In this document: positions 1 to 64,000 of the stretch, one piece after another
Layout: every line of letters starts with the position of its first letter
How positions within the stretch are numbered: the first letter of the stretch is position 1
NCBI RefSeq assembly: GCF_900638305.1
Contig: NZ_LR134506.1
Location: forward strand, 186,001 to 250,000
Direction: 5' to 3'
Length of the DNA: 64,000 bases
Source: Porphyromonas cangingivalis
GTDB lineage: Bacteria > Bacteroidota > Bacteroidia > Bacteroidales > Porphyromonadaceae
Position numbers and translations under genes: made by a program
Notes under the pieces: generated by a model
Seen by the model: only the letters and a program-made list of their open reading frames with translations
Database searches by the model: none
Told to the model about the DNA's origin: nothing

Positions 1-192
1 GTCAGGGATATTGAGGAGTTCGCGCCATAGATCTGCTGTTTCCTTCATGATGCGTTCCCAACCCGGAGTACGGTGAGATATCTCAAGGATACCGATACCG
101 GTGTTGTCAAAATCACGGATAGCTTCGATTGCAGACTCTACTGCTTCGCGAGGGAGGACACATGGTCCGGCGTTGAAATTGTGCTTTTTCAT
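1..192 (-). CDS. serC: Phosphoserine aminotransferase, N-terminal part (cut by window edge)
   Basis: Reading the minus strand from the ATG at 192-190 gives a protein that starts MKKHNFNAGPCVLPREAVES and continues with a GILEISHR segment. NFNAGP and the LEISHR stretch are the standard N-terminus of SerC, the PLP enzyme that converts 3-phosphohydroxypyruvate to phosphoserine in serine (and pyridoxal phosphate) synthesis in the cytoplasm. Only 64 codons are inside the window and no stop is reached, so the rest lies to the left. It begins 44 bases after the end of rarA on the same strand, so the two may share a transcript. Confidence 0.9.
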   Translation of the reverse strand, partial: MKKHNFNAGPCVLPREAVESAIEAIRDFDNTGIGILEISHRTPGWERIMKETADLWRELLNIPD

Positions 193-236
193 TGTTGAAA
201 ATTGTTTGAATAAATTTTAGTTTATAAATATAGTAA

Positions 237-1594
237 TTACTTTTCAGAATTATCGTTCCTGTTTGTCTCGATTTGCTGACCTTGAGAGGCAGTTGCCCTT
301 ATTGGCTCACCATACATCTTGTGCATGGTGTTGAGGTACTCGACCATACGTATCTCTTGTGGTTGATCGGTGGGTGTCCAGAAGGTCATCTGCTCCATCT
401 CCTTCGGCATGTATTGTTGAGGAGCGTAGTGCCCCTTGTATGAGTGAGGGTAGATGTAGCCCACTCCATAGCCCAATTCGGACATCAGTTCGGTCGGTGC
501 ATTGCGAAGGTGCATTGGGACCGGATGGGCAGGGTTACTGCGTACGTACCCCAATGCTTTGTCTATGGCCTCATAGGCACTGTTGCTCTTAGGGCTCGTC
601 GCCAGATATATGGTCGCTTGTGCCAGGGGAATGCGACCCTCCGGCCATCCGATCTTTTCTATCGCATCGAATGCCGCTTGGGCGATCAGGAGTCCATTGG
701 GATTCGCAAGGCCTATATCCTCGGCTGCAAGTATTACCAGTCGTCTGGCGATAAACTTGGGATCCTCTCCACCCTCGATCATTCGTGCCAACCAATACAA
801 TGCTGCGTCGGGATGACTTCCTCTGACCGACTTGATGAAGGCAGAGATGATGTCGTAGTGCATCTCGCCGCCCTTGTCATAGACCGCCGGGTTTTGTTGA
901 AGGTGTCTTGCCACATTTTCGTTCGAGATGATCACTGTCTTTGACTTCTGCGCCTCCGGTGTCAGTGTCAGGAGTTCGAGGATGTTCAGAAGTTTCCGCG
1001 CATCACCCCCGGCAGCCGCAAAGAGGGCATCTGTCTCCTCTATCTTAAATTCGAATGCCTGCATGAGTGAGTCCGTCTCTATTGTTTTGTCCAAGAGACG
1101 TCTCATCGCATCTGCATCAAGAGACTTGAGTGTGAAGACTCTGCAACGGGAGAGTAGGGGACGAATGATCTCGAACGAAGGATTTTCGGTCGTCGCCCCT
1201 ATGAGGGTGACGATTCCACGTTCGACAGCATGAAGGAGGGAGTCTTGTTGGGACTTGTTGAAGCGGTGTATCTCGTCGATGAAGAGTATGGGCGTGCCTC
1301 CCGAAAAGAGATTGTTCTTATTTTCTTCTGTCATCTTCAGTACATCACGCACATCCTTGACGCCCGAAGAGACAGCACTGAGGGTATAGAACTGTAGCCC
1401 AAGGTTTTTTGAAATGATGTGAGCCAATGTTGTCTTGCCCACACCCGGAGGCCCCCATAGTATGAAAGAGCGTAAAATCCCCCTGAGAGCATCTCATACA
1501 GCGGTGCTCCCGGCGCAACCAAATGCTCTTGCCCTACATAGGAGTCAAGAGACTGAGGTCGCATTCTTTCTGCTAAAGGTGCTAGTGAGGTCAT
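237..1594 (-). pseudogene. rarA: Replication-associated recombination protein A (RarA/MgsA), frameshifted near the Walker A motif
   Basis: RarA is a clamp-loader-like AAA+ ATPase acting at stalled replication forks. The gene reads in two frames. The 5' frame from ATG 1594 gives [20 protein letters not shown] and then [16 protein letters not shown], the RarA N-terminus. The other frame gives [19 protein letters not shown] (Walker A), FIDEIHRFNKSQQD (Walker B), GATTENPSFE (sensor 1) and the MgsA-type C-terminal domain to the stop at 237. The frames meet at a run of five C (plus strand 1479-1483); six C would give a continuous protein of about 452 residues, the usual family length. As written the product ends early, and the larger downstream piece would start at or after the GTG inside the P-loop. 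It may be a real mutation, a slippage site or a sequencing error; everything else looks intact, so decay is recent if real. Confidence 0.85.
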
Positions 1595-1780
1595 TTCCAG
1601 TACAAAGGTCGATGTTACTTTTCGCTATTCCAAATTATTTGGCATGTTTTTTTGAACGTTTTGAGAATGCTTTCATTTTCAAGAATGTATTTGTCTCTTT
1701 CACCTCTTGACTTTCGTGTGGTCGGTCGAGTTTTGTGTCTCTTGACTCGTGTCTCCTTGTCTGTCTCTGTTCTCTAAAAA

Positions 1781-1846
1781 AAAGTCGTAGGACTTGATCT
1801 CGAAAGTCGTAAGATTCGATGACGAAAGTCGTAAGATTCGTTTTCG
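1781..1846 (+). repeat. Three tandem copies of a 22-bp unit
   Basis: Units at 1781-1802, 1803-1824 and 1825-1846 each begin AAAGTCGTA and continue with (A/G)GA(C/T)T(T/C)G. The array is intergenic between the divergent rarA and rplS. Just after it, TACGAC at 1854-1859 is the inverse of GTCGTA in the third unit, so a hairpin is possible. The same 22-bp periodic unit occurs at 46086-46174. The 437-base gap 1595-2031 otherwise holds only the rplS promoter. Confidence 0.8.
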
Positions 1847-1906
1847 AGCTTTCTACGACCGAAATCTCTGGGTGTCCCTATATGGATATGGGAGGTCTGT
1901 AAAGGG

Positions 1907-1937
1907 TTGGATAATCAGAAATTTATGGTTATCTTTG
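1907..1937 (+). promoter_or_regulatory. Promoter of rplS (Bacteroidetes type)
   Basis: TTG at 1907-1909 and TATCTTTG at 1930-1937 are separated by 20 bases, matching the Bacteroidetes -33/-7 pattern (TTG / TAnnTTTG). The start codon of rplS lies about 95 bases downstream, leaving a leader of ordinary length for a ribosomal protein gene. Confidence 0.7.
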
Positions 1938-2031
1938 CAGACGCTTTGCGTAATCTCTGACAGGAGTTTGAAAGTGAGACCTGTGTATATTGCGTTTAGT
2001 ACTTAACTAATTCAATAAAGCAAAACTTATT

Positions 2032-2382
2032 ATGGATTTTATTAAACTTGTCGAACAAGAGTTTAAGAGCGGAAAGGAGCACACTTCTTTCAAGAGTGGT
2101 GACACCATCTCTGTGCACTATCGTATCAAGGAAGGTAACAAGGAGCGTATCCAGATCTTCCGTGGTGATGTCATCCGCATCTCCGGTCATGGTGAAAAGA
2201 GAAGATTTACTGTACGTAAGATCTCTAACGGTGTAGGTGTCGAAAGAATCTTCCCAATGGACTCACCATTCATCGAAGAAATCACACTCCACAAGGTGGG
2301 TCGTGTGCGTCGCGCTAAGTTGTATTACCTACGTCAGCTACGTGGTAAGAAGGCGAGAATTCGTGAGCGTCGCAGCTTCTGA
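2032..2382 (+). CDS. rplS: 50S ribosomal protein L19
   Basis: The product of 116 residues is typical of L19, a protein at the interface of the ribosomal subunits. It carries the family signatures [29 protein letters not shown] (residues about 60-76) and [20 protein letters not shown] near the C-terminus. The ATG at 2032 gives the conserved N-terminus [11 protein letters not shown]. It is a single-gene unit with its own promoter (1907-1937) and terminator (2449-2493). No trmD or rpsP, the usual partners in other phyla, is next to it, which is normal for Bacteroidetes. Confidence 0.97.
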
Positions 2383-2448
2383 TACGCAACTCGTTCGAGG
2401 AGAGGGCAGGGTTTGACATGATGTCCCCGGCCTGGTCCAAAGACACAA

Positions 2449-2493
2449 AGAGGATATGTCTCCACATGAGGGATGTATCCTCTCTTGTTTTTT
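2449..2493 (+). terminator. Rho-independent terminator of rplS
   Basis: AGAGGATA (2449-2456) pairs with TATCCTCT (2476-2483), followed by CTTG and six T (2488-2493). Confidence 0.75.
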
Positions 2494-2530
2494 GTGGATC
2501 GGACCTCATCATAGTCTAAACAGAATGCTG

Positions 2531-2538
2531 TATCTTTG
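2531..2538 (+). promoter_or_regulatory. Putative -7 element of purB
   Basis: TATCTTTG matches TAnnTTTG and lies 66 bases before the purB start codon. No TTG at the ideal distance is visible upstream, so only the -7 box supports it. Confidence 0.45.
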
Positions 2539-2603
2539 CCTTTTTAATAAGCACATGTATATATTACTTAACAATCTAATTTAGATAACATATCCTTACT
2601 CAG

Positions 2604-3950
2604 ATGGCTTTATCTTCTTTGACGGCAGTGACGCCTATTGATGGGCGTTATGGCAGACAGACCGCAGTATTGAGCAATTACTTTTCAGAGTTCGCCCTCA
2701 TCAAATATCGTATTCATGTAGAGATCGAGTACCTGATCGCTCTTAGCGAGACGATTGAGGTCTCCGATGCTCTTGCAGATCAAGAGGTGCGTAGGCAGTT
2801 GCGTGATATTGTCGCAAACTTTACCGAGGCTGATGCTCTCCGTGTCAAGGAGATAGAGAGTGTCACCAATCATGATGTCAAGGCCGTCGAGTACTTCATC
2901 AAGGAGCGTATAGGGGGTACACCGGTGGATGCGGCGAGGGAGTTTGTCCACTTCGGACTCACTTCTCAGGATATCAACAACACTGCCCAGCCGGTCATGC
3001 TCAAGCGCGCCATGGATGAGGTGTGGGTGCCGATGCTTGAGGAGATCATCGCAAAGATCGATAAGTGTGCCGATGAGTGGATGGATATCCCCATGCTTGC
3101 GAAGACGCATGGACAGCCGGCTTCACCGACAAAGTTGGGTAAGGAGTTCAAGGTCTTTGCTTACAGGCTGGAGCAACAGTTGGCCCTCTTGAAGGCCATT
3201 CCTCATACCGTCAAGTTCGGAGGAGCTACGGGGAATATGAATGCGCATCACGTGGCTTATCCCGATGTCGATTGGAGAGGATTTGCACGCAAGTTTGCCG
3301 GAGAGTACCTGGGGCTTGGTCTCGAGGAGTACACCACTCAGATCTCCAACTATGACAACCTTGCGGCTCTCTTCGATGCGATGAAACGTATCTTCGTTAT
3401 CCTTATCGACCTCTCTCGAGATGTATGGCAGTATATCTCCATGGAGTACTTCAAACAGAAGATCAAAGAGGGTGAGGTGGGCTCGTCAGCCATGCCTCAC
3501 AAGGTCAATCCTATCGACTTCGAAAATGCTGAGGGCAATCTCGGTCTTGCCATCGCGATGTGTGAGCATCTGGCGCACAAGCTCCCGATCTCTCGCCTCC
3601 AAAGAGATCTCACCGACTCTACGGTGATGAGAAACATGGGTTTGCCATTTGCTTATTCTATGATCGCACTCTCAAGTCTCAAGAAAGGCTTCGATAAGAT
3701 TCTGCTCAACGAGGATGCAGTCTTGAGAGACTTGGATGCAGCCCTTCCGGTTGTGGCAGAAGCACTCCAGACCATCTTGCGCAGAGAGGCCTATCCTAAT
3801 CCCTACGAAGCTCTGAAGGCTTTGACCCGCACCAACGAAAGGTTGACTACCGAGCGTTTGATCGAATTTATCGACTCTCTCGATGTCCCAACACATATCA
3901 AGGAGGAGATGAAGGCTATCACTCCTCGCACCTATACCGGAGTATATTGA
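2604..3950 (+). CDS. purB: Adenylosuccinate lyase
   Basis: PurB cleaves SAICAR and adenylosuccinate, releasing fumarate, in purine synthesis. The 448-residue product has the fumarase/aspartase superfamily signature GSSAMPHKVNPIDFENAEGN (about 292-311, holding the catalytic serine loop), the HFGLTSQDINNTA block (about 116-128) and the KTHGQPASPTKLGKE block (about 163-177). The length and motif spacing follow the E. coli-type PurB subfamily (long form), in which the substrate-binding region reads TSQDINN. The start MALSSLTAVTPIDGRYGRQT is the conserved beginning. It is a single gene followed directly by the riboswitch transcription unit. Confidence 0.97.
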   Translation: MALSSLTAVTPIDGRYGRQTAVLSNYFSEFALIKYRIHVEIEYLIALSETIEVSDALADQEVRRQLRDIVANFTEADALRVKEIESVTNHDVKAVEYFIKERIGGTPVDAAREFVHFGLTSQDINNTAQPVMLKRAMDEVWVPMLEEIIAKIDKCADEWMDIPMLAKTHGQPASPTKLGKEFKVFAYRLEQQLALLKAIPHTVKFGGATGNMNAHHVAYPDVDWRGFARKFAGEYLGLGLEEYTTQISNYDNLAALFDAMKRIFVILIDLSRDVWQYISMEYFKQKIKEGEVGSSAMPHKVNPIDFENAEGNLGLAIAMCEHLAHKLPISRLQRDLTDSTVMRNMGLPFAYSMIALSSLKKGFDKILLNEDAVLRDLDAALPVVAEALQTILRREAYPNPYEALKALTRTNERLTTERLIEFIDSLDVPTHIKEEMKAITPRTYTGVY

Positions 3951-3970
3951 TAAAAAAGTGGTGGGATAAT

Positions 3971-4002
3971 TTGCTTTATCCACCATAATATTGCTAACTT
4001 TG
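3971..4002 (+). promoter_or_regulatory. Promoter of the cobalamin-riboswitch RNA
   Basis: TTG at 3971-3973 and TAACTTTG at 3995-4002 are 21 bases apart. Transcription would start just at the beginning of the riboswitch aptamer, so this RNA does not depend on read-through from purB. Confidence 0.7.
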
Positions 4003-4009
4003 CACCGAT

Positions 4010-4215
4010 GGTGCTCGTGCGGGCGTTCGTCCGTATGAGTTAAAAGGGAAACGAGTGGAATTCTCGTACAGTCCCGCTGCTGTGAAGCCTCCATTGCACG
4101 GCGCATGATGCCACTGTGAAAAAGAGTTGATCCTCCTCGTGAGGTTCGCTTCGAGTACATGGGAAGGCGTGTCGTGTAGAGGTCAGTCAGAAGACCTGCC
4201 ATCCAAGTGCATTCT
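4010..4215 (+). ncRNA. Cobalamin (B12) riboswitch aptamer, apparently orphan
   Basis: The sequence has the conserved cobalamin-riboswitch core: AAAAGGGAA near 4042, ACAGTCCCGCTGCTGTGA (4068-4085; the B12 box region with the CCGC loop), a GGGAAGG segment near 4160, and GTCAGAAGACCTGCC (about 4187-4201), which closes the aptamer. Such elements bind adenosyl- or methylcobalamin and normally turn off a B12 transport or synthesis gene downstream. Here the RNA has its own promoter (3971-4002) and ends at a strong terminator (4372-4426). Between aptamer and terminator only tiny reading frames exist (for example 4328-4369, product MPGICEAGRIAAH). The next gene, serS, has a separate promoter and no known link to B12. 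Identification of the aptamer is firm; the absence of a target is what I see, and a regulatory RNA role is inference. Confidence 0.88.
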
Positions 4216-4371
4216 GTATCTCTCTCGAGGGTTGGAGAGGTGCCACATGTTGATTTAGTCAAATCAAAATTTCCCTTTCACACAATCTTTAGACTAAGTT
4301 GCATGATGGTACGTAAGTACTAAAAAGATGCCGGGCATCTGTGAAGCTGGCCGCATCGCTGCACACTAGGT

Positions 4372-4426
4372 AAGAGGTGTCCGGTACTTCGGCTTATAAG
4401 CATGGGTATCGGCCCTCTTCGTTTTT
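4372..4426 (+). terminator. Long hairpin terminator ending the riboswitch RNA
   Basis: AAGAGG (4372-4377) pairs with CCTCTT (4414-4419) and, inside it, CCGGTAC (4381-4387) pairs with GTATCGG (4406-4412, one G-T pair); TTTTT follows at 4422-4426. Smaller hairpins between aptamer and terminator, TTGATTT/AAATCAA (4250-4267) and AGATGCC/GGCATCT (4326-4340), may form the switching part. Confidence 0.65.
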
Positions 4427-4477
4427 ATGACGATTATTTTCTTCGTTATTATAATAAGTGGCGAAAAGAATAATAGT

Positions 4478-4485
4478 TACCTTTG
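4478..4485 (+). promoter_or_regulatory. Putative -7 element of serS
   Basis: TACCTTTG matches TAnnTTTG 70 bases before the chosen serS start and after the riboswitch terminator. The -33 region (TTATTA) is weak. It argues that serS is transcribed independently of the riboswitch and that a longer upstream start at 4427 is wrong. Confidence 0.5.
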
Positions 4486-4555
4486 CATCAGTCGTACACC
4501 TTCAGGTGCGACACACAATGCCTGTTCGGAATCATATATACTACACAATAATATT

Positions 4556-5836
4556 ATGTTGACAACAAAGTTCCTTCTGGAGAATACAGATGAAGCCATC
4601 CGCAGACTGGCTGTAAAGCACGTGGATGCGGCTCCCATTATCGAAGAGATACGTACTATCGATGAGCGTAGACGTGCCACTCAGAGAAGTCTTGATGATG
4701 CCCTCGCAGAGCAAAACAAGCTCTCGAAGGAGATCGGCGCCCTTATGAAAGAGGGTAAGAAAGACCTCGCAGAGGAAGCCAAGAACAAGGTCGCTCAGCT
4801 CAAGGAGACGACGAAGGAACTTGAGGTGACCAAGAAGGATTTGGAGGATAAACTTCATGGGCTTATTGTGCAGTTGCCCAACGTCCCTTCGCCCGAAGTG
4901 CCGGAAGGCAAGACTGCCGATGATAATGTGATTGAGAAGATGGGTGGGGTGATGCCTCAACTGGACAAAGCTACGATGCTGCCTCACTGGGAACTGGCAA
5001 AGAAGTATGACCTCATTGACTTCGAGCTCGGTGTGAAGATCAGTGGCGCAGGTTTCCCTGTGTATAAGGGCTACGGTGCAAGATTGCAGAGGGCTTTGAT
5101 CAACTTTTTCTTGGACAATGCTCGTGAGGCCGGTTATCTTGAGGTGCAGCCTCCTTACGTGGTCAATGAAGACTCCGGTTACGGGACAGGACAGCTTCCC
5201 GACAAGGAGGGACAGATGTATCACGTGGGATTGGACAATCTATATCTCATCCCTACCGCTGAGGTGCCTGTGACCAATATCTTCAGAGATGTGATCCTTG
5301 AAGAAAAAGACCTCCCTGTCAAGGTGACAGCTTACTCGGCTTGTTTCAGAAGAGAAGCAGGTAGCTATGGGAAGGATGTGAGGGGACTCAATCGCCTTCA
5401 TCAGTTCGATAAGGTCGAGATCGTCCGTATAGATAAGCCCGAGCACTCTTATGACTCTCTTAAGGACATGGTAGGGTATGTTGAGAGTCTGGTGACTAAG
5501 TTGGAGCTACCTTGGCGTATATTGAGACTCTGTGGCGGAGACATCAGTTTTACCTCGGCACTCACCTTTGACTTCGAGGTGTACTCCATGGCGCAAGAGC
5601 GTTGGCTGGAGGTCAGTTCGGTGTCCAACTTTGAGAGCTTTCAGGCTAACCGTCTGAAATGTCGCTATCGAAATGCTGATCGTAAGACTGAGCTTTGCCA
5701 TACACTTAACGGTAGTGCCCTTGCTCTGCCACGTATCGTCGCCGCTCTTTTGGAGAACAATCAGACTCCCGAGGGTATTCGTATACCTGAGGCTCTTCGT
5801 CCGTACACAGGGTTTGACATCATCCCCTTGCCATAA
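4556..5836 (+). CDS. serS: Serine--tRNA ligase
   Basis: SerRS charges tRNA-Ser (and tRNA-Sec where present). The 426-residue product starts MLTTKFLLENTDEAIRRLAV, has the N-terminal antiparallel coiled coil (about 30-105, rich in E, K, L and R) that holds the tRNA long arm, and the class II core: motif 2 with ACFRREAGSYGKDVRGLNRL near 262-281 and motif 3 with NGSALALPRIVAALLENNQT near 381-400. The frame is open further upstream to 4427, but that extension (FFVIIISGEKN...) overlaps the putative promoter and has no family similarity, so ATG 4556 is chosen. Single gene, terminator at 5865-5903. Confidence 0.97.
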   Translation: MLTTKFLLENTDEAIRRLAVKHVDAAPIIEEIRTIDERRRATQRSLDDALAEQNKLSKEIGALMKEGKKDLAEEAKNKVAQLKETTKELEVTKKDLEDKLHGLIVQLPNVPSPEVPEGKTADDNVIEKMGGVMPQLDKATMLPHWELAKKYDLIDFELGVKISGAGFPVYKGYGARLQRALINFFLDNAREAGYLEVQPPYVVNEDSGYGTGQLPDKEGQMYHVGLDNLYLIPTAEVPVTNIFRDVILEEKDLPVKVTAYSACFRREAGSYGKDVRGLNRLHQFDKVEIVRIDKPEHSYDSLKDMVGYVESLVTKLELPWRILRLCGGDISFTSALTFDFEVYSMAQERWLEVSSVSNFESFQANRLKCRYRNADRKTELCHTLNGSALALPRIVAALLENNQTPEGIRIPEALRPYTGFDIIPLP

Positions 5837-5864
5837 GCTGGGAAAAAGCTCAAAAAATATAACC

Positions 5865-5903
5865 AAAAGGGGAGGTGTGAAGTTATTTCACACTTCCCTT
5901 TTT
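5865..5903 (+). terminator. Terminator of serS
   Basis: AAAAGGGGAGGTGTGAA (5865-5881) pairs with TTTCACACTTCCCTTTTT (5886-5903) around a short loop; the T run is part of the right arm. Confidence 0.8.
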
Positions 5904-5915
5904 CATTCTTTTGTG

Positions 5916-5923
5916 TACCTTTG
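5916..5923 (+). promoter_or_regulatory. Putative -7 element of the SDR-ROK pair
   Basis: TACCTTTG lies 44 bases before the SDR start codon, directly after the serS terminator. No clear TTG at -33. Confidence 0.45.
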
Positions 5924-5967
5924 AGATAAAGTATATAGAAAAATAACTTTATAACATAATCAGTGTC

Positions 5968-6738
5968 ATGAGAGATCTTAAGTCCATGTGTGCCCTGATC
6001 ACCGGAGCAACTTCGGGAATAGGTCAGGCCACAGCCAGAAAATTGGCGAAAGAGGGGTGTGGTAAACTTATCTTGGCTGCACGCCGTACCGAACGTTTGA
6101 GCACCTTGAAGACCGAGCTCGAACAGCTCGGAGCAGAGGTGTGCACGATTACCCTTGATGTGAGAGACAAGAGTGCTGTCGATCGGGCATTCGGACAGCT
6201 ACCCAAGGGGTTTGAGAGGGTGGATGTCCTACTGAATAATGCCGGTCTGGCTTCCGGTCTCGATACTTTTGACAATGCAGACATGAATGACATCGAGGTC
6301 ATGATAGACACGAACGTCAAGGGGCTTATATATGTGTCCAAAGCCATTATCCCTCACATGATCAAGCAAGGAGCAGGACATATTATCAATGTCGCATCTA
6401 TTGCAGGTAAGGAGGTCTATGGCAACGGTAATGTTTACTGTGCTACCAAGCATGCTGTCGACGCTCTGACCAGAGGGATGAGAGTTGATTTGGTCAGTAA
6501 GGGTATCAAAGTTTCTCAGATTGCTCCCGGGGCTGTGAACACAGAGTTCTCGACCGTGCGTTTTCACGGAGATACCGAGCGTGCGGATCATGTGTACGAC
6601 GGTTACCAGCCTTTGACCGGTGAAGATATAGCCGAATGCTTGTTTTTCATGATCTCTGCTCCCGAACACCTTAACGTTGCCGATATGCTCATCCTGCCTC
6701 TCGCACAAGGTGATAGCCGTACATTTATCAGGAAATAA
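5968..6738 (+). CDS. Short-chain dehydrogenase/reductase (YdfG-like)
   Basis: A 256-residue classical SDR. It has the Rossmann cofactor motif TGATSGIG (about 12-19), an AARR segment after the second strand that favours NADP(H), NNAG (about 91-94), a serine in NVASIAG (about 143-149) and the catalytic YCATK (YxxxK, about 157-161). The set GNVYCATKHAVDAL and the C-terminal INPGAVNTEFS-like segment (here IAPGAVNTEFS) resemble YdfG, an NADP-dependent 3-hydroxy acid (serine, allo-threonine) dehydrogenase. The substrate cannot be set from sequence. It is followed after 19 bases by the ROK kinase and probably cotranscribed with it. Confidence 0.9.
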   Translation: MRDLKSMCALITGATSGIGQATARKLAKEGCGKLILAARRTERLSTLKTELEQLGAEVCTITLDVRDKSAVDRAFGQLPKGFERVDVLLNNAGLASGLDTFDNADMNDIEVMIDTNVKGLIYVSKAIIPHMIKQGAGHIINVASIAGKEVYGNGNVYCATKHAVDALTRGMRVDLVSKGIKVSQIAPGAVNTEFSTVRFHGDTERADHVYDGYQPLTGEDIAECLFFMISAPEHLNVADMLILPLAQGDSRTFIRK

Positions 6739-6757
6739 GTTTAAACAACATAGTGCT

Positions 6758-7759
6758 ATGATTACTACAACTGAAAAGCCTTATGTCGTCGGGATCGATA
6801 TCGGAGGGACAAATACGGTCCTTGGAGTGGTCGATGCTCGTGGTACGATCCTTGGCTCAAGTTCGATCAAGACAGGTGTCTATGCTGAGGTGACCGATTA
6901 TATCGATGCCCTCAATGACTCAATCATGGCCCTCGTCGATACGGTCGGAGGGGATGAGATGATTCGAGGAATAGGGGTCGGTGCTCCCAATGGAAACTAC
7001 TTTACGGGTGCGATCGAGAATGCTGTCAACCTCAACTGGAAAGGACGCATCCCTTTTGCACACCTCTTGTCTGAAAAGACGGGATTACCTGTTGCCATTT
7101 CCAATGACGCCAATGCCGCTGCGATAGGGGAGATGACCTATGGTGCAGCCAGAGGAATGAAGGACTTTATCATTATCACTCTGGGTACAGGGGTAGGTAG
7201 TGGTATCGTGATCGGTGGGAATCTCGTTTATGGGCACGATGGGTTTGCCGGCGAGCTTGGGCATGTCATCATCCGTCGTGATGGTCGTCAGTGTGCTTGT
7301 GGACGTAAGGGATGTCTTGAGACTTATACTTCCGCTACGGGGGTCGCAAGGACGGCCAAGGAGTATCTGACCACTCGGAGCGATAAGAGCCTTTTGCGAG
7401 ACTTGAATATTGACGCTATCACTTCCAAAGATGTATATGATGCTGCAATCAAAGGTGATCAACTTGCTCTTGAGATCTTTGAAATGACCGGGAAAATCCT
7501 CGGAGAAGCCCTTGCAGATGCTGTAGCCTTCTCCAGCCCCGAGGCTATTATTTTGTTTGGTGGTTTGACCAAAGCCGGAGCACTCATTATGGAGCCCATA
7601 GCGCGCAGTATGGAGGCCAATCTCCTTCATATATATAGAGGGAAGGTGAAACTCCTCCTTTCTGAACTAAAAGAGAGTGACGCTGCTGTCCTTGGAGCCA
7701 GTGCCTTGGGATGGGTGGCCGACAGAGAATATCTTCCCAAAGCTACCGGTCAATCATAA
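6758..7759 (+). CDS. ROK-family sugar kinase, probable glucokinase
   Basis: A 333-residue protein with the ATP-binding motif VGIDIGGTNTVLGVVD (about 10-25), the catalytic region ISNDANAAAIGE (about 115-126), and the ROK zinc site GHVIIRRDGRQCACGRKGCL with CxCGxxGCxE. The ExGH-type and zinc motifs are those of glucokinases and related hexose kinases, which phosphorylate glucose with ATP in the cytoplasm. ATG 6758 gives the conserved start; the frame is open upstream into the SDR gene, but that part has no similarity. It is the second gene of a pair with the SDR and ends at a strong terminator. Glucokinase is the usual annotation, though N-acetylmannosamine or fructose cannot be excluded. Confidence 0.85.
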   Translation: MITTTEKPYVVGIDIGGTNTVLGVVDARGTILGSSSIKTGVYAEVTDYIDALNDSIMALVDTVGGDEMIRGIGVGAPNGNYFTGAIENAVNLNWKGRIPFAHLLSEKTGLPVAISNDANAAAIGEMTYGAARGMKDFIIITLGTGVGSGIVIGGNLVYGHDGFAGELGHVIIRRDGRQCACGRKGCLETYTSATGVARTAKEYLTTRSDKSLLRDLNIDAITSKDVYDAAIKGDQLALEIFEMTGKILGEALADAVAFSSPEAIILFGGLTKAGALIMEPIARSMEANLLHIYRGKVKLLLSELKESDAAVLGASALGWVADREYLPKATGQS

Positions 7760-7791
7760 CAGCTTTGGATAAGTCCGTTGACCTTATAGGA

Positions 7792-7834
7792 GCGTCCGAT
7801 CTGATAACAACAAACAGATCGGACGCATTCTTTT
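7792..7834 (+). terminator. Terminator of the SDR-ROK operon
   Basis: GCGTCCGATCTG (7792-7803) pairs perfectly with CAGATCGGACGC (7815-7826), followed by ATTCTTTT. The rest of the gap up to 8039 shows no further feature. Confidence 0.8.
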
Positions 7835-8039
7835 GAGGAGCTTGATTGCAGCATCCTGATTGTGAGATGTGTTACCTGAATTTTCAACTTAAAATGAAAA
7901 ATACCATAAAATGTAGCCGTTTTTCTCTTAGATTAAGTTGCGAGTGTTGAATTTTTGCTAAATTAAGCGACAGGACTGTCAATAGGTCGAAAGACACAGA
8001 AAATACACATGATATTAATCGAATAAAATCAGAACAGCT

Positions 8040-9767
8040 ATGAAACGTGCACTTTTTTTGATTACATGCTTTATTTTGCTTTTCTCGTGTGCAGAGAAGA
8101 ACAATAAGATGGATCTCATCGAGGCCATCAAAATCAAGGCAGACAAGACTACAATTGCTGCGGATGGAGTTGATATGGTTACGCTCACTGCCGTGGCGCA
8201 GAACGAAGCCGACTTAACATCTCGTGTGACATTTACGGTCAATGACAAAAAACTTGACGGTAATACCTTTAAAACTGATAAGCCCGGGACATATAAATTT
8301 GCTGCAAGTTTAGATAACATCGAATCTGATGAAATAACGGTTACAGCTACCGCTAAAGAGGCAACTCTTGTCTTGACGAGTGATAAGGGTTCTGTCCTTG
8401 CAGGTAATCCTAAAGATTGGATCACTTTCAATGTGAAAGATAAGAATGGCCAAGACATTACGGATAACTGTGATTTCTTTATTGATAATGAGCGTATTGT
8501 AGGAAATAAGTTTCGTGCAAAAAATGAAGGTCAGTACAAGGCTATCGCTAAACGTGGCGATGAGTTTTCGAATGAATTGACCATCCAGGCCAACAAGATG
8601 CAAGATATCATCCTCCAAGTGGATAAGGTCGAACTTTTCCTTGATGGAAAAGATAAGGCTACGTTTAAGGTTTACAACAAGGATAACGAAGACTTGACCA
8701 CGAGAGCACAAATCTTCATCAATGATAAGCCTATCGAAGGTAATGTCTTCGTTCCAACTGCAGTCGGTCTGTTTAGGGTCACAGCGGATTTTAACGGTAA
8801 CAAGTCCAATCAGGTGTCCATCACAGTCAAGGAGCCAATTAAGTATAATCTTGTCGTGAAGGTGAGCAAGGAAAGGCTTGTCAGTGATGGTGTTGACGTC
8901 GTGTCATTGAGATGTATAAATACCCTTGATGAAGATAGAGACTTGACAAAAAAGGTTAAATTCTATTTAGATGGGCGTGAGTTGGATAAGAATTACTTCA
9001 ATACCACCCAAAACAAGCAGTTTAAGATAACTGCGAAATTAGGAGAAGAAGTCACTAAGGAGGAAGTGATGGTTACTTCTCAGAGCGAATATGTTCCGAC
9101 ACCAAGGGTGTACTTCGAATTATTTACAGGAACCTGGTGTCCATACTGTCCAAGACTTGTTATCCCGGTCATGGATAAACTTTGTGATGAGCCTCAGGTT
9201 GTGGCTTCTGGTGTCCATGGAGGTAGGGATAAGTTTGCAACGAGTGAAGGCCAACGTCTATTTAATGCTTACGGATTGGAGGGATATCCAACTATAGTAG
9301 TTGGAAGAGATAAAAATAACCAAGCCAAGAACAGATCAGATATCATTAACAGAATACCAGAAAGTACTCCAATCGGTATGGCCGTTTACACTACTATCAC
9401 TGGCTCTGCTCTTGATGTGGATATGACGATCAAGAGTACTGAAACTCTCAATGATTTGAAATGGGTTGTCATCATAGTTGAGGATAAATTGATTGCAGAT
9501 CAAGCCAATGCAGTATATCCTAAATATGGAAATCCTATACGTGATATGGAGCATAGGTATGTCTATCGCAAGACGCATAGCTCTTCTATCTGGGGTGAGC
9601 CTATCAGTTTAACAGCCAATGAGGTTATGAAGAAGAAGTTTACAGTGCAATTAGATAGCTCTTGGAAAGCTGAAAATTGTAACTTGTTTATCATTATCAC
9701 AAAGGCGAGTGACAATACCGTAATCACCGCACAGAAGGTTGAAGCCGGCAGTGCTTCCGGTTACTAA
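8040..9767 (+). CDS. Omp28-related lipoprotein with four Ig-like repeats and a CPYC thioredoxin-fold domain
   Basis: A 575-residue envelope protein. The N-terminus has a lipoprotein signal (LLFSC, acylated Cys17). Residues about 28-348 form four related units of about 80 residues, each with the pattern (A/S)DG.D...T..V.N...D.T....F.ID....GN.F..T..G.Y......G..SNE..V, reminiscent of bacterial Ig-like domains. Residues about 357-460 resemble Omp28: YFELFTGTWCPYCP with Cys367/Cys370, a VHGGRDKF segment and a GLEGYPTIVVGRD segment with a cis-Pro loop. Omp28 of P. gingivalis is a surface protein; the CxxC and cis-Pro suggest redox activity. It heads an operon with a TlpA-like protein and a DUF6029 protein (gaps 37 and 31 bases). 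The substrate is unknown. Confidence 0.85.
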   Translation: MKRALFLITCFILLFSCAEKNNKMDLIEAIKIKADKTTIAADGVDMVTLTAVAQNEADLTSRVTFTVNDKKLDGNTFKTDKPGTYKFAASLDNIESDEITVTATAKEATLVLTSDKGSVLAGNPKDWITFNVKDKNGQDITDNCDFFIDNERIVGNKFRAKNEGQYKAIAKRGDEFSNELTIQANKMQDIILQVDKVELFLDGKDKATFKVYNKDNEDLTTRAQIFINDKPIEGNVFVPTAVGLFRVTADFNGNKSNQVSITVKEPIKYNLVVKVSKERLVSDGVDVVSLRCINTLDEDRDLTKKVKFYLDGRELDKNYFNTTQNKQFKITAKLGEEVTKEEVMVTSQSEYVPTPRVYFELFTGTWCPYCPRLVIPVMDKLCDEPQVVASGVHGGRDKFATSEGQRLFNAYGLEGYPTIVVGRDKNNQAKNRSDIINRIPESTPIGMAVYTTITGSALDVDMTIKSTETLNDLKWVVIIVEDKLIADQANAVYPKYGNPIRDMEHRYVYRKTHSSSIWGEPISLTANEVMKKKFTVQLDSSWKAENCNLFIIITKASDNTVITAQKVEAGSASGY

Positions 9768-9804
9768 TGAAAGTACTAATTTCTTAATAGCAAGATATTA
9801 ACTT

Positions 9805-10275
9805 ATGAAAAAGATTATATTTTTCCTTGTAATGATGTGTGCGGGTTTGATCTGCACACATGCTCAGAATGTAAACATCGAAAACTTGAAGGGTGAGAAA
9901 ATTTTGTTCTCTGATCTCATCAAGGGAGACAAACCTGTTATCGTCTCTTTTTGGGCAACTTGGTGCAAACCTTGTCTTATGGAGATGGATGCTCTCAAGG
10001 AGATCAAAGAAGAGTGGGAAGGTAAGATTCGTATCGTGTCTATCTCTATCGATGACTCTCGCTCTAAGAATAAGGTGCCTTCGTTTGTCAAAGGACGCAA
10101 CTATCCTTTTGAGATATACATGGACAGTAATCAAGAGTTATACAAAAAACTTAATGTCCTTAATGTGCCTTTTCTCTTCATTTTCAGTAATGGTAAGCAA
10201 GTCTACAAACACAGTGGGTACAGCCCTGGTGATGAGGAGTACTTGCTTGAAGAGGCAATGAAGTATGTCAAGTAA
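9805..10275 (+). CDS. TlpA-like periplasmic thioredoxin
   Basis: A 156-residue protein with a signal peptide (about 1-20, MKKIIFFLVMMCAGLICTHA) and a single thioredoxin fold. The active site is FWATWCKPC with Cys54 and Cys57, and the cis-Pro loop is LNVPFLFIF (about 120). This is the TlpA/ResA class that reduces or transfers disulfides in the periplasm. It lies between the Omp28-like lipoprotein, which has its own CPYC, and a DUF6029 outer-membrane protein; the arrangement suggests that this protein passes electrons to the Omp28-like partner, which is inference. Confidence 0.88.
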   Translation: MKKIIFFLVMMCAGLICTHAQNVNIENLKGEKILFSDLIKGDKPVIVSFWATWCKPCLMEMDALKEIKEEWEGKIRIVSISIDDSRSKNKVPSFVKGRNYPFEIYMDSNQELYKKLNVLNVPFLFIFSNGKQVYKHSGYSPGDEEYLLEEAMKYVK

Positions 10276-10306
10276 ATATACATCAGAGCAATAATAAGGA
10301 TAAAGT

Positions 10307-11884
10307 ATGAATAAGTTTATCATAAGTTTACTCGTATCTTCAGCCCTGTTGTCGACACTTACAGTGTCGGCACAGGAGCGGAAGAAAGATTGGGGAACGA
10401 TTCACGGTGGGATAGAAAGTAATGCCATCTTGTACAAAAAAGATGAAGCCAACCCCGATGGACAGAAGCATGGGAACAATACGTACCTTAATCTGAAGTA
10501 TGACTATAAGAACTTGGGAGCCGGATTACAGTACGAGATCTTTGAGCCTCCGTTGAAAGGACATCCTGAAGAACTCAAAGGTAATGGCTTGGTACAGTAC
10601 TATGTCGGTTATTCGAATGATAAGTTGAGTGTCACTGCTGGTAGTTTTTATGAGCAGTTTGGTAGCGGACTTATTTTTCGTGCTTTTGAAGAGCGCTCTC
10701 TCGGTATAAACAACTCCCTCAGGGGACTCAATGTGAAGTATACTCCGACTGATTGGCTTCGAATTAAGCTCATGGGAGGACAGCCACGCAGATACATCAC
10801 CTATGCTGATGCCATCATTGGAGGTGGAGATGCCGATGTGACTATCTCTAGACTTTGGAACAAGGATGGAAGCTATGACATTACTCTTGGAGGTGCTTGG
10901 GTGACAAAGAAGAATACCAAAAGTATTCCTGAGTCTGTTGACCCTAAGATGATGCATCTTTACAGTATGCGCGGAGGATTTAGTGCCGGAGGATTCAATC
11001 TTGGTGCAGAGTACACCATCAAGGGAATGGGTCAGTCTTTCTCTCCTTATGTACAGAAGTTCCTCAAAGAGAGTGGTACAGCTCTGCTTGTCAATCTTGA
11101 CTATCTGCGTAATGACTTTGGAGTGTCCGGGGTATTTCGTCGAGTAGAGCATATGGATTTTCGTATCGACAATAAGTTGCAACAAATCTATGTCCCCATG
11201 AACTACATCCCAGCCTTGACCAAACAGCATAAGTATGCGCTACCCTCTCTTTATCCTCATCAGACCAATACATCCGGAGAAATAGGTGGTCAGGTTGATG
11301 TGTATTACAATCTTTCAGGAGACTGGCTTGGTAAGTATCCACTCAAGCTTGCACTCAATGCCTCTTATTACAACTCTCTTGGACGTAATCCTATGGAGAC
11401 TATGCCATTTTTTGGACGTGAAGGCTCAAAGTTATTTAGCGAGATCTCGTTGGAAATGGGTAAGCGTTTTTCTCGTGCCATCATGATCAATACTGGTCTG
11501 CACTATCAAGAGGTCGATCACAATACCCTTCTTTACAAGTCTTTTGCTCAGGTTGTCGATATCCTTTGGAAGATGAGCAAGAAGGCTTCTCTCCGTACTG
11601 AACTTCAACATATGACAACGGATATGGAAGAGAAAGGATGGATTTACGGCCTTGTTGAATTTGGTTTTGCTCCACACTTTACTGTCTTTGGTAGCGATAT
11701 GTATAGTTATGCAGCTGAAAAGAAAGAACATTATTACAATGTTGGGGGAAGTTTTACTTATGGGAGTCTTCGCGTAATGCTTAGTTATGGTCGTACCAGA
11801 GCCGGAGTTCAATGTGTCGGAGGTATATGTCGATATGTCCCTGAGTACACCGGACTGACTGGAACACTATCTTATGTTTTTTAG
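10307..11884 (+). CDS. DUF6029-family outer-membrane protein
   Basis: A 525-residue protein with a cleavable signal (to about residue 22, TLTVSAQE), then a string of alternating polar/hydrophobic strands with many Tyr and Gly and a C-terminus ending in aromatic SYVF, as in outer-membrane beta barrels. The segments GNTTYLNLKYDY-like (here GNNTYLNLKYDY), GSGLIFRAFEER and GIYRYVPEYTGL-like (here GGICRYVPEYTGL) match what I recall of the DUF6029 family, found in Bacteroidetes next to TlpA and Omp28 genes. No enzymatic motif is visible and the function is not known. It is the last gene of the three-gene operon. Confidence 0.75.
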   Translation: MNKFIISLLVSSALLSTLTVSAQERKKDWGTIHGGIESNAILYKKDEANPDGQKHGNNTYLNLKYDYKNLGAGLQYEIFEPPLKGHPEELKGNGLVQYYVGYSNDKLSVTAGSFYEQFGSGLIFRAFEERSLGINNSLRGLNVKYTPTDWLRIKLMGGQPRRYITYADAIIGGGDADVTISRLWNKDGSYDITLGGAWVTKKNTKSIPESVDPKMMHLYSMRGGFSAGGFNLGAEYTIKGMGQSFSPYVQKFLKESGTALLVNLDYLRNDFGVSGVFRRVEHMDFRIDNKLQQIYVPMNYIPALTKQHKYALPSLYPHQTNTSGEIGGQVDVYYNLSGDWLGKYPLKLALNASYYNSLGRNPMETMPFFGREGSKLFSEISLEMGKRFSRAIMINTGLHYQEVDHNTLLYKSFAQVVDILWKMSKKASLRTELQHMTTDMEEKGWIYGLVEFGFAPHFTVFGSDMYSYAAEKKEHYYNVGGSFTYGSLRVMLSYGRTRAGVQCVGGICRYVPEYTGLTGTLSYVF

Positions 11885-12034
11885 TGGTATTAGACTGACC
11901 CCCATAATAAATACTTAAGCTTTGGTTACTGAAGTGAGTTTATAGTAACTTGAGGATTATATTTATAACTAGCAGTTCTACCCTCAGATACCGATACTCT
12001 CTTTTGCTTTTTATAGTTCTGTGGGTTTTATTGA

Positions 12035-12078
12035 AACAAAAAAGAGACTGACAAAATCTTGTCAGTCTCTTTTTTGTT
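12035..12078. terminator. Bidirectional terminator between the DUF6029 gene and fabD
   Basis: AACAAAAAAGAGACTGAC (12035-12052) pairs perfectly with GTCAGTCTCTTTTTTGTT (12061-12078); A and T runs on both sides make it work for converging genes. Confidence 0.85.
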
Positions 12079-12095
12079 ATTAGTTTGTTTTCCGT

Positions 12096-12977
12096 TTATA
12101 GTCCGGTTTCTGCATTTACAGTTGGTTCTATTTTCTTTATTAAGCCTTGAAGAACTTTGCCCGGACCATATTCCGCAAAGTATGTTGCTCCATCTGTGAC
12201 CATATTGTGTACAGTCTGTGTCCAAAGAACGGGAGCTGTGAGTTGTTTGACAAGATTTGTACGGATGGACTCAGCATCAGTATAAGGTTTGGCATCTACG
12301 TTCTGATACACGGGGCATTTTGCGTCATTGAAGTGTGTATTTGCGATAGCTTCAGCAAGCTGTCCTCTCGCAGACTCCATAAATGGACTGTGAAATGCTC
12401 CACTTACACTCAATGGGAGAGCTCTCTTTGCACCGGCATCCTTTGCTGCAACGCAAGCTAATTCAACACCCTTGACTGACCCCGAGATAACGACTTGTCC
12501 GGGGCAGTTGAAGTTGGCAGGAATGACGACTTCTCCCTCAATTTTCGAACAAATATCGGAGATTACATCATCATCGAGACCTAAGATGGCAGCCATGGTA
12601 GAAGGAGCCTCTTCACAAGATTTTTGCATTGCTTGAGCGCGTTGAGACACAAGTCTCAGAGCATCTTCGAACGAAAGAACCTCTGCGAGAGCAAGAGCTG
12701 TAAATTCACCAAGAGAGTGTCCCGCAACCATGTCAGGGGTGATACTTGATGTCCTCACCTTTGCACTTATATAGGAGTGAATAAATACTGCAGGTTGAGT
12801 CACTTTTGTTTGCTTGAGCTCTTCATCAGTGCCGGCAAACATAATATCTGTAATCCTGAAGTTGAGTACCTCATTAGCAATCTCAAAGAGTCTACGAGCT
12901 TCCTCAGAAGAGTCGTAAAGATCTTTACCCATTCCGACAAACTGAGAGCCTTGCCCTGGAAAAACGAATGCATTCAT
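12096..12977 (-). CDS. fabD: Malonyl-CoA:ACP transacylase
   Basis: FabD loads malonyl groups onto acyl carrier protein in fatty acid synthesis. The 293-residue product has FPGQGSQ (6-12), the nucleophile motif GHSLGE with Ser88, the VSGAFHSPFM block with the catalytic His near 198, and the typical C-terminus EYGPGKVLQGLIKKI. The first residues MNAFVFPGQG fix the start. A promoter is visible overlapping the end of mutY (13024-13053), so fabD can be transcribed alone as well as by read-through from prs-mutY. Confidence 0.96.
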   Translation of the reverse strand: MNAFVFPGQGSQFVGMGKDLYDSSEEARRLFEIANEVLNFRITDIMFAGTDEELKQTKVTQPAVFIHSYISAKVRTSSITPDMVAGHSLGEFTALALAEVLSFEDALRLVSQRAQAMQKSCEEAPSTMAAILGLDDDVISDICSKIEGEVVIPANFNCPGQVVISGSVKGVELACVAAKDAGAKRALPLSVSGAFHSPFMESARGQLAEAIANTHFNDAKCPVYQNVDAKPYTDAESIRTNLVKQLTAPVLWTQTVHNMVTDGATYFAEYGPGKVLQGLIKKIEPTVNAETGL

Positions 12978-13023
12978 AATATTATCTGTAATTATAAATA
13001 GTGATTTTTTGCTACAATTCGCC

Positions 13024-13053
13024 CAAAGATACGAAAACTACCTTTTATTTCAA
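13024..13053 (-). promoter_or_regulatory. Promoter of fabD
   Basis: On the minus strand TTG (plus-strand CAA at 13051-13053) and TATCTTTG (13031-13024) are separated by 19 bases. It overlaps the last codons of mutY. Confidence 0.7.
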
Positions 13054-14154
13054 GTTTTTATCCAGAAATTCACGTAGAGGTTTAGGGAAGGCATACTCTG
13101 AATGCCTGCTGATTGGTATGGCTTCCAAGCCTAAATAAGATAAATCAATATGTTCGGGCAAGTGAATCGTGTGTATGTTGATGTTCAGTAGCCTGTGTGT
13201 CAAACGGTGTGTAGTGGTGTATGAATGGGAGATCTTTAGCTCTTCTTCTCCTGTGTTTATTTTTAGGTCTGGAAGTAAACTCAATGGAGCCGAATGAGCT
13301 TTATCAGATAAATGAAGAGGTAACTGATACAACCCTTTCCAAATAGACTGCTTGTTCCTTTTTTCACCCCATATATATTCGCCCTGAATGAGAAGAAAGA
13401 AATCAAGATACAGCTCCTTGACAATCATCTTTTTAGCCTTTACCGGGCGAAGTGTAATTGTGGGTGAATGTGCACACTTACAAACTTTTTGTATGGGGCA
13501 TTCATCACATTTGGGTGATTTTGGTGTACATATCATGGCTCCCAAATCCATTATACCTTGATTGTAGATGCCCGGATATTGGGGATCCAACAATTCTTGT
13601 GCCAGTGCTCTAAATGCCTTTTGTCCCATACTTGTATCGATAGGTACATCGATGTCTAAAACACGACTGAGAACCCGATAAACATTACCATCAACTACAG
13701 CAAGAGGTTCGTTGTAAGCTATCGACATAATGGCAGCCAAGGTATAGGGTCCTATTCCCTTGAGTTTACTGACATCTTCTACTGCTTTAGGAAATACTCC
13801 CGAGTGATATTGAACGATACTTTGCGCAGCTTTATGAAGGTTGTGTGCCCTTGAGTAGTAACCAAGTCCCTGCCATATCAGTAGAAGATCACTTTCCGGA
13901 CTTGCTGCCAATGCTTTCACATCAGGATAACGTTCGATGAAACGAAGATAGTAATCCAACCCTTGAATGACCTGTGTTTGTTGTAAGATAACTTCAGAAA
14001 TCCATATCTTATAAGGATCATTCGTCTCCCTCCATGGTAGTCTACGTCCGTTGAGTTCGTACCACTCTATTAGAGCTTGACGAAAATAGGTCACTATCCC
14101 TTTGTCAATCAAGGTGTCGGGATAGTGACCTGCTGTATTATTGTTTAGTTTCAA
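13045..14154 (-). CDS. mutY: A/G-specific adenine glycosylase
   Basis: MutY removes adenine mispaired with 8-oxoguanine. The 369-residue protein has LPWRETNDPYKIWISEVILQ with catalytic Glu54 followed by QTQV, the helix-hairpin-helix LKGIGPYTLAAI (131-142), catalytic Asp155 in VVDGNVYRVLSR, and an iron-sulfur site C209-x6-C216-x2-C219-x5-C225. A NUDIX-like C-terminal domain for 8-oxoG recognition follows (WKGLYQLPL near 285). It follows prs after 24 bases on the same strand. Confidence 0.96.
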   Translation of the reverse strand: MKLNNNTAGHYPDTLIDKGIVTYFRQALIEWYELNGRRLPWRETNDPYKIWISEVILQQTQVIQGLDYYLRFIERYPDVKALAASPESDLLLIWQGLGYYSRAHNLHKAAQSIVQYHSGVFPKAVEDVSKLKGIGPYTLAAIMSIAYNEPLAVVDGNVYRVLSRVLDIDVPIDTSMGQKAFRALAQELLDPQYPGIYNQGIMDLGAMICTPKSPKCDECPIQKVCKCAHSPTITLRPVKAKKMIVKELYLDFFLLIQGEYIWGEKRNKQSIWKGLYQLPLHLSDKAHSAPLSLLPDLKINTGEEELKISHSYTTTHRLTHRLLNINIHTIHLPEHIDLSYLGLEAIPISRHSEYAFPKPLREFLDKNLK

Positions 14155-14178
14155 GTCTTGTAGGCTCGGTAGGTGAGA

Positions 14179-15120
14179 TTATAGATTGTAAAGAAGGCTG
14201 ATAGATTCGTGCGAACTAACTCTTCGGATAGCTTCAGCAAACATCTTTGCCACCGAAAGGATACGGACATTCTTCCCCCCTCCATGATAAGGTATTGAGT
14301 TGGTGAAGATCATTTCGTTCAAAGCAGATTGCTCGATACGAGAAGTGGCAGGATCACTCATCACAGCATGGCTGGCAATAGCCCTGACTGACTTGGCTCC
14401 ATTTTCCATCATCAAATTGGCAGCCTTGGTGATGGTGCCGGCTGTGTCCACGATGTCATCGATAAGTAGCACATCCTTACCCTCCACATCACCGATGATC
14501 CTCATCTCATCGACCACGTTGGCCTTAAGTCTCGACTTATGACAGATGACCATTGGCACTCCAAAGTATTTTGCGTAAGAGTTGGCACGCTTAGTCCCAC
14601 CAACGTCAGGAGTGGCGATGACAAGATTTTCGAGACTGAGGTTGTCTTTTATATACTCTGTGAATACACTTGATGCGTAAAGGTGATCCACAGGTACATT
14701 GAAAAATCCCTGAATCTGATCAGCATGTAGATCCATTGTGATCAAGCGAGATATCCCTGCTGCACACAACATATCTGCGATGAGCTTGGCCCCGATAGAG
14801 ACACGAGGTTTGTCCTTTCTGTCCTGACGAGCCCAGCCAAAGTAGGGGATAACCGCTACGATATAGTGAGCACTGGCGCGTTTGGCTGCATCGACCATGA
14901 GTAGGAGCTCAAGCAGGTTGTCCGCAGTAGGAAATGTAGACTGCACCAAATAAACGTCTTTACCACGGATAGATTCTTCGTAGTACACAGCAAACTCACC
15001 GTCCGCAAATCTGTCTACCTTCATCTTGCCAAGGGGGCAATTGAGATACTTACATATTTCCTCTGTGAGGTACTGACTCTTAGTGCCTGCAAAGACAAGA
15101 AAATTATTCTCTTGATTCAT
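14179..15120 (-). CDS. prs: Ribose-phosphate pyrophosphokinase
   Basis: PRPP synthase makes phosphoribosyl pyrophosphate from ribose 5-phosphate and ATP for nucleotides, His and Trp. The 313-residue product has FADGEFAVYYEESIRG (38-53), YFGWARQDRKDKPR (about 94-107), the metal/ATP segment MDLHADQIQGFF (about 129-140), the PRPP-binding loop VLLIDDIVDTAGTI (about 220-233) and STIPYHGG-like SIPYHGGGKN. This is a class I enzyme of usual length. It is probably the first gene of prs-mutY(-fabD). Confidence 0.97.
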   Translation of the reverse strand: MNQENNFLVFAGTKSQYLTEEICKYLNCPLGKMKVDRFADGEFAVYYEESIRGKDVYLVQSTFPTADNLLELLLMVDAAKRASAHYIVAVIPYFGWARQDRKDKPRVSIGAKLIADMLCAAGISRLITMDLHADQIQGFFNVPVDHLYASSVFTEYIKDNLSLENLVIATPDVGGTKRANSYAKYFGVPMVICHKSRLKANVVDEMRIIGDVEGKDVLLIDDIVDTAGTITKAANLMMENGAKSVRAIASHAVMSDPATSRIEQSALNEMIFTNSIPYHGGGKNVRILSVAKMFAEAIRRVSSHESISLLYNL

Positions 15121-15183
15121 CTGGATTTAATATTATAGGAATTCAATAGGGTAAATTTTGCCAAGCTGTTGGTTAATATGCTA

Positions 15184-15191
15184 CAAAAATA
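15184..15191 (-). promoter_or_regulatory. Putative -7 element of prs
   Basis: On the minus strand TATTTTTG fits TAnnTTTG about 64 bases upstream of the prs ATG. A TTG lies 22 bases further up (plus-strand 15214-15216), slightly too far. The rest of 15192-15621 shows no gene, tRNA or rRNA segment that I can recognise. Confidence 0.35.
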
Positions 15192-15621
15192 CCAAACTAA
15201 ATCGACATAGTCCCAAAAAATACGGAGAATTTGTGGTACAACTTTCCACTCTTCTAATCAAATCTTTTGCAATCAGCTATTTCCATATTCCAATACACAA
15301 CGATACCCGAAAAGTTCCTAGTATAACGCCAGTTCGATCTAAGAAAATATGCCGTAAAACAAGTAAGCAACTGTAAATCAATCTGTTTTTTTGTTTTGTT
15401 TTAGTAGGATAATTGCAAAGAAGAGCCAACATCTAAGTCTTTGGGACTCAGACACAAGTAAAAAGACATCTGAGAGCAATGTAAGCACCTGGAAAATCTC
15501 GCGTAAAAAACTAAACATTATAATAATCAGTACATTACATCTCTTCCTTATATCGAACTGACGTTAGTATAGATCTAAAATAAGCTTTATAACCGATGCT
15601 GATCCTCCGCAAAACTTACAT

Positions 15622-15667
15622 AATAAAAAGATCGTGTGCTGTGAAAAAAACTCACAACACACGATCT
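15622..15667 (-). terminator. Terminator of the 16S rRNA transcript
   Basis: On the minus strand AGATCGTGTGTTGTGA (15667-15652) pairs with TCACAGCACACGATCT (15644-15629; one mismatch) around a T-rich loop, followed by TTTTATT. It lies only about 80 bases beyond the 16S 3' end, so transcription stops before any 23S gene. Confidence 0.8.
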
Positions 15668-15675
15668 ATATAATT

Positions 15676-15742
15676 CATATTGAAGGACAAAAGCAGGACT
15701 ATAGCGACAACTATTGTCTTTATACTTAACAAGATCTCAGAG
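15676..15742 (-). other. 3' half of the pre-16S processing stem
   Basis: Plus-strand CATATTGAAGGACAAAAG (15676-15693) is the complement, with one bulged base, of CTTTTGTCTTCAATATG in the 5' leader (17402-17418). Nearer the gene, TTATACTTAACAAGATCT with CAGAG (15720-15742) is largely complementary to the leader at 17310-17341. In rRNA precursors such stems bring both ends together for RNase III cutting. Their presence on both sides shows that this 3' flank belongs to this 16S gene. Confidence 0.7.
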
Positions 15743-15747
15743 TCTCC

Positions 15748-17280
<1,533 letters not shown>

Positions 17281-17309
17281 TTGAAATAAATTTGTTTGTT
17301 GTTCCTTTG

Positions 17310-17418
17310 CTCTAAGATCTGTTATTCGATTTAAGTATAAAATTGACCGAGGAAATAATTACATTTCCCTTATACAATGCTGTCAAGTTCTATTGTCTAT
17401 ACTTTTGTCTTCAATATG
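17310..17418 (-). other. 5' half of the pre-16S processing stem in the leader
   Basis: The leader holds two blocks complementary to the 16S trailer: plus-strand 17402-17418 (CTTTTGTCTTCAATATG) with 15676-15693, and 17310-17341 (CTCTAAGATCT...TTTAAGTATAAA) with 15719-15742. Non-coding; short reading frames here are not genes. Confidence 0.65.
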
Positions 17419-17490
17419 TCTATGATCTCTTTCTTTTTGAAAACTAACCATATGTTTTTGGAGCACGATGGTTGTTTTTGTTTTCGGGTG

Positions 17491-17520
17491 CAAAGTTACG
17501 ACTTATTTTTAATCCTGCAA
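17491..17520 (-). promoter_or_regulatory. Promoter of the 16S rRNA gene
   Basis: On the minus strand TTG (plus-strand CAA 17518-17520) and TAACTTTG (17498-17491) are 19 bases apart, an exact Bacteroidetes promoter. It starts a leader of about 200 bases before the mature 16S. Confidence 0.75.
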
Positions 17521-17645
17521 GTGTTCCCTAGGAGATTTTCTGCCAAGATAAGGTCCCTGAGTCTCTTTTGTAATTATGCTACACACGGGTGTAAGCAGCT
17601 AATGATGCTTTGTTAGAGAAAATTACAGATCACCGTGATTGAGGG

Positions 17646-17696
17646 TTATGCTAATCTTAAAGAAAACAGGTTTAAGGCCACTTCAAATTAGCATAA
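17646..17696. repeat. Two-part inverted repeat after the coiled-coil protein gene
   Basis: TTATGCTAAT (17646-17655) with ATTAGCATAA (17687-17696), and inside it CTTAAA (17656-17661) with TTTAAG (17671-17676). It sits just beyond the stop of the gene at 17711 and could act as its terminator, but no T run follows on that strand. Confidence 0.5.
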
Positions 17697-17710
17697 ACAA
17701 AGATATTTTT

Positions 17711-18427
17711 TTACCACTGCAAGAACTGATAGCTGATACCTATACCTACATAGGGACCGACACCGGTGGATAATTTATTGTCTGAAAAGTTGTAGATAGA
17801 TGTCGCTCCGACACCTGCTTGTATGCCGATTCCCCAACGTCTTGGTTTGCGGTACTTCGTAACTTGTGGATCGACAAAACTATCAAGCTTGGTAAACGTG
17901 ATGTTATCGTTCTTGCTACGTGCGATGACTTTATGATCTTTTGTAAAGTATACTTCAATAGGGATATCCAGTTGGTAAGCAAAACGGTCAAGATAAACGC
18001 TGTCTTTTTGTATTCTGACAAAACTATTGGCATCTATGACTTGATCCGAAAAACGTATATTGACCAAGCTGTCAAGTGTATAGTTTATGATGTTTTTCTG
18101 GATGATGGTATCCCTCGTTTTTATACCAATATTTGCTCCCGAGATGAGTAGCCTTCTCATCTTACGCTCGAGAGATTGGATGTTTTCATGCATTTCTTTA
18201 TTCAGATCCTTTAGCTCTTTTACAGTTGTGATATAGGATTTTTTTTCAGCATAGAGTTTACCATTCGTATCCTTTAGTGTACGTATGCTATCTAACACTA
18301 CTGTGACATTTTGCTCAGCAATATGGAGTTTATCTCTGAGGGTTCGATTCCAAATGAATGTACCTATCTGTGACAGTAGCAGCACAAGTACGATCGAGCC
18401 TAAAATAACGTTCTTTTTCATAGTCAT
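17711..18427 (-). CDS. Membrane-anchored coiled-coil protein of unknown function
   Basis: A 238-residue protein I do not recognise with certainty. Residues about 5-25 form a hydrophobic signal anchor (NVILGSIVLVLLLSQIGTFI). Residues about 30-95 are a charged heptad region likely to form a coiled coil. The middle (about 100-200) is mixed, with DTIIQKNIINYTLDSLVNIR, and the C-terminus (about 200-238) reads GIGIQAGVGAT...GVGPYVGIGISYQFLQW, alternating as membrane beta strands do and ending in an aromatic. Similar small proteins occur in Bacteroidetes phages and mobile elements (DUF6549/DUF6808-like), but that link is from memory. It stands alone between the 16S and groEL. A start at the second Met (two codons later) is equally possible. 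Confidence 0.7.
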   Translation of the reverse strand: MTMKKNVILGSIVLVLLLSQIGTFIWNRTLRDKLHIAEQNVTVVLDSIRTLKDTNGKLYAEKKSYITTVKELKDLNKEMHENIQSLERKMRRLLISGANIGIKTRDTIIQKNIINYTLDSLVNIRFSDQVIDANSFVRIQKDSVYLDRFAYQLDIPIEVYFTKDHKVIARSKNDNITFTKLDSFVDPQVTKYRKPRRWGIGIQAGVGATSIYNFSDNKLSTGVGPYVGIGISYQFLQW

Positions 18428-18626
18428 TTGATTTTATTCATTGTATTGACTCATATACTCATAACTTGTCTTCCCACGGATCATAACAAACTGAGAGTCC
18501 ACTGAGTGAAAGTGTTGTGATCGATGGATAGAGCAATTAACTATTTACAATATAGGTGTTTATATCGAGATAAACAAATCTGTACTCATCGGATAAAACG
18601 ACTACTCAGATTCATTTTACCATGAT

Positions 18627-18666
18627 AAAAAGAGAATGTGCCAAAAAGGATTTTGACACATTCTCT
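18627..18666 (-). terminator. Terminator of groES-groEL
   Basis: On the minus strand AGAGAATGTGTCAAAA (18666-18651) pairs with TTTTTGGCACATTCTCT (about 18647-18631), followed by TTTTATC. The rest of 18428-18626 shows nothing recognisable. Confidence 0.8.
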
Positions 18667-18694
18667 GATTTTGGAATAATTTATTTGACAGATG

Positions 18695-20344
<1,650 letters not shown>

Positions 20345-20362
20345 TTACTGTTATTGTCAATA

Positions 20363-20635
20363 TCAACCAATCACTGCAAGGACGTCAGACTGACGCATGA
20401 TGAGGACTTTCTCACCCTCCAACTCGATCTCTGTCCCCGCATATTTGCCATAGAGTACAACGTCACCCTCTTTGAGTACCATCTCCTCATCTTTTGTTCC
20501 TTGTCCCACGGCACGTACAGTGCCTCTTAGGGGTTTTTCTTTTGCTGAATCGGGGATGATGATACCGTTCACAGTCTTCTCTTCTGCTGGAATAGGTACC
20601 ACAAGTACCCTGTCTGCAAGTGGCTTAATGTTCAT
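20363..20635 (-). CDS. groS: 10 kDa chaperonin GroES
   Basis: A 90-residue co-chaperonin that caps GroEL. It has [20 protein letters not shown] at the start, the mobile loop [20 protein letters not shown] (about 21-40) and the C-terminal [15 protein letters not shown]. First gene of the groES-groEL operon. No CIRCE element (the HrcA operator) is visible upstream; an IS256-family element begins 187 bases before the start codon. Confidence 0.97.
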
Positions 20636-20897
20636 AGCTGTTATTTTTATTCTTTATGTTGTGATTATTGTTTTCTGCTTTGATGTTTGAGACTTTCGGC
20701 TCTCACTACTAACAAGAAAAAAATATGCCAAAGCCAAGGAATTTTTATTGACTGACAAATATTGCTTCATTGACTGCCATCTTTAATTTGGCAATTGACA
20801 TAAGTGGCAGATATGATACTGGATACTGTCCTAAAAAAGTGTGTAAGCCCCGTTAGTCCTTAACTTTGAGGTAAGAAAAAAAATAAACCTAAGAACA

Positions 20898-22049
20898 ATG
20901 GAGCTTACAACAACACAAAAGTCGGCATTTATTTCTGAAATGCTATCATCAGAGGCAGGTATTAACGAACTTATCCGTGTACTATTGGACACCTTCTCGA
21001 AGCAAGAACGTGCTCTTTTTGTCGAAGAGCATGAGGGTGAACAATGCAATGGTTTCCGTCCTCGTCGATGGCGAGGCTATGGCTGTAGCTTTGAGCTTCG
21101 CATTCCACGTACTCGTTCAGGGAATTTTCAGCCCCTAATTTTGGGCATCCTCTCCCATCAGGAAAGCGAACGCGCCCTCCTCTTCCATGAACTTTACACC
21201 CGAGGACTTTCGTGCGAAGACATTGGTTCGGTGTGCGAACGGATCTACGGCTATCACTATAGCAAGCAGCAAGTCAGTTTTCTCACCAACACGAGTAAAG
21301 AGGAGATCTACAAGTGGTTGGAACGCCAACTGTCGCCCCACTATTTGGCCGTGTACATCGATGCTACCTTTGCCTACACACGGCGGGAGGAACGTGTGGC
21401 TCAGGAAGCCTATTACACGATGTTGGGGTTGCTTCCTGACGGTAGTCGGGAGGTGCTTTGTGTGGTGAATCATCCCACGGAGGGAGCGTTGAATTGGGAG
21501 GCAGAGTTGAAAGCCCTCAAAGCACGTGGAGTCGAACGTATAGACCTGATCATCTCAGATGCTTTACAAGGGATTGAACGAGCCATCGCCTCGGCTTTCC
21601 CTCACTCCTCCCATCAGCTGTGTGTCGTTCATTTCAAGCGTCACGCACTTAATGCCGTATCGAAGAGGGACAAGGATAGGATGAGACAAGAGTTGGAAGA
21701 CTTGTTTCCTATTTCGGGTACAAGTCTTACACCCATCAAGGCATTTGAGAAATTGTGTACATTTGCAGAACGCTGGGGGAAAAGCTACCGGAGCCTGCTC
21801 TCCTTGTCGGCACCTCGCAATATAGGCTACTTCACTTACCTGATGTTCCCGGAGGGTGTTCGTCGTATGATTTACTCAACGAATTGGGTGGAGCGTCTCA
21901 ATCGGAGCTATAAGCGTACGCTGCGTATGCGTGGGGCTCTACCCTCGGCAGATGCCGTCGTCTTTCTCTTGGGCTCTGTAGCCCGAGAAATGACCGAAAG
22001 GACTTACGCAAGGAGGTTACCCTATTTCCAAGAGTGGAGCACCAAATAA
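20898..22049 (+). CDS. IS256-family transposase (mutator-type DDE)
   Basis: A 383-residue transposase with the IS256/mutator organisation: N-terminal DNA-binding region with GCSFELRIPRTRSGNF, the catalytic part with YLAVYIDATFAYTRR (first Asp, about 151), GVERIDLIISDALQGI (second Asp, about 219), HQLCVVHFKRHALN (the C-x2-H motif typical of the family, about 240), and MIYSTNWVERLNRSYKRTLR with the catalytic Glu (about 329). It occupies nearly the whole element and looks intact. It catalyses cut-and-paste or copy-out transposition of the IS. Confidence 0.93.
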   Translation: MELTTTQKSAFISEMLSSEAGINELIRVLLDTFSKQERALFVEEHEGEQCNGFRPRRWRGYGCSFELRIPRTRSGNFQPLILGILSHQESERALLFHELYTRGLSCEDIGSVCERIYGYHYSKQQVSFLTNTSKEEIYKWLERQLSPHYLAVYIDATFAYTRREERVAQEAYYTMLGLLPDGSREVLCVVNHPTEGALNWEAELKALKARGVERIDLIISDALQGIERAIASAFPHSSHQLCVVHFKRHALNAVSKRDKDRMRQELEDLFPISGTSLTPIKAFEKLCTFAERWGKSYRSLLSLSAPRNIGYFTYLMFPEGVRRMIYSTNWVERLNRSYKRTLRMRGALPSADAVVFLLGSVAREMTERTYARRLPYFQEWSTK

Positions 22050-22085
22050 ATGAGTAATGAGTAATAACACGAAAAACTCAAAGTT

Positions 22086-22117
22086 TTTTTCCCCTGGGGC
22101 ATGCCCCAGGGGAAAAA
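22086..22117. terminator. Perfect palindrome inside the IS, likely bidirectional terminator
   Basis: CCCCTGGGGCA (22091-22101) is followed directly by its reverse complement (22102-22112), flanked by TTTTT and AAAAA. It lies after the transposase stop and would stop transcripts in both directions, insulating the IS. Confidence 0.65.
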
Positions 22118-22202
22118 GGGAGAACTAACCTTACACACTTTTTCGGACACTACCTGATACTGCAGGTTGTGTAGGGATTTTCTTATGCTGGACATAAAAC
22201 GT

Positions 22203-22262
22203 AAAGTTGTCTAACTTGTATCTCCGCTTTGTATGTATCGTGTGATCAAGTTAGACAACTTT
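22203..22262. terminator. Terminator after the TlpA cluster
   Basis: AAAGTTGTCTAACTTG (22203-22218) pairs with CAAGTTAGACAACTTT (22247-22262) around a 28-base loop. On the minus strand TTTACGTTTT follows, fitting the end of the TlpA operon; plus-strand T residues also follow. Confidence 0.7.
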
Positions 22263-22312
22263 TTGGGAATAGTTTATTATCCCTTATTCTCTCTTATTTA
22301 GGAGAGTTAGCA

Positions 22313-23515
22313 TCAATCCTCACTGCCCGAAGATTGATAATACAGATCTCCACTCATGATTTGCCGCACTCGTCTTACTAGCTCTTCGCCTCTGAGGGAC
22401 GATGATATGAGTTTTCCTTCCGGATCGATGAGAAAAATCATAGGGATAGCTTTCACGCCGAGCATACGTGCGGCAGGTGATCCCCAAGCAAGGAGATCCG
22501 AGGCGTGTGTCCAATGTTTTTTGTCGATCTCTTTTGAGGATACTGCTCCTTTCCATGTTTTCTCTTTATCATCCAGAGAGAAACTAATCAGTGTGAACTT
22601 ATCAGTCATTGCACCGAACTCATTATGCAGCTCCATCAGGTGTGGTATCTCTTTGAGGCAGGGTCCACACCATGATGCCCAGAAGTCAAGGACCACATAT
22701 CTGCCTCTATAATCGCTCAAATACTTCTTGCCACCATCGAGTAGGGGAAGGGTGATGTCGGGGACTTCACCACCGACTTTGAGGTTGCGAGCCTTCACTG
22801 AGTTTTTGAAGGAACGATAGTATGGATGGCTTGCCAGTGAAGGGTCAAGGGCAGAGAGAAACTGCTCCTCTGTCTCATTTGCGAGAGTGTGCCCAATCTC
22901 ACGCTCCAGCATGAGGGGAATGAGAGGAAGATCATTGTGTCTTAGAATAAACTCCAAACGTTCGGCATCACATTGGATCAGGGCTTCGGCACCTATTCTC
23001 ATCCATGCCTCTTGACCTTCAGGAGTGTCTAACCACTTTTCTCCTCTTGTTTTCTTGAGGACTTCTAACGAGTCCTTCTGAACTTGTACACAACGATCAG
23101 AGATTGCTTTGTACTCTCTGTAGAGATCATTGTTTTTTGTTCCAGAAACCTTACTGCTACCGGGATAAGCTGCTTTTGGGATGTTTATAGTAATAGTGCC
23201 AGGCTCGACAAATACTGGGACTTGCCCATTATCAAAGCCTGTGAGTAGATACAGCATTATAGGGGAGCCTGGAGCCATCTTTTGGACAAATTCGAACTTG
23301 CCATCCTTTATCTTGACCGAATCTTTGACGACAATACGGTCGTATTCATCGAAACCGCTGAGATAGATCGTTGATAGCTTCTGATTTTCGTATCGAAGTG
23401 AGTCATTGTGAATGGTTCCCTTGATGTGGCAGACGTCTTGTGCTGAGGCTACAGATATGCACAAGAGAGCGATGATAAGAGAGTGTATAAATTTGTAAGA
23501 CATATTTCTGAACAT
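22313..23515 (-). CDS. TlpA-family thiol-disulfide oxidoreductase with DUF4369-like N-terminus (copy 3)
   Basis: A protein of about 400 residues. A signal peptide (FIHSLIIALLCISVASA) is followed by a DUF4369-like beta domain (CHIKGTIHNDSLRYENQKLS...), a helical middle, and a C-terminal thioredoxin domain with VVLDFWASWCGPCLKE as active site and AIPMIFLIDPEGK as cis-Pro loop. Its N-terminal half is clearly paralogous to the gene at 23526 (shared NDSLR and LTGFDNG / ITGFDNG segments), indicating tandem duplication. TlpA proteins reduce or isomerise disulfides in the periplasm. An ATG at 23533 would overlap the previous gene by 8 bases; ATG 23515 or 23503 fit a signal peptide better. Last gene of the uptake locus. 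Confidence 0.88.
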   Translation of the reverse strand: MFRNMSYKFIHSLIIALLCISVASAQDVCHIKGTIHNDSLRYENQKLSTIYLSGFDEYDRIVVKDSVKIKDGKFEFVQKMAPGSPIMLYLLTGFDNGQVPVFVEPGTITINIPKAAYPGSSKVSGTKNNDLYREYKAISDRCVQVQKDSLEVLKKTRGEKWLDTPEGQEAWMRIGAEALIQCDAERLEFILRHNDLPLIPLMLEREIGHTLANETEEQFLSALDPSLASHPYYRSFKNSVKARNLKVGGEVPDITLPLLDGGKKYLSDYRGRYVVLDFWASWCGPCLKEIPHLMELHNEFGAMTDKFTLISFSLDDKEKTWKGAVSSKEIDKKHWTHASDLLAWGSPAARMLGVKAIPMIFLIDPEGKLISSSLRGEELVRRVRQIMSGDLYYQSSGSED

Positions 23516-23525
23516 GGTTATTGTG

Positions 23526-24695
23526 TTATTCATACGTTTCTATTCCGTCCATGATAAGTTTGACTTTGTTGAGGAATTCTTCTCCTCTCAGATCAAATGC
23601 GATCACTTTACCTTCAGGGTTTATGAGGACAGTCTTTGGCACCGCTGTTACATTGAAGAGTGAAACAGCTTCCGAGCCCCAACCCTTGAGTGTGCTGACA
23701 TGTATCCAGTTACTGTGTTTGAGCTTGTTCTTGTCTATGCATGTTGTCCAGTCTTTACGCTTATTATCAAGTGAGAAGCTGTAGATAACAAACTTGTTGC
23801 CTGTTTTCTCAGAATACTCTGCGGCCTCTCTGAGGACCGGAAACTCTCGGCGGCAAGGAGCGCACCATGATGCCCAAAAGTCAAGAAGTACATACTTGCC
23901 TTTGAGGTCTGATAGCTTGATCTCTTTTCCTTCCACCGTGAGTCCTCCAATGTCCGGAGTCGGATTGCCGACAGCAAGGTTTGCCGCTTTGATCTGATTG
24001 ACAAGTTCGATGTACATCGGTTGCTTGTATAGATGTCGAGGTATTGCTCTCAGGAAGTGGCGTTCCATGACCTTGGGAGTAAAGTTATGGAAGAGTGCGT
24101 AGCGGATGATGTGAAGTGTGGCAGCCGAGTTGAGGTGCTCTTTCACGAACTTCATGACTTTGGTTTTGTAGAGCAAACTGCTTGCATGGTAGTTTGCTCG
24201 ATGGTAAGGCATATAGAGCTTCTCGTTGTTGAGGATGCTGTCGGGGAGTTCGGAGTACTTACCATGAGGGTTGGCTCGTACCTCTTTGACAAAGTTTTCA
24301 TTCAGTTCCTTATAGCTTCTAAGCACTTCGTTATTGGGAGTGCCAGAAGTCTTTGCGACGGTTGGAAAACGAGCATCGAAAGGCAGAACTTTGATCTTTC
24401 CGGGTTCAGCAAAAAACTGCACACTCCCGTTGTCGAAGCCTGTGATAAAGTACATCTCTAATCCTTGAGGAGCTTTCGCTCTGAATCGGAAACTCTTATT
24501 GCGGACAGTGGTAGAGTCTATCACGCTTTCTTGACCATCCACTATACGAGTCAGGTATAGTTTTTTAAGAGGGGCTTGGGTAAATCGTAAGGAGTCATTT
24601 GTCATACTCCCTTCGATCACAAACTGTCCCGAGGACTGTGCGTATATGCTCAGACCAAATAGGGAGGTTAGGATAAGTAAAAAAACTTTTTTCAT
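23526..24695 (-). CDS. TlpA-family thiol-disulfide oxidoreductase with DUF4369-like N-terminus (copy 2)
   Basis: A 389-residue protein with signal peptide (MKKVFLLILTSLFGLSIYAQ), DUF4369-like domain (about 25-120, with TRIVDGQESVIDSTTV and YFITGFDNGSVQFFAEPGKI), a helical stretch and a thioredoxin fold with YVLLDFWASWCAPCRREFP (active-site CAPC near 272-275) and TAVPKTVLINPEGK. Closest relative in the window is the next gene, 22313-23515. The role is likely periplasmic disulfide reduction for proteins of the adjacent SusC/D locus; this is inference from position. Confidence 0.9.
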   Translation of the reverse strand: MKKVFLLILTSLFGLSIYAQSSGQFVIEGSMTNDSLRFTQAPLKKLYLTRIVDGQESVIDSTTVRNKSFRFRAKAPQGLEMYFITGFDNGSVQFFAEPGKIKVLPFDARFPTVAKTSGTPNNEVLRSYKELNENFVKEVRANPHGKYSELPDSILNNEKLYMPYHRANYHASSLLYKTKVMKFVKEHLNSAATLHIIRYALFHNFTPKVMERHFLRAIPRHLYKQPMYIELVNQIKAANLAVGNPTPDIGGLTVEGKEIKLSDLKGKYVLLDFWASWCAPCRREFPVLREAAEYSEKTGNKFVIYSFSLDNKRKDWTTCIDKNKLKHSNWIHVSTLKGWGSEAVSLFNVTAVPKTVLINPEGKVIAFDLRGEEFLNKVKLIMDGIETYE

Positions 24696-24732
24696 AATGT
24701 CTGGATTCGTGTAGGTTCTTTTCGAACAATGT

Positions 24733-25833
24733 TTATCTGTTAAACTGTTTATTGATGAACGTTTTCAGTGCTTCACCTTTTATGTTTCGTCCTATTATGT
24801 TGTTGTTTTCATCCAAGATGAATAGTGCCGGGATACCGGTAATATCATAGAGTTTGCTTACCTCGCTCTTCCAAGCCTTAAGGTCTGAGATATTGATCCA
24901 TGGCAATTGGTCCTTTTCGATCGCATCTATCCACTTGTCTCTGTTGTCATCCATAGAGACACCGATAATCTCCAGACCTTGAGTGTGATAAGTGGCATAG
25001 AGTTCTTTGAGGGTTCGGTTGTTGAGACGACAAGGACCACACCATGAGGCCCAGAAGTCCACGATTTTGATCTTCCCAGGGACTTTACTGATGGTGTATT
25101 GTTTACCATCGGGGGCAGACATCGTGAAGTCGGGGGCTTTTTGTCCTGTAGAGGTCTTCTTCAGGCGATCGATCCTTTCTTTCATGATTCTACCGCTGAT
25201 CGAAGAGCGGGCTGATGCCCCTAATGCACCATAGAGTCGTTCGCTGTCTTCAAGAGATAGGCCTTTGGCCACAGCTGTGCTCTGTGCCATGTAGGCAGAT
25301 ATTATATTGTCATTACCTTTGAGGAAGTTTTCTTGCTCCTCTAATTGCCGTTTTTGAAGGTAGATGAGAGTATCGTTGGTCCGACTTGCACTACGATACT
25401 TGTTCTGTGCCAGCAGTGCATCATATCTTTTCTTTACGATGTCTATGGAATCTTGCGAGGCCTTCATCCATGACTGAAAGTGTAGCCACTTATCTTGTAG
25501 GTCTCCACCTTTGATGTAAGCGCCATCGCCATCTTTGAGCAGTGCGAGGTATTGGGCGCCGGGCTCTGCAATAAACTCGAACCCTCCTGCATAACCTGCT
25601 ACCACGAGACGGACCACTGATGGCTCTGAAAGGGAGGCAGATAGAGCAAAATCTGGAGTGGAAAAGGGGGTTGTACCGAGAGTATCTATTTTATTTTCCG
25701 AACGGTGTCGTAGTAGCACGAGCTGCCCTGATTTTACTCCATCGATCTTGCCCTTTATCTCCACAGTGTGCTGTGCATAGCAGTATGTGGAGGCAGTGAG
25801 CAATGATAATATGGTCATTAAAAGTCTATTCAT
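24733..25833 (-). CDS. TlpA-family thiol-disulfide oxidoreductase with DUF4369 N-terminus (copy 1)
   Basis: A 366-residue protein with a signal peptide (to about residue 20, YCYAQ), a DUF4369 domain starting HTVEIKGKIDGVKSGQLVLL, a helical linker rich in Gln/Glu (about 150-180), and a thioredoxin domain with IVDFWASWCGPCRLNNRTLK and TGIPALFILDENN. This one is closer to the classical TlpA-DUF4369 architecture than the other two copies. It starts the run of three TlpA genes downstream of the PKD-like lipoprotein gene, after a 231-base gap with an inverted repeat. Confidence 0.9.
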   Translation of the reverse strand: MNRLLMTILSLLTASTYCYAQHTVEIKGKIDGVKSGQLVLLRHRSENKIDTLGTTPFSTPDFALSASLSEPSVVRLVVAGYAGGFEFIAEPGAQYLALLKDGDGAYIKGGDLQDKWLHFQSWMKASQDSIDIVKKRYDALLAQNKYRSASRTNDTLIYLQKRQLEEQENFLKGNDNIISAYMAQSTAVAKGLSLEDSERLYGALGASARSSISGRIMKERIDRLKKTSTGQKAPDFTMSAPDGKQYTISKVPGKIKIVDFWASWCGPCRLNNRTLKELYATYHTQGLEIIGVSMDDNRDKWIDAIEKDQLPWINISDLKAWKSEVSKLYDITGIPALFILDENNNIIGRNIKGEALKTFINKQFNR

Positions 25834-25940
25834 AAGAACATATTGTTTATAATTATGATCCAGTAACCCACTCTATGGGTTACTGTTCTATGTTTGCTTG
25901 CTTTTTCCTTTTACTCAGTTTAAGAATGAGAAAACTAAGA

Positions 25941-26008
25941 TACGACAGAATATTTTTTCTCCTAAATCAGAATAGGATCTGTCATAGGAAAGAATCTATT
26001 CTGTCGTA
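25941..26008. repeat. Inverted repeat with 12-bp perfect arms
   Basis: TACGACAGAATA (25941-25952) and TATTCTGTCGTA (25997-26008); partial pairing continues inward (CCTA...TAGG). It lies after the PKD-like gene and before the TlpA genes, so it may be a terminator or attenuator. A related CGACAGAA/TTCTGTCG pair is at 39774-39815. Confidence 0.6.
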
Positions 26009-26064
26009 CTTCATAAATTGGGGGTGTTTACTAAAGTCTGTTTAAGTCTTATCCATAAGAATGC

Positions 26065-27771
26065 TTAGTTAGGACTCTTATAAAAGTAAATGTGTGCAAA
26101 CTGTAAGTCTCTGATAGTTCCGAATTTGGACCCGTCTTCAGCTTTGTTGTAGAATCTTGGTGTGAATGCCTGGTCGACGTCTGCCGCAGTCGTGAGCTTG
26201 ATCTCTGCTACTGCACCCTCATCGTCTTTGTTTATCCCGATGGAGAGTATTCTCCCCAAATCTGCTACGAAGAGCCCTGAGTCTTCGGTCCTGAACTTCA
26301 TCACAGATACTTTGTATCCCTCAGGAGCAACATATATCTCTTCGGTGTCCCCATTGGATGTATTGTATCTGAAGACAGATCCACCCTTGGCGTAGAAGAT
26401 ATAGTTGGTTGAGAACCAAGAATTGTATGCCAATGTCGATGGAGAGAGATCTTCCGGTAAGTGCTGAAGTCGCTTGCCCGTAATCGTGAATTGGGGCTTG
26501 TCCTCAGAAGTGTCATTATTGTCTTTGCCTTTATCTCCCTTATCATCTTTTCCACTTCCTCCTCCATTTGTTGGTGTCAATTCATATATGAAGAAATTGT
26601 TACTGTCATCCTTGAAGATGAAAAATGGATGAGCTTCATCATAATTGTCTCTGTATCCGTTGTACGCATACAATGCCTTTTTGCCTCTGGGAGATAGAGA
26701 TTGTCCAAGTGAGGTAAAGTCTACCCGGGCATTGATGATCTGATTTGAAAGTTGAGCATTGCGCGCATTCTTTTCATCGTAAGGGAAAGCATCATCTTTA
26801 CGTAGCATTAGGAAACGCTCTTTCTGTGCATCCCACATCACGAAGTGTGAGCCTGTGATCGTAGCTGCAGTTACTTTGTATGTGTCATCGGGAGGTGTGA
26901 TGCCGGCCGGTTGATAAAAGCAGAGATAAGTCTTGGCGACGTAGATCCTGCCATCACGTGAAAGGATACACTTGTAATCCCTAAGTTGGGAGGCTTCTCC
27001 TGTTGCAATCATCCTGCTGAAGATAAATGGATCTTCGGATTCAGGAGGTAGTACATAGTTAGGGTGAAACTTTGGAGTCAGTCCGAATGGGTCATATATG
27101 TCTGCTGTCCCATCAACCTTGAAGGCACAGAGGTTATGTGACTCTTTTCGTGACATCATATTGTAATATGCCGAATAGCCCAATCCAATGGCATTGCCAA
27201 AGGGTTCTTTGTTGTCGTTCGGATATATGTATTTGAACGCATCTGTGGTCACATTAGTACCTGTTGGGAGTTCTTCGATATTTCCGAGCTTTATGGTACC
27301 CATCGTGTTTCCATGCAGGACAAAAAGGCTGTTCTTGAACACTGGTCGAGTATTCACTACGAGTGCAAAATACTTGGCAATTGTCGTACTCTTGTCGTAG
27401 ATCTTCAGTCTGACTTTGTATTGTGAAGGCTTACCGGCAGTAAGGAAGACATCCAGGTATCCTTTAGTGTGCAAGGTGTCGGTTATTGTCTCCTTTCCTT
27501 CTGTCCTACTCACAAACCAGGTGAAGTCGAGGTTATCCAAGTCAGAAAACTTGGTCTGAGATAGATTCACTTCTATTCTTCTTGTGGCATCTTCGGACAA
27601 AGGTTGTTGTAGCTCAACAGTTTCTCCTTGTGCGCCTATGAATGTTTTTGGAGAAAACTCTACTTCTCTGATCTCGTTGAGTGAGTCAAAGTCGTAATCG
27701 TAATTACCCAAATCCTTGTAGCAGGATGTTGCGAGTGTCGCAAGTAAAATAAGAGATATCGTTTTTTTCAT
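26065..27771 (-). CDS. PKD-like family lipoprotein of a SusC/SusD locus
   Basis: A 568-residue surface lipoprotein: signal with lipobox LATSC (Cys17), N-terminal YKDLGNYDYDFDSLNEI, which is characteristic of the PKD-like lipoproteins that accompany SusC/D, then a PKD/Ig-like domain (about 40-150) and a larger region with repeated beta strands (FVLHGN, ILSRDGRIYVAKTY, YNTSNGDTEEIYVA) that suggest a propeller-like fold. A low-complexity Gly/Lys/Asp linker (GGGSGKDDKGDKGK, about 402-415) separates the last domain. It follows the DUF4843 gene after 11 bases. It probably binds part of the imported ligand outside the cell; the ligand is not known. Confidence 0.82.
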   Translation of the reverse strand: MKKTISLILLATLATSCYKDLGNYDYDFDSLNEIREVEFSPKTFIGAQGETVELQQPLSEDATRRIEVNLSQTKFSDLDNLDFTWFVSRTEGKETITDTLHTKGYLDVFLTAGKPSQYKVRLKIYDKSTTIAKYFALVVNTRPVFKNSLFVLHGNTMGTIKLGNIEELPTGTNVTTDAFKYIYPNDNKEPFGNAIGLGYSAYYNMMSRKESHNLCAFKVDGTADIYDPFGLTPKFHPNYVLPPESEDPFIFSRMIATGEASQLRDYKCILSRDGRIYVAKTYLCFYQPAGITPPDDTYKVTAATITGSHFVMWDAQKERFLMLRKDDAFPYDEKNARNAQLSNQIINARVDFTSLGQSLSPRGKKALYAYNGYRDNYDEAHPFFIFKDDSNNFFIYELTPTNGGGSGKDDKGDKGKDNNDTSEDKPQFTITGKRLQHLPEDLSPSTLAYNSWFSTNYIFYAKGGSVFRYNTSNGDTEEIYVAPEGYKVSVMKFRTEDSGLFVADLGRILSIGINKDDEGAVAEIKLTTAADVDQAFTPRFYNKAEDGSKFGTIRDLQFAHIYFYKSPN

Positions 27772-27782
27772 ATCTTTTTCGA

Positions 27783-29096
27783 TTAGATGCTCAATACTAT
27801 GTTGGGGAACTCAAATGGGTATAGACTTGGATTTTCGTCGTATTTTTTCTTGAATACTTTATAGCATTCGGTGATCTGAGTCTGTCCGCCGATACTTTCA
27901 TCCCAGAGACCTGCTTGTGTGCCTTCCTCTGTCCAGGAGACAGTAATAGGGAACATCTGAACGATACAGAAATCATGTGTGCCTTGTGTTTCCAACCATG
28001 TCTTGAGCATGAACTTATATTTTGCTTCTGAATATTCCCCATAATAGTATTCGAGCATACTTTTGGTTGCCGGAGACTCGGACCAGCATACGGGGGCTAC
28101 AATCTCATACTCTGTCTCCGCAAACATCGGCACCCATACCTTTTCTCGGTACACACTTCCGGGTAGTTGCCAGTTGAAGAAGGTATTGTAACTATTCATC
28201 ATGTTTCTGACGGCTGTCTTGTTCAGACGCTCCATACTTATCTCCTTACCGGCAAAGAGTCTGCGCTCGTTTGTGGTATTGGCATTTAGAGCTGAGGCGA
28301 GAGACACAAATCCGGATGAGGTGTAGGTGCCGAGATATCTGTCGTGCTCTTGTGTCCAATAGAAGGGCTTGTCATATAGAGCCTCAGTGCTGAATGGAAT
28401 ATCTATTGTCACGATGTAGTTTTCGTCTTGTTGTTGTCTCTTCCTTAGCTCATTGACCGCAGCGATGTTGTACTGAATATACTTACTCCAGTCGTTACTT
28501 TCGGCATAGTCATTTTCCTTCAATGTGGTAATCATGAATACGTGCTTTTCCGGAGACCAATTTCCGAGATATGCTTGAAGTGTCCAGTCCCAGCTTTTGG
28601 GCTTGGTAAAGGACTCCTTGACTTCAAGTATGAATTCCGAAAATTCTTTGATACTTGACTTTAGATCGGAGGCCGGATCTTGGGTATCAAAGTAGAGACA
28701 AACGGCATAGATTTTGTCTCGTTCGGCAGGTGCACTGACCTCTACGGTCACATTTTTTTCGTACTCATTAGCTTCGAATTTGATTTCGGGTATTTGTACG
28801 ATGACAGAGGGTCTATCTTTGACTTCTTTTGACTTCATAACAAGTCTGAGAGGCTTATCTGACATATAACCAAGTCTTTTCAACTTCACGGTGAAGGGGA
28901 CTGTCTCTTTTTCTCTAAGGACATGATCCGCAAAGTTTACTGTTTGGGTAAGATCTGCCTTGAGCTTGTAGTCAAAGTAGACACCGTCGGATGCATCATC
29001 ATATAGAGGGGGCTCTTGATACTTGCATGAACTGAACACCATGATACCGAGCGTTAGTAATGCGATTAGGTAATTGTATTTTATCATATAGATCAT
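27783..29096 (-). CDS. DUF4843-family lipoprotein of a SusC/SusD locus
   Basis: A 437-residue lipoprotein (signal with lipobox VFSSC, Cys24). The first part reads YDDASDGVYFDYK and then a calx-beta-like segment with TVNFADH and VPFTVKLKRLGYMSDKPLRLVM, typical of DUF4843, which occurs between SusD and PKD-like genes in Bacteroidetes. The second half contains YKVFKKKYDENP. It starts 41 bases after SusD. An internal Met at codon 4 is an alternative start. Likely an accessory surface lipoprotein for ligand capture; no enzymatic motif is seen. Confidence 0.82.
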   Translation of the reverse strand: MIYMIKYNYLIALLTLGIMVFSSCKYQEPPLYDDASDGVYFDYKLKADLTQTVNFADHVLREKETVPFTVKLKRLGYMSDKPLRLVMKSKEVKDRPSVIVQIPEIKFEANEYEKNVTVEVSAPAERDKIYAVCLYFDTQDPASDLKSSIKEFSEFILEVKESFTKPKSWDWTLQAYLGNWSPEKHVFMITTLKENDYAESNDWSKYIQYNIAAVNELRKRQQQDENYIVTIDIPFSTEALYDKPFYWTQEHDRYLGTYTSSGFVSLASALNANTTNERRLFAGKEISMERLNKTAVRNMMNSYNTFFNWQLPGSVYREKVWVPMFAETEYEIVAPVCWSESPATKSMLEYYYGEYSEAKYKFMLKTWLETQGTHDFCIVQMFPITVSWTEEGTQAGLWDESIGGQTQITECYKVFKKKYDENPSLYPFEFPNIVLSI

Positions 29097-29137
29097 TCAT
29101 TTTAATGGTTACTCACTGTATGAGTTGATGTTAGACC

Positions 29138-30574
29138 TCACTTTTTCTCTGGCTTTTCGCTCTCGATAGTCCAGCCATACTCTTTTTCTGAATCCGGGAG
29201 CTGAAACACATATTGCTCTTTGCTCATTGGTGTAATCGGACAGTTGATGAATGTCGTGAATGCATGACGCTTCAAGAAGAAGAAGTACTGCCCCTCAGCA
29301 TAAAATTCTTTGCGGTACTCTTTATCCAGCTCTCTGAGACGATCTTCTTCAGAGGTTATCCTTACATTTGATGCTGTGGCGAATCCTCTTTTGTTTCGCA
29401 CCTTATTGAGATATTGGGCAGCTTCATTTATTGGAGACATCTCACATAAGATATAATACATCTCCGGAATACGTATGAGAGGAATTATCTCTTCACTGTT
29501 TTCGATGTACTTGCGAGTAAGCACCTTGGCATGGTCGGAAAATCGTATGAATCCACTGGATTTGGCACGAATGTCTTCAGTGTTTGTTCCAGATACTTCG
29601 TACAGAGTATTGAATGTTTCCATTGTCGAATGATAGAGAGATGAGAGGTTTTTAGGGCTCTCTGCAAACTTAGACTTTATTTTATCTGACATCTTGTTCA
29701 GATTTATTCCGAATAGGGTTTCTCTGTATTGTGCCGGATCTTCTGTATTGTTTACTTGAAGTTCAAGTCCGGATTTTTCGAGTGCCTCTTTGGCATGCTC
29801 TATTGCTTTTGGGGCATCTTGAGCATAACAGTAGACTCTTGCCAAAACTGCATTTACAGCATGATAGTTTAGTCTGAATCTTCGTGATAGGTTGAGATCA
29901 AGTATTTGTTGATCAGATTCATGAGCGAGCAAGTTTTTTGCCTCGTTTAGGTCAGCTATGATTCTTTTCAATACTTCTTGAGCCTCAAGTAGAGGAAGTT
30001 TCTGATCCCCGGTTACTGTTCGGTAGGGAATACTGAGTGCTGTTGGGTCGTTCTTGTAGATCGGCCCCCAGCCTCGCAGCAGATCAAAGTGTACGTAAGC
30101 CCTTATTGCGAGAGCTTCACCACGGATCATGTTGCGAGTTGCTTCATTCTTCAACACTTCTTCCCCATTTTTGTCCAACCATTTGATCAGATTATTGGCA
30201 TTTGTTATAACATAATAGCTGTTGAGCCAAGTCTGAGCCAACAAGGTCTTGGTGTTATAGTCATCAGGGGTTTCTATGTTGTAAGTATAGACTTTTGCTC
30301 TATCTGTATCACCTCTTGGTGTCCAGTCATATATTTGAGCCATTTGATCAATAAGACCGAATGTCATGTTTTCCCCATATACATGTTCTTTCGCTAACCA
30401 ATTGTAAATCCCTGCCAAGGCACTAAGATAGCCGGTCTCAGTGGTGAAGAGATCTCCAGCTTTGACATCTGTTTTGGGGCTGACATCAAACCAGTTGTTA
30501 CAGCTCAAAGAGCCAAGAGTTAACCCCACAAGTAAGGTTACTGATATTGTCTTTTGTATTATCTTATGTTTCAT
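29138..30574 (-). CDS. RagB/SusD-family nutrient-binding lipoprotein
   Basis: A 478-residue SusD-like lipoprotein: signal with lipobox GSLSC (Cys25) followed by NNWFDVSPKTDVKAGDLFTT, then TPR-like helices with the family signature EALAIRAYVHFDLLRGWGP (about 152-170) and the C-terminal EYRKEFYAEGQYFFFLKRHA. SusD lids cover the outer face of the SusC barrel and capture the ligand. It follows SusC after 15 bases. Confidence 0.92.
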   Translation of the reverse strand: MKHKIIQKTISVTLLVGLTLGSLSCNNWFDVSPKTDVKAGDLFTTETGYLSALAGIYNWLAKEHVYGENMTFGLIDQMAQIYDWTPRGDTDRAKVYTYNIETPDDYNTKTLLAQTWLNSYYVITNANNLIKWLDKNGEEVLKNEATRNMIRGEALAIRAYVHFDLLRGWGPIYKNDPTALSIPYRTVTGDQKLPLLEAQEVLKRIIADLNEAKNLLAHESDQQILDLNLSRRFRLNYHAVNAVLARVYCYAQDAPKAIEHAKEALEKSGLELQVNNTEDPAQYRETLFGINLNKMSDKIKSKFAESPKNLSSLYHSTMETFNTLYEVSGTNTEDIRAKSSGFIRFSDHAKVLTRKYIENSEEIIPLIRIPEMYYILCEMSPINEAAQYLNKVRNKRGFATASNVRITSEEDRLRELDKEYRKEFYAEGQYFFFLKRHAFTTFINCPITPMSKEQYVFQLPDSEKEYGWTIESEKPEKK

Positions 30575-30589
30575 CTCAATCTTGACTTA

Positions 30590-33500
30590 TTACTTAAACA
30601 TTATAGACATAGAGAGTGTATATGACCTTGCGAAGGGGTACTCGAGCCCTCTCTCCATACGAATGGTTGATAACCTGAACAGTTCATTTGTTGTGAAGTT
30701 CAGGGTAAGTAACTCTACGTTTAATTTCCTTAGGAAGTCAAACTTCTCACTCCTCATACGATAGCCCACACTGAGAGTCGACAACTTCAATTCATTGTCG
30801 TTCATGATAAATCTTGTACTTGCAGGGGTTTGGTCTCCGGTAGCGACAAACTTTTTGAATCGTGTTACATCTCCTACCTTTGTCCATCTGTTTTCTATTG
30901 CTCTGCGGTCCAGATTTGTAGATAGATCTGCATTTTCTATCTTGTCGACAAGAGTATTATTATAAACCACACCCCCATACTTGTAGGTGAGACCAAGTCC
31001 GCAAGAGAAGTCTTTCCAATTGATGCTACTGCTTATTGTGCCACTTACCTTAGGGGATGAGTCTCCTACAGGTACTTTATCTACAGGATCCCACTCGAAA
31101 GTCTTGGAGCCATCTCTCTTCAAAAACACTTCTTTACCGGTTATTGGATCCACCCCAAGGGAGCGAACAGCATAGAGAGTCGTTGTAGAGTTCCCTACTT
31201 GAAAGACCGGCAGCGGAGCTTTGTCAGACTTGAGCTGCTCTTCGTTTACCTTTCTGAGATAGTCAGATATCTTTCTGATCTTATTTTGGTTATGGTTGGC
31301 ATTGGCTGATATAGTCCAAAAGAACTCCTTTGCAATGTTTTGTGCCACAATTACATTGAGAGTTGCATCAAGCCCCTTGTTTTGTAGCTCACCAGCATTT
31401 ATTGTCATGGATTCGAACCCCGTTGATGGTGCCAAATCATATTGTGTCAACAGGTTGTGAGTGATGTTGTTGTAATAGTTCAGAGATGCATTGACTCTGT
31501 TGTTCCAGAATCCAAAGTCTAACCCGAGGCTGAAGTTTCCGGTTTTAGCCCAGCCCAAATCAGGATTGTTTAGTTCAACCAACACAGCACCGAGGTTTGA
31601 GAATGACTTATATGGTACCATTGTGTTGGAGAATGTATAGAACTCTATTGCTTGGTAGGGATTGAAGTTTTGTTCGCCGGTAATTCCATAAGTTGCTCTT
31701 AAAACAAGGTTAGATACTCGTCCTTGAAGCCAACTTTCTTGATGAGCATTCCATCTTACACCTGTAGACCAAAATGGAGCCAATCTCTGCCCCGCCCCAA
31801 AGCGCGATGAGGCTTCGCTACTGAGGTTAAAGTCAAACGAGTATTTGTTGTCATAGCTGTATGAAAATTGGCTGATGAGCCCCATTGAACGAGACAGAGC
31901 TTCAGTACCTCTTGGATCAGAGTCCATCTTATATCCGAATATAAAGTCATCCATATGGACATCGGGGTATCCTGTGGCACTTAGGTTGACATAGTTACTA
32001 CGATCCTCTGCCAATGTCCAGTTACCGAAGAGGCTAATCAAATGTTTGTCCAAAGGGATACTCCAGTTTATACCGAAGTTGCTTGACCATGACGACATTT
32101 CTCCGATACTTTTTTGGTAGCTTCCTTTTTTTGTAAGATCTGAGACCTCGACAAAGGATGTGTGATTTGCAGGCAAGAAGTTTTCCGCTCGTGCTATCCC
32201 TTTAGTATAAGAGAGTTGTTCGGATAGGCGAAGATTCTTCAGTAATCGGTATTCTATACTGAGGTTATTCGCAATGTTCATGTTGTTGGTGAAGTTTTTG
32301 ATCCCCACAGTTGCGTTATACAGAGGATTGACAATAGTTCTTGCATTGCCTGTGCCTCTGTGAGTATCCAATGCTTGGAGATACTCGCCATTTTCTCCTC
32401 TTGGCTTGTAGTAAGGGTTTATTCTTGTGTAAGATGCAAAGTTGCCATAAGGAGAATTGTGTCCGTCACTCTCAGTTAGGTTGATGTCCGCCCCTACTGT
32501 GATTTTGTCTTTTCGATAGCTCATGTTAAAGTTGACACCCTTGACATTGTTGTCAGACTCTTTCATCACACCGGGGGCGATTCTTGCACTAAGGTTCAGA
32601 CTGTATCTGAAGACTTCTGTCCCACCACTCGCACTGATAGAGTGTCGTTGTTGAAAGGATGTCTGAAGAGGCTGAGACAACCAGTAGGTGTTGACTCCGG
32701 CAAGGACATTTCTAAGATACCTATTGTACTCATTCATTGCTGACACGTTATTCTCCTGATATAGACCTGCAGTGACTTCAGCTTGAAGCTTCTCTTTTGC
32801 ATTCATCATGTTATAGTCCGTGAGATCGGGCATTTCCATGGTGAAGTTCCCACTGTAAGAGACCGAGAGTGCACCATCACGTGCAACCTTTGTTTCGATG
32901 ACAACCACACCATTCGAGGCTCTTGAACCATAGATTGCTGTCGCTGCAGCATCCTTTAGGATTGTGATGTTTGCAACACGTTCAGGGTCAAGATCCAATA
33001 TACGTGAGATCGGTACGATAAACCCATCCAACACGAAGAGTGGAGTGTTCGGGCGAGCCGAAACATTGTCGAGCATAAGATCCATAGATCCCATCTTTTT
33101 GGCATCCCGAGAGAATGATTGCTCCCCACGCATGAGAAACTCCGGACGAGCATTGGGGTCGGAACCTCTATTTTGGTTTTCGATGATTTTGAAACTAGGA
33201 TCAAAGAACTGTAGACCTTTCAGGAGATTGTTTGGGTTCATCTTCTTGAGTTCTTCACCCTTGACAGTGACGTAGTTCCCTGTAAAACTACTTTCACTAC
33301 GTTTGCTGATCCCTGTGACTACGACTTCGCCGATGGTCATAGCATCGGGATTGAGGATGATAGTCATGTTTGTTTCAGGGCCTTTGATTGGGATGGTTAC
33401 GGTTTCAAATCCCACGAAAGATACACGTATGGATGTTTTTTCCTTTGCAATGAGATTAAACTTACCGTCCATGTCGGTCTGCATCCCCTTATTGCCTCCT

Positions 33501-33985
33501 ACTTGACTATTGTCCAGTATGACGACTGTAGCTCCTGCGAGAGGCTCTTTTGTATCACCGGCCATCACCTTACCTGATATCGGGAAGCGAGCTATCCCTC
33601 TTCCCTTTGAGGTCTCTGTACTCTTGGGATAGAATACGATCCTTCTATCTTCTTCGTATCTTACTTCGACTTGTTGGTTCTCAATTAGTTTACTGATGAC
33701 ACTATGTAGCGGCTCGTTATTTGCATTCAGAGTTACACGTTTATCTATACCGACAAGCCCCACATTATTGTATATGATTGTCGCATTTGCAATCTTGGCG
33801 ACTTTTTCTAATACTGTACCCATTGTCTCGTTACTGATACGTAGCGTAATGGGATCATTTTTCCACTTGTCTGCTTTGTGGCCCTCTTGAGCTAAGATGG
33901 GGGATATTGTCCCAAAAGTTGTGAGGCACACCACAACCAATAAGTGTCGGAGATGTGATATTATTTGTCCTGTTTTCATAGACAT
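30590..33985 (-). CDS. SusC/RagA-family TonB-linked outer-membrane transporter with STN domain
   Basis: A 1,131-residue TonB-dependent transporter. In order: signal peptide, an STN (secretin/TonB short N-terminal) domain at about 45-115, carboxypeptidase-like regulatory domain (FPISGKVMAGDTKEPLAGAT, about 133-152), TonB-box region and plug with the SusC signature ILKDAAATAIYGSRASNGVV (about 347-366), then the barrel, ending in aromatic residues (SMSIMFK). STN domains usually speak to FecR-type anti-sigma factors, but no FecR or ECF sigma gene is nearby. It imports an unknown ligand with its SusD partner. An internal Met at codon 3 is an alternative start. Confidence 0.94.
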   Translation of the reverse strand: MSMKTGQIISHLRHLLVVVCLTTFGTISPILAQEGHKADKWKNDPITLRISNETMGTVLEKVAKIANATIIYNNVGLVGIDKRVTLNANNEPLHSVISKLIENQQVEVRYEEDRRIVFYPKSTETSKGRGIARFPISGKVMAGDTKEPLAGATVVILDNSQVGGNKGMQTDMDGKFNLIAKEKTSIRVSFVGFETVTIPIKGPETNMTIILNPDAMTIGEVVVTGISKRSESSFTGNYVTVKGEELKKMNPNNLLKGLQFFDPSFKIIENQNRGSDPNARPEFLMRGEQSFSRDAKKMGSMDLMLDNVSARPNTPLFVLDGFIVPISRILDLDPERVANITILKDAAATAIYGSRASNGVVVIETKVARDGALSVSYSGNFTMEMPDLTDYNMMNAKEKLQAEVTAGLYQENNVSAMNEYNRYLRNVLAGVNTYWLSQPLQTSFQQRHSISASGGTEVFRYSLNLSARIAPGVMKESDNNVKGVNFNMSYRKDKITVGADINLTESDGHNSPYGNFASYTRINPYYKPRGENGEYLQALDTHRGTGNARTIVNPLYNATVGIKNFTNNMNIANNLSIEYRLLKNLRLSEQLSYTKGIARAENFLPANHTSFVEVSDLTKKGSYQKSIGEMSSWSSNFGINWSIPLDKHLISLFGNWTLAEDRSNYVNLSATGYPDVHMDDFIFGYKMDSDPRGTEALSRSMGLISQFSYSYDNKYSFDFNLSSEASSRFGAGQRLAPFWSTGVRWNAHQESWLQGRVSNLVLRATYGITGEQNFNPYQAIEFYTFSNTMVPYKSFSNLGAVLVELNNPDLGWAKTGNFSLGLDFGFWNNRVNASLNYYNNITHNLLTQYDLAPSTGFESMTINAGELQNKGLDATLNVIVAQNIAKEFFWTISANANHNQNKIRKISDYLRKVNEEQLKSDKAPLPVFQVGNSTTTLYAVRSLGVDPITGKEVFLKRDGSKTFEWDPVDKVPVGDSSPKVSGTISSSINWKDFSCGLGLTYKYGGVVYNNTLVDKIENADLSTNLDRRAIENRWTKVGDVTRFKKFVATGDQTPASTRFIMNDNELKLSTLSVGYRMRSEKFDFLRKLNVELLTLNFTTNELFRLSTIRMERGLEYPFARSYTLSMSIMFK

Positions 33986-34032
33986 ACAGATATTACTTTA
34001 GGATATGTGTTTTTGCTTTCTATATCTTTTGG

Positions 34033-35013
34033 CTATTGAAGGAGCATTTCAAGCACCTGTAGGTTTTTAGGATCAGAGTTGTACTTTGCTTTGTACTCTT
34101 CGAAGAGTGGATCTACACGTTCAAGTTCTTTGCCACCGAGGATAAAGTTTGACATTAGGCGGAAGAGTATATGATCTCTCTGTGTACCTGTATAGAAGTT
34201 GGACAATAGCGCGTACATGTCTTCCAGCTTATTTGGTGCCTTGTAGATGGTGTTTTCTTTGATGGCCTCCTTTTCTTTTTGGTACAAGCAATAGCGCATC
34301 AAGAACGAAATGTATTCGGGGCATCTGAGTGCTGTTGTCTCTGATCTTAGGTCATAACCATCCATCAGAGACCAATAGTCGCCAATCTCCTGCTGTGTTA
34401 TAGGCACCTTCCGCGTGTCGGCATACATCACGGGATATTCCATGAATGAGGTGTATGCCATGGCTTCGGACTCTGCATTCATGTATGTCTCCATTGCAGG
34501 TGAGATTTTACCTTTGTATTTTTCTATCGCTTTGTTCGTTATCTCAAGAAGTTTGTGAGAGTCTCGGATTCTGTCTTTCGGTTTAACATCTAATACTACG
34601 AGCCCTAGAAGATTGCTACGATACTTCATGCTTGCTTTGGCTTGCTCTATGGTACGGTAGAGATTACTGTTGGCTACTGCTCGATTATCGCCCGAAAACA
34701 TAGCTTCACTGACTTTCTTGCCATCATATCTGATTTCTACATGAAGGCTGTCCCCTGGTTCAAGAAATGCTTTTACTTTTCCATTGATCATGAGAGTTAC
34801 CATCTCATCTGTTTCGAAGGCGAGGTGATGCTCTTCTCCGGGGTTATTATGAAATTCTGCTTTGATGAGAGGGCTCTGTACGCAGTCGAAGTATACCATT
34901 TCTCTTTGATACCCATATATCTGGGCACTCAATACCGTCCTTTTGCTTTGAGCCAAAGATGGGACGGACAGGACTCCGCATATTGCGAGAGCCAGTAGTT
35001 TTTTCATTCTCAT
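34033..35013 (-). CDS. Exported TlpA-like protein lacking the thioredoxin domain
   Basis: A 326-residue protein with a signal peptide (LALAICGVLSVPSLAQ). The first part resembles the DUF4369-type N-terminus of TlpA proteins: a beta segment with FLEPGDSLHVEIRYDGKK (about 80-97) and FSGDNRAVANSNL, followed by the helical middle (EITNKAIEKYKGKISPAMETYM). It ends with DPLFEEYKAKYNSDPKNLQV after the helices, where the thioredoxin fold would begin in a full TlpA; no CxxC is present. The gene is intact and precedes SusC by 47 bases, so it looks like a specialised or shortened relative rather than a pseudogene. Function unknown. Confidence 0.72.
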   Translation of the reverse strand: MRMKKLLALAICGVLSVPSLAQSKRTVLSAQIYGYQREMVYFDCVQSPLIKAEFHNNPGEEHHLAFETDEMVTLMINGKVKAFLEPGDSLHVEIRYDGKKVSEAMFSGDNRAVANSNLYRTIEQAKASMKYRSNLLGLVVLDVKPKDRIRDSHKLLEITNKAIEKYKGKISPAMETYMNAESEAMAYTSFMEYPVMYADTRKVPITQQEIGDYWSLMDGYDLRSETTALRCPEYISFLMRYCLYQKEKEAIKENTIYKAPNKLEDMYALLSNFYTGTQRDHILFRLMSNFILGGKELERVDPLFEEYKAKYNSDPKNLQVLEMLLQ

Positions 35014-35577
35014 AATGATAAATTTTTATAGTTAAAGATATTAGGTAGTGAGGAGTCCCATTAGGGACACTCCTTGAGTGTGTTTTTTTATGTTTCTTTT
35101 TTCACACACTCTCTTTTTATTACACCCAAGGAGGAAAATCACACCCTCCAAATTAATAAAAGACCATAATATATGCAATGCCTCGTTTATCAAGTTCGGC
35201 CCTTTTAGAAATGCAGGATAATGTCAGAAAAAAGGATTTGTGATTATTTTTAATTCAATCTCTTTTCTTCTGATGAAAATCTGTTATCTATAAGCTTTTC
35301 TTAACTGAAAATGTTTACTGTAAGAAAAATAAGAAGGGTTGTGGTAGAAGATGAGATATTTAACTTAAAATAACATTTCGAGTTTGTTTAATAGAGGATA
35401 AGTAAAGCTGACAAAGTCTTGGCTAATGTAATGAGAGTGTCGATACGATTTATTTTATTTCATTTTTATCGTTGAGGGGGATATCCATAGTTGCACGATT
35501 AGGGATTGTTTGAGATGATTAGCTTTTTATAAGTGAAGAGCCTTTATCAAGGGTTATGGGGGAGTCAGGGTGATATA
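35014..35577. other. Long A/T-rich non-coding leader upstream of the uptake locus
   Basis: The 564-base gap carries no reading frame I can support and no clear TTG/TAnnTTTG promoter for the minus-strand locus. Near its left end ACACTC (35067-35072) pairs with GAGTGT (35076-35081) followed by seven T on the plus strand, and GGAGTCCC/GGGACACTCC overlap it; on the minus strand these would be hairpins in the mRNA leader and could be regulatory. Confidence 0.4.
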
Positions 35578-35622
35578 AACAAAGAAAGGGAAGTCTGTTT
35601 TTCAGACTTCCCTTTCTTTGTT
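35578..35622 (-). terminator. Terminator of the TPR gene
   Basis: AACAAAGAAAGGGAAGTCTG (35578-35597) pairs perfectly over 20 bp with CAGACTTCCCTTTCTTTGTT (35603-35622) around five T. It lies just beyond the stop of the TPR gene. Confidence 0.85.
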
Positions 35623-35639
35623 ATTTTTGGGGGATGTGC

Positions 35640-36863
35640 TTATTGACCGAGTTTCTTTTCGATTTCAGCCATCTTGTCATTCATCTCAAGGTTGTAGTAG
35701 ATGCCACGGAGAGCCATGAGATATTCAGTGTTGCCGGCTTCGAGTTCGACAGCCTTTTCGAAGTAAGGAAGAGCCTTCTTGAAGAGCTCCTTTGCTTCGG
35801 CTTCTTTAGCCTTATACTTCTTTGCATCATTGATCATGTTGGCTTCACTTTGGATCGCAACAGCTTGGTTGTAGTAGATACGACCAAGACCGATCACTGC
35901 TTCTGCGTACGCAGGGTCGATTGCAAGTACCTTTCTATAGATCTCTTCAGCCTTTACAGGGTCTTTGAAGCCTTGTTCGTAAACAGTAGCCAATACATTG
36001 TAAAGTTGCTTGTTTTCAGGATCGTTTGCGATGGCTTGTTCGAGGAATACCTTAGCCTTTTCGTGTTCACCTTTTCTGACATAGATGTTGATGAGGTTGA
36101 ATACAAAATACTTTTCCTGTGGGAAGACTTTCACACCTTCGCTGAGTACTCTCTCGTAGCTCACAGAGTCCCCAAGCTCCATATATGCAGAAGCTAGAAG
36201 CTGATAGACGTCATTTTGTCTGTATTGTACATCCTTGATTACTTCATATTCTGCAATGGCATTTTTGAGGTTGTTCGGCATTCTCGAAGCTGCGTAAGCA
36301 GAGAAGAAACCGATCTGCATAGACATGGAGTCTTGTTCGGCTATCGGTGTGCCTTCAAACATGGGCAATTTTTTGATGTCCAAGTATTTTTTGAAGAACT
36401 TGTGAGCCGATGCATAGTCTTCCTTATCGAAATAGTAGGAGCCTGCGTTGACGAAGAATCCATGATTTTCGCTCATTGCCTTGTGAATCTCCTTCTTAAA
36501 TTTTCTCTTTACTTTACCCTTCTCATTGGGGAGAGCATCCAAAGAGTCCGCTTTGATGTAGTAGGGGTACATAGCGTACAATGCTCCATAGAAAGCCCCT
36601 TCATCAAAAGGCTTGCCCAAAGACATATTGATCTTTTGTGCATCCACTTGCTTTTCTTCGATAAGGCCTGCCACATACCATGCTCGAGCATCATTCATTG
36701 TTTCAGGATCCGATAGAGTAGGCTGGATGATGCTACGTGCCTGAGCAAAGTCGGGCTTATCGTCCTTTGCTATGCGCTCAGCCTGTTTTACGCTCTTGAC
36801 CTGTGCCAGAGCCGGAGATGCTACCGCCAATGATAGAGTAGCCAATAGAAATAATCTTTTCAT
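35640..36863 (-). CDS. Exported TPR-repeat protein
   Basis: A 407-residue protein with signal peptide (MKRLFLLATLSLAVASPALA) and several tetratricopeptide repeats, seen as A..Y..G.......A...F..A....P patterns, for example ASAHKFFKKYLDI (about 152), KAKVFLEQAIANDPENKQLY (about 271) and KAEEIYRKVLAIDPAYAEAV (about 303). TPRs mediate protein-protein contacts; the signal suggests the periplasm. It lies downstream of gyrA on the same strand, with its own promoter in the gap. The specific role is unknown. Confidence 0.85.
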   Translation of the reverse strand: MKRLFLLATLSLAVASPALAQVKSVKQAERIAKDDKPDFAQARSIIQPTLSDPETMNDARAWYVAGLIEEKQVDAQKINMSLGKPFDEGAFYGALYAMYPYYIKADSLDALPNEKGKVKRKFKKEIHKAMSENHGFFVNAGSYYFDKEDYASAHKFFKKYLDIKKLPMFEGTPIAEQDSMSMQIGFFSAYAASRMPNNLKNAIAEYEVIKDVQYRQNDVYQLLASAYMELGDSVSYERVLSEGVKVFPQEKYFVFNLINIYVRKGEHEKAKVFLEQAIANDPENKQLYNVLATVYEQGFKDPVKAEEIYRKVLAIDPAYAEAVIGLGRIYYNQAVAIQSEANMINDAKKYKAKEAEAKELFKKALPYFEKAVELEAGNTEYLMALRGIYYNLEMNDKMAEIEKKLGQ

Positions 36864-36919
36864 GTCTATGATTTAACTTTTAGGTGAATACTGATCTTTG
36901 ATTCCTACCGGTTCACTGC

Positions 36920-36949
36920 CAAATTTAGAAATAAAAATACCGAAGTCAA
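36920..36949 (-). promoter_or_regulatory. Promoter of the TPR gene
   Basis: On the minus strand TTG (plus-strand CAA 36947-36949) and TAAATTTG (36927-36920) are 19 bases apart; the TPR start codon is 57 bases further on. Confidence 0.65.
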
Positions 36950-37009
36950 AATCGACTCCCACCGAACCAGGGTCAGATTGAAGATTAGTAACTCAGTTTA
37001 GTTCTTTTT

Positions 37010-39577
37010 TTATTCCAATGTGGAGTTGTCCGTTTCGTTTGTATTGTTCTTGACGATCTCGCTGTTTTCAGTGTCTATATCTTCCGAGACTTCTTCTTCC
37101 TCCTCGGCCTGAACTCGACATACTGAAGCGATCTCGTCACCTCTGCGTTCGAGGTTGATCAATCTCACCCCTTGAGTATTTCGGCTCTGTACAGAGATGT
37201 CCTTGACATGAGTGCGGATGGTGACACCCGACTTGTTGATGATCATGATGTCATGCTCATCGGTCACATTTTTGATCTCTATGAGGTCTCCGGTCTTATC
37301 GGTCACTTTCAGAGTGATGACACCCTTCGCACCTCTGTTGGTGATGCGGTAGTCATCGATCTGAGAACGCTTGCCGTAACCATTTTCGGACACAACAAGG
37401 ATTGACTCTTCGTCCGGCTTCTTGATGCAGATGGCGCCGATGACTTCATCCTTGCCATCCTCTTCAAGGCGCATACCTCTCACACCCATGGTCTGGCGAC
37501 CTTGAGGACGGAGGAGAGACTCATGGAAGCGTATCGCCTTACCATTACGACTTGCGAGGATAAATTCGCTCTTGCCGTTGGACAGAAGTACGGATACCAC
37601 CCTGTCTTCGTCACGTAGACCGATCGCTATGATACCGTTGGCACGAGGACGAGAGAATGCCTCAAGCAGGGTCTTTCGGATTGTACCACGACGGGTCACG
37701 AAGGTCAGATAGTGTGAGTTGACATATTCTGTATCCGTCGTAAGATTTTTGATGCGGATACATGTGGTGACTCTATCGTCCGGATCGAGGTTGAGTATGT
37801 TTTGTATCGCTCTACCCTTTGATGTGCGAGTACCTTCCGGGATCTCGAATACCCTCAGCCAGAAGCATCGACCTTTCTCTGTGAAGAAGAGCATCGTTGC
37901 GTGCATCGAAGCCGAGTAAATATATTCGACAAAGTCTTCGTCCTTGGTGTCTGTTCCCTTTGATCCAACACCTCCTCTCGACTGAGCTCTGAACGCCGAT
38001 AGGGGCGTACGCTTGATATAACCCAGGTGGGAGAGGGTGATGATCATCTCTTCGTCAGCGTAGAAGTCCTCCGGGTTGAGCTCTTCGGAGGCATAGACGA
38101 TATCGGAACGACGGACATCACCGTACTTGTCACGGATTTCAATGAGTTCTTCCGAGATGATACGGTAGAGGGTATCTTCGTTGGTAAGGATTTCGTTGAA
38201 AAACTCGATCTGCTTCACAAGTCCTTCGTACTCCTCTCTGAGCTTATTCATCTCCAGAGCAGTGAGTTGACCGAGACGCATCTCGACGATCGAACGAGCC
38301 TGTATCTGTGAGAGGTTGAAGCGAGCCATCAGCTTTTCTATTGCTTCTGTCTGACGAGCTGAAGCACGTATGATCGCCACGACCTCGTCGATATTATCTG
38401 TCGCTATGATACGCCCCTCGAGGATATGGAGACGCTCTTCAGCCTTTCGGAGGTCGTAGCGGGTACGACGAGTGACGACATCCGTACGGTGCTTTACGAA
38501 CTCTCCGACAATGTCCTTGAGGTTGAGTAGCTGTGGTCGTCCATCCACCAGTGCGATGTTGTTGACACTGAAAGAGGACTGTAGGGCTGTATATTTGTAG
38601 AGCTTATTGAGGATGACTGCGGCATGAGCATCACGCTTGACATCGATGACGATGCGGATACCTGCCTTGCTGCTGGACTCGTCCGCGATGTTGGAGATTC
38701 CCTCGATCCTTTTGGTCGTTACGAGCTCGGCAATGCTCTTTACGAGTTCGGCTTTATTGACGAGGTAGGGTAGCTCACGAATGATGATCTGATCATGTAG
38801 TGCACTTGGTTCAATCTCTGCTTTTCCTCGGATGACGATACGCCCTCTACCGGTGTGGAAAGCATCGCGTACTCCGCTGTAACCGTAGATGATACCTCCT
38901 GTGGGGAAGTCCGGAGCCTTGATGTGCTCCATGAGCTCATCTATGGTGATCTCTCCTCGGGCATTGATGTATGCCAATGAAGCGTTGAGGGCTTCGGTCA
39001 GGTTGTGCGGAGCCATGTTGGTCGCCATGCCCACGGCGATACCCGATGCTCCGTTGACAAGAAGGTTGGGGATACGAGACGGAAGCACCGAAGGCTCCGT
39101 GGTGGAATCATCATAGTTGGAGACGAAGTCTACAGTTTCTTTGTTGATGTCCGAGAGCATCTCCATCGCCAAGGGCGCAAGACGTGCTTCGGTGTACCTC
39201 ATCGCCGCCGGCATGTCACCATCGATGGAGCCGAAGTTACCATGAGGATCGACGAGCATGTATCTCATTGACCAGTCTTGGGCAAGGCGCACCAAAGCCA
39301 TATAGATAGAGCCATCGCCGTGAGGGTGATACTTACCCATCACGTCCCCCACTGTACGGGCACTCTTCTTGTAAGGCTTGTCGGGCGTGTTGCCCAGCTC
39401 GTTCATACCATATAATATACGGCGGTGGACAGGCTTGAAACCATCCCTCACATCAGGGAGGGCTCTACTTACGATCACAGACATGGCATAGTCTATGTAA
39501 GCAGATTTCATCTGGTCATCAATGTTTACTTTGATGATCCTATCCGTTTTGTTCTCAAACTCTTCTTGCATTGTCAA
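37010..39577 (-). CDS. gyrA: DNA gyrase subunit A
   Basis: The breakage-reunion subunit of gyrase, 855 residues. The N-terminal domain has [20 protein letters not shown] (39-58), the quinolone-resistance region [20 protein letters not shown] (82-101), and [10 protein letters not shown] with catalytic Tyr128. The C-terminal pinwheel domain begins about 500; its GyrA box reads QSRGGVG instead of QRRGGKG, a form I recall from other Bacteroidetes. At positions matching E. coli Ser83 and Asp87 it has Gly89 and Met93, both uncommon. The C-terminus is acidic. ATG at codon 3 is an alternative start. Followed by the TPR gene after 146 bases. Confidence 0.95.
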
Positions 39578-39627
39578 TTCAAATTATCTATTGAATACAA
39601 GTGCTTCTGACGGCACTAACATAAGTC

Positions 39628-39635
39628 CAAAGGTA
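39628..39635 (-). promoter_or_regulatory. Putative -7 element of gyrA
   Basis: On the minus strand TACCTTTG fits TAnnTTTG about 51 bases upstream of the gyrA ATG; no clear TTG at -33. Confidence 0.45.
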
Positions 39636-39773
39636 CTTATTTTTCCATAAATTTCATAGCAGATAATTAGGTAAAAATACATCGGAGACAACTATTGAGC
39701 CCAAAGTCAGAGACTGCTTCCGAGATGATCGAAGAATGCTCTCAGAGTAGGCACCGGAATTTGTCCTGATCCA

Positions 39774-39815
39774 CGACAGAAAGTTTTCTACTGCGGGACA
39801 GAAAACATTCTGTCG
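39774..39815. repeat. Inverted repeat CGACAGAA / TTCTGTCG
   Basis: CGACAGAA (39774-39781) and TTCTGTCG (39808-39815), with a further GACAGAA copy between them (39797-39803). Same motif as the larger inverted repeat at 25941-26008. It lies in the 338-base gap between gyrA and the TonB receptor gene, which otherwise holds the gyrA -7 box and the receptor terminator. Confidence 0.45.
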
Positions 39816-39849
39816 AGGTACAGAATACGTCGTTTACCAAGCGTCAAAA

Positions 39850-39890
39850 AACAAGCAGTGAGATACTCCGAGAGTATCTCACTGCTTGTT
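39850..39890 (-). terminator. Terminator of the TonB receptor gene
   Basis: AACAAGCAGTGAGATACTC (39850-39868) pairs with GAGTATCTCACTGCTTGTT (39872-39890) around CGA; on the minus strand TTTTT follows. Confidence 0.85.
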
Positions 39891-39915
39891 GATTTATGGT
39901 GTGTTTGTCCTTGAT

Positions 39916-42288
39916 TTAGAGCGTGTAGCTGAGGCTAGCACGGAAGCTACGTGGCTCCGAAGGGAAGAGCTGATTGCCCAAAGATTCTTGATAAGTCTCT
40001 GTGTTGAGTACGTTGTAGACATCAAGACCGATGGTGAGGCCTCTCATGATCTTATAAGATACACCGAGGTCAAACTGCCAAAAGCCTTCGTACAAAATGG
40101 TGTTTTCCAGATCACGGAAACGCTCTCCGTTGTAGTTCAAGGAGTAGTGCCCTTCGAGCCCCTTGAGGAGCCCTTCGGATATGGTATATCCACCGAAAGA
40201 GTAGAACTTGTGTGCCGGGATAAAACGGAGGCGGTTGCCTTCGACCTTATTCTGATCTGAATATTTATTCTTTGCAATGTGTCCGATCCGTGCATCTGTA
40301 TAGCTATATCCACCTGCGAGGAGTAGCCCCTCGATAGGAGATGCCTTCAGGTCGACTTCCAAGCCCTGGGTGTATATGTTGCCTACTTGTCCGTTCACTG
40401 TCTTCTTGATCGTCTTACCATTTTCGATCTCCTCTACATCTCCGAGTTTTTGGAGGACATTGTTTTGGTTGATGTAGTAAGCCGAAGCTGTCATTTCTAA
40501 CCAAGATGCAAGTTGTACTCGTGTCCCGAGTTCGATCTGATGACCGCGCATGGGGGCGAAGATCTCCTTGTCCGGAGTAGGAATGAAGGTCTGACCCTTC
40601 TTGTTCACATAGATGATTTTGGGGTTGTAGATCGTCATGAATGGCTTGTAGAAGTTTGCAAGTGATGCATACAGATTCACTTCTTCGATCGGTGTGAATA
40701 CCAATCCAAGACGATAGGTCAAGGCCTGGGATAGAGCGAGGTGGTACTTTTGGGGCTTGTTGTACCGGGTGCCACCATCGTTCGAATCCAATCTGTCTGC
40801 ACGTTCATAGCGATAACGGTCGTAACGTAGGGCTGCCATGGCTTGGAGCATGGGTGAAAACTCAATGACATCTTGAATGTAGATACCGTTGCTGAATACA
40901 TTGCCCGGATTTGCCTTGCTGAAGCGAGTCTCCATGGGGCCTGCACTCTTGGGGTCGTAGGCCGAGATATGTGAGAAGAGCCCCGGACCGGTGATATCTT
41001 GTATGCCCTCGCTACCACGGAAGTTGTATCCCGTAAATGATGTGCGACGCATATAGCTGACAGCGTAGCCGAGATTTAGGTTGTGCTTGAAGTCTCCTGT
41101 ATGTAGCTTTGCTTCGAGGCTGATCTGGTTTTGGATTGTCTTTGCCAAGTGTCTGAAACGGAGCGGATCAGTCAGCTGGACACGAGAGAGGTCTACATAT
41201 CTGCGTATTTCAGTACTGTTTCCTTCCTTCTTGTAGAGGTAGTAGTGAGGAAAGGGAGCTTCGCCGTTTTCCTTCAATTTGTCGTCTGTCGGATAGCTCA
41301 GAGTCTCTGTGCTAAAGTAGTCGATGTCATCGTCGTTGAATGAGAACTGTTCACGGAGTTTGAGCCAGGGAGTGAGCTGGCTTGTCCAGTTGGCTGCGAA
41401 GTTCAAGTTACGGTTGTACATAGCATCGCTCTCGTTGTTGTAACGAGCTTCTTTCCGGATACCGGGTTGTATTTGCCCGGGGTGTAGGTGGATGGCATCT
41501 GTCTTCGCATCATACACCGGTGTATTGAAGACTGCCGGAAGGCCTGCTTCTGTGCCGTAGAAGTCATTGTGATAGCTCAATCGGAAGTCTAGTTCGTTGT
41601 TGTGCCATACCTTGCTTACGGTCGTGTAGAGCTTGAAGTTTTGGTCGCGCTTACTACGCCATCCTTCACCTCGGCTGTGTGATATGCCCGAGAGTATGCT
41701 CCAGCCATCACCGAGATATCCCCCGGCAGAAGCCACTACTCGCATTTGCTCGAAGGTGTTGTAGTCCAGGAGGACATTGACGTTTGTGTTACGAGTGGCT
41801 CTGCGACGAGTGATGTTGAGTACACCTCCCACGGCAGAGTGATCTTGGAGTACGGAAGCCGGCCCCTTGAGGATTTCAAGGCTTTCGACATCACTGAGGT
41901 CAGAGAGCGGATAAGAGTTGAATGTCGTACGTTCATCCCGCATACCATCCACGATCACAGGTGAGTCCTCAAAACCACGTACGTTGAGGCGTAAGAAGGC
42001 ACCGTAGGTCTTTCGGAAGCCCGCTCCCGTGGCAAAACGAAGAGCGTCCATGGGCTGATAGAGACCACGCTTGGCCAAGTCCTTCATATCAATGCTATTG
42101 ATGGTCATCGGGAGCATCGACAAAGGGACATCCATACGTGCAAGGTTGTTGGTCTTGACTTTCTTTCTCAACATATCAGCCACAACATCGACTTGGCTGA
42201 GGTTGTGTACACTATCGATACCGTGCTTCATGGCGTATGATAACGATGGAAGAGCCAGCAGACAGAGTGTAAAGATTTTCTTTCTCAT
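39916..42288 (-). CDS. TonB-dependent siderophore-type receptor
   Basis: A 790-residue outer-membrane receptor. After a signal peptide (LALPSLSYA) comes the plug domain with LRLNVRGFEDSPVIVDGMRD (about 102-121) and LEILKGPASVLQDHSAVGGVLNI-type signature (about 137-158), then a 22-strand-type barrel and the typical end DVYNVLNTETY...FRASLSYTL. The plug motif and end are those of FhuA/FepA-like siderophore receptors; a haem or other iron chelate is possible. It stands alone, with no carboxypeptidase-like domain and no linked ABC transporter in the window. Confidence 0.9.
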   Translation of the reverse strand: MRKKIFTLCLLALPSLSYAMKHGIDSVHNLSQVDVVADMLRKKVKTNNLARMDVPLSMLPMTINSIDMKDLAKRGLYQPMDALRFATGAGFRKTYGAFLRLNVRGFEDSPVIVDGMRDERTTFNSYPLSDLSDVESLEILKGPASVLQDHSAVGGVLNITRRRATRNTNVNVLLDYNTFEQMRVVASAGGYLGDGWSILSGISHSRGEGWRSKRDQNFKLYTTVSKVWHNNELDFRLSYHNDFYGTEAGLPAVFNTPVYDAKTDAIHLHPGQIQPGIRKEARYNNESDAMYNRNLNFAANWTSQLTPWLKLREQFSFNDDDIDYFSTETLSYPTDDKLKENGEAPFPHYYLYKKEGNSTEIRRYVDLSRVQLTDPLRFRHLAKTIQNQISLEAKLHTGDFKHNLNLGYAVSYMRRTSFTGYNFRGSEGIQDITGPGLFSHISAYDPKSAGPMETRFSKANPGNVFSNGIYIQDVIEFSPMLQAMAALRYDRYRYERADRLDSNDGGTRYNKPQKYHLALSQALTYRLGLVFTPIEEVNLYASLANFYKPFMTIYNPKIIYVNKKGQTFIPTPDKEIFAPMRGHQIELGTRVQLASWLEMTASAYYINQNNVLQKLGDVEEIENGKTIKKTVNGQVGNIYTQGLEVDLKASPIEGLLLAGGYSYTDARIGHIAKNKYSDQNKVEGNRLRFIPAHKFYSFGGYTISEGLLKGLEGHYSLNYNGERFRDLENTILYEGFWQFDLGVSYKIMRGLTIGLDVYNVLNTETYQESLGNQLFPSEPRSFRASLSYTL

Positions 42289-42485
42289 GAATAAAGTCTG
42301 AGTAGGTTTAGAATTATTTTTGAGTTAAAAAGTTTGTTATTAGGTCAAAAACTCTGCGAAGATAGTCATAGTACTCGATATTAAAATATAAATTTCATTA
42401 AATAGGGGCGTTTTTTTGATTCTCTGGCACACGCTATTTTAACTTGCGTTATTCGTGGTAATTGAGATGATGCTATTTGAAGGAG

Positions 42486-42540
42486 CAAAAAAGCCATCAC
42501 CCGAGAGTGGGTTGATATAACCTCTCTCAAGTGATAGCTT
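42486..42540 (-). terminator. Terminator of the pyrB-pyrI-LemA-TPM operon
   Basis: On the minus strand AAGCTATCACTTGAGAG (42540-42524) pairs with CTCTCGGGTGATGGCTT (42507-42491), followed by TTTTTG. It lies 40 bases beyond the stop of the TPM gene; nothing else is seen in 42289-42485. Confidence 0.75.
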
Positions 42541-42580
42541 GATATACTTAATATTTGTTTTGCTTGTCTATGGTGTCCGA

Positions 42581-43792
42581 TCAGAATCTCACTGTCGATC
42601 CGCCTCCTCCCGAGGCTCCGCCACCCCACGACCCTCCTCCTCCGAATGATCCTCCTCCGAATGATCCTCCTCCGTACGATCCACGAGATGGGGTTGAGCG
42701 AATAACTTTTTGGTAGTGACAATGTACACACGCCCACTCGGTCAGGGTGTCTCCCGATGAGAGACGACGTGGTGTCCCCTCAATCCATGCCTTGGTAGAG
42801 CATTTTGGACATACATAGTAAGGCGAGGATTCATTGTCGCTACCTGCAATCTCTTGGTAGTCACATACCGAACACTGGGCAGAGAAATACTCCTTGCTGT
42901 GTATTCTCGTCTCTGTCTGCTGTGCCGGTGTCAGGTGATGGCTGTCTGCATAAGCCCGACCTATAGTGACCGACCCTTGGGTTTTACATTGGGGACAGTC
43001 TTTGAGGTGAGCTAAGGAGATACGTTTTCTCCAGCGATAAAAGGGGATCATGAATAAGACTGCCAGTGGAAATAGTGCGAATAGACAACCCATACTTGGG
43101 CTCACTCCGTCCTTAGTAATGACATATTGCTTCAGGTATGTCATTTTGGGATAGATATATATCATCCTGAGGATGGCGAGTATGCTCATTATCACAGAAA
43201 AATAGCATGTCCACTTGAGGATGTTGAATATAAGTAGGATTTCTTCTTCTATTTCGGATGTCTGAGTACCGGAGTAGGAGCCGTCAAGGGCTTCACGTAC
43301 AGCTTTGACACCCTCAAGAATTCCTTCGCCTTGCTTGCCATCCTTGAGTAGGGGTACCATCCTTCGTCGGGAGATCTGTGAGGTCAAGGCATCCGTGAGG
43401 ATTCCCTCAAGTCCATATCCGACTTCAAAACGAATGGCTCTGCCCGGCTCTTTGTATACGTACAGCAGGAGGAGACCGTTGTCCTCCTCCTTTTGACCTA
43501 TGCCCCAGAGCTGAAAGAGCTCGTGGGCAAATCTTTCAGGATCATCATCCTGAACCTCAGGCACGATGACGACAGCCACCTGAACACCCCAACGATGACG
43601 AATGGAAGCTATAGAATCATTGATGGCGACCTTGTCGGTCACAGAGAGCAAGTTGGTGGGGTCAGACACATACTGTGTTGAGTCACTGAGTTGAACATTG
43701 GGGATCTGTTTCGGGGTGAAGCCTTGAGCCGATCCGTAGTGTGCAAAGTGTACACATACGAGTAGTAAAAATAGCAACCTACACTTGTACAT
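42581..43792 (-). CDS. TPM-domain membrane protein with zinc-ribbon-like region and glycine-rich tail
   Basis: A protein of 403 residues from the chosen ATG. It has a signal peptide (LLFLLLVCVHFAHYGSAQ), an extracytoplasmic TPM domain (SDPTNLLSVTDKVAINDSIA through DALTSQISRRRMVPLLKDG, about 40-150), two membrane segments (about 195-215 and 235-255), a region with pairs of CxxC (CPQC, CSVC, CPKC, CVHC) and a C-terminal SFGGGSFGGGGSWGGG tail, as in YgcG-type proteins paired with LemA. The tail is coded by 15-bp tandem repeats (42640-42682). The frame is open to 43834, overlapping the LemA stop; the later ATG gives the better signal peptide. Function of the family is unclear. Confidence 0.85.
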   Translation of the reverse strand: MYKCRLLFLLLVCVHFAHYGSAQGFTPKQIPNVQLSDSTQYVSDPTNLLSVTDKVAINDSIASIRHRWGVQVAVVIVPEVQDDDPERFAHELFQLWGIGQKEEDNGLLLLYVYKEPGRAIRFEVGYGLEGILTDALTSQISRRRMVPLLKDGKQGEGILEGVKAVREALDGSYSGTQTSEIEEEILLIFNILKWTCYFSVIMSILAILRMIYIYPKMTYLKQYVITKDGVSPSMGCLFALFPLAVLFMIPFYRWRKRISLAHLKDCPQCKTQGSVTIGRAYADSHHLTPAQQTETRIHSKEYFSAQCSVCDYQEIAGSDNESSPYYVCPKCSTKAWIEGTPRRLSSGDTLTEWACVHCHYQKVIRSTPSRGSYGGGSFGGGSFGGGGSWGGGASGGGGSTVRF

Positions 43793-43830
43793 ATCTCTTA
43801 GCTGTAGTATTTGAACCAAACTGTGTGGGA

Positions 43831-44427
43831 TCAAAATTCCACTCTTGGTGCTTTTTCACTGCCGGCTTCGGCCTCGAAATAAACCTTTTCTGAAAAACCG
43901 AAGATGCGAGCGACCATCACACGTGGGAATACCCTCATGTACTTATTGAACTCAGTTACTCTTTCGTTGAATGTCTTACGCTCGACACTGATCTGATCCT
44001 CGATTGTCTCAAGCTGATTTTGCAGAGCCAAGAAGTTTTGGTTCGCTTTGAGATCCGGATATCTTTCGACAGTGACAAGGAGACGGCTGAGAGCCTGCGA
44101 TACTTCCCCTTGAGCAGCAGAGTATTGTTTCATCGCTTCGGGGGTAAGGTTGGTCGGATCTATGGTTACCTGAGTCGCTTTGCTGCGAGCATTGATGACG
44201 CCTTCGAGTGTCTCTTTTTCGTGTGCAGCATAGCCTTTGGTGGTATTGACAAGGTTAGGGATGAGGTCCATACGTTTTTGGTATTGGGTTTGGACATTTC
44301 CCCAAGCATTTTCTACATTTTCTTCTTGTACCACGAGGCCGTTATAGCTGTTGATGCCATAAGATATAAGCCCCACAGCGACGACGAGGATGATGATAAA
44401 GGATAATAGTCTTGACTTTGTTTTCAT
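43831..44427 (-). CDS. LemA-family protein
   Basis: A 198-residue membrane protein with an N-terminal transmembrane segment (LLSFIIILVVAVGLISYG), then the LemA helical domain: YNGLVVQEENVENAWGNVQT, QYQKRMDLIPNLVNTTKGYA, and ERYPDLKANQNFLALQNQLE with the conserved tail ETIEDQISVERKTFNERV. LemA proteins commonly sit next to TPM proteins as here; their role in the envelope is not established. Third gene of the pyrB-pyrI-lemA-TPM transcript, 28 bases after pyrI. Confidence 0.93.
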   Translation of the reverse strand: MKTKSRLLSFIIILVVAVGLISYGINSYNGLVVQEENVENAWGNVQTQYQKRMDLIPNLVNTTKGYAAHEKETLEGVINARSKATQVTIDPTNLTPEAMKQYSAAQGEVSQALSRLLVTVERYPDLKANQNFLALQNQLETIEDQISVERKTFNERVTEFNKYMRVFPRVMVARIFGFSEKVYFEAEAGSEKAPRVEF

Positions 44428-44455
44428 ATATTCGGATGTTTTTGTTTAGTCTTTA

Positions 44456-44929
44456 TTACTCATGAAAAGGGATGATAACCTCTTCGCGTTCGATCTTTCT
44501 GTTGCAATACTTACAATGGAGTATGCCATGCTCTCTGTCTATGACCGAGAATGCACTTTGCATGGGCTCATTGTTAGAGATACATTTGGGGTTGCTGCAC
44601 TGTACTATACCCACAATCTCATTAGGGAGTACAGCATGGATCTTCTCCACCACCTTATAGTTCTTGATGACATTGATCACAATGCGAGGTGCCACCAAAG
44701 CAAGCTTGTTTACTTCAGCTTGGGTGAAATGCTTGTCCTCGACTTTGATGATTCCTTTTCGCCCCAACTTTTGGCTTGCAAAGTTTTGTCCGATGGTGAT
44801 CGGGAGGTTGAGTCTGTCCATCCCGAGTAGCCGGACGACTTTCATCAACTTTTCGACAGGGATGTGATCTATCACCGATCCGTTGCAAATGGCGGGGACT
44901 TGTAGTGCACCTTTTTCTACCTTAGACAT
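44456..44929 (-). CDS. pyrI: Aspartate carbamoyltransferase regulatory chain
   Basis: A 157-residue PyrI, which binds nucleotides and assembles with PyrB into the allosteric enzyme of pyrimidine synthesis. Seen are ICNGSVIDHIPVEKLMKVVR (nucleotide-binding domain) and the zinc domain with CSNPKCISNNEP and LHCKYCNRKI, giving the C-x4-C...C-x2-C site that contacts PyrB. It follows pyrB after 38 bases, the usual order. Confidence 0.96.
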   Translation of the reverse strand: MSKVEKGALQVPAICNGSVIDHIPVEKLMKVVRLLGMDRLNLPITIGQNFASQKLGRKGIIKVEDKHFTQAEVNKLALVAPRIVINVIKNYKVVEKIHAVLPNEIVGIVQCSNPKCISNNEPMQSAFSVIDREHGILHCKYCNRKIEREEVIIPFHE

Positions 44930-44967
44930 AATTATATTCAGAATGTTTGGAAGATTACTGATACTGC

Positions 44968-45897
44968 TTACTTCTTTTTCGCAGGGACATCGATGCCCAA
45001 AGCTCTACAAATGAGAGCTTCACGTACATAGAGACCGTTGAGAGCCTGAGTGAAATAGTATGCATGTGGTGTGTCATCCACATCATAAGTGATCTCATTG
45101 ACCCTGGGTAGGGGGTGGAGTATTTTCAGGTTGGGTTTCGCCACATCGAGCATATCTGCGCTGAGAATGAACGAGTTTTTGATCGTTTCATAGTCCTCAT
45201 CGTCGGTGAATCTCTCCCTTTGAACTCGCGTCATATAGATGATGTCACTTCGTTCGATCACTTCTCGAGAGAGTTCGTTTGAGAACGTATGGGGTATACC
45301 TTTGCCCTCGCAGTACTCCACATACTCTCTCGGTAGAGCCAAAGCCTGTGGGGCTACAAAGTGAAAAGTCGGAGAGAAGTGGCTCATCCCTTCGATCAGT
45401 GAGTGCACTGTGCGACCATACTTGAGATCTCCTACCATGGTTACGTTGAGGTCTTTCAGAGTGCCTTGTGTCTTGCGTATCGAATAGAGGTCAAGCATCG
45501 TCTGGGATGGGTGCTGGTTTGCACCATCTCCAGCATTGATGATCGGTACATCGGTCACTTCAGAGGCATAGCGAGCTGCGCCTTCGAGATAGTGTCTCAT
45601 GATGATAACATCAGCATAGTTGGCCACCATGAGGATGGTGTCTTTGAGACTCTCCCCCTTTGCCGAACTCGTAGTCTTGGCATCAGTAAACCCTATCACT
45701 CGTCCTCTGAGCCGATTTACGGCGGTCTCAAAGCTCAAACGTGTTCTGGTGGAAGGCTCGAAAAAAAGCGTTGCGGCGACTTTACCTTGAAGGAAGTCAC
45801 AGTTGGGATTTTGCTCGAAGTACTCAGCTCTGTCCAAGATGTTGATGATCTCATCTGAAGAGAGCTGTTCTATCGAATAAAGGCTCTTGATATTCAT
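44968..45897 (-). CDS. pyrB: Aspartate carbamoyltransferase catalytic chain
   Basis: PyrB joins aspartate and carbamoyl phosphate in the first committed step of pyrimidine synthesis. The product of 309 residues has [20 protein letters not shown] (carbamoyl phosphate site), [52 protein letters not shown] and HPLPRVNEI. The frame extends 11 codons upstream to 45930, but [17 protein letters not shown] at 45897 is the conserved beginning and leaves a normal leader after the promoter at 45952-45982. First gene of the operon. Confidence 0.95.
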
Positions 45898-45951
45898 GGA
45901 AGGAAGATGTGTTGTAATTATAGGAGCCATCCTAGCCCCAAATCGTAAAAC

Positions 45952-45982
45952 AAATATAGATAATCTTCACAAACGATGCAAC
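45952..45982 (-). promoter_or_regulatory. Promoter of the pyrB operon
   Basis: On the minus strand TTG (plus-strand CAA 45980-45982) and TATATTTG (45959-45952) are 20 bases apart. Confidence 0.7.
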
Positions 45983-46085
45983 GGAAGAGCTATCAGTCCA
46001 CACTTACGAGTATGTAGCGACTTCACTATGTTGTTTCATCTTAGTATGCAAAAAAACTTGTATGTCAGAAACACTGTCAGACGAG

Positions 46086-46174
46086 TTTTCATGAAGTCAT
46101 ACGATCTTCATCATCAAGTCTTACGACCTTTGTCATCAAATCATACGACTTGATTTCTTCTCTTTTACGACTTT
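46086..46174 (-). repeat. Tandem array of a degenerate 22-bp unit (about four copies)
   Basis: On the minus strand the units begin AAAGTCGTA, CAAGTCGTATGA, AGGTCGTAAGACTTGATGA and AGATCGTATGACTTCATGA, with a period of 22-23 bases. The unit is the same as that at 1781-1846. It lies between the pyrB promoter and the gcvT terminator in the 352-base intergenic gap. Confidence 0.75.
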
Positions 46175-46213
46175 TTGAGTGTCTATAGGCTGTTGTTCTG
46201 ATTGACGAATGCG

Positions 46214-46258
46214 AAAAAGGTCGTTGGGTTATAATAGTAAAACCCAACGACCTTTTTT
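46214..46258 (-). terminator. Terminator of the DUF4827-glmM-pepT-gcvT operon
   Basis: AAAAAGGTCGTTGGGTT (46214-46230) pairs perfectly with AACCCAACGACCTTTTTT (46241-46258). On the minus strand the T run completes a strong terminator directly behind gcvT. Confidence 0.85.
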
Positions 46259-46282
46259 GATTTATGCGCTTATGCGTCAATC

Positions 46283-47365
46283 TTACTTGCGGAATGGCAA
46301 CTTGATCACCTTTGCAGAAAGTACTTTGTTACGTACCTTGATGCCGATCTTAGTGTCTTCGCCTGCGAAGTCTTTAGGAACATAGCCAAGGCCGATGCTC
46401 TTCTTAAGGTATGGAGACATGGTACCTGACGTGACTACGCCAATGACTTCTCCAGCTTCGTCTGTGATCTCGTAACCGTGGCGTGCAACCCCTTTGTCAA
46501 GGAGTTCAAAACCTACCAACCTGCGCTTGAGACCTTCAGCCTTTGTTTGTTCGAGGAGTGCGCGACTGGGGATAGGCTTACCATCGATAAGTTTTGTGAC
46601 CCAACCCAATCCTGCTTCGAGGGGATTGGTAGTCTCATCGATATCGTTACCGTACAAGCAGTATCCCATCTCAAGACGGAGTGTGTCTCTTGCACCAAGC
46701 CCTGTAGGGAGGATACCGTGCTCCTCACCAGCTTTGAACAGTGAGTCCCATACCATTTGAGGATCTTTGAGATCCACAAAGTATAGCTCGAAACCACCGG
46801 CTCCGGTATAACCTGTGTTTGAGATGATGGCATCGATACCGGCTACCTTGCCGATGGCATAAGCGTAGAATGGGATTTCGTCAAGATTGACATCTGTGAG
46901 CTTTTGGATCGTAGCTTTCGCCTTGGGGCCTTGAATCGCAAGGATGGAGATCCTCTCTGATCTGTTTTCAATTTCTACTCCGTCGATCTTGTGCTTGAGC
47001 ATCCACTCGAAGTCTTTTTCTATGTTTGCAGCATTGACAGCGAGCATATATTCTCCATCGAAGTGATAAAGGATGAAGTCATCGACAATACCACCTTTGT
47101 CGTTTGGCATATAGTTGTATTGCGCCTTACCGAGAGAGACCTTTGAGATATCATTGCTACAAACGGCTTGTAGGTATTCGAGAGCTTTTTCGCCCTTAAC
47201 GTAGATGGCACCCATGTGCGATACATCAAAGACGCCGACGTTCTCGATGACATTGTTATGCTCATTGATGATACCAGAGTATTCGATAGGCATATTGTAA
47301 CCGGCAAAAGGTGCCATACGTGCTCCTAACTTCTCATGAATCGAGGTAAATGGAGTAGATTTCAT
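46283..47365 (-). CDS. gcvT: Aminomethyltransferase (glycine cleavage T protein)
   Basis: T protein passes the methylene group of glycine from lipoylated H protein to tetrahydrofolate. The 360-residue product has [20 protein letters not shown] (17-36), [49 protein letters not shown] (about 166-180, folate region), [20 protein letters not shown] (about 206-225) and the C-terminal [21 protein letters not shown]. The other cleavage-system genes (gcvH, gcvP) are not in the window. Last gene of a four-gene transcript, 36 bases after pepT. Confidence 0.96.
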
Positions 47366-47401
47366 AGTGTTGAATATAGTTTAGTTGTTTGATATTGTTG
47401 T

Positions 47402-48637
47402 TTAATTCTTTTCTACGGGAAGGGTTGCAATCGCAAGTATTACTTCCATAGCCTTGACAAGAGACGGAATCGGAAGATACTCATAACGACCGTGGAAGTT
47501 GTGACCGCCTGCAAAGACATTAGGGCAGGGTAGTCCCATGAACGAAAGGCGAGAGCCATCTGTACCACCACGTATGGGCTTGATATCCGGAGTGACCCCC
47601 ACAGACTGCATGGCCTTGGCTGCATGATCGACGATGTACATCTTTGGTTCGACTATCTCTCTCATGTTGTAATACTGATCCTTGATGTCGACAGTGACAG
47701 TACCTGCACCATAGAGCTCGTTGAGACGCTCTACCGTGGCTTGGATGGACCTCTTTTTGAGTTCGAACGCTTCTCTGTCATGATCTCTGAGGATATACGT
47801 AAGTTGGGCCTCTTCGACTGTCCCGGACATATTGACGAGGTGATAAAAGCCTTCGTACCCCTCTGTATTCTCAGGCCTTGCGGCAGGGAGGAAACTATTG
47901 TACTCCATCGCCAAAATCATGGCATTGACCATCTTGTCCTTAGCGTAACCGGGATGCACATTGCGACCTTTGAAGAAGACCTTGGCTCCTGCTGCATTAA
48001 AGTTCTCAAACTCCAATTCTCCGATCTGTCCCCCATCAATAGTATAAGCAAAATCAGCTCCGAACTTCTCCACATCAAAAAAGTCAGCTCCTCTGCCGAT
48101 TTCTTCGTCGGGTGTGAATCCCACCTTGATCGTACCGTGCTTGATCTCGGGATGATCGACTAGATATTTTATTGCTTGCATGATCGAAGCAACTCCGGCT
48201 TTGTCATCAGCTCCAAGGAGAGTATGCCCATTGGTCACAATGATCTCTTGTCCCCTGTACTGCTCGAGCTCAGGGAACAATGCTGAGGATAGCACGATGT
48301 TATCTTTTTCACAGAGCGTGATGTCTCCACCCTTGTAATCTACAATCTTGGGATCCTTGGCTCCGTCCATATCCGGAGCTGTGTCCAAGTGAGCTATAAA
48401 TCCGATGGTAGGTCTTGACTCGTCTGTATTTGCAGGAAGGGTAGCCATCAGATAACATTTCTCATCCAAAGAGATATCTTTAAGCCCCATCTCTGTGAGC
48501 TCCTGAAAGAGTTCTTTTGCGAGATTAAACTGTATCGATGTGCTTGGGACTGTCTCGGACGTTTCGTCAGACTTTGTGTCAATGCTGATGTATCTGAGAA
48601 ACCTATCGACTATGGGGTGTGTTCTATTGGATTCCAT
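47402..48637 (-). CDS. pepT: Peptidase T (tripeptide aminopeptidase)
   Basis: A 411-residue M20B metallopeptidase that removes N-terminal residues from tripeptides in the cytoplasm. Motifs: [12 protein letters not shown] with the zinc ligand His (about 85) and catalytic Asp two residues on, [20 protein letters not shown] with zinc-bridging Asp (about 146), [15 protein letters not shown] with catalytic Glu and zinc Glu, [20 protein letters not shown] with a zinc Asp, and [13 protein letters not shown] with the last His. All catalytic residues are present. It follows glmM after 18 bases. Confidence 0.97.
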
Positions 48638-48655
48638 ATTTTTTTGGATTTTGAT

Positions 48656-50068
48656 TTACTTGATGTTAGACTCAGCCATTATCTTTTGGATTATCTCATC
48701 TGCAATCTCATCCGCTTCTGCGAGGGTCGGAGCTTCCGAGTAAATCCTAATGATGGGCTCTGTGTTGCTCTTTCTTAGATGCACCCACTTGGTCTGAAAG
48801 TCTATCTTGACGCCATCTATCGTCGAGATGCTGATGTCAGATTCACTGTCAGCGTAGAGTCTCTCTATCTTTGAGAGTATCTGATCGACATTTATAGCCG
48901 GATTGAGTTCGACCTTTTTCTTTGCCATTGCATACTTGGGTAGCGATGCCAGCAGTTGTGTAGGTGTCTTCATCCTACGAGCCATGATGGTGAGGTATAG
49001 TGCAATCCCGACCAAGGCATCTCGCCCATAGTGTAGAGCTGGAAAGATAATTCCTCCATTACCTTCGCCACCGATGAGAGCACCGACATCTTTCATCTTA
49101 CGTACTACATTTACTTCTCCTACTGCTGCAGCAAAGTACTGTCCCCCATGTCTCAAGGTGACATCTCTAAGGGCTCGAGAAGAACTAAGATTTGACACCG
49201 TAGTCGCTGCTCCTGACTGATGATGCTCAAGAAGATAGTCAGCAATACATACAAGGGTATTTTCTTCCCCAAACATAGAACCATCTTCGCAAACGATAGC
49301 AAGACGATCGACGTCTGGATCGACGGAAAATCCGACATGGGAACCGAGGGTCACAACTTTTTCAGAAAGATCCGTGAGGTGCTCGGGTAGTGGCTCGGGG
49401 TTATGAGCAAAGTTGCCACTAAGATCATCGTGGATAAGGTGTATGTCCCGAACCCCTAGAGCCTTCAGTAGATCCGGTACGATGATCGATCCTACTGAGT
49501 TGATACAGTCAACTATAACTGAGAAGTTGCACCTCCGGATGGCTTCGACATCGACCTCAGGTAGTGCGAGTATGGCGTCGATATGTTTCTTGGTAAAGTC
49601 TTTGTGCTCAATTTTTCCGAGATGATCCACGCCGGCATATTGGAATGCCCGTGATTGGCTCAATGATAGAATCGTTTCTCCAGCCTCGCTGTCCAAAAAC
49701 TCACCTCTGTGGTTGAGCAGCTTTAGGGCATTCCACTGTTTGGGGTTATGGCTCGCGGTGATGATGATACCCCCATCTGCGCCTTCATACGTTACTGCCA
49801 TCTCTGTCGTAGGCGTTGTCGCATAATCTAAATCTACGACATCCATCCCCATAGCCCTAAGCGTATTGATGACAATACCTTTGACTATCTCTCCTGAAAT
49901 ACGAGCGTCCCTACCGACGACAATCTTATTGCTTTTTGTGGGGGATGTCTGACGTATATAAGACGCGAAGGCTGAAGTAAATTCTGATATATTGATGGGG
50001 TTAAGGCCGGAGTGAATCTCCCCACCGATAGTTCCCCTTATCCCGGAGATCGAACTAATCAAACTCAT
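48656..50068 (-). CDS. glmM: Phosphoglucosamine mutase
   Basis: GlmM interconverts glucosamine 6- and 1-phosphate on the way to UDP-GlcNAc for peptidoglycan and lipid A. The 470-residue protein has ISGIRGTIGGE at the N-terminus, GGIIITASHNPKQWNALKLL with the phospho-Ser in TASHNP (about 104), the metal loop SVDPDVDRLAIVCE (about 243-256), the sugar loop IGGEGNGGIIFP, and the phosphate-binding RKSNTEPIIRIYSEA near the C-terminus. It could be called phosphomannomutase by similarity, but the Bacteroidetes GlmM form and DUF4827 neighbour favour GlmM. Confidence 0.92.
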   Translation of the reverse strand: MSLISSISGIRGTIGGEIHSGLNPINISEFTSAFASYIRQTSPTKSNKIVVGRDARISGEIVKGIVINTLRAMGMDVVDLDYATTPTTEMAVTYEGADGGIIITASHNPKQWNALKLLNHRGEFLDSEAGETILSLSQSRAFQYAGVDHLGKIEHKDFTKKHIDAILALPEVDVEAIRRCNFSVIVDCINSVGSIIVPDLLKALGVRDIHLIHDDLSGNFAHNPEPLPEHLTDLSEKVVTLGSHVGFSVDPDVDRLAIVCEDGSMFGEENTLVCIADYLLEHHQSGAATTVSNLSSSRALRDVTLRHGGQYFAAAVGEVNVVRKMKDVGALIGGEGNGGIIFPALHYGRDALVGIALYLTIMARRMKTPTQLLASLPKYAMAKKKVELNPAINVDQILSKIERLYADSESDISISTIDGVKIDFQTKWVHLRKSNTEPIIRIYSEAPTLAEADEIADEIIQKIMAESNIK

Positions 50069-50084
50069 TGATTTCGGTCGTGTA

Positions 50085-50690
50085 TTATTTTATAAATTGG
50101 TATTGAAGGCGCTCAAAATACATAGGAATCCCTTCCTCCGCAGCGAATGAAGGTCCTTCTCTGAATGTGGTTATCATCTGGATGACTGCACCATCTCCGA
50201 GGTACTTCAGACTCTGCAACATAGCGCCGCAAAGGAAGCGGTTGTTCGTTGCTTCATTTTCAGAAGCCTGAGGATCCGGTGTCAGATGCTCTCTATTTTC
50301 TCGGTAGATAAATCTGAGAGGGTGGGTACCTCCTGATTGAGGTGAAATGATGTCAGCCTCAAACTTACGACGATCGGAGATGCTCTTTACCAAAAATCTT
50401 GCCGAAACACGAGTCTTCCCTGATATCGGTTTTGTATTGTTCCCGGGGTTGATGACTCTTATGTATACGCCTTCCAGCACTTTCACAAAGACGTTCTCAG
50501 GAGTTATCAATCCTTCTGGAAAGTCCTCTACTACTCTCATGCTGTTCTTGCTCATGAACTCAGATACCTCCTTATTCTCTCTCTTTATCATATCTGTGTA
50601 TGATATGCGCTTTTTCTCACATGACGTGAAAAGTAATGCAACTGCTAATGTAACGAGGGAAGTGAGGATGTATAACCTATTTATATTCAT
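50085..50690 (-). CDS. DUF4827-family lipoprotein
   Basis: A 201-residue exported protein with lipobox LLFTSC (Cys24), then EKKRISYTDMIKRENKEVSE, typical of DUF4827, and IYREN, GTHPLRF, GDGAVIQMITTFREGPS towards the C-terminus. These resemble FKBP-like folds, but I cannot see an active site. In Bacteroidetes DUF4827 is commonly encoded directly upstream of glmM, as here (16-base gap). Function unknown. First gene of the operon. Confidence 0.85.
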   Translation of the reverse strand: MNINRLYILTSLVTLAVALLFTSCEKKRISYTDMIKRENKEVSEFMSKNSMRVVEDFPEGLITPENVFVKVLEGVYIRVINPGNNTKPISGKTRVSARFLVKSISDRRKFEADIISPQSGGTHPLRFIYRENREHLTPDPQASENEATNNRFLCGAMLQSLKYLGDGAVIQMITTFREGPSFAAEEGIPMYFERLQYQFIK

Positions 50691-50732
50691 AGTGTTGTAT
50701 AGATTACTGTTTTAGTGTATGACAAACTATCG

Positions 50733-50763
50733 CAAAAGTAGCTTTTTTCTACGAGTTATTCAA
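50733..50763 (-). promoter_or_regulatory. Promoter of DUF4827-glmM-pepT-gcvT; also a CTnDOT-type core-like site
   Basis: On the minus strand TTG (plus-strand CAA 50761-50763) and TACTTTTG (50740-50733) are 20 bases apart. Extended by one base each side, CTACTTTTGC is one mismatch from GTANNTTTGC, the core recognised by CTnDOT-type integrases, so this may also be the point where the adjacent element entered. Confidence 0.6.
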
Positions 50764-51052
50764 CTTTATTCGAGGGGGCTTCTTGGAAAGCGATAAATTC
50801 GTACAAAAGCAACACTTTTCGGAAAAAATCTATCCTCAAGGTTCAAGAAAAGGCGAAATGGCGCAAATGAATTGTGAGTCAGTCAGTTTTGGATTTTAAG
50901 CCATTTGGCGGAGAACTTCGAAAAGACGGATTTATGCCACCTCCGGACAGAGCAGCGTTACCAAAACATTACCACCTCCTTTGCAAGTGAGGGGTGGGAA
51001 AAGCGGTAACGAACAGCGCAATATCCGACCTGAACTTCGGGGATTACCTCCT

Positions 51053-51062
51053 GCAAAGGTAC
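51053..51062 (-). other. Candidate attachment core, exact match to GTANNTTTGC
   Basis: The minus strand reads GTACCTTTGC, an exact match to the CTnDOT core GTANNTTTGC, 123 bases before the integrase start. It could be the left attachment core of the element or an internal binding site. The repeat at the other end is outside the window, so it cannot be confirmed here. Confidence 0.35.
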
Positions 51063-51184
51063 TTCGATGAAAGGAAACAGGCAAATAAATTGCGGACTGC
51101 TTCTTTACCATTGAACGACAATGTTTTGCGTAGCAACAAATAACCTGACAATAAATAGTTTTGCAAACCATAAAAGTCAGAGTT

Positions 51185-52420
51185 ATGCGTAGTACGTTTA
51201 AGGTTCTGTTCTACCTCAAAAAGAACGCTCCCAAGAAGAATGGTTCCGTTCCCGTGATGTGTCGTATCACCATTGACGGCACCATTGCCCAGTTCAGTTG
51301 CAAATGCGACATCCATCCCGATTTGTGGGACATCAAGAGCAATCGCGCTTCTGGAAAAAGTACCGTTGCGTTGGAAACCAACCGTTTCTTGGACAAGATA
51401 CGTGTCGGTATCAATGCCAAATACAAGGAGATAGCCGAGCGGGATAACTATGTCACTGCCGAGAAAGTAAAGAACGCTTTCTTGGGTTTGGAAATGCGGC
51501 ATGAAACCTTGCTGAAAGTCTTCGCGCAGCACAATGAGGACTTCGCCAAACTGCTCAATGCCGGTTTGCGAAGCAAATCTACCTACGAAAAATACTGTAC
51601 GGTCTACAAGCATTTGGAGGAGTTCATCAAGATGCGTTACCATGTCAGCGATATTGCTTTGAAAGAACTCACTCCGCCTTTCATTACGGACTTTGACATC
51701 TTCCTGCGCACCGAAAAGCAATGCTGTAACAATACGGTATGGATTTACATGATGCCCCTGCGCCGTATGATTACCATTGCCCAGAACCACGGATGGATAG
51801 TCCGTGACCCTTTTGTCGATTACAGCATATATGCCGAGAGTACCGATAGAGATTATCTGACGAAAGAAGAGATTCGCAGGCTGTTGGATTTGAGATTCCG
51901 CCGCAAGTCGATGGAGCTGGTTCGGGATTTATACATCTTTTGTTGCTTTACAGGTTTGTCCTTTACCGATATGAAGAACCTGACCAAGGATAATCTTCAA
52001 ACCTCCTTTGACGGGAAACTCTGGATTATGACCAAGCGACAAAAGACAGGGGTGGAGTCCAACATCATGCTCTTAGATATTCCTAAGCAGATTATCGAGA
52101 AATACGATGGTATGGCGAATGATAATTTGCTTCTGCCCGTTCCGACGTATATAACCGCTTGCAAGAACATCAAGAAAATCATCGGACTCTGCGGTATCGA
52201 AAAAGAGATTACGTGGCATACCAGTCGCCATACCATGGCAACGGAAATCTGCCTGACCAACGGCGTTCCTATCGAGACCCTTTCCAAGATGCTCGGACAC
52301 ACGAATATCCGCACCACGCAGATTTACGCCAAAATCACCCACGAAAAGGAGAGTCGGGACATGGCGGCACTCTCCGATAAACTGAGTAAGGTAGAGCAGT
52401 TCAATGAGATCACGATATAA
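51185..52420 (+). CDS. int: IntDOT-type tyrosine recombinase (ICE integrase)
   Basis: A tyrosine recombinase of 411 residues from ATG 51185, the same length as IntDOT of CTnDOT. An arm-binding N-terminal part (SVPVMCRITIDGTIAQFSCK) is followed by a SAM-like core-binding domain (about 110-210) and the catalytic domain: Arg247, GLSFTDMKNL with Ser259 where most family members have the first catalytic Arg, Arg285 and Lys287 in KRQKTG, His345/Arg348 in WHTSRHTMAT, His372 in LGHTNIRTT and nucleophile Tyr381. These positions agree with the residues described for IntDOT. It integrates and excises the element. A possible -7 box TAGTTTTG is at 51156-51163. Confidence 0.94.
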   Translation: MRSTFKVLFYLKKNAPKKNGSVPVMCRITIDGTIAQFSCKCDIHPDLWDIKSNRASGKSTVALETNRFLDKIRVGINAKYKEIAERDNYVTAEKVKNAFLGLEMRHETLLKVFAQHNEDFAKLLNAGLRSKSTYEKYCTVYKHLEEFIKMRYHVSDIALKELTPPFITDFDIFLRTEKQCCNNTVWIYMMPLRRMITIAQNHGWIVRDPFVDYSIYAESTDRDYLTKEEIRRLLDLRFRRKSMELVRDLYIFCCFTGLSFTDMKNLTKDNLQTSFDGKLWIMTKRQKTGVESNIMLLDIPKQIIEKYDGMANDNLLLPVPTYITACKNIKKIIGLCGIEKEITWHTSRHTMATEICLTNGVPIETLSKMLGHTNIRTTQIYAKITHEKESRDMAALSDKLSKVEQFNEITI

Positions 52421-52437
52421 TACAAGAAGGACAAACG

Positions 52438-52800
52438 ATGAAAAGAGAAATCATAACCATTGGAGAGGGCGGAAAGGTACATATTCCGACAAGCCCTGTT
52501 TGGATGTCGGCTTGTGAAATAGCCGATTTGTTCGGCGTATTCTCCGGTAAGGTAAGCAACCACATCAAGTCTATCTTCAAAGAGGGCTTACTCAGGGAAG
52601 ATGAGGTGATGCGAAGGTTAATGTTTAAGGACGGTGCTGTAGATTTATACAATCTTGAAATGATAACGATGCTATCGTTTCGATTTGCCTCTCCAGAAGC
52701 CAAGAGCTTCCGTAAATGGATAATCGGAAGAGTGACCGAAAAGAAGAGAACAAGTTCTCCGCTACTTGTGTGTTATGGCAAAGGTGGATGGTACAACTGA
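52438..52800 (+). CDS. Small RhuM-like protein
   Basis: A 120-residue protein directly after int (17-base gap). It begins MKREIITIGEGGKVHIPTSP, then MSACEIADLFGVFSGKVSNH and IKSIFKEGLLREDEVMRR, and ends LYNLEMITMLSFRFASPEAK with FRKWIIGRV. The order (HTH-like part, IFKEG.L.E..V, then YNL..I....FR..S..A..FR.W) matches the N-terminal part of RhuM/Bro-N-like proteins, which in other elements are DNA-binding or phage-related. No catalytic residues are seen. Cotranscribed with int by position; role in the element unknown. Confidence 0.7.
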   Translation: MKREIITIGEGGKVHIPTSPVWMSACEIADLFGVFSGKVSNHIKSIFKEGLLREDEVMRRLMFKDGAVDLYNLEMITMLSFRFASPEAKSFRKWIIGRVTEKKRTSSPLLVCYGKGGWYN

Positions 52801-52807
52801 ATATGAG

Positions 52808-52846
52808 AACAGGCAGTAAGAAAAATGCTTCTTGCTGCCTGTTTTT
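52808..52846. terminator. Terminator behind int and the RhuM-like gene
   Basis: AACAGGCAGTAAGAA (52808-52822) pairs with TTCTTGCTGCCTGTT (52829-52843; one T-G pair), then TTT. It lies between converging genes and could serve the minus-strand HTH pair as well. Confidence 0.75.
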
Positions 52847-52849
52847 CTG

Positions 52850-53152
52850 TCAAGGCTTCTCAAACCGAGGGCGATAATTCTCTTGCAACAGCTTTTCCAC
52901 ATCCTCTTCTCGGTAGAGTACCTTTCCGCCTAACTTGATAAAGGAAATCCTTCCCATGTTGCGATAGTCTTGCAACGTGCGTCGATTGATATGCAATAGA
53001 CGGGACAACTCATCATCCGTCAGGTAGCGATGACCGTTAAGCAGAGGTCTGTTCTTTTTCCGCAGAGCATCTATGCCTTTTATCATGCGGTCACCGGCGT
53101 TGAAAAAGTACGCAATCTCTTTGTCGTTCTTTGTCTTTACGTCATTGTTCAT
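52850..53152 (-). CDS. Small helix-turn-helix protein (Xis-like), minus pair, second gene
   Basis: A 100-residue protein with a charged N-terminal part (about 1-38) and a MerR/excisionase-type winged HTH: RYLTDDELSRLLHINRRTLQ (about 42-61), DYRNMGRISFIKLGGKVLYR with EEDVEKLLQEN. Such HTH_17 proteins include the Xis2c/Xis2d excision factors of CTnDOT. It follows its paralogue at 53189-53467 after 36 bases. Likely controls integrase direction or transcription; inference from family and place. Confidence 0.85.
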   Translation of the reverse strand: MNNDVKTKNDKEIAYFFNAGDRMIKGIDALRKKNRPLLNGHRYLTDDELSRLLHINRRTLQDYRNMGRISFIKLGGKVLYREEDVEKLLQENYRPRFEKP

Positions 53153-53188
53153 ATTTACGTTGGATTTAGTGGTTAGATTGTTTATTGG

Positions 53189-53467
53189 TTATAAAGCGGA
53201 GGATCGTTCGAGCAGTTTTCCGACATCCTCCGGTTTATAGAACATCTTATACCCTATTTGCGTGTAGGGCAACATTCGGTTGCTACGATAGGTTTGCAGG
53301 GTACGCAAACTGATGTTCAGGATTTGGCAGACATCCTGATTGTCCAGCCACCTGCCCATACGCTTCTCGTCACACTCCCGACACAGGGCATCGACTTTGG
53401 CTGTCAGAATGCGGAAATGCTCCATCATGGCTTCATACGTTTTCCTCTCTATTGCTATTACTTCCAT
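53189..53467 (-). CDS. Small helix-turn-helix protein (Xis-like), minus pair, first gene
   Basis: A 92-residue protein. An N-terminal helix (VIAIERKTYEAMMEHFRILT) with a short coiled segment is followed by the HTH_17 domain: WLDNQDVCQILNISLRTLQT (about 40-59) and YRSNRMLPYTQIGYKMFYKP with EDVGKLLE. It is clearly related to the plus-strand protein at 54026-54343 (LDNQ(D/E)VC, then (R/K)RTLQ.YR). First gene of the minus-strand pair. Confidence 0.85.
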   Translation of the reverse strand: MEVIAIERKTYEAMMEHFRILTAKVDALCRECDEKRMGRWLDNQDVCQILNISLRTLQTYRSNRMLPYTQIGYKMFYKPEDVGKLLERSSAL

Positions 53468-53500
53468 AATTCTTGTCCGTTTTAATTTTCACTTCCACAC

Positions 53501-53508
53501 AAATGTAG
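53501..53508 (-). promoter_or_regulatory. Putative -7 element of the minus-strand HTH pair
   Basis: On the minus strand TACATTTG fits TAnnTTTG about 34 bases before the start at 53467. No TTG at -33. The 221-base divergent region 53468-53688 should hold the control sites for both HTH pairs. Confidence 0.35.
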
Positions 53509-53688
53509 TTACGAAAAGAGACTCCTGCCCCTGATTATCCATTATAGCGTACTTGTGGCTTCGATATGGATGCCTTTGTCGAAGAATATTTGAAACTGAG
53601 GCGAAAAATCTTTATTCAGTACATATTTACCATACAATTCATCCTATTGTCCCTCCCGAACTTTGTGCCATAATCAAGTCAAATAGTT

Positions 53689-54042
53689 ATGGATGTCATT
53701 ACACTAGAAAGCAGAGCCTTTCAGGAACTGATAGGTAAGATAGAAAAGATTCTTCGGTATGTGGAGCAGGAGAAAAAGGCAAAGACGGAGTATGAAAACC
53801 GCCTTATCTCCAATGATGAGTTAGCCGCGATACTAGGTATCAGTAAACGTACCCTCCAGCGTATGCGCAGTGCAGACCGAATCGGCTACAAGATAATCTA
53901 TGGGCGTTGCTACTACGACCTACATGACATCGAGGAGGCGATACGCAACAGAAGTCTCTACTGTAATCCGAAGAACATGGAAGAACTACGGCATAACTTC
54001 AAACTTAAAAGTAGGAAGATAAAGGATGGAACTATTGGATAG
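53689..54042 (+). CDS. Small helix-turn-helix protein (Xis-like), plus pair, first gene
   Basis: A 117-residue protein starting MDVITLESRAFQELIGKIEK, parallel to the start of the protein at 53189-53467 (MEVIAIERKTYEAMMEHF), with a short coiled coil and an HTH_17 domain: LISNDELAAILGISKRTLQR (about 43-62), MRSADRIGYKIIYGRCYYDL with HDIEEAI. It overlaps the next gene by 17 bases, implying coupled translation. Likely an excision or regulatory factor. Confidence 0.85.
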   Translation: MDVITLESRAFQELIGKIEKILRYVEQEKKAKTEYENRLISNDELAAILGISKRTLQRMRSADRIGYKIIYGRCYYDLHDIEEAIRNRSLYCNPKNMEELRHNFKLKSRKIKDGTIG

Positions 54043-54343
54043 AGAGACCTTTCTTGACTGGATGGAACGCATCATGAAGCGTCTTGATGATTTGAAGCAG
54101 CCGACTCACGATATACCCCAACGTCCAATGATAGAAGGAGAACCGTTGTTGGATAACCAAGAGGTATGTATGATGCTTCAAATCAGCAAGCGTACTCTGC
54201 AACGTTACCGTGCTTCCGGGACACTTCCTTTCCACATTATCTACCATAAAACTTGGTACTTGGAATCGGAAATTCTCTCTTTCATGAAAGCCCACTTTAC
54301 CGAAAACCTAAAACGAAAAAGAACAAAGAAAAAAACTATGTGA
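54026..54343 (+). CDS. Small helix-turn-helix protein (Xis-like), plus pair, second gene
   Basis: A 105-residue protein with a helical N-terminus (ELLDRETFLDWMERIMKRLD), HTH_17 domain LLDNQEVCMMLQISKRTLQR (about 41-60) with YRASGTLPFHIIYHKTWYLE, and a very basic tail (LKRKRTKKKTM). Its start lies inside the end of the previous gene. The basic tail and paired arrangement fit a DNA-bending excision factor. Confidence 0.85.
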   Translation: MELLDRETFLDWMERIMKRLDDLKQPTHDIPQRPMIEGEPLLDNQEVCMMLQISKRTLQRYRASGTLPFHIIYHKTWYLESEILSFMKAHFTENLKRKRTKKKTM

Positions 54344-54507
54344 CTTTAGAGTGAGTAAATTGATTGTGCACAGTCGTTAAGCCCCCGTTTTGTCGTGATG
54401 ACAAGGCGTTTTTGCATTAAAGAAGATTTTGCTTCAAAAATTAGGCATGTCAGAAATAATTCGCTATTTTCGTAGTAGAATATACGATCCTCGTGCTTTT
54501 TACAAAG

Positions 54508-54711
54508 ATGAAATTGAATAGAATAAAAGACGTTCTTGAAGAAAAGGGAATATCTCAAAAATGGCTGGCAGAGAAGCTCAATAAAAGTTTCAGCACAGTG
54601 AATGCATATGTCTGCAATCGACAACAGCCCTCTCTTGAGATGCTATATCGGATTTCTGTAGTATTGCAAGTAAAGGCAACAGATCTTTTAGTTGATAATG
54701 ACGATAAATAG
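54508..54711 (+). CDS. XRE-family (Cro/CI) transcription regulator
   Basis: A 67-residue protein from ATG 54508, consisting of one HTH_3 domain: MKLNRIKDVLEEKGISQKWL, then AEKLNKSFSTVNAYVCNRQQ and PSLEMLYRISVVLQVKATDL. Such single-domain XRE proteins control small cassettes such as toxin-antitoxin or restriction systems. The next gene, a GHKL-ATPase/nuclease fusion, begins 5 bases after its stop, so the two form one operon that XRE probably regulates. A start five codons upstream is possible but adds no conserved residues. Confidence 0.88.
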   Translation: MKLNRIKDVLEEKGISQKWLAEKLNKSFSTVNAYVCNRQQPSLEMLYRISVVLQVKATDLLVDNDDK

Positions 54712-54716
54712 ATACT

Positions 54717-56627
54717 ATGAAAAAGAAATCTGCTCCTATATATCGCTCTCTTTTTGAGGAAGACTACCTTGTTAGAACGTTGAATAGTTCCATAACCAGC
54801 CAAGCTGATATTGCTTTAACGGAACTTGTTGCAAATGCTTGGGATGCAGGTGCTACAAAAGTAAGCATATTCATTCCCGATGAATATGGTGGTCTCCTTG
54901 TCGTAGAAGATGATGGCAATGGTTTGACAGAAGAGGAATTTCAACAACGTTGGATGACCCTGGGATATAACAAACTAACACATCAAGGTAAACAGGTTCT
55001 ATTTCCAGATAAAAAGAAAAGAAGTCCTCGCATGGCTTATGGACGCAATGGTATTGGCAGGCATAGCCTTTTATGCTTTAACGACGAATATCATGTTGTC
55101 ACTTCAAAAAACGGGAAGGAACTTTCTCTTACAGTTTCAACTAAAGTAAAAGATCAAGCGATCTCTGTCATTGAACAAAATATCTCACCCTCTTCAAAGC
55201 ATGGTACAAGATTGGAGGTTCGAGTTGATAGAAATCTTCCCAATGTGGATAAAATTAGAGAAATAATCTCCTCTCGTTTCCTACATGATCCTGAATTCAT
55301 AATAGAGGTAAACAAACAGCAACTCTCTTTAGATCAGCTAGATGGCTTGTTAAACACAACAGAATTGAAGACATCAGATGGATACAACATTATTGCAAAT
55401 TTTATAGACTCAAAGAAATCTTCTCGCAAAAGTATCTATCTAGGAATTGCTTTTTGGGAAAGCGGTCGTTTGATCGGCATTCCGTCATGGGGATTAGGAA
55501 CTATTTTTTCTTTAGATGGCAGAACCGCCCTTGCTAAGAGATATACAATCGTAATACAAAGCAACGAATTAGCCGAGTTGGTCAGGGAAGATTGGAGTGG
55601 CTTCAAAAACACAAATGAAACAGAAAATTTGTACCGAACAGTTGCAGAGTATGTGAATACAATGTTTGAACAAACAGCAAAGGCTAATTTAGAAGAAACA
55701 AAGGCTATTGTAAAGAAGGAATTGGCTGCTAAATTAAAAGAAGCTTCTCCATTGGCTCAGTATGAGGTTGATGAAATCATAGAGAATATTTCGATAAATT
55801 CTCCAACAGCAACTAAAGAAACAATATCTATTGCCGTTGAGGCTGTGTTAAATTTAGAATCATCGAAAAATGGACAAGAGCTTTTAATGAAGCTCTCTCA
55901 ACTTACGGAAGAAGATATTACGGGTCTTAATACTATACTCAATAAGTGGTCAGTAAAGGATGCCCTCACCGTATTGAGTGAAATTGATAGACGCTTATCC
56001 ATTATTGAAGCAATAAGAAAACTTTCTAAAGATAAGAGCACAGATGAGTTACATGTCTTACACCCTCTTGTAACCGAATCTCGGTGGCTTTTTGGTCCTG
56101 AATATGATACTCCCGAATATACATCTAATAGGCAGCTTCAGACCGTAATGAGGACTTTGTTCAAAAGGGATATCTTGGATGGGAATGGTGTAAAAACAAA
56201 TAGAAGACCAGACCTTGTCGTTTTAGCTGATAGTACTTCTCTTTCCATGACAGGTGTAGAAGAGTTTGGCGATAATGAGCTAGCTACAGTAACCAAAGTT
56301 CTGATAGTTGAACTAAAACGAGGAGGCTTTGAAATAACAAGTAAAGAAAGAAATCAAGCTACTGACTATGTAGACAGTTTGATTGCATTGGGAATTAATA
56401 CTGCAAAAATAACAGCTTTTGTCGTAGGAGATAAAGTGGCAAAAGGGTTACAACGTCAGTATCGTGCAGGTTCTAAAGATGAAGGAAGCATCTTCTTGAC
56501 AGACTTTGATCAACTTGTTGACACTGCTGAGAAACGAATGTTTGGACTTAGGAATAAATTAGCTGCAATGTATGATGATATTCCCGGAATGACTTTATAT
56601 CAACAATCCAAATTGAAGTTGTTTTGA
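54717..56627 (+). CDS. GHKL-type ATPase fused to a PD-(D/E)XK-like (Shedu-like) nuclease domain; candidate defence protein
   Basis: A 636-residue protein. The N-terminal 300 residues are a GHKL/Hsp90-MutL-type ATPase: N-box IALTELVANAWDAGA (Glu36, Asn40, Asp43), VVEDDGNGL (Asp65-Gly69), YGRNGIGRHSLL (Gly-rich lid, 108-119) and GTRLEV (163-168). A helical middle (about 300-440) follows, then a domain with ESRWLFGPEY (454-463), RRPDLVVLAD with Asp499, and VLIVELKRGG with Glu532 and Lys534, plus Gln547, which form a PD-(D/E)XK nuclease pattern as in Shedu/DUF4263 proteins. ATP-gated nuclease action on foreign DNA is a reasonable inference; no such exact pair is known to me by name. The cassette is more A/T-rich than the genes on both sides, has a terminator behind it and looks like cargo of the ICE. 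Confidence 0.85.
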   Translation: MKKKSAPIYRSLFEEDYLVRTLNSSITSQADIALTELVANAWDAGATKVSIFIPDEYGGLLVVEDDGNGLTEEEFQQRWMTLGYNKLTHQGKQVLFPDKKKRSPRMAYGRNGIGRHSLLCFNDEYHVVTSKNGKELSLTVSTKVKDQAISVIEQNISPSSKHGTRLEVRVDRNLPNVDKIREIISSRFLHDPEFIIEVNKQQLSLDQLDGLLNTTELKTSDGYNIIANFIDSKKSSRKSIYLGIAFWESGRLIGIPSWGLGTIFSLDGRTALAKRYTIVIQSNELAELVREDWSGFKNTNETENLYRTVAEYVNTMFEQTAKANLEETKAIVKKELAAKLKEASPLAQYEVDEIIENISINSPTATKETISIAVEAVLNLESSKNGQELLMKLSQLTEEDITGLNTILNKWSVKDALTVLSEIDRRLSIIEAIRKLSKDKSTDELHVLHPLVTESRWLFGPEYDTPEYTSNRQLQTVMRTLFKRDILDGNGVKTNRRPDLVVLADSTSLSMTGVEEFGDNELATVTKVLIVELKRGGFEITSKERNQATDYVDSLIALGINTAKITAFVVGDKVAKGLQRQYRAGSKDEGSIFLTDFDQLVDTAEKRMFGLRNKLAAMYDDIPGMTLYQQSKLKLF

Positions 56628-56642
56628 AATGGTATAAATTCT

Positions 56643-56683
56643 AAAAGGACGAATTACAACAATATGTAGTTCGTCCTTTTGTT
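56643..56683. terminator. Bidirectional terminator between the defence cassette and the helicase gene
   Basis: AAAAGGACGAATTAC (56643-56657) pairs with GTAGTTCGTCCTTTT (56666-56680; one wobble pair). A and T tracts flank both sides of converging genes. Confidence 0.75.
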
Positions 56684-59600
56684 TTATATCTTCGGTCTGA
56701 CAATGAACACCTTTTCAGCCAAAGACGGTGGTAGTCTTTCCTTCGAAGGCTGTGTAGCTGAGCTACTCTGCCCGTTGTCTTCCAACGGTCTGTCGGTTTG
56801 AGCCGCAGAGGTGCTGACGGAGGGGGCGGCGACAGTCGGCTCAATCGGACGTGACCGTTCCAATTCTTCCGCCTTTCTTTCGCCATCTTGCATCATCTCC
56901 GTTCCCTCCTGTTGGCTTTCTCCCTCTTCAATCGGCTTTAGGGAAAGCTGTATTTTTCGGTCAAGTGCGGCAAGTTCCGTTTTGAGCTCTTTGAGCTGCT
57001 CTTCCTTCTTCCATGAACCGTTTACCACCTCCAGCAAAACAGGAATATCCTTGGCAATCTTCTCCGTGTCTGCCTGATATTTCTCAATCAAGCCGGGTAT
57101 CTTCTCCAAGGCATTCAGGAAATTCATACAGGCTAGTTGTGGGTCTGTCGCAATCTTGCCGTTGTTGTAACTGTACTTCATTCCGCTTTCTCCCATCACG
57201 AAGAATTTGTTCTGTGAAAGGTCAAACAGATCTTTGGAAGAGGATTCTGTCTTGACCACGAGATTAAATCCGTAGAGGCTTCCAATACTAAAGTATTCCC
57301 CCTGAGTACGAGCTTTTTCATTGATTTCTGTCAGTTTAGTTGCAATGCATTTCGGGTCTTTACTCTCTACTCCTTTGAGTGTTATCGGGTTGAGTATGTT
57401 GCCCTCGTTATCTTTCTGCACTCGGCTTTGGTATAAATCCCAATCGCTTCTGAAACGACCAATCAGTTCCCTATTGCTATCCACTGCTCGCATAACCTCC
57501 TCCAAACGACTTCGGGAGGATGATTTACTGCGGATGAAGGCCTGTCGCTCACTCTCCAAACCGGCTATTTTCTTTTCCAATTTCGCCTTTTCCAACAAGT
57601 CGGTATTTCCTGAAAGAATGGCTACATACTCGGAAAAATTCATTCCCGACTTCTCGTCCATACTTCCCTCGTCGATGGTACGACTACCCATACGGTTGTT
57701 TTTCAGCTGTTCGATGAAAAGCTGCTTATTGTGTAACAGATTGAATTTGTAACTATCAAGCGACTTTTCCACCGCATAGATGATAACATCCACCTTATTG
57801 TCTGCATAGAGTTTGGCTACCTCGTTTCCCTTACGCACGGCTCGTCCATCCCTCTGCTCTAAGTCAGAAGGACGCCATGGTGTGTCCAAATGATGGATAG
57901 CGACAGCACGCTTCTGAGCGTTTACACCCGTTCCGAGCATTGAAGTAGAGCCGAAAAGCACCCGGATTGAACCTTCATTCATGCCTGCGATGAGCGTCTT
58001 TCTTGCCTTGTCAGTCTTGGCTTCCTGAATGAAGCGTATCTCCTGAGCGGGTATGCCGTGATCTTCCACCAACTTGCGCTTGATTTCGGAATAGGGATTC
58101 CATTCGCCCGGCTTGTAGGTGCCTAGATCACTGAATACAAATTGCGTTCCTTTCTGTTCCTCAAACTTGTGGTAATACTCCGCAATCTTGGCAGCACAGT
58201 GGGAGGCTTTGTTGTCCACATGATCTCCGTACTTGTTAGGATCAATAAGTCTCAAATCTAAGCTCATCTTTCGAGCCATGTCCGTTGCGATAAGCATCTT
58301 GGCTTTCTCCTCTCTATCGGAGAGTTTCTCTCGTCCCAATAATTCCGCATTACCTGTCTTGGCAAATTCCACCAACTTGGCAATGAACTTCTCCTGTTCG
58401 GGTGTAGGTGGTATGTTGTGCATAATCTCATTCTTTTCGGGGCGGTCTATGCCGATCTCCTTTGCCGTTCGATAATCGGTGATTTGAGCGTAGAACGCCG
58501 CCAACTCCGGCACTTTGATAAAATAGCGGAAACGCTCCTTCTGCACGATTTCATTGGTAACAGAGAACTCATAGTCCACAGATTTCTTGGCGAAGATGGC
58601 AGCCCATGCGTCAAAGGTTTTGATATTCTGTGCTTCGAGGGCTTGGGGACGCAGGTATTTGAAAAGCAGGTACAACTCCGTAAGTGAGTTCGATATGGTC
58701 GTACCCGAAAGGAAGGTGGCTCCCAAGTCTTTCCCCGTCCGTTCTTGTATCGTTCGTATGGCAAAGAGCATATTCAAGGCACGCTGACTTCCCTCACTGT
58801 TCCCAAGCCCTGCCACTCTGTCGTGGCGAGTATTGAACATCAGGTTCTTGAACGTATGCGACTCGTCCACGAAAAGATGGTCTATACCCATGGTCTTGAA
58901 ATCTACCACGTCGTCCTTTCGGTTCTCTATCTTGAACTTGATTTCATCCAGCTTTGCCCGTAAGTTCATCTGTCGCTTGACAAGCCCCTTTTCCATGGCA
59001 CGAGAGATACTGCGCCCCTGCTGACGCAGAACTTCCAAGTTCTCTTCCACGCTGTCCAACTCATCCTGAAGGATTTTCTGCTGTATCTCGTCCGATTGCG
59101 GTATCATACCGAATTGGTCGTGTGTGAGGACAATGCAATCCCAGTTGTTATTCTTGATATCGTGGAAAATCCTTTGCCGTTTGTCGGGGGTGAAGTCGTT
59201 CTTGCCCGGATAAAGCAGCTTGGCATTCGGGTAAGCCGTTTGGAAAGTCTGTGCTATCTCCTGCACGTTAGCCTTGAGAGCGAGTATCATCGGCTTGTTT
59301 GCCAAGCCGAGCCGTTTCATCTCATAGGCTGCAGTACACATGATAAGCGTTTTCCCTGCCCCTACTTGATGGTCACAGATACCCCCTCCGTTAAGCTTCA
59401 ACATCCACACGGCATCCTTCTGACTGTCGTACAGGCTTTCGATACCCAAGCCTTTCAGGTTGAGGTCGGGGAATGTCTGATGGGATCCATTGTACTGAGG
59501 ACGAACAAAACAATTGAAAGTATCATTATATAGTTTCTCCAATCGCTTCTTGAACTCATCGCTCTGCTCGTTCAACCAATCAGTAAAGCCGTTTCGTATC

Positions 59601-62176
59601 TCATCGATTTTAGCGTTTGCCATCTGTATGGCTTCGGTATCTCGTACCTTGACCTCTTTGTCTCCGACCATGATTTTCTTGGTGATGTCCGGCGTTGTAT
59701 TCAGCAGGGCATGCTTCATCAAGGCAATACCATCGTAGCGACGATGCTGTCCCCGCACACAGAATCTGTCCCAGATGTTGGCATTGTGGCCCCGTGCATC
59801 CACGGAGTATTCGTCCGCACTTGAATTGTAGCGTATCGTCACCTCGGTATCGAAGAGGTGCGAGGCATAATCAGAGTAAAGGTTTACGGGAATCCATCGC
59901 TCCCCGAAGTTGAAATCCAAGTCCACGAAAGGAATAGGTTCGGGGATGGCATCTTTCAGGGCCTGCAAGGAGACTTGCGCCCTTGTGTCCTCCGGATGCT
60001 CCAAGAGATATTGTTCGATACGTTCCGATGCGGCAACCACATTGCCCGATATGAACTTTTCGGCGATTTCATACTCTCCCTCCAAGGGATTGTAATAAAT
60101 TTTGCCGTGCAAGTCGGAGAGCATCTCCTCTTCGGAACTTTCGGGAAGCAAAGAGAGCATATATCCGGTGTCCACCGCTCCGAATTTATTGAGTGAAGCC
60201 GAAAGTGCTTCTTGGGCATTGCTCACCTCTGTTACCTCGTGCAGGCTGAAAGAAACGGGTTGATGGAAAATGTCGGCTTTGAGCGTTTCTTTATCCACCT
60301 TTCGTTCCAAGAAAAGGATCTCCCTGCAACTGGCATCCATCAGGATCTGCTCGTGGTTCTTGCGATCGTTCAGATACCCGTACTGCCGCACGAAACGGTC
60401 GTACAGTTCATTGAGGTTCTGTCGCAGGGATTCATTCGCCACCTTGCGTTCCGCTTCATAATCATAGAGCGTATGGTAAGCATCTCGCAGGTCTATGTAG
60501 AGTAACATTTTTTGTCGTTCTTGGGAAGAGAGGTCTATGGGCTGGAACATTCGATTGTCCTCCATATCACGGACAAGCATTCCGACTTGAAAGTCCGAGG
60601 CAAGCAAAGAACCCTCTCTGAGGTGTTCATGCCATAAGCCCTCATAGGGACGCTGCTGCATCCCTTTCTCCTTGTTCTGCTGCCACCACAACTCTCCTGT
60701 CTCCAACAGTCCCATAGCAGTCTCTTGTTGCTTTATTTCGACAGTGGGAGAAGGGGTGGAAGCCACAGCACGTTTCATCGAGGAGGTTTTTCGTTTGGGT
60801 TTCTCCTCTTGAATGATATTGCCAAAAAGGTCGAGTAGTTGTACCTGTGGTGCAACACTGCTTCGGGGTTGCTCTGTCGGCTGTTCCTTTTTCAGTTGCA
60901 CCACCTCTTGGTGTGATTGCTCTTCTTCCGAAGTGGCAGACGTAAGCGTCACTTCTCGCTGTTTTATTTCGGGAGGAACGGCAATGCTAACTTGGGGTTG
61001 CTCCTGTATGAAGATATGCTTTTGGTACAACGCCATATCCAAGCGTTTGGCTAAATCAGCCCGTAGGATTTTACCCATATCGGTGGCGATGCCTTCCGCT
61101 CCACCCTCGTGATGGAACAGAATGGCAGGCTTGCCGTAAGGGTCGGTGTCCTGCTTCCACTCGGTATGTACGATCTGTGACATACTTCGCAGATAAGTGT
61201 TGAACAGCACCCCGCTAGGGCGTTTCTCACTCTTGATGAAACGCAGTTCCTCTTCGGTCAAACTTGTCTTTCCTCTCTGCTTTTGCAGGACGATAAGGTC
61301 ACTGCCCACTTCTGTCCCCGCATTTTCCGAGAAGAGATTATTAGGAAGGCGAATCGCCGAAACAAGGCGGGTATGATTCATCAGCCACTCCCGTACAGAC
61401 TCGTTCGTTGGCGCATTCATAACGCCTTGCGAGGTGATGAATGCCAGCACGCCACCCTCACGGAGCATATCTACCCCCTTGACGAAAAAGTAATTGTGCA
61501 GGGACATGCGGGAGACCTTTCGGGCTGGTTCGTCCGTCTTGCTGAAAACAGGGTCGAAGACAGCCATATCTCCGAAAGGAATGTTGCTGCTAACCACGTC
61601 GAAATAACCTCCGAACTTGGATTCGATTTCCTCGAACCCTCGGATGCGTATCTTGTTTTCGGGGTACAGGGCGGAGAGCATCTGCCCCGTGAGAATGTCT
61701 TTCTCAAAACCGAAAGTCGTATGTCCTTCGGCTGCAATGGCATCAAAAGAGCGGATGAACTCGCCCATTCCCGCCGAAGGGTCAAGGATTCGCTTGGGGA
61801 CGATACCTGCCTCCTGTAAGGCAACGGCAATCTCCCGCACTATGGGCGCAGGAGTATAGAAAGCGGTCATCACGGAGTTTTTCAGGCTCTGCATATAACT
61901 CTTGTATTGCGATTCGGAAGCGGTGTTGTCTCTAATGATGCTGTGCAACTCCATCACCAAGGGGAAAAGCTCCAGCTCCGACTTGTTCCATCGGGCGATG
62001 TCCTCCATCGTGTTGGCAGGAGAGAGGATACACTTCAAAGCCCCGAAGCCCGTATAGGCTTCCAATATCGTACGCTCTTCGGGTGTCGCCGTGCGCTGTT
62101 CCCGATGCAGGGCAAAGACCGTCTTGATGGCTTCTATGTTTGCCTTTAGATGCTCCTTCTTGTTATAGCTTGCCAT
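56684..62176 (-). CDS. Methylase-helicase fusion protein of the ICE (N6-adenine MTase-like plus SNF2-type helicase)
   Basis: A 1,830-residue protein typical of Bacteroidetes conjugative elements. The N-terminal region is a class I methyltransferase fold: [11 protein letters not shown] (130-140, SAM motif I) and SSNIPFGD (196-203), where N6-adenine methylases have (D/N)PP(Y/F). A long linker with Gln/Pro/Glu-rich stretches (about 380-490) follows. The second half is a superfamily 2 helicase: [20 protein letters not shown] (Walker A), [12 protein letters not shown] (DESH Walker B), [10 protein letters not shown], and [17 protein letters not shown] with [20 protein letters not shown] (motifs V and VI). 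The C-terminus is a coiled coil with a Pro/Ser/Gln tail. It resembles phage DarB-type antirestriction proteins. Its start overlaps the end of DUF1896 by 14 bases. Confidence 0.9.
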
Positions 62177-62594
62177 CCTCTTCGAGTTTTAGTTGGACAA
62201 AACCCGTAATCTCCGTATAGAGGGAGTTGTATTCGGGCATATAGGCGAACTCGTCCGAAATCGGATACTTGGCGAAGATGCTTTCTAAGAGCGGGCGCAG
62301 GCGGATAGCAGTCTCCCTGACCGCTTCAAGCGGCACTTCAGCAGAGAACTCGTTCCAAAGAACAGAGGAGATGGTATCGTGGTGGGAAAAGTGCAAACCC
62401 GCATAGAGCGTCTTGTTGGCGATACCGATACATTCGGTTATGGGAAGTCCGGCATCGAAGGCTTCGGCATAGGCTTCGGAAGCAGCTGCCGCACGCTCTT
62501 TGATAAAAGAAATATCACCGGCTTTTTCGGGATGACTTTCCCGAAGAAAGGAGAGCAGAGATAGCTCGTAATAGGAAAATCGAATGGCTGTCAT
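62163..62594 (-). CDS. DUF1896-family protein
   Basis: A 143-residue protein found in Bacteroidetes conjugative elements between topB and the large methylase-helicase gene. It reads [20 protein letters not shown], then [20 protein letters not shown] with [17 protein letters not shown], and ends in [20 protein letters not shown]. Mostly helical, no known motif. Its last 14 bases overlap the next gene, suggesting coupled translation. Function unknown. Confidence 0.85.
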
Positions 62595-62762
62595 ATCTGT
62601 GATTTTAGTGAATGTTTTGAGTTGCCCTGAAAAGCATAGAGGTAGTTGGACAAAAGCTTAGGAGTAATCGAGAGAAAGCTTATAAGCTTTTTACCTTTCA
62701 GTCATTAGGTTTGGAAAGAGAGGCTCTCCGGAGTCTTTTCGGGCATGACGTTATAATGCAAA

Positions 62763-62787
62763 GGCACTCGACGTCCCCGCCGAGTGC
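62763..62787 (-). terminator. Hairpin after topB
   Basis: GGCACTCG (62763-62770) pairs with CGAGTGCC (62780-62787); on the minus strand only a short T tract (CTTTGC) follows, so termination is uncertain. The gap 62595-62868 shows nothing else. Confidence 0.4.
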
Positions 62788-62868
62788 CACCACTAAAATC
62801 CGCAGTAAAAACAACAGGATTGTTTATGACCGCATCATTCAGTGGCAAAATTAGCAAATTACGGGGAG

Positions 62869-64000
62869 TTACCTTCGGGATTTGCTCGGTTTCTTATGCT
62901 CGGGGAAGATGAAGACTGTCTTGAACTCTCCGTCCAAAGAAAGCGAAGCCTCGAAGCTCTTACCTGCTTTGGAGGTAAAGCCCTTAATGACACCTGTCTC
63001 CCCGTTCACCGCCAATTGTGTCAGTTGTTCGTCTGTGAGGCTCTTGCCTGCCACATTGCGGAAAAGGGTTAGCCCACAATCGGCATCGGAACATTTGGCA
63101 CATCGGGGATAGAAGACCAGTGAACCTTTGCCACATTTTGGGCAATGGATGTCGCTCTGTTTCTTGGGAAAGAGGATTTTGGAGGAGAGCAGTTCATCGG
63201 TAATCTGTGTGGCGTAGTTTTCGATGCCCTTGCGAAACTCTTGCTCTTTCAACTCTCCCCGTTCGATTCTCGCCAAGTCCGCTTCCCACTGTCCGGTCAT
63301 CTCAGCATTGCCGATTTTCATCCCCTTGACGATGGAATAGACGGCAAGTCCTTTCTCCGTGGGGACGAGCGACTTCTTTTGGCGCACCATGTATTCACGG
63401 GCAAAGAGGGTTTCGATGATGGCGGCACGGGTTGCAGGTGTGCCGATACCGCAATCTTTGAGCTGCGCACGCAATTCCTCGTCCTCCAACTCCTTGCCCG
63501 CCGTCTCCATCGCTGCCAACAGCGAACTTTCCGTGTGCAGGGGCTTGGGCTTGGTCATTCCCTGTGCCAAGGAACAGGAACAGAGCGGGAGTTGCTCGCC
63601 TTCCTCCCATTCGGGGATGATGATGCCTTCCCCATTTTCTCGACTTTCTCGTTCTTCAGCTTCTAACTGCTCCTTATCTTTTTTCCTGCTGTTTTTGAGG
63701 ATGGCACGCCAACCCTCTTCCTTGATGATTTCACCTTTGAGGATGAACTTCACACCTTCACAGATGGCAGTAACCGTACTGACATCTTTCACGCAACGGG
63801 CGGAAAAGGCTTCAAGCATACGTCCGGCTATCATATCGTAGATGACCGCCTCGTCTCCAAACATGTCTATCGGCTTCTTGCCCGTGATGAGCAGGGCATG
63901 GTGGTCGGTCACTTTCTTGCCGTCCACCGAATGCGCATTAAGTTCGGTCAGTCGGCGGGCATGGACACCCCAGACGGGATGGTCGTGCAAAAAGGCTATC
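62869..64000 (-). CDS. topB: DNA topoisomerase III, C-terminal part (cut by window edge)
   Basis: The reading frame is open to the right edge (IAFLHDHPVWG before the first possible start), so the gene continues outside. The segment includes the type IA topoisomerase part DHHALLITGKKPIDMFGDEA, GIGTPATRAAIIETLFAREY (conserved in the cap domain), KKSLVPTEKGLAVY, and a C-terminal zinc ribbon with CPKCGKGSLVFYPRCAKCSD then CGLTLF, and a topo C-terminal repeat GVIKGFTSKAGKSFEASLSL. TopB decatenates and relaxes DNA; ICE-borne copies are common and help excision or transfer. Confidence 0.93.
   Translation of the reverse strand, partial: IAFLHDHPVWGVHARRLTELNAHSVDGKKVTDHHALLITGKKPIDMFGDEAVIYDMIAGRMLEAFSARCVKDVSTVTAICEGVKFILKGEIIKEEGWRAILKNSRKKDKEQLEAEERESRENGEGIIIPEWEEGEQLPLCSCSLAQGMTKPKPLHTESSLLAAMETAGKELEDEELRAQLKDCGIGTPATRAAIIETLFAREYMVRQKKSLVPTEKGLAVYSIVKGMKIGNAEMTGQWEADLARIERGELKEQEFRKGIENYATQITDELLSSKILFPKKQSDIHCPKCGKGSLVFYPRCAKCSDADCGLTLFRNVAGKSLTDEQLTQLAVNGETGVIKGFTSKAGKSFEASLSLDGEFKTVFIFPEHKKPSKSRR

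Follow-up and report, generated by a model that had tools for sequence, protein, structure and literature searches.

The window analysed here is a stretch of 64,000 nucleotides of Porphyromonas cangingivalis DNA (NZ_LR134506.1, positions 186,001 to 250,000), and all coordinates below count from its first base. Two genes on its forward strand form a small cassette. The first gene (54508–54711) encodes an XRE/Cro-type HTH regulator of 67 amino acids (HTH_3, E 4.6e-11), translation of which could also start at a GTG codon 15 bases further upstream. The second gene (54717–56627) begins after a gap of 5 bases (54712–54716) and encodes a protein of 636 amino acids, a fusion of a GHKL ATPase with a PD-(D/E)XK-type nuclease. 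This is the paraMORC3 architecture, and the protein can also be described as Shedu-like with a GHKL N-terminal domain. The nuclease gene and a convergent methylase-helicase gene are separated by a terminator hairpin with a 17-pair stem and a T tract (56642–56681), and a weaker terminator-like hairpin on the forward strand (54386–54408, 10-pair stem and T tract) lies between the cassette and the ICE HTH gene to its left. Four terminator-like sites were observed on both strands of 54200–56900, compared with 1.5 ± 1.4 in shuffled sequences. The original prediction had described an XRE gene and a large gene 5 bases apart and bounded by a terminator, and both ORFs and the flanking hairpins were found at these positions. 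It had also described the cassette as more A/T-rich than the flanking ICE genes, which agrees with a GC content of 37.2% in the cassette versus 44.2% in 50825–54343 and 49.6% in 56684–64000.

The cassette lies inside an ICE, as had been proposed. The tyrosine integrase gene of the element is located at 51161–52420 on the forward strand (Phage_integrase, Phage_int_SAM_5, Arm-DNA-bind_5). Just before it, at approximately 50,815–50,825, similarity to three other loci starts, namely those of Prevotella illustrans (L001), Alloprevotella sp. Lung230 (L002) and P. dentasini (L003), and this common boundary marks the left end of the ICE. The right end was not found when 161 bases across the left end were compared with the same genome, which gave the query itself and a 16-base match (E 0.34). 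The left neighbour of the cassette is an excisionase-like HTH gene of the ICE (54026–54343, forward strand; HTH_17, E 1.8e-9), and the right neighbour is an N6-methylase/SNF2-type helicase gene on the reverse strand (56684–62176, 1830 amino acids; Eco57I, SNF2-rel_dom, Helicase_C).

The N-terminal part of the large protein is a GHKL ATPase with conserved motifs, as in proteins of the paraMORC3 and VcSduA type. HATPase_c_3 covers residues 31–151 of the 636 amino acids (54807–55169, forward strand; E 3.4e-18), a region containing E36, N40, DDGNG and GRNGIG. When a profile of the family (alignment A1) was compared with the PDB, Hsp90-type chaperones, MutL and PMS2/Mlh1/PMS1 were among the best 60 of 184 distinct sequences matched up to E 1. 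A MutL profile from ten genomes aligned with residues 12–341 (E 4.3e-12) and was weak in the second half. As a test for an S5-like transducer domain, this alignment reaches residue 341 and is gapped and poor by eye beyond approximately residue 170. In A1, which consists of 11 sequences down to 19% identity, E36, N40, D65/G67/G69, G109/G112/G114 and G163 are invariant, and so are E444, R497-P498-D499, E532, K534 and Q547 of the nuclease end. A second alignment of 11 sequences (A2) is slightly less strict: E532 is nearly invariant, being Asp in L030, P498 is absent from the conserved positions, and some other letters of DDGNG, GRNGIG and GT vary. The same Asp in L030 is the exception at E532 in a C-terminal alignment of 16 sequences (A3), where P498 varies and is Ala in L028 and L029. 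The catalytic residues are kept across relatives at 19–93% identity. Because they are kept in A1 and in nearly all sequences of A2 and A3, the catalytic residues named in the original prediction are real and under constraint. These are, on the one hand, the residues of a complete GHKL ATPase (Glu36/Asn40, DDGNG, GRNGIG, GT), for which the HATPase_c_3 match and the invariance of the key residues in A1 agree, and on the other hand the nuclease residues Asp499, Glu532-x-Lys534 and Gln547, conserved in distant relatives with one Asp at 532.

The C-terminal domain occupies approximately residues 440–620 (56034–56576, forward strand), with E444, R497-P-D499, E532-x-K534 and Q547, and was assigned by these conserved catalytic residues and by a match to a Shedu profile. 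The Shedu profile (A4) was built from five proteins, four of 12 candidate places plus the L022 gene, selected by a script that required an ExK-like motif. The C-terminal profile aligned with it over 141 columns (score 36.8, E 2.5e-4, probability 43%). With match states taken from the first sequence, the score was 39.6 (E 1e-4, probability 58%), above all 200 column-shuffled Shedu alignments (maximum 24.7) and above the reversed one (13.8). Asp, Glu-x-Lys and Gln line up in register with Shedu in the profile alignment, and the ExK register is partly a matter of choice because the profile members were picked for an ExK-like motif. As a single sequence, the C-terminal domain of the window protein gave no hit to Pfam, including SduA_C, or to PADLOC, and the full-length protein matched one PADLOC SduA model at E 0.0011 over 47 residues only. 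PADLOC SduA models matched 5 of the 11 full-length A2 members. Among 16 C-terminal domains searched against Pfam, HSDR_N_2 was matched by six (best 1.2e-4) and SduA_C by three (best 1.1e-6); HSDR_N_2 is a domain from Type I restriction enzymes. In the PDB, no convincing sequence match to the nuclease domain was found, since the five sequences up to E 10 were all Lsm3 (E 0.047–0.51). The C-terminal endonuclease has the E-D-ExK pattern of paraMORC3, as E444-D499-E532xK534, where the assignment of E444 as the first E is our own reading. Homology of the C-terminal domain to the Shedu nuclease (DUF4263/SduA_C) is predicted with moderate to good confidence, because the profile score exceeds those of 200 shuffles and the catalytic residues are in register. 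Thus, the suggestion of a Shedu/DUF4263-like nuclease end was upheld by profile comparison, though single-sequence Pfam and PADLOC searches were silent. The original prediction had proposed profile searches of residues 1–300 and 440–636; the former region revealed the GHKL domain through HATPase_c_3 directly, and the latter was linked to Shedu by profile-profile comparison.

Among 295 genomes of the order, 14 had a match to the protein at E 1e-10 or better, and in that search a match over most of the protein was found only in the genome of the window, in G023 (50% identity) and in G283 (51–53%, split in two frames). Among 395 genomes of the phylum, 14 including the same genome matched the family profile at E 1e-30. 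Plasmids also carry relatives: 14 of 72,556 records matched at E 1e-10, all at less than 60% identity; in 13 of these records, a single place covers 80% or more of the query. Nine IMG/VR loci matched, two over short parts only. A phage-borne gene was also considered and found no match at E 1e-10 among 50,697 phage records. A tree of 22 proteins places the window protein with L001, L002, L006 and L027 at 100/100. L038, which is linked to a restriction-modification (R-M) gene, belongs to a group of 12 rows beside the window group, and the fork there is open (86/82). L011, L041, L043 and L044 lie at a large distance, and a very long branch leads to L025.

The XRE gene was seen to precede the homolog at four of 21 loci, namely in the window, L001, L002 and L003, and the XRE genes at the same place in the latter three are 94%, 76% and 94% identical, respectively. 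It was not found upstream of the other 17 by a narrow model made from four XRE sequences, with 1.5 kb or less of upstream DNA available for L006, L037, L038 and L011. XRE as a regular partner is therefore not borne out beyond the lineage of the window, and the idea that XRE is part of the system holds, by this narrow model, only for the window gene and the three relatives closest to it. Among the loci examined, the nearest XRE outside the lineage is 43% identical and opens a row of XRE, C5-methyltransferase and GHKL genes in L018. Because this row resembles an R-M system, the XRE switch may be derived from an R-M setting. In the search for an XRE operator, just weak inverted repeats were seen.

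The original prediction had also suggested a survey of neighbours for defence islands. Ten neighbour proteins at five loci, picked by hand and without a random control, were given to PADLOC, and seven of them matched defence genes at E 1e-8 or better, near 4 of the 5 relatives; the matches include Type I restriction, Gabija-like and Shedu genes. In L027 (54% identity), a Type I restriction gene lies one ORF before the homolog. In L006, a GajA/OLD-like ATPase lies one ORF after it. The DNA upstream of L021 encodes GajA-like, GajB-like and Type IV-like proteins. In L022, a full SduA gene lies 10 bases after the homolog and a Type IV/PbeA-like helicase gene before it. The one neighbour given for L037 had no PADLOC match. 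According to the annotation of the records, L023 is immediately preceded by an AbiEii-type gene, L026 is followed by a HepT-like gene, and L024 has MmeI and Cas9 genes nearby as well as a DNA methyltransferase a few kb off.

Related elements were examined at the place of the cassette. DNA matches to the region were found in 32 of the 295 genomes, and 11 regions were taken, chosen for a methylase-helicase match (tblastn). The DNA identity of the related elements is 65–82%, apart from the same genome and two short pieces of 85% or less. No match to the nuclease or XRE queries was found in these 11 regions, and so the methylase-helicase gene, for which they were selected, is also present in elements without the cassette. 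An empty insertion site was not obtained, as the related elements are diverged and bear other genes. A two-sided slot in the arrangement of the window was found in 2 of the 11 regions, L095 and L097, where homologs of the HTH gene (37% and 48%) border different cargo. The slot of L095 contains AbiLi and AbiLii/RloB-like genes, and that of L097 contains a Type IIG R-M gene, an ORF without matches and a RES-domain gene. In L096, an HTH_17-like match was found in the opposite orientation, together with methyltransferase, RsgA-like GTPase and RteC-like genes, which are not clear defence genes. The left HTH neighbour was not found in the other eight regions. Six of these (L094, L100–L104) have an EF-G-like gene and regulators within approximately 4.5 kb of the methylase-helicase gene, with domains checked in L102; we take the EF-G-like gene to be tetQ and the regulators to be rteA/rteB. 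L098 and L099 have other genes at the methylase-helicase gene. Because L095 and L097 (2 of 11 regions) carry different cargo, and the window and L001–L003 carry the cassette, the place between the HTH and methylase-helicase genes is probably a cargo slot. In L002, the identity to the window at third codon positions is 75.5% in the nuclease gene and 66% in the XRE gene versus 50–53% in three measured stretches of the backbone. This higher identity suggests that the nuclease gene moves separately, or diverged more recently than the backbone, in L002. It does not suggest so in L001, where the values are 75.5%, 93% and 66–74%, respectively, and the nuclease gene is not clearly above the backbone. 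Stronger selection on the nuclease gene is an alternative explanation for the excess in L002.

We consider, with a probability of approximately 0.8, that the 636-amino-acid protein is a stand-alone defence nuclease composed of GHKL and PD-(D/E)XK domains and carried as exchangeable cargo of the ICE. The conserved residues, the kinship with Shedu, the precedent of VcSduA, the defence genes near relatives and a slot that otherwise holds AbiL or R-M cargo all favour this role. Thus, the proposal of an anti-phage cargo on the ICE is backed by alignment, profiles, neighbourhood and a published protein of the same architecture. The main rival is R-M ancestry, since the homolog in L038 (29% identity) directly follows a cytosine methyltransferase gene, starting 3 bases after this C5-type gene. 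According to this explanation, the protein would be a Type II-like restriction enzyme similar to BbrUII/HgiDII that has lost its methyltransferase or had it replaced. Host DNA would be protected by an unlinked methylase, possibly the N6-methylase-helicase of the ICE, and XRE would be a controller like the C proteins of R-M systems. The best NCBIfam match of the window protein is indeed the BbrUII/HgiDII restriction enzyme (NF050001, E 1.5e-30), and PADLOC REase_II models match 10 of the 11 A2 members. However, the NF050001 match reaches 106.4 bits against a curated cut-off of 550, and its best stretch is in the ATPase part only; the search counts a second matching stretch in the window protein. 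Nine relatives scored 69–110 bits, with L038 no higher (94), and L011 had no match. A search of 19 loci with two C5 queries and one N6 query found a C5-methyltransferase in two of them, L038 and, approximately 2.9 kb away, L032, and the XRE of the row in L018 described above also points to R-M. On the other hand, the two C5 queries found no match in the window or in the flanks of L001, L002, L003, L006 (1.5 kb flanks) and L027. In the DNA searched, the protein thus has neither the score nor the linked C5-methyltransferase that define the BbrUII/HgiDII family. The genome has two C5 genes, located at 1.23 and 2.21 Mb, and the cassette lies at 0.24 Mb. One of them is followed by its own GHKL gene of 813 amino acids and the other by a convergent gene of 235 amino acids, which may be its nuclease. 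The N6 query gave no match even to the methylase of the ICE, which leaves room for an N6-type partner, but the ICE methylase-helicase also occurs without the nuclease gene. We regard the R-M explanation as unlikely.

Two other explanations are much weaker. A repair or element-maintenance enzyme, with a MutL-like ATPase and a nuclease of its own, could serve replication or excision of the ICE. All 11 A1 members have an ATPase part that matches MutL models, the MutL profile aligns with that of the window protein, the gene lies near excisionase-like genes, and functions outside R-M were allowed for stand-alone paraMORC3 genes by Iyer et al. (PMC2292703). This is highly unlikely, as related elements without the nuclease gene bear other genes at the slot, relatives occur on plasmids and other contigs that gave no match to the ICE methylase-helicase query, a normal MutL is present in the genome, and VcSduA is described as a defence protein (PMC12137116). 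The tight order of the two genes and the Cro/CI class of the XRE would fit a pair resembling toxin-antitoxin, in which XRE silences a nuclease that harms the host. The failure of the narrow model to find XRE upstream of the homolog at 17 of 21 loci argues against such a pair, as does the action of VcSduA, reported as consistent with direct phage restriction and preserved host viability (PMC12137116), and this explanation is extremely unlikely.

The defence reading fits a mechanism in which the ATPase gates the nuclease, as the original prediction had modelled. This is backed by the alignment, by the profile comparison and by VcSduA, in which residues of both the ATPase and the nuclease are needed according to its description (PMC12137116). 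The protein is most likely a dimer. On ATP binding, its paired N-terminal GHKL domains would close around a target, either invading DNA or a DNA structure or protein made by a phage, and this closure would release the C-terminal nuclease to cut DNA, provided that the window copy is active. ATP hydrolysis via E36 is proposed to reset the nuclease. XRE probably binds its own promoter and would keep expression low or time it. A more specific idea is that a nuclease under a dedicated XRE switch beside excision genes is a weapon timed to transfer: entry of the ICE into a new cell, or a disturbance of the element, would set the nuclease free to clear competing phages and mobile elements while the ICE methylase-helicase shields the ICE DNA; we regard this as a long shot. 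As a defence cassette, the locus would widen the range of GHKL-gated Shedu-like nucleases to include a clade carried by Prevotella-group ICEs, and would add an XRE partner that is not mentioned in the descriptions consulted in PMC2292703 and PMC12137116. The cargo slot offers an easy entry point in the search for more defence cargo. Since R-M-linked L038 stands beside apparently stand-alone members, the family is also useful for the question of how methylase-dependent restriction enzymes and stand-alone sensor nucleases are converted into each other.

The fusion had been regarded as one without a name. It is already known, both as paraMORC3 and as the architecture of VcSduA, and a novel fusion is ruled out by the descriptions of these two (PMC2292703, PMC12137116); the consulted parts of the DefensePredictor paper have no mention of a GHKL-nuclease fusion. 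The BbrUII/HgiDII enzymes (NF050001), compared by family model only, resemble the window protein in length and in the GHKL half, whereas the low score and the lack of a C5-methyltransferase partner in the searched DNA set it apart. Canonical Shedu SduA (DUF4263) shares the C-terminal D, ExK and Q in register but has another N-terminal half, and its Pfam model SduA_C does not match the window protein as a single sequence. paraMORC3 was described computationally as GHKL and S5 domains followed by a C-terminal domain of restriction-endonuclease fold with E-D-ExK motifs, and its genes often stand alone in proteobacteria and bacteroidetes (Iyer, Abhiman and Aravind 2008, PMC2292703). By this description the window protein is alike in its GHKL ATPase, its C-terminal domain and its stand-alone occurrence, although the S5 domain is not firmly seen in it. 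VcSduA consists of a GHKL ATPase and a DUF4263 nuclease and defends against T1-like Drexlerviridae (PMC12137116, 2025). Its E27A or K557A mutation abolishes protection, its protection at all tested MOIs fits direct restriction, and its authors hypothesize control of the nuclease by the ATPase and present a model of an entwined dimer. The likeness of the window protein to VcSduA, which is drawn from that description rather than from direct sequence comparison, extends to a single protein with GHKL motifs, a middle region and a C-terminal PD-(D/E)XK nuclease. The description mentions no XRE partner for VcSduA. L011, a GHKL fusion numbered near VcSduA (E27/K543), is just 19–20% identical to the window protein, and both it and L041 (E27/K539) branch at a large distance from the window clade. 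The catalytic Glu and the Lys of ExK are placed alike in VcSduA (E27/K557) and in the window protein (E36/K534), and VcSduA is carried on a genomic island as the window protein is on an ICE. The window gene looks like a solid though unsurprising new member of an established family of defence genes.

Between the excisionase-like HTH gene (54026-54343, + strand) and the methylase-helicase gene (56684-62176, - strand), the ICE holds a cargo stretch at window positions 54344-56683. The contents of this stretch vary among the window and two related elements. It is occupied by an AbiL-like pair in one of these (L095) and by a Type IIG R-M gene together with a RES-domain gene in the other (L097). In six further related elements, L094 and L100-L104, a gene that we take to be tetQ-like and two regulators lie no more than about 4.5 kb from the gene for the methylase-helicase. 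Outside the cargo stretch, a short ORF (52438-52800) lies downstream of the integrase gene. Its N-terminal 100 residues match many PADLOC PDC-S05 models, with a top match of 5.9e-16, and its similarity to RhuM is weak.

In the window's own genome, a C5-methyltransferase gene adjoins a second GHKL gene, of 813 aa (G000:C1:1229909-1231442; loci L051 and L005), and the two probably constitute a separate R-M system. At another locus (L018:92-3294), an XRE gene heads a row that continues with a C5-methyltransferase gene and ends in a long GHKL gene; the XRE protein encoded there is 43% identical to that of the window. At L038:358-3159, a C5-methyltransferase gene is followed after 3 bases by the start of the nuclease relative, whose reading frame stops early, inside the nuclease domain. 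Homologs of the nuclease are split into two frames in P. dentasini (L003) and in genome G283 (L007/L019), which may reflect decay or assembly error. On a Rhizobium plasmid (L022:7971-11376), 10 bases separate a nuclease homolog from the canonical Shedu gene downstream of it, an arrangement of two Shedu-like nucleases in tandem.
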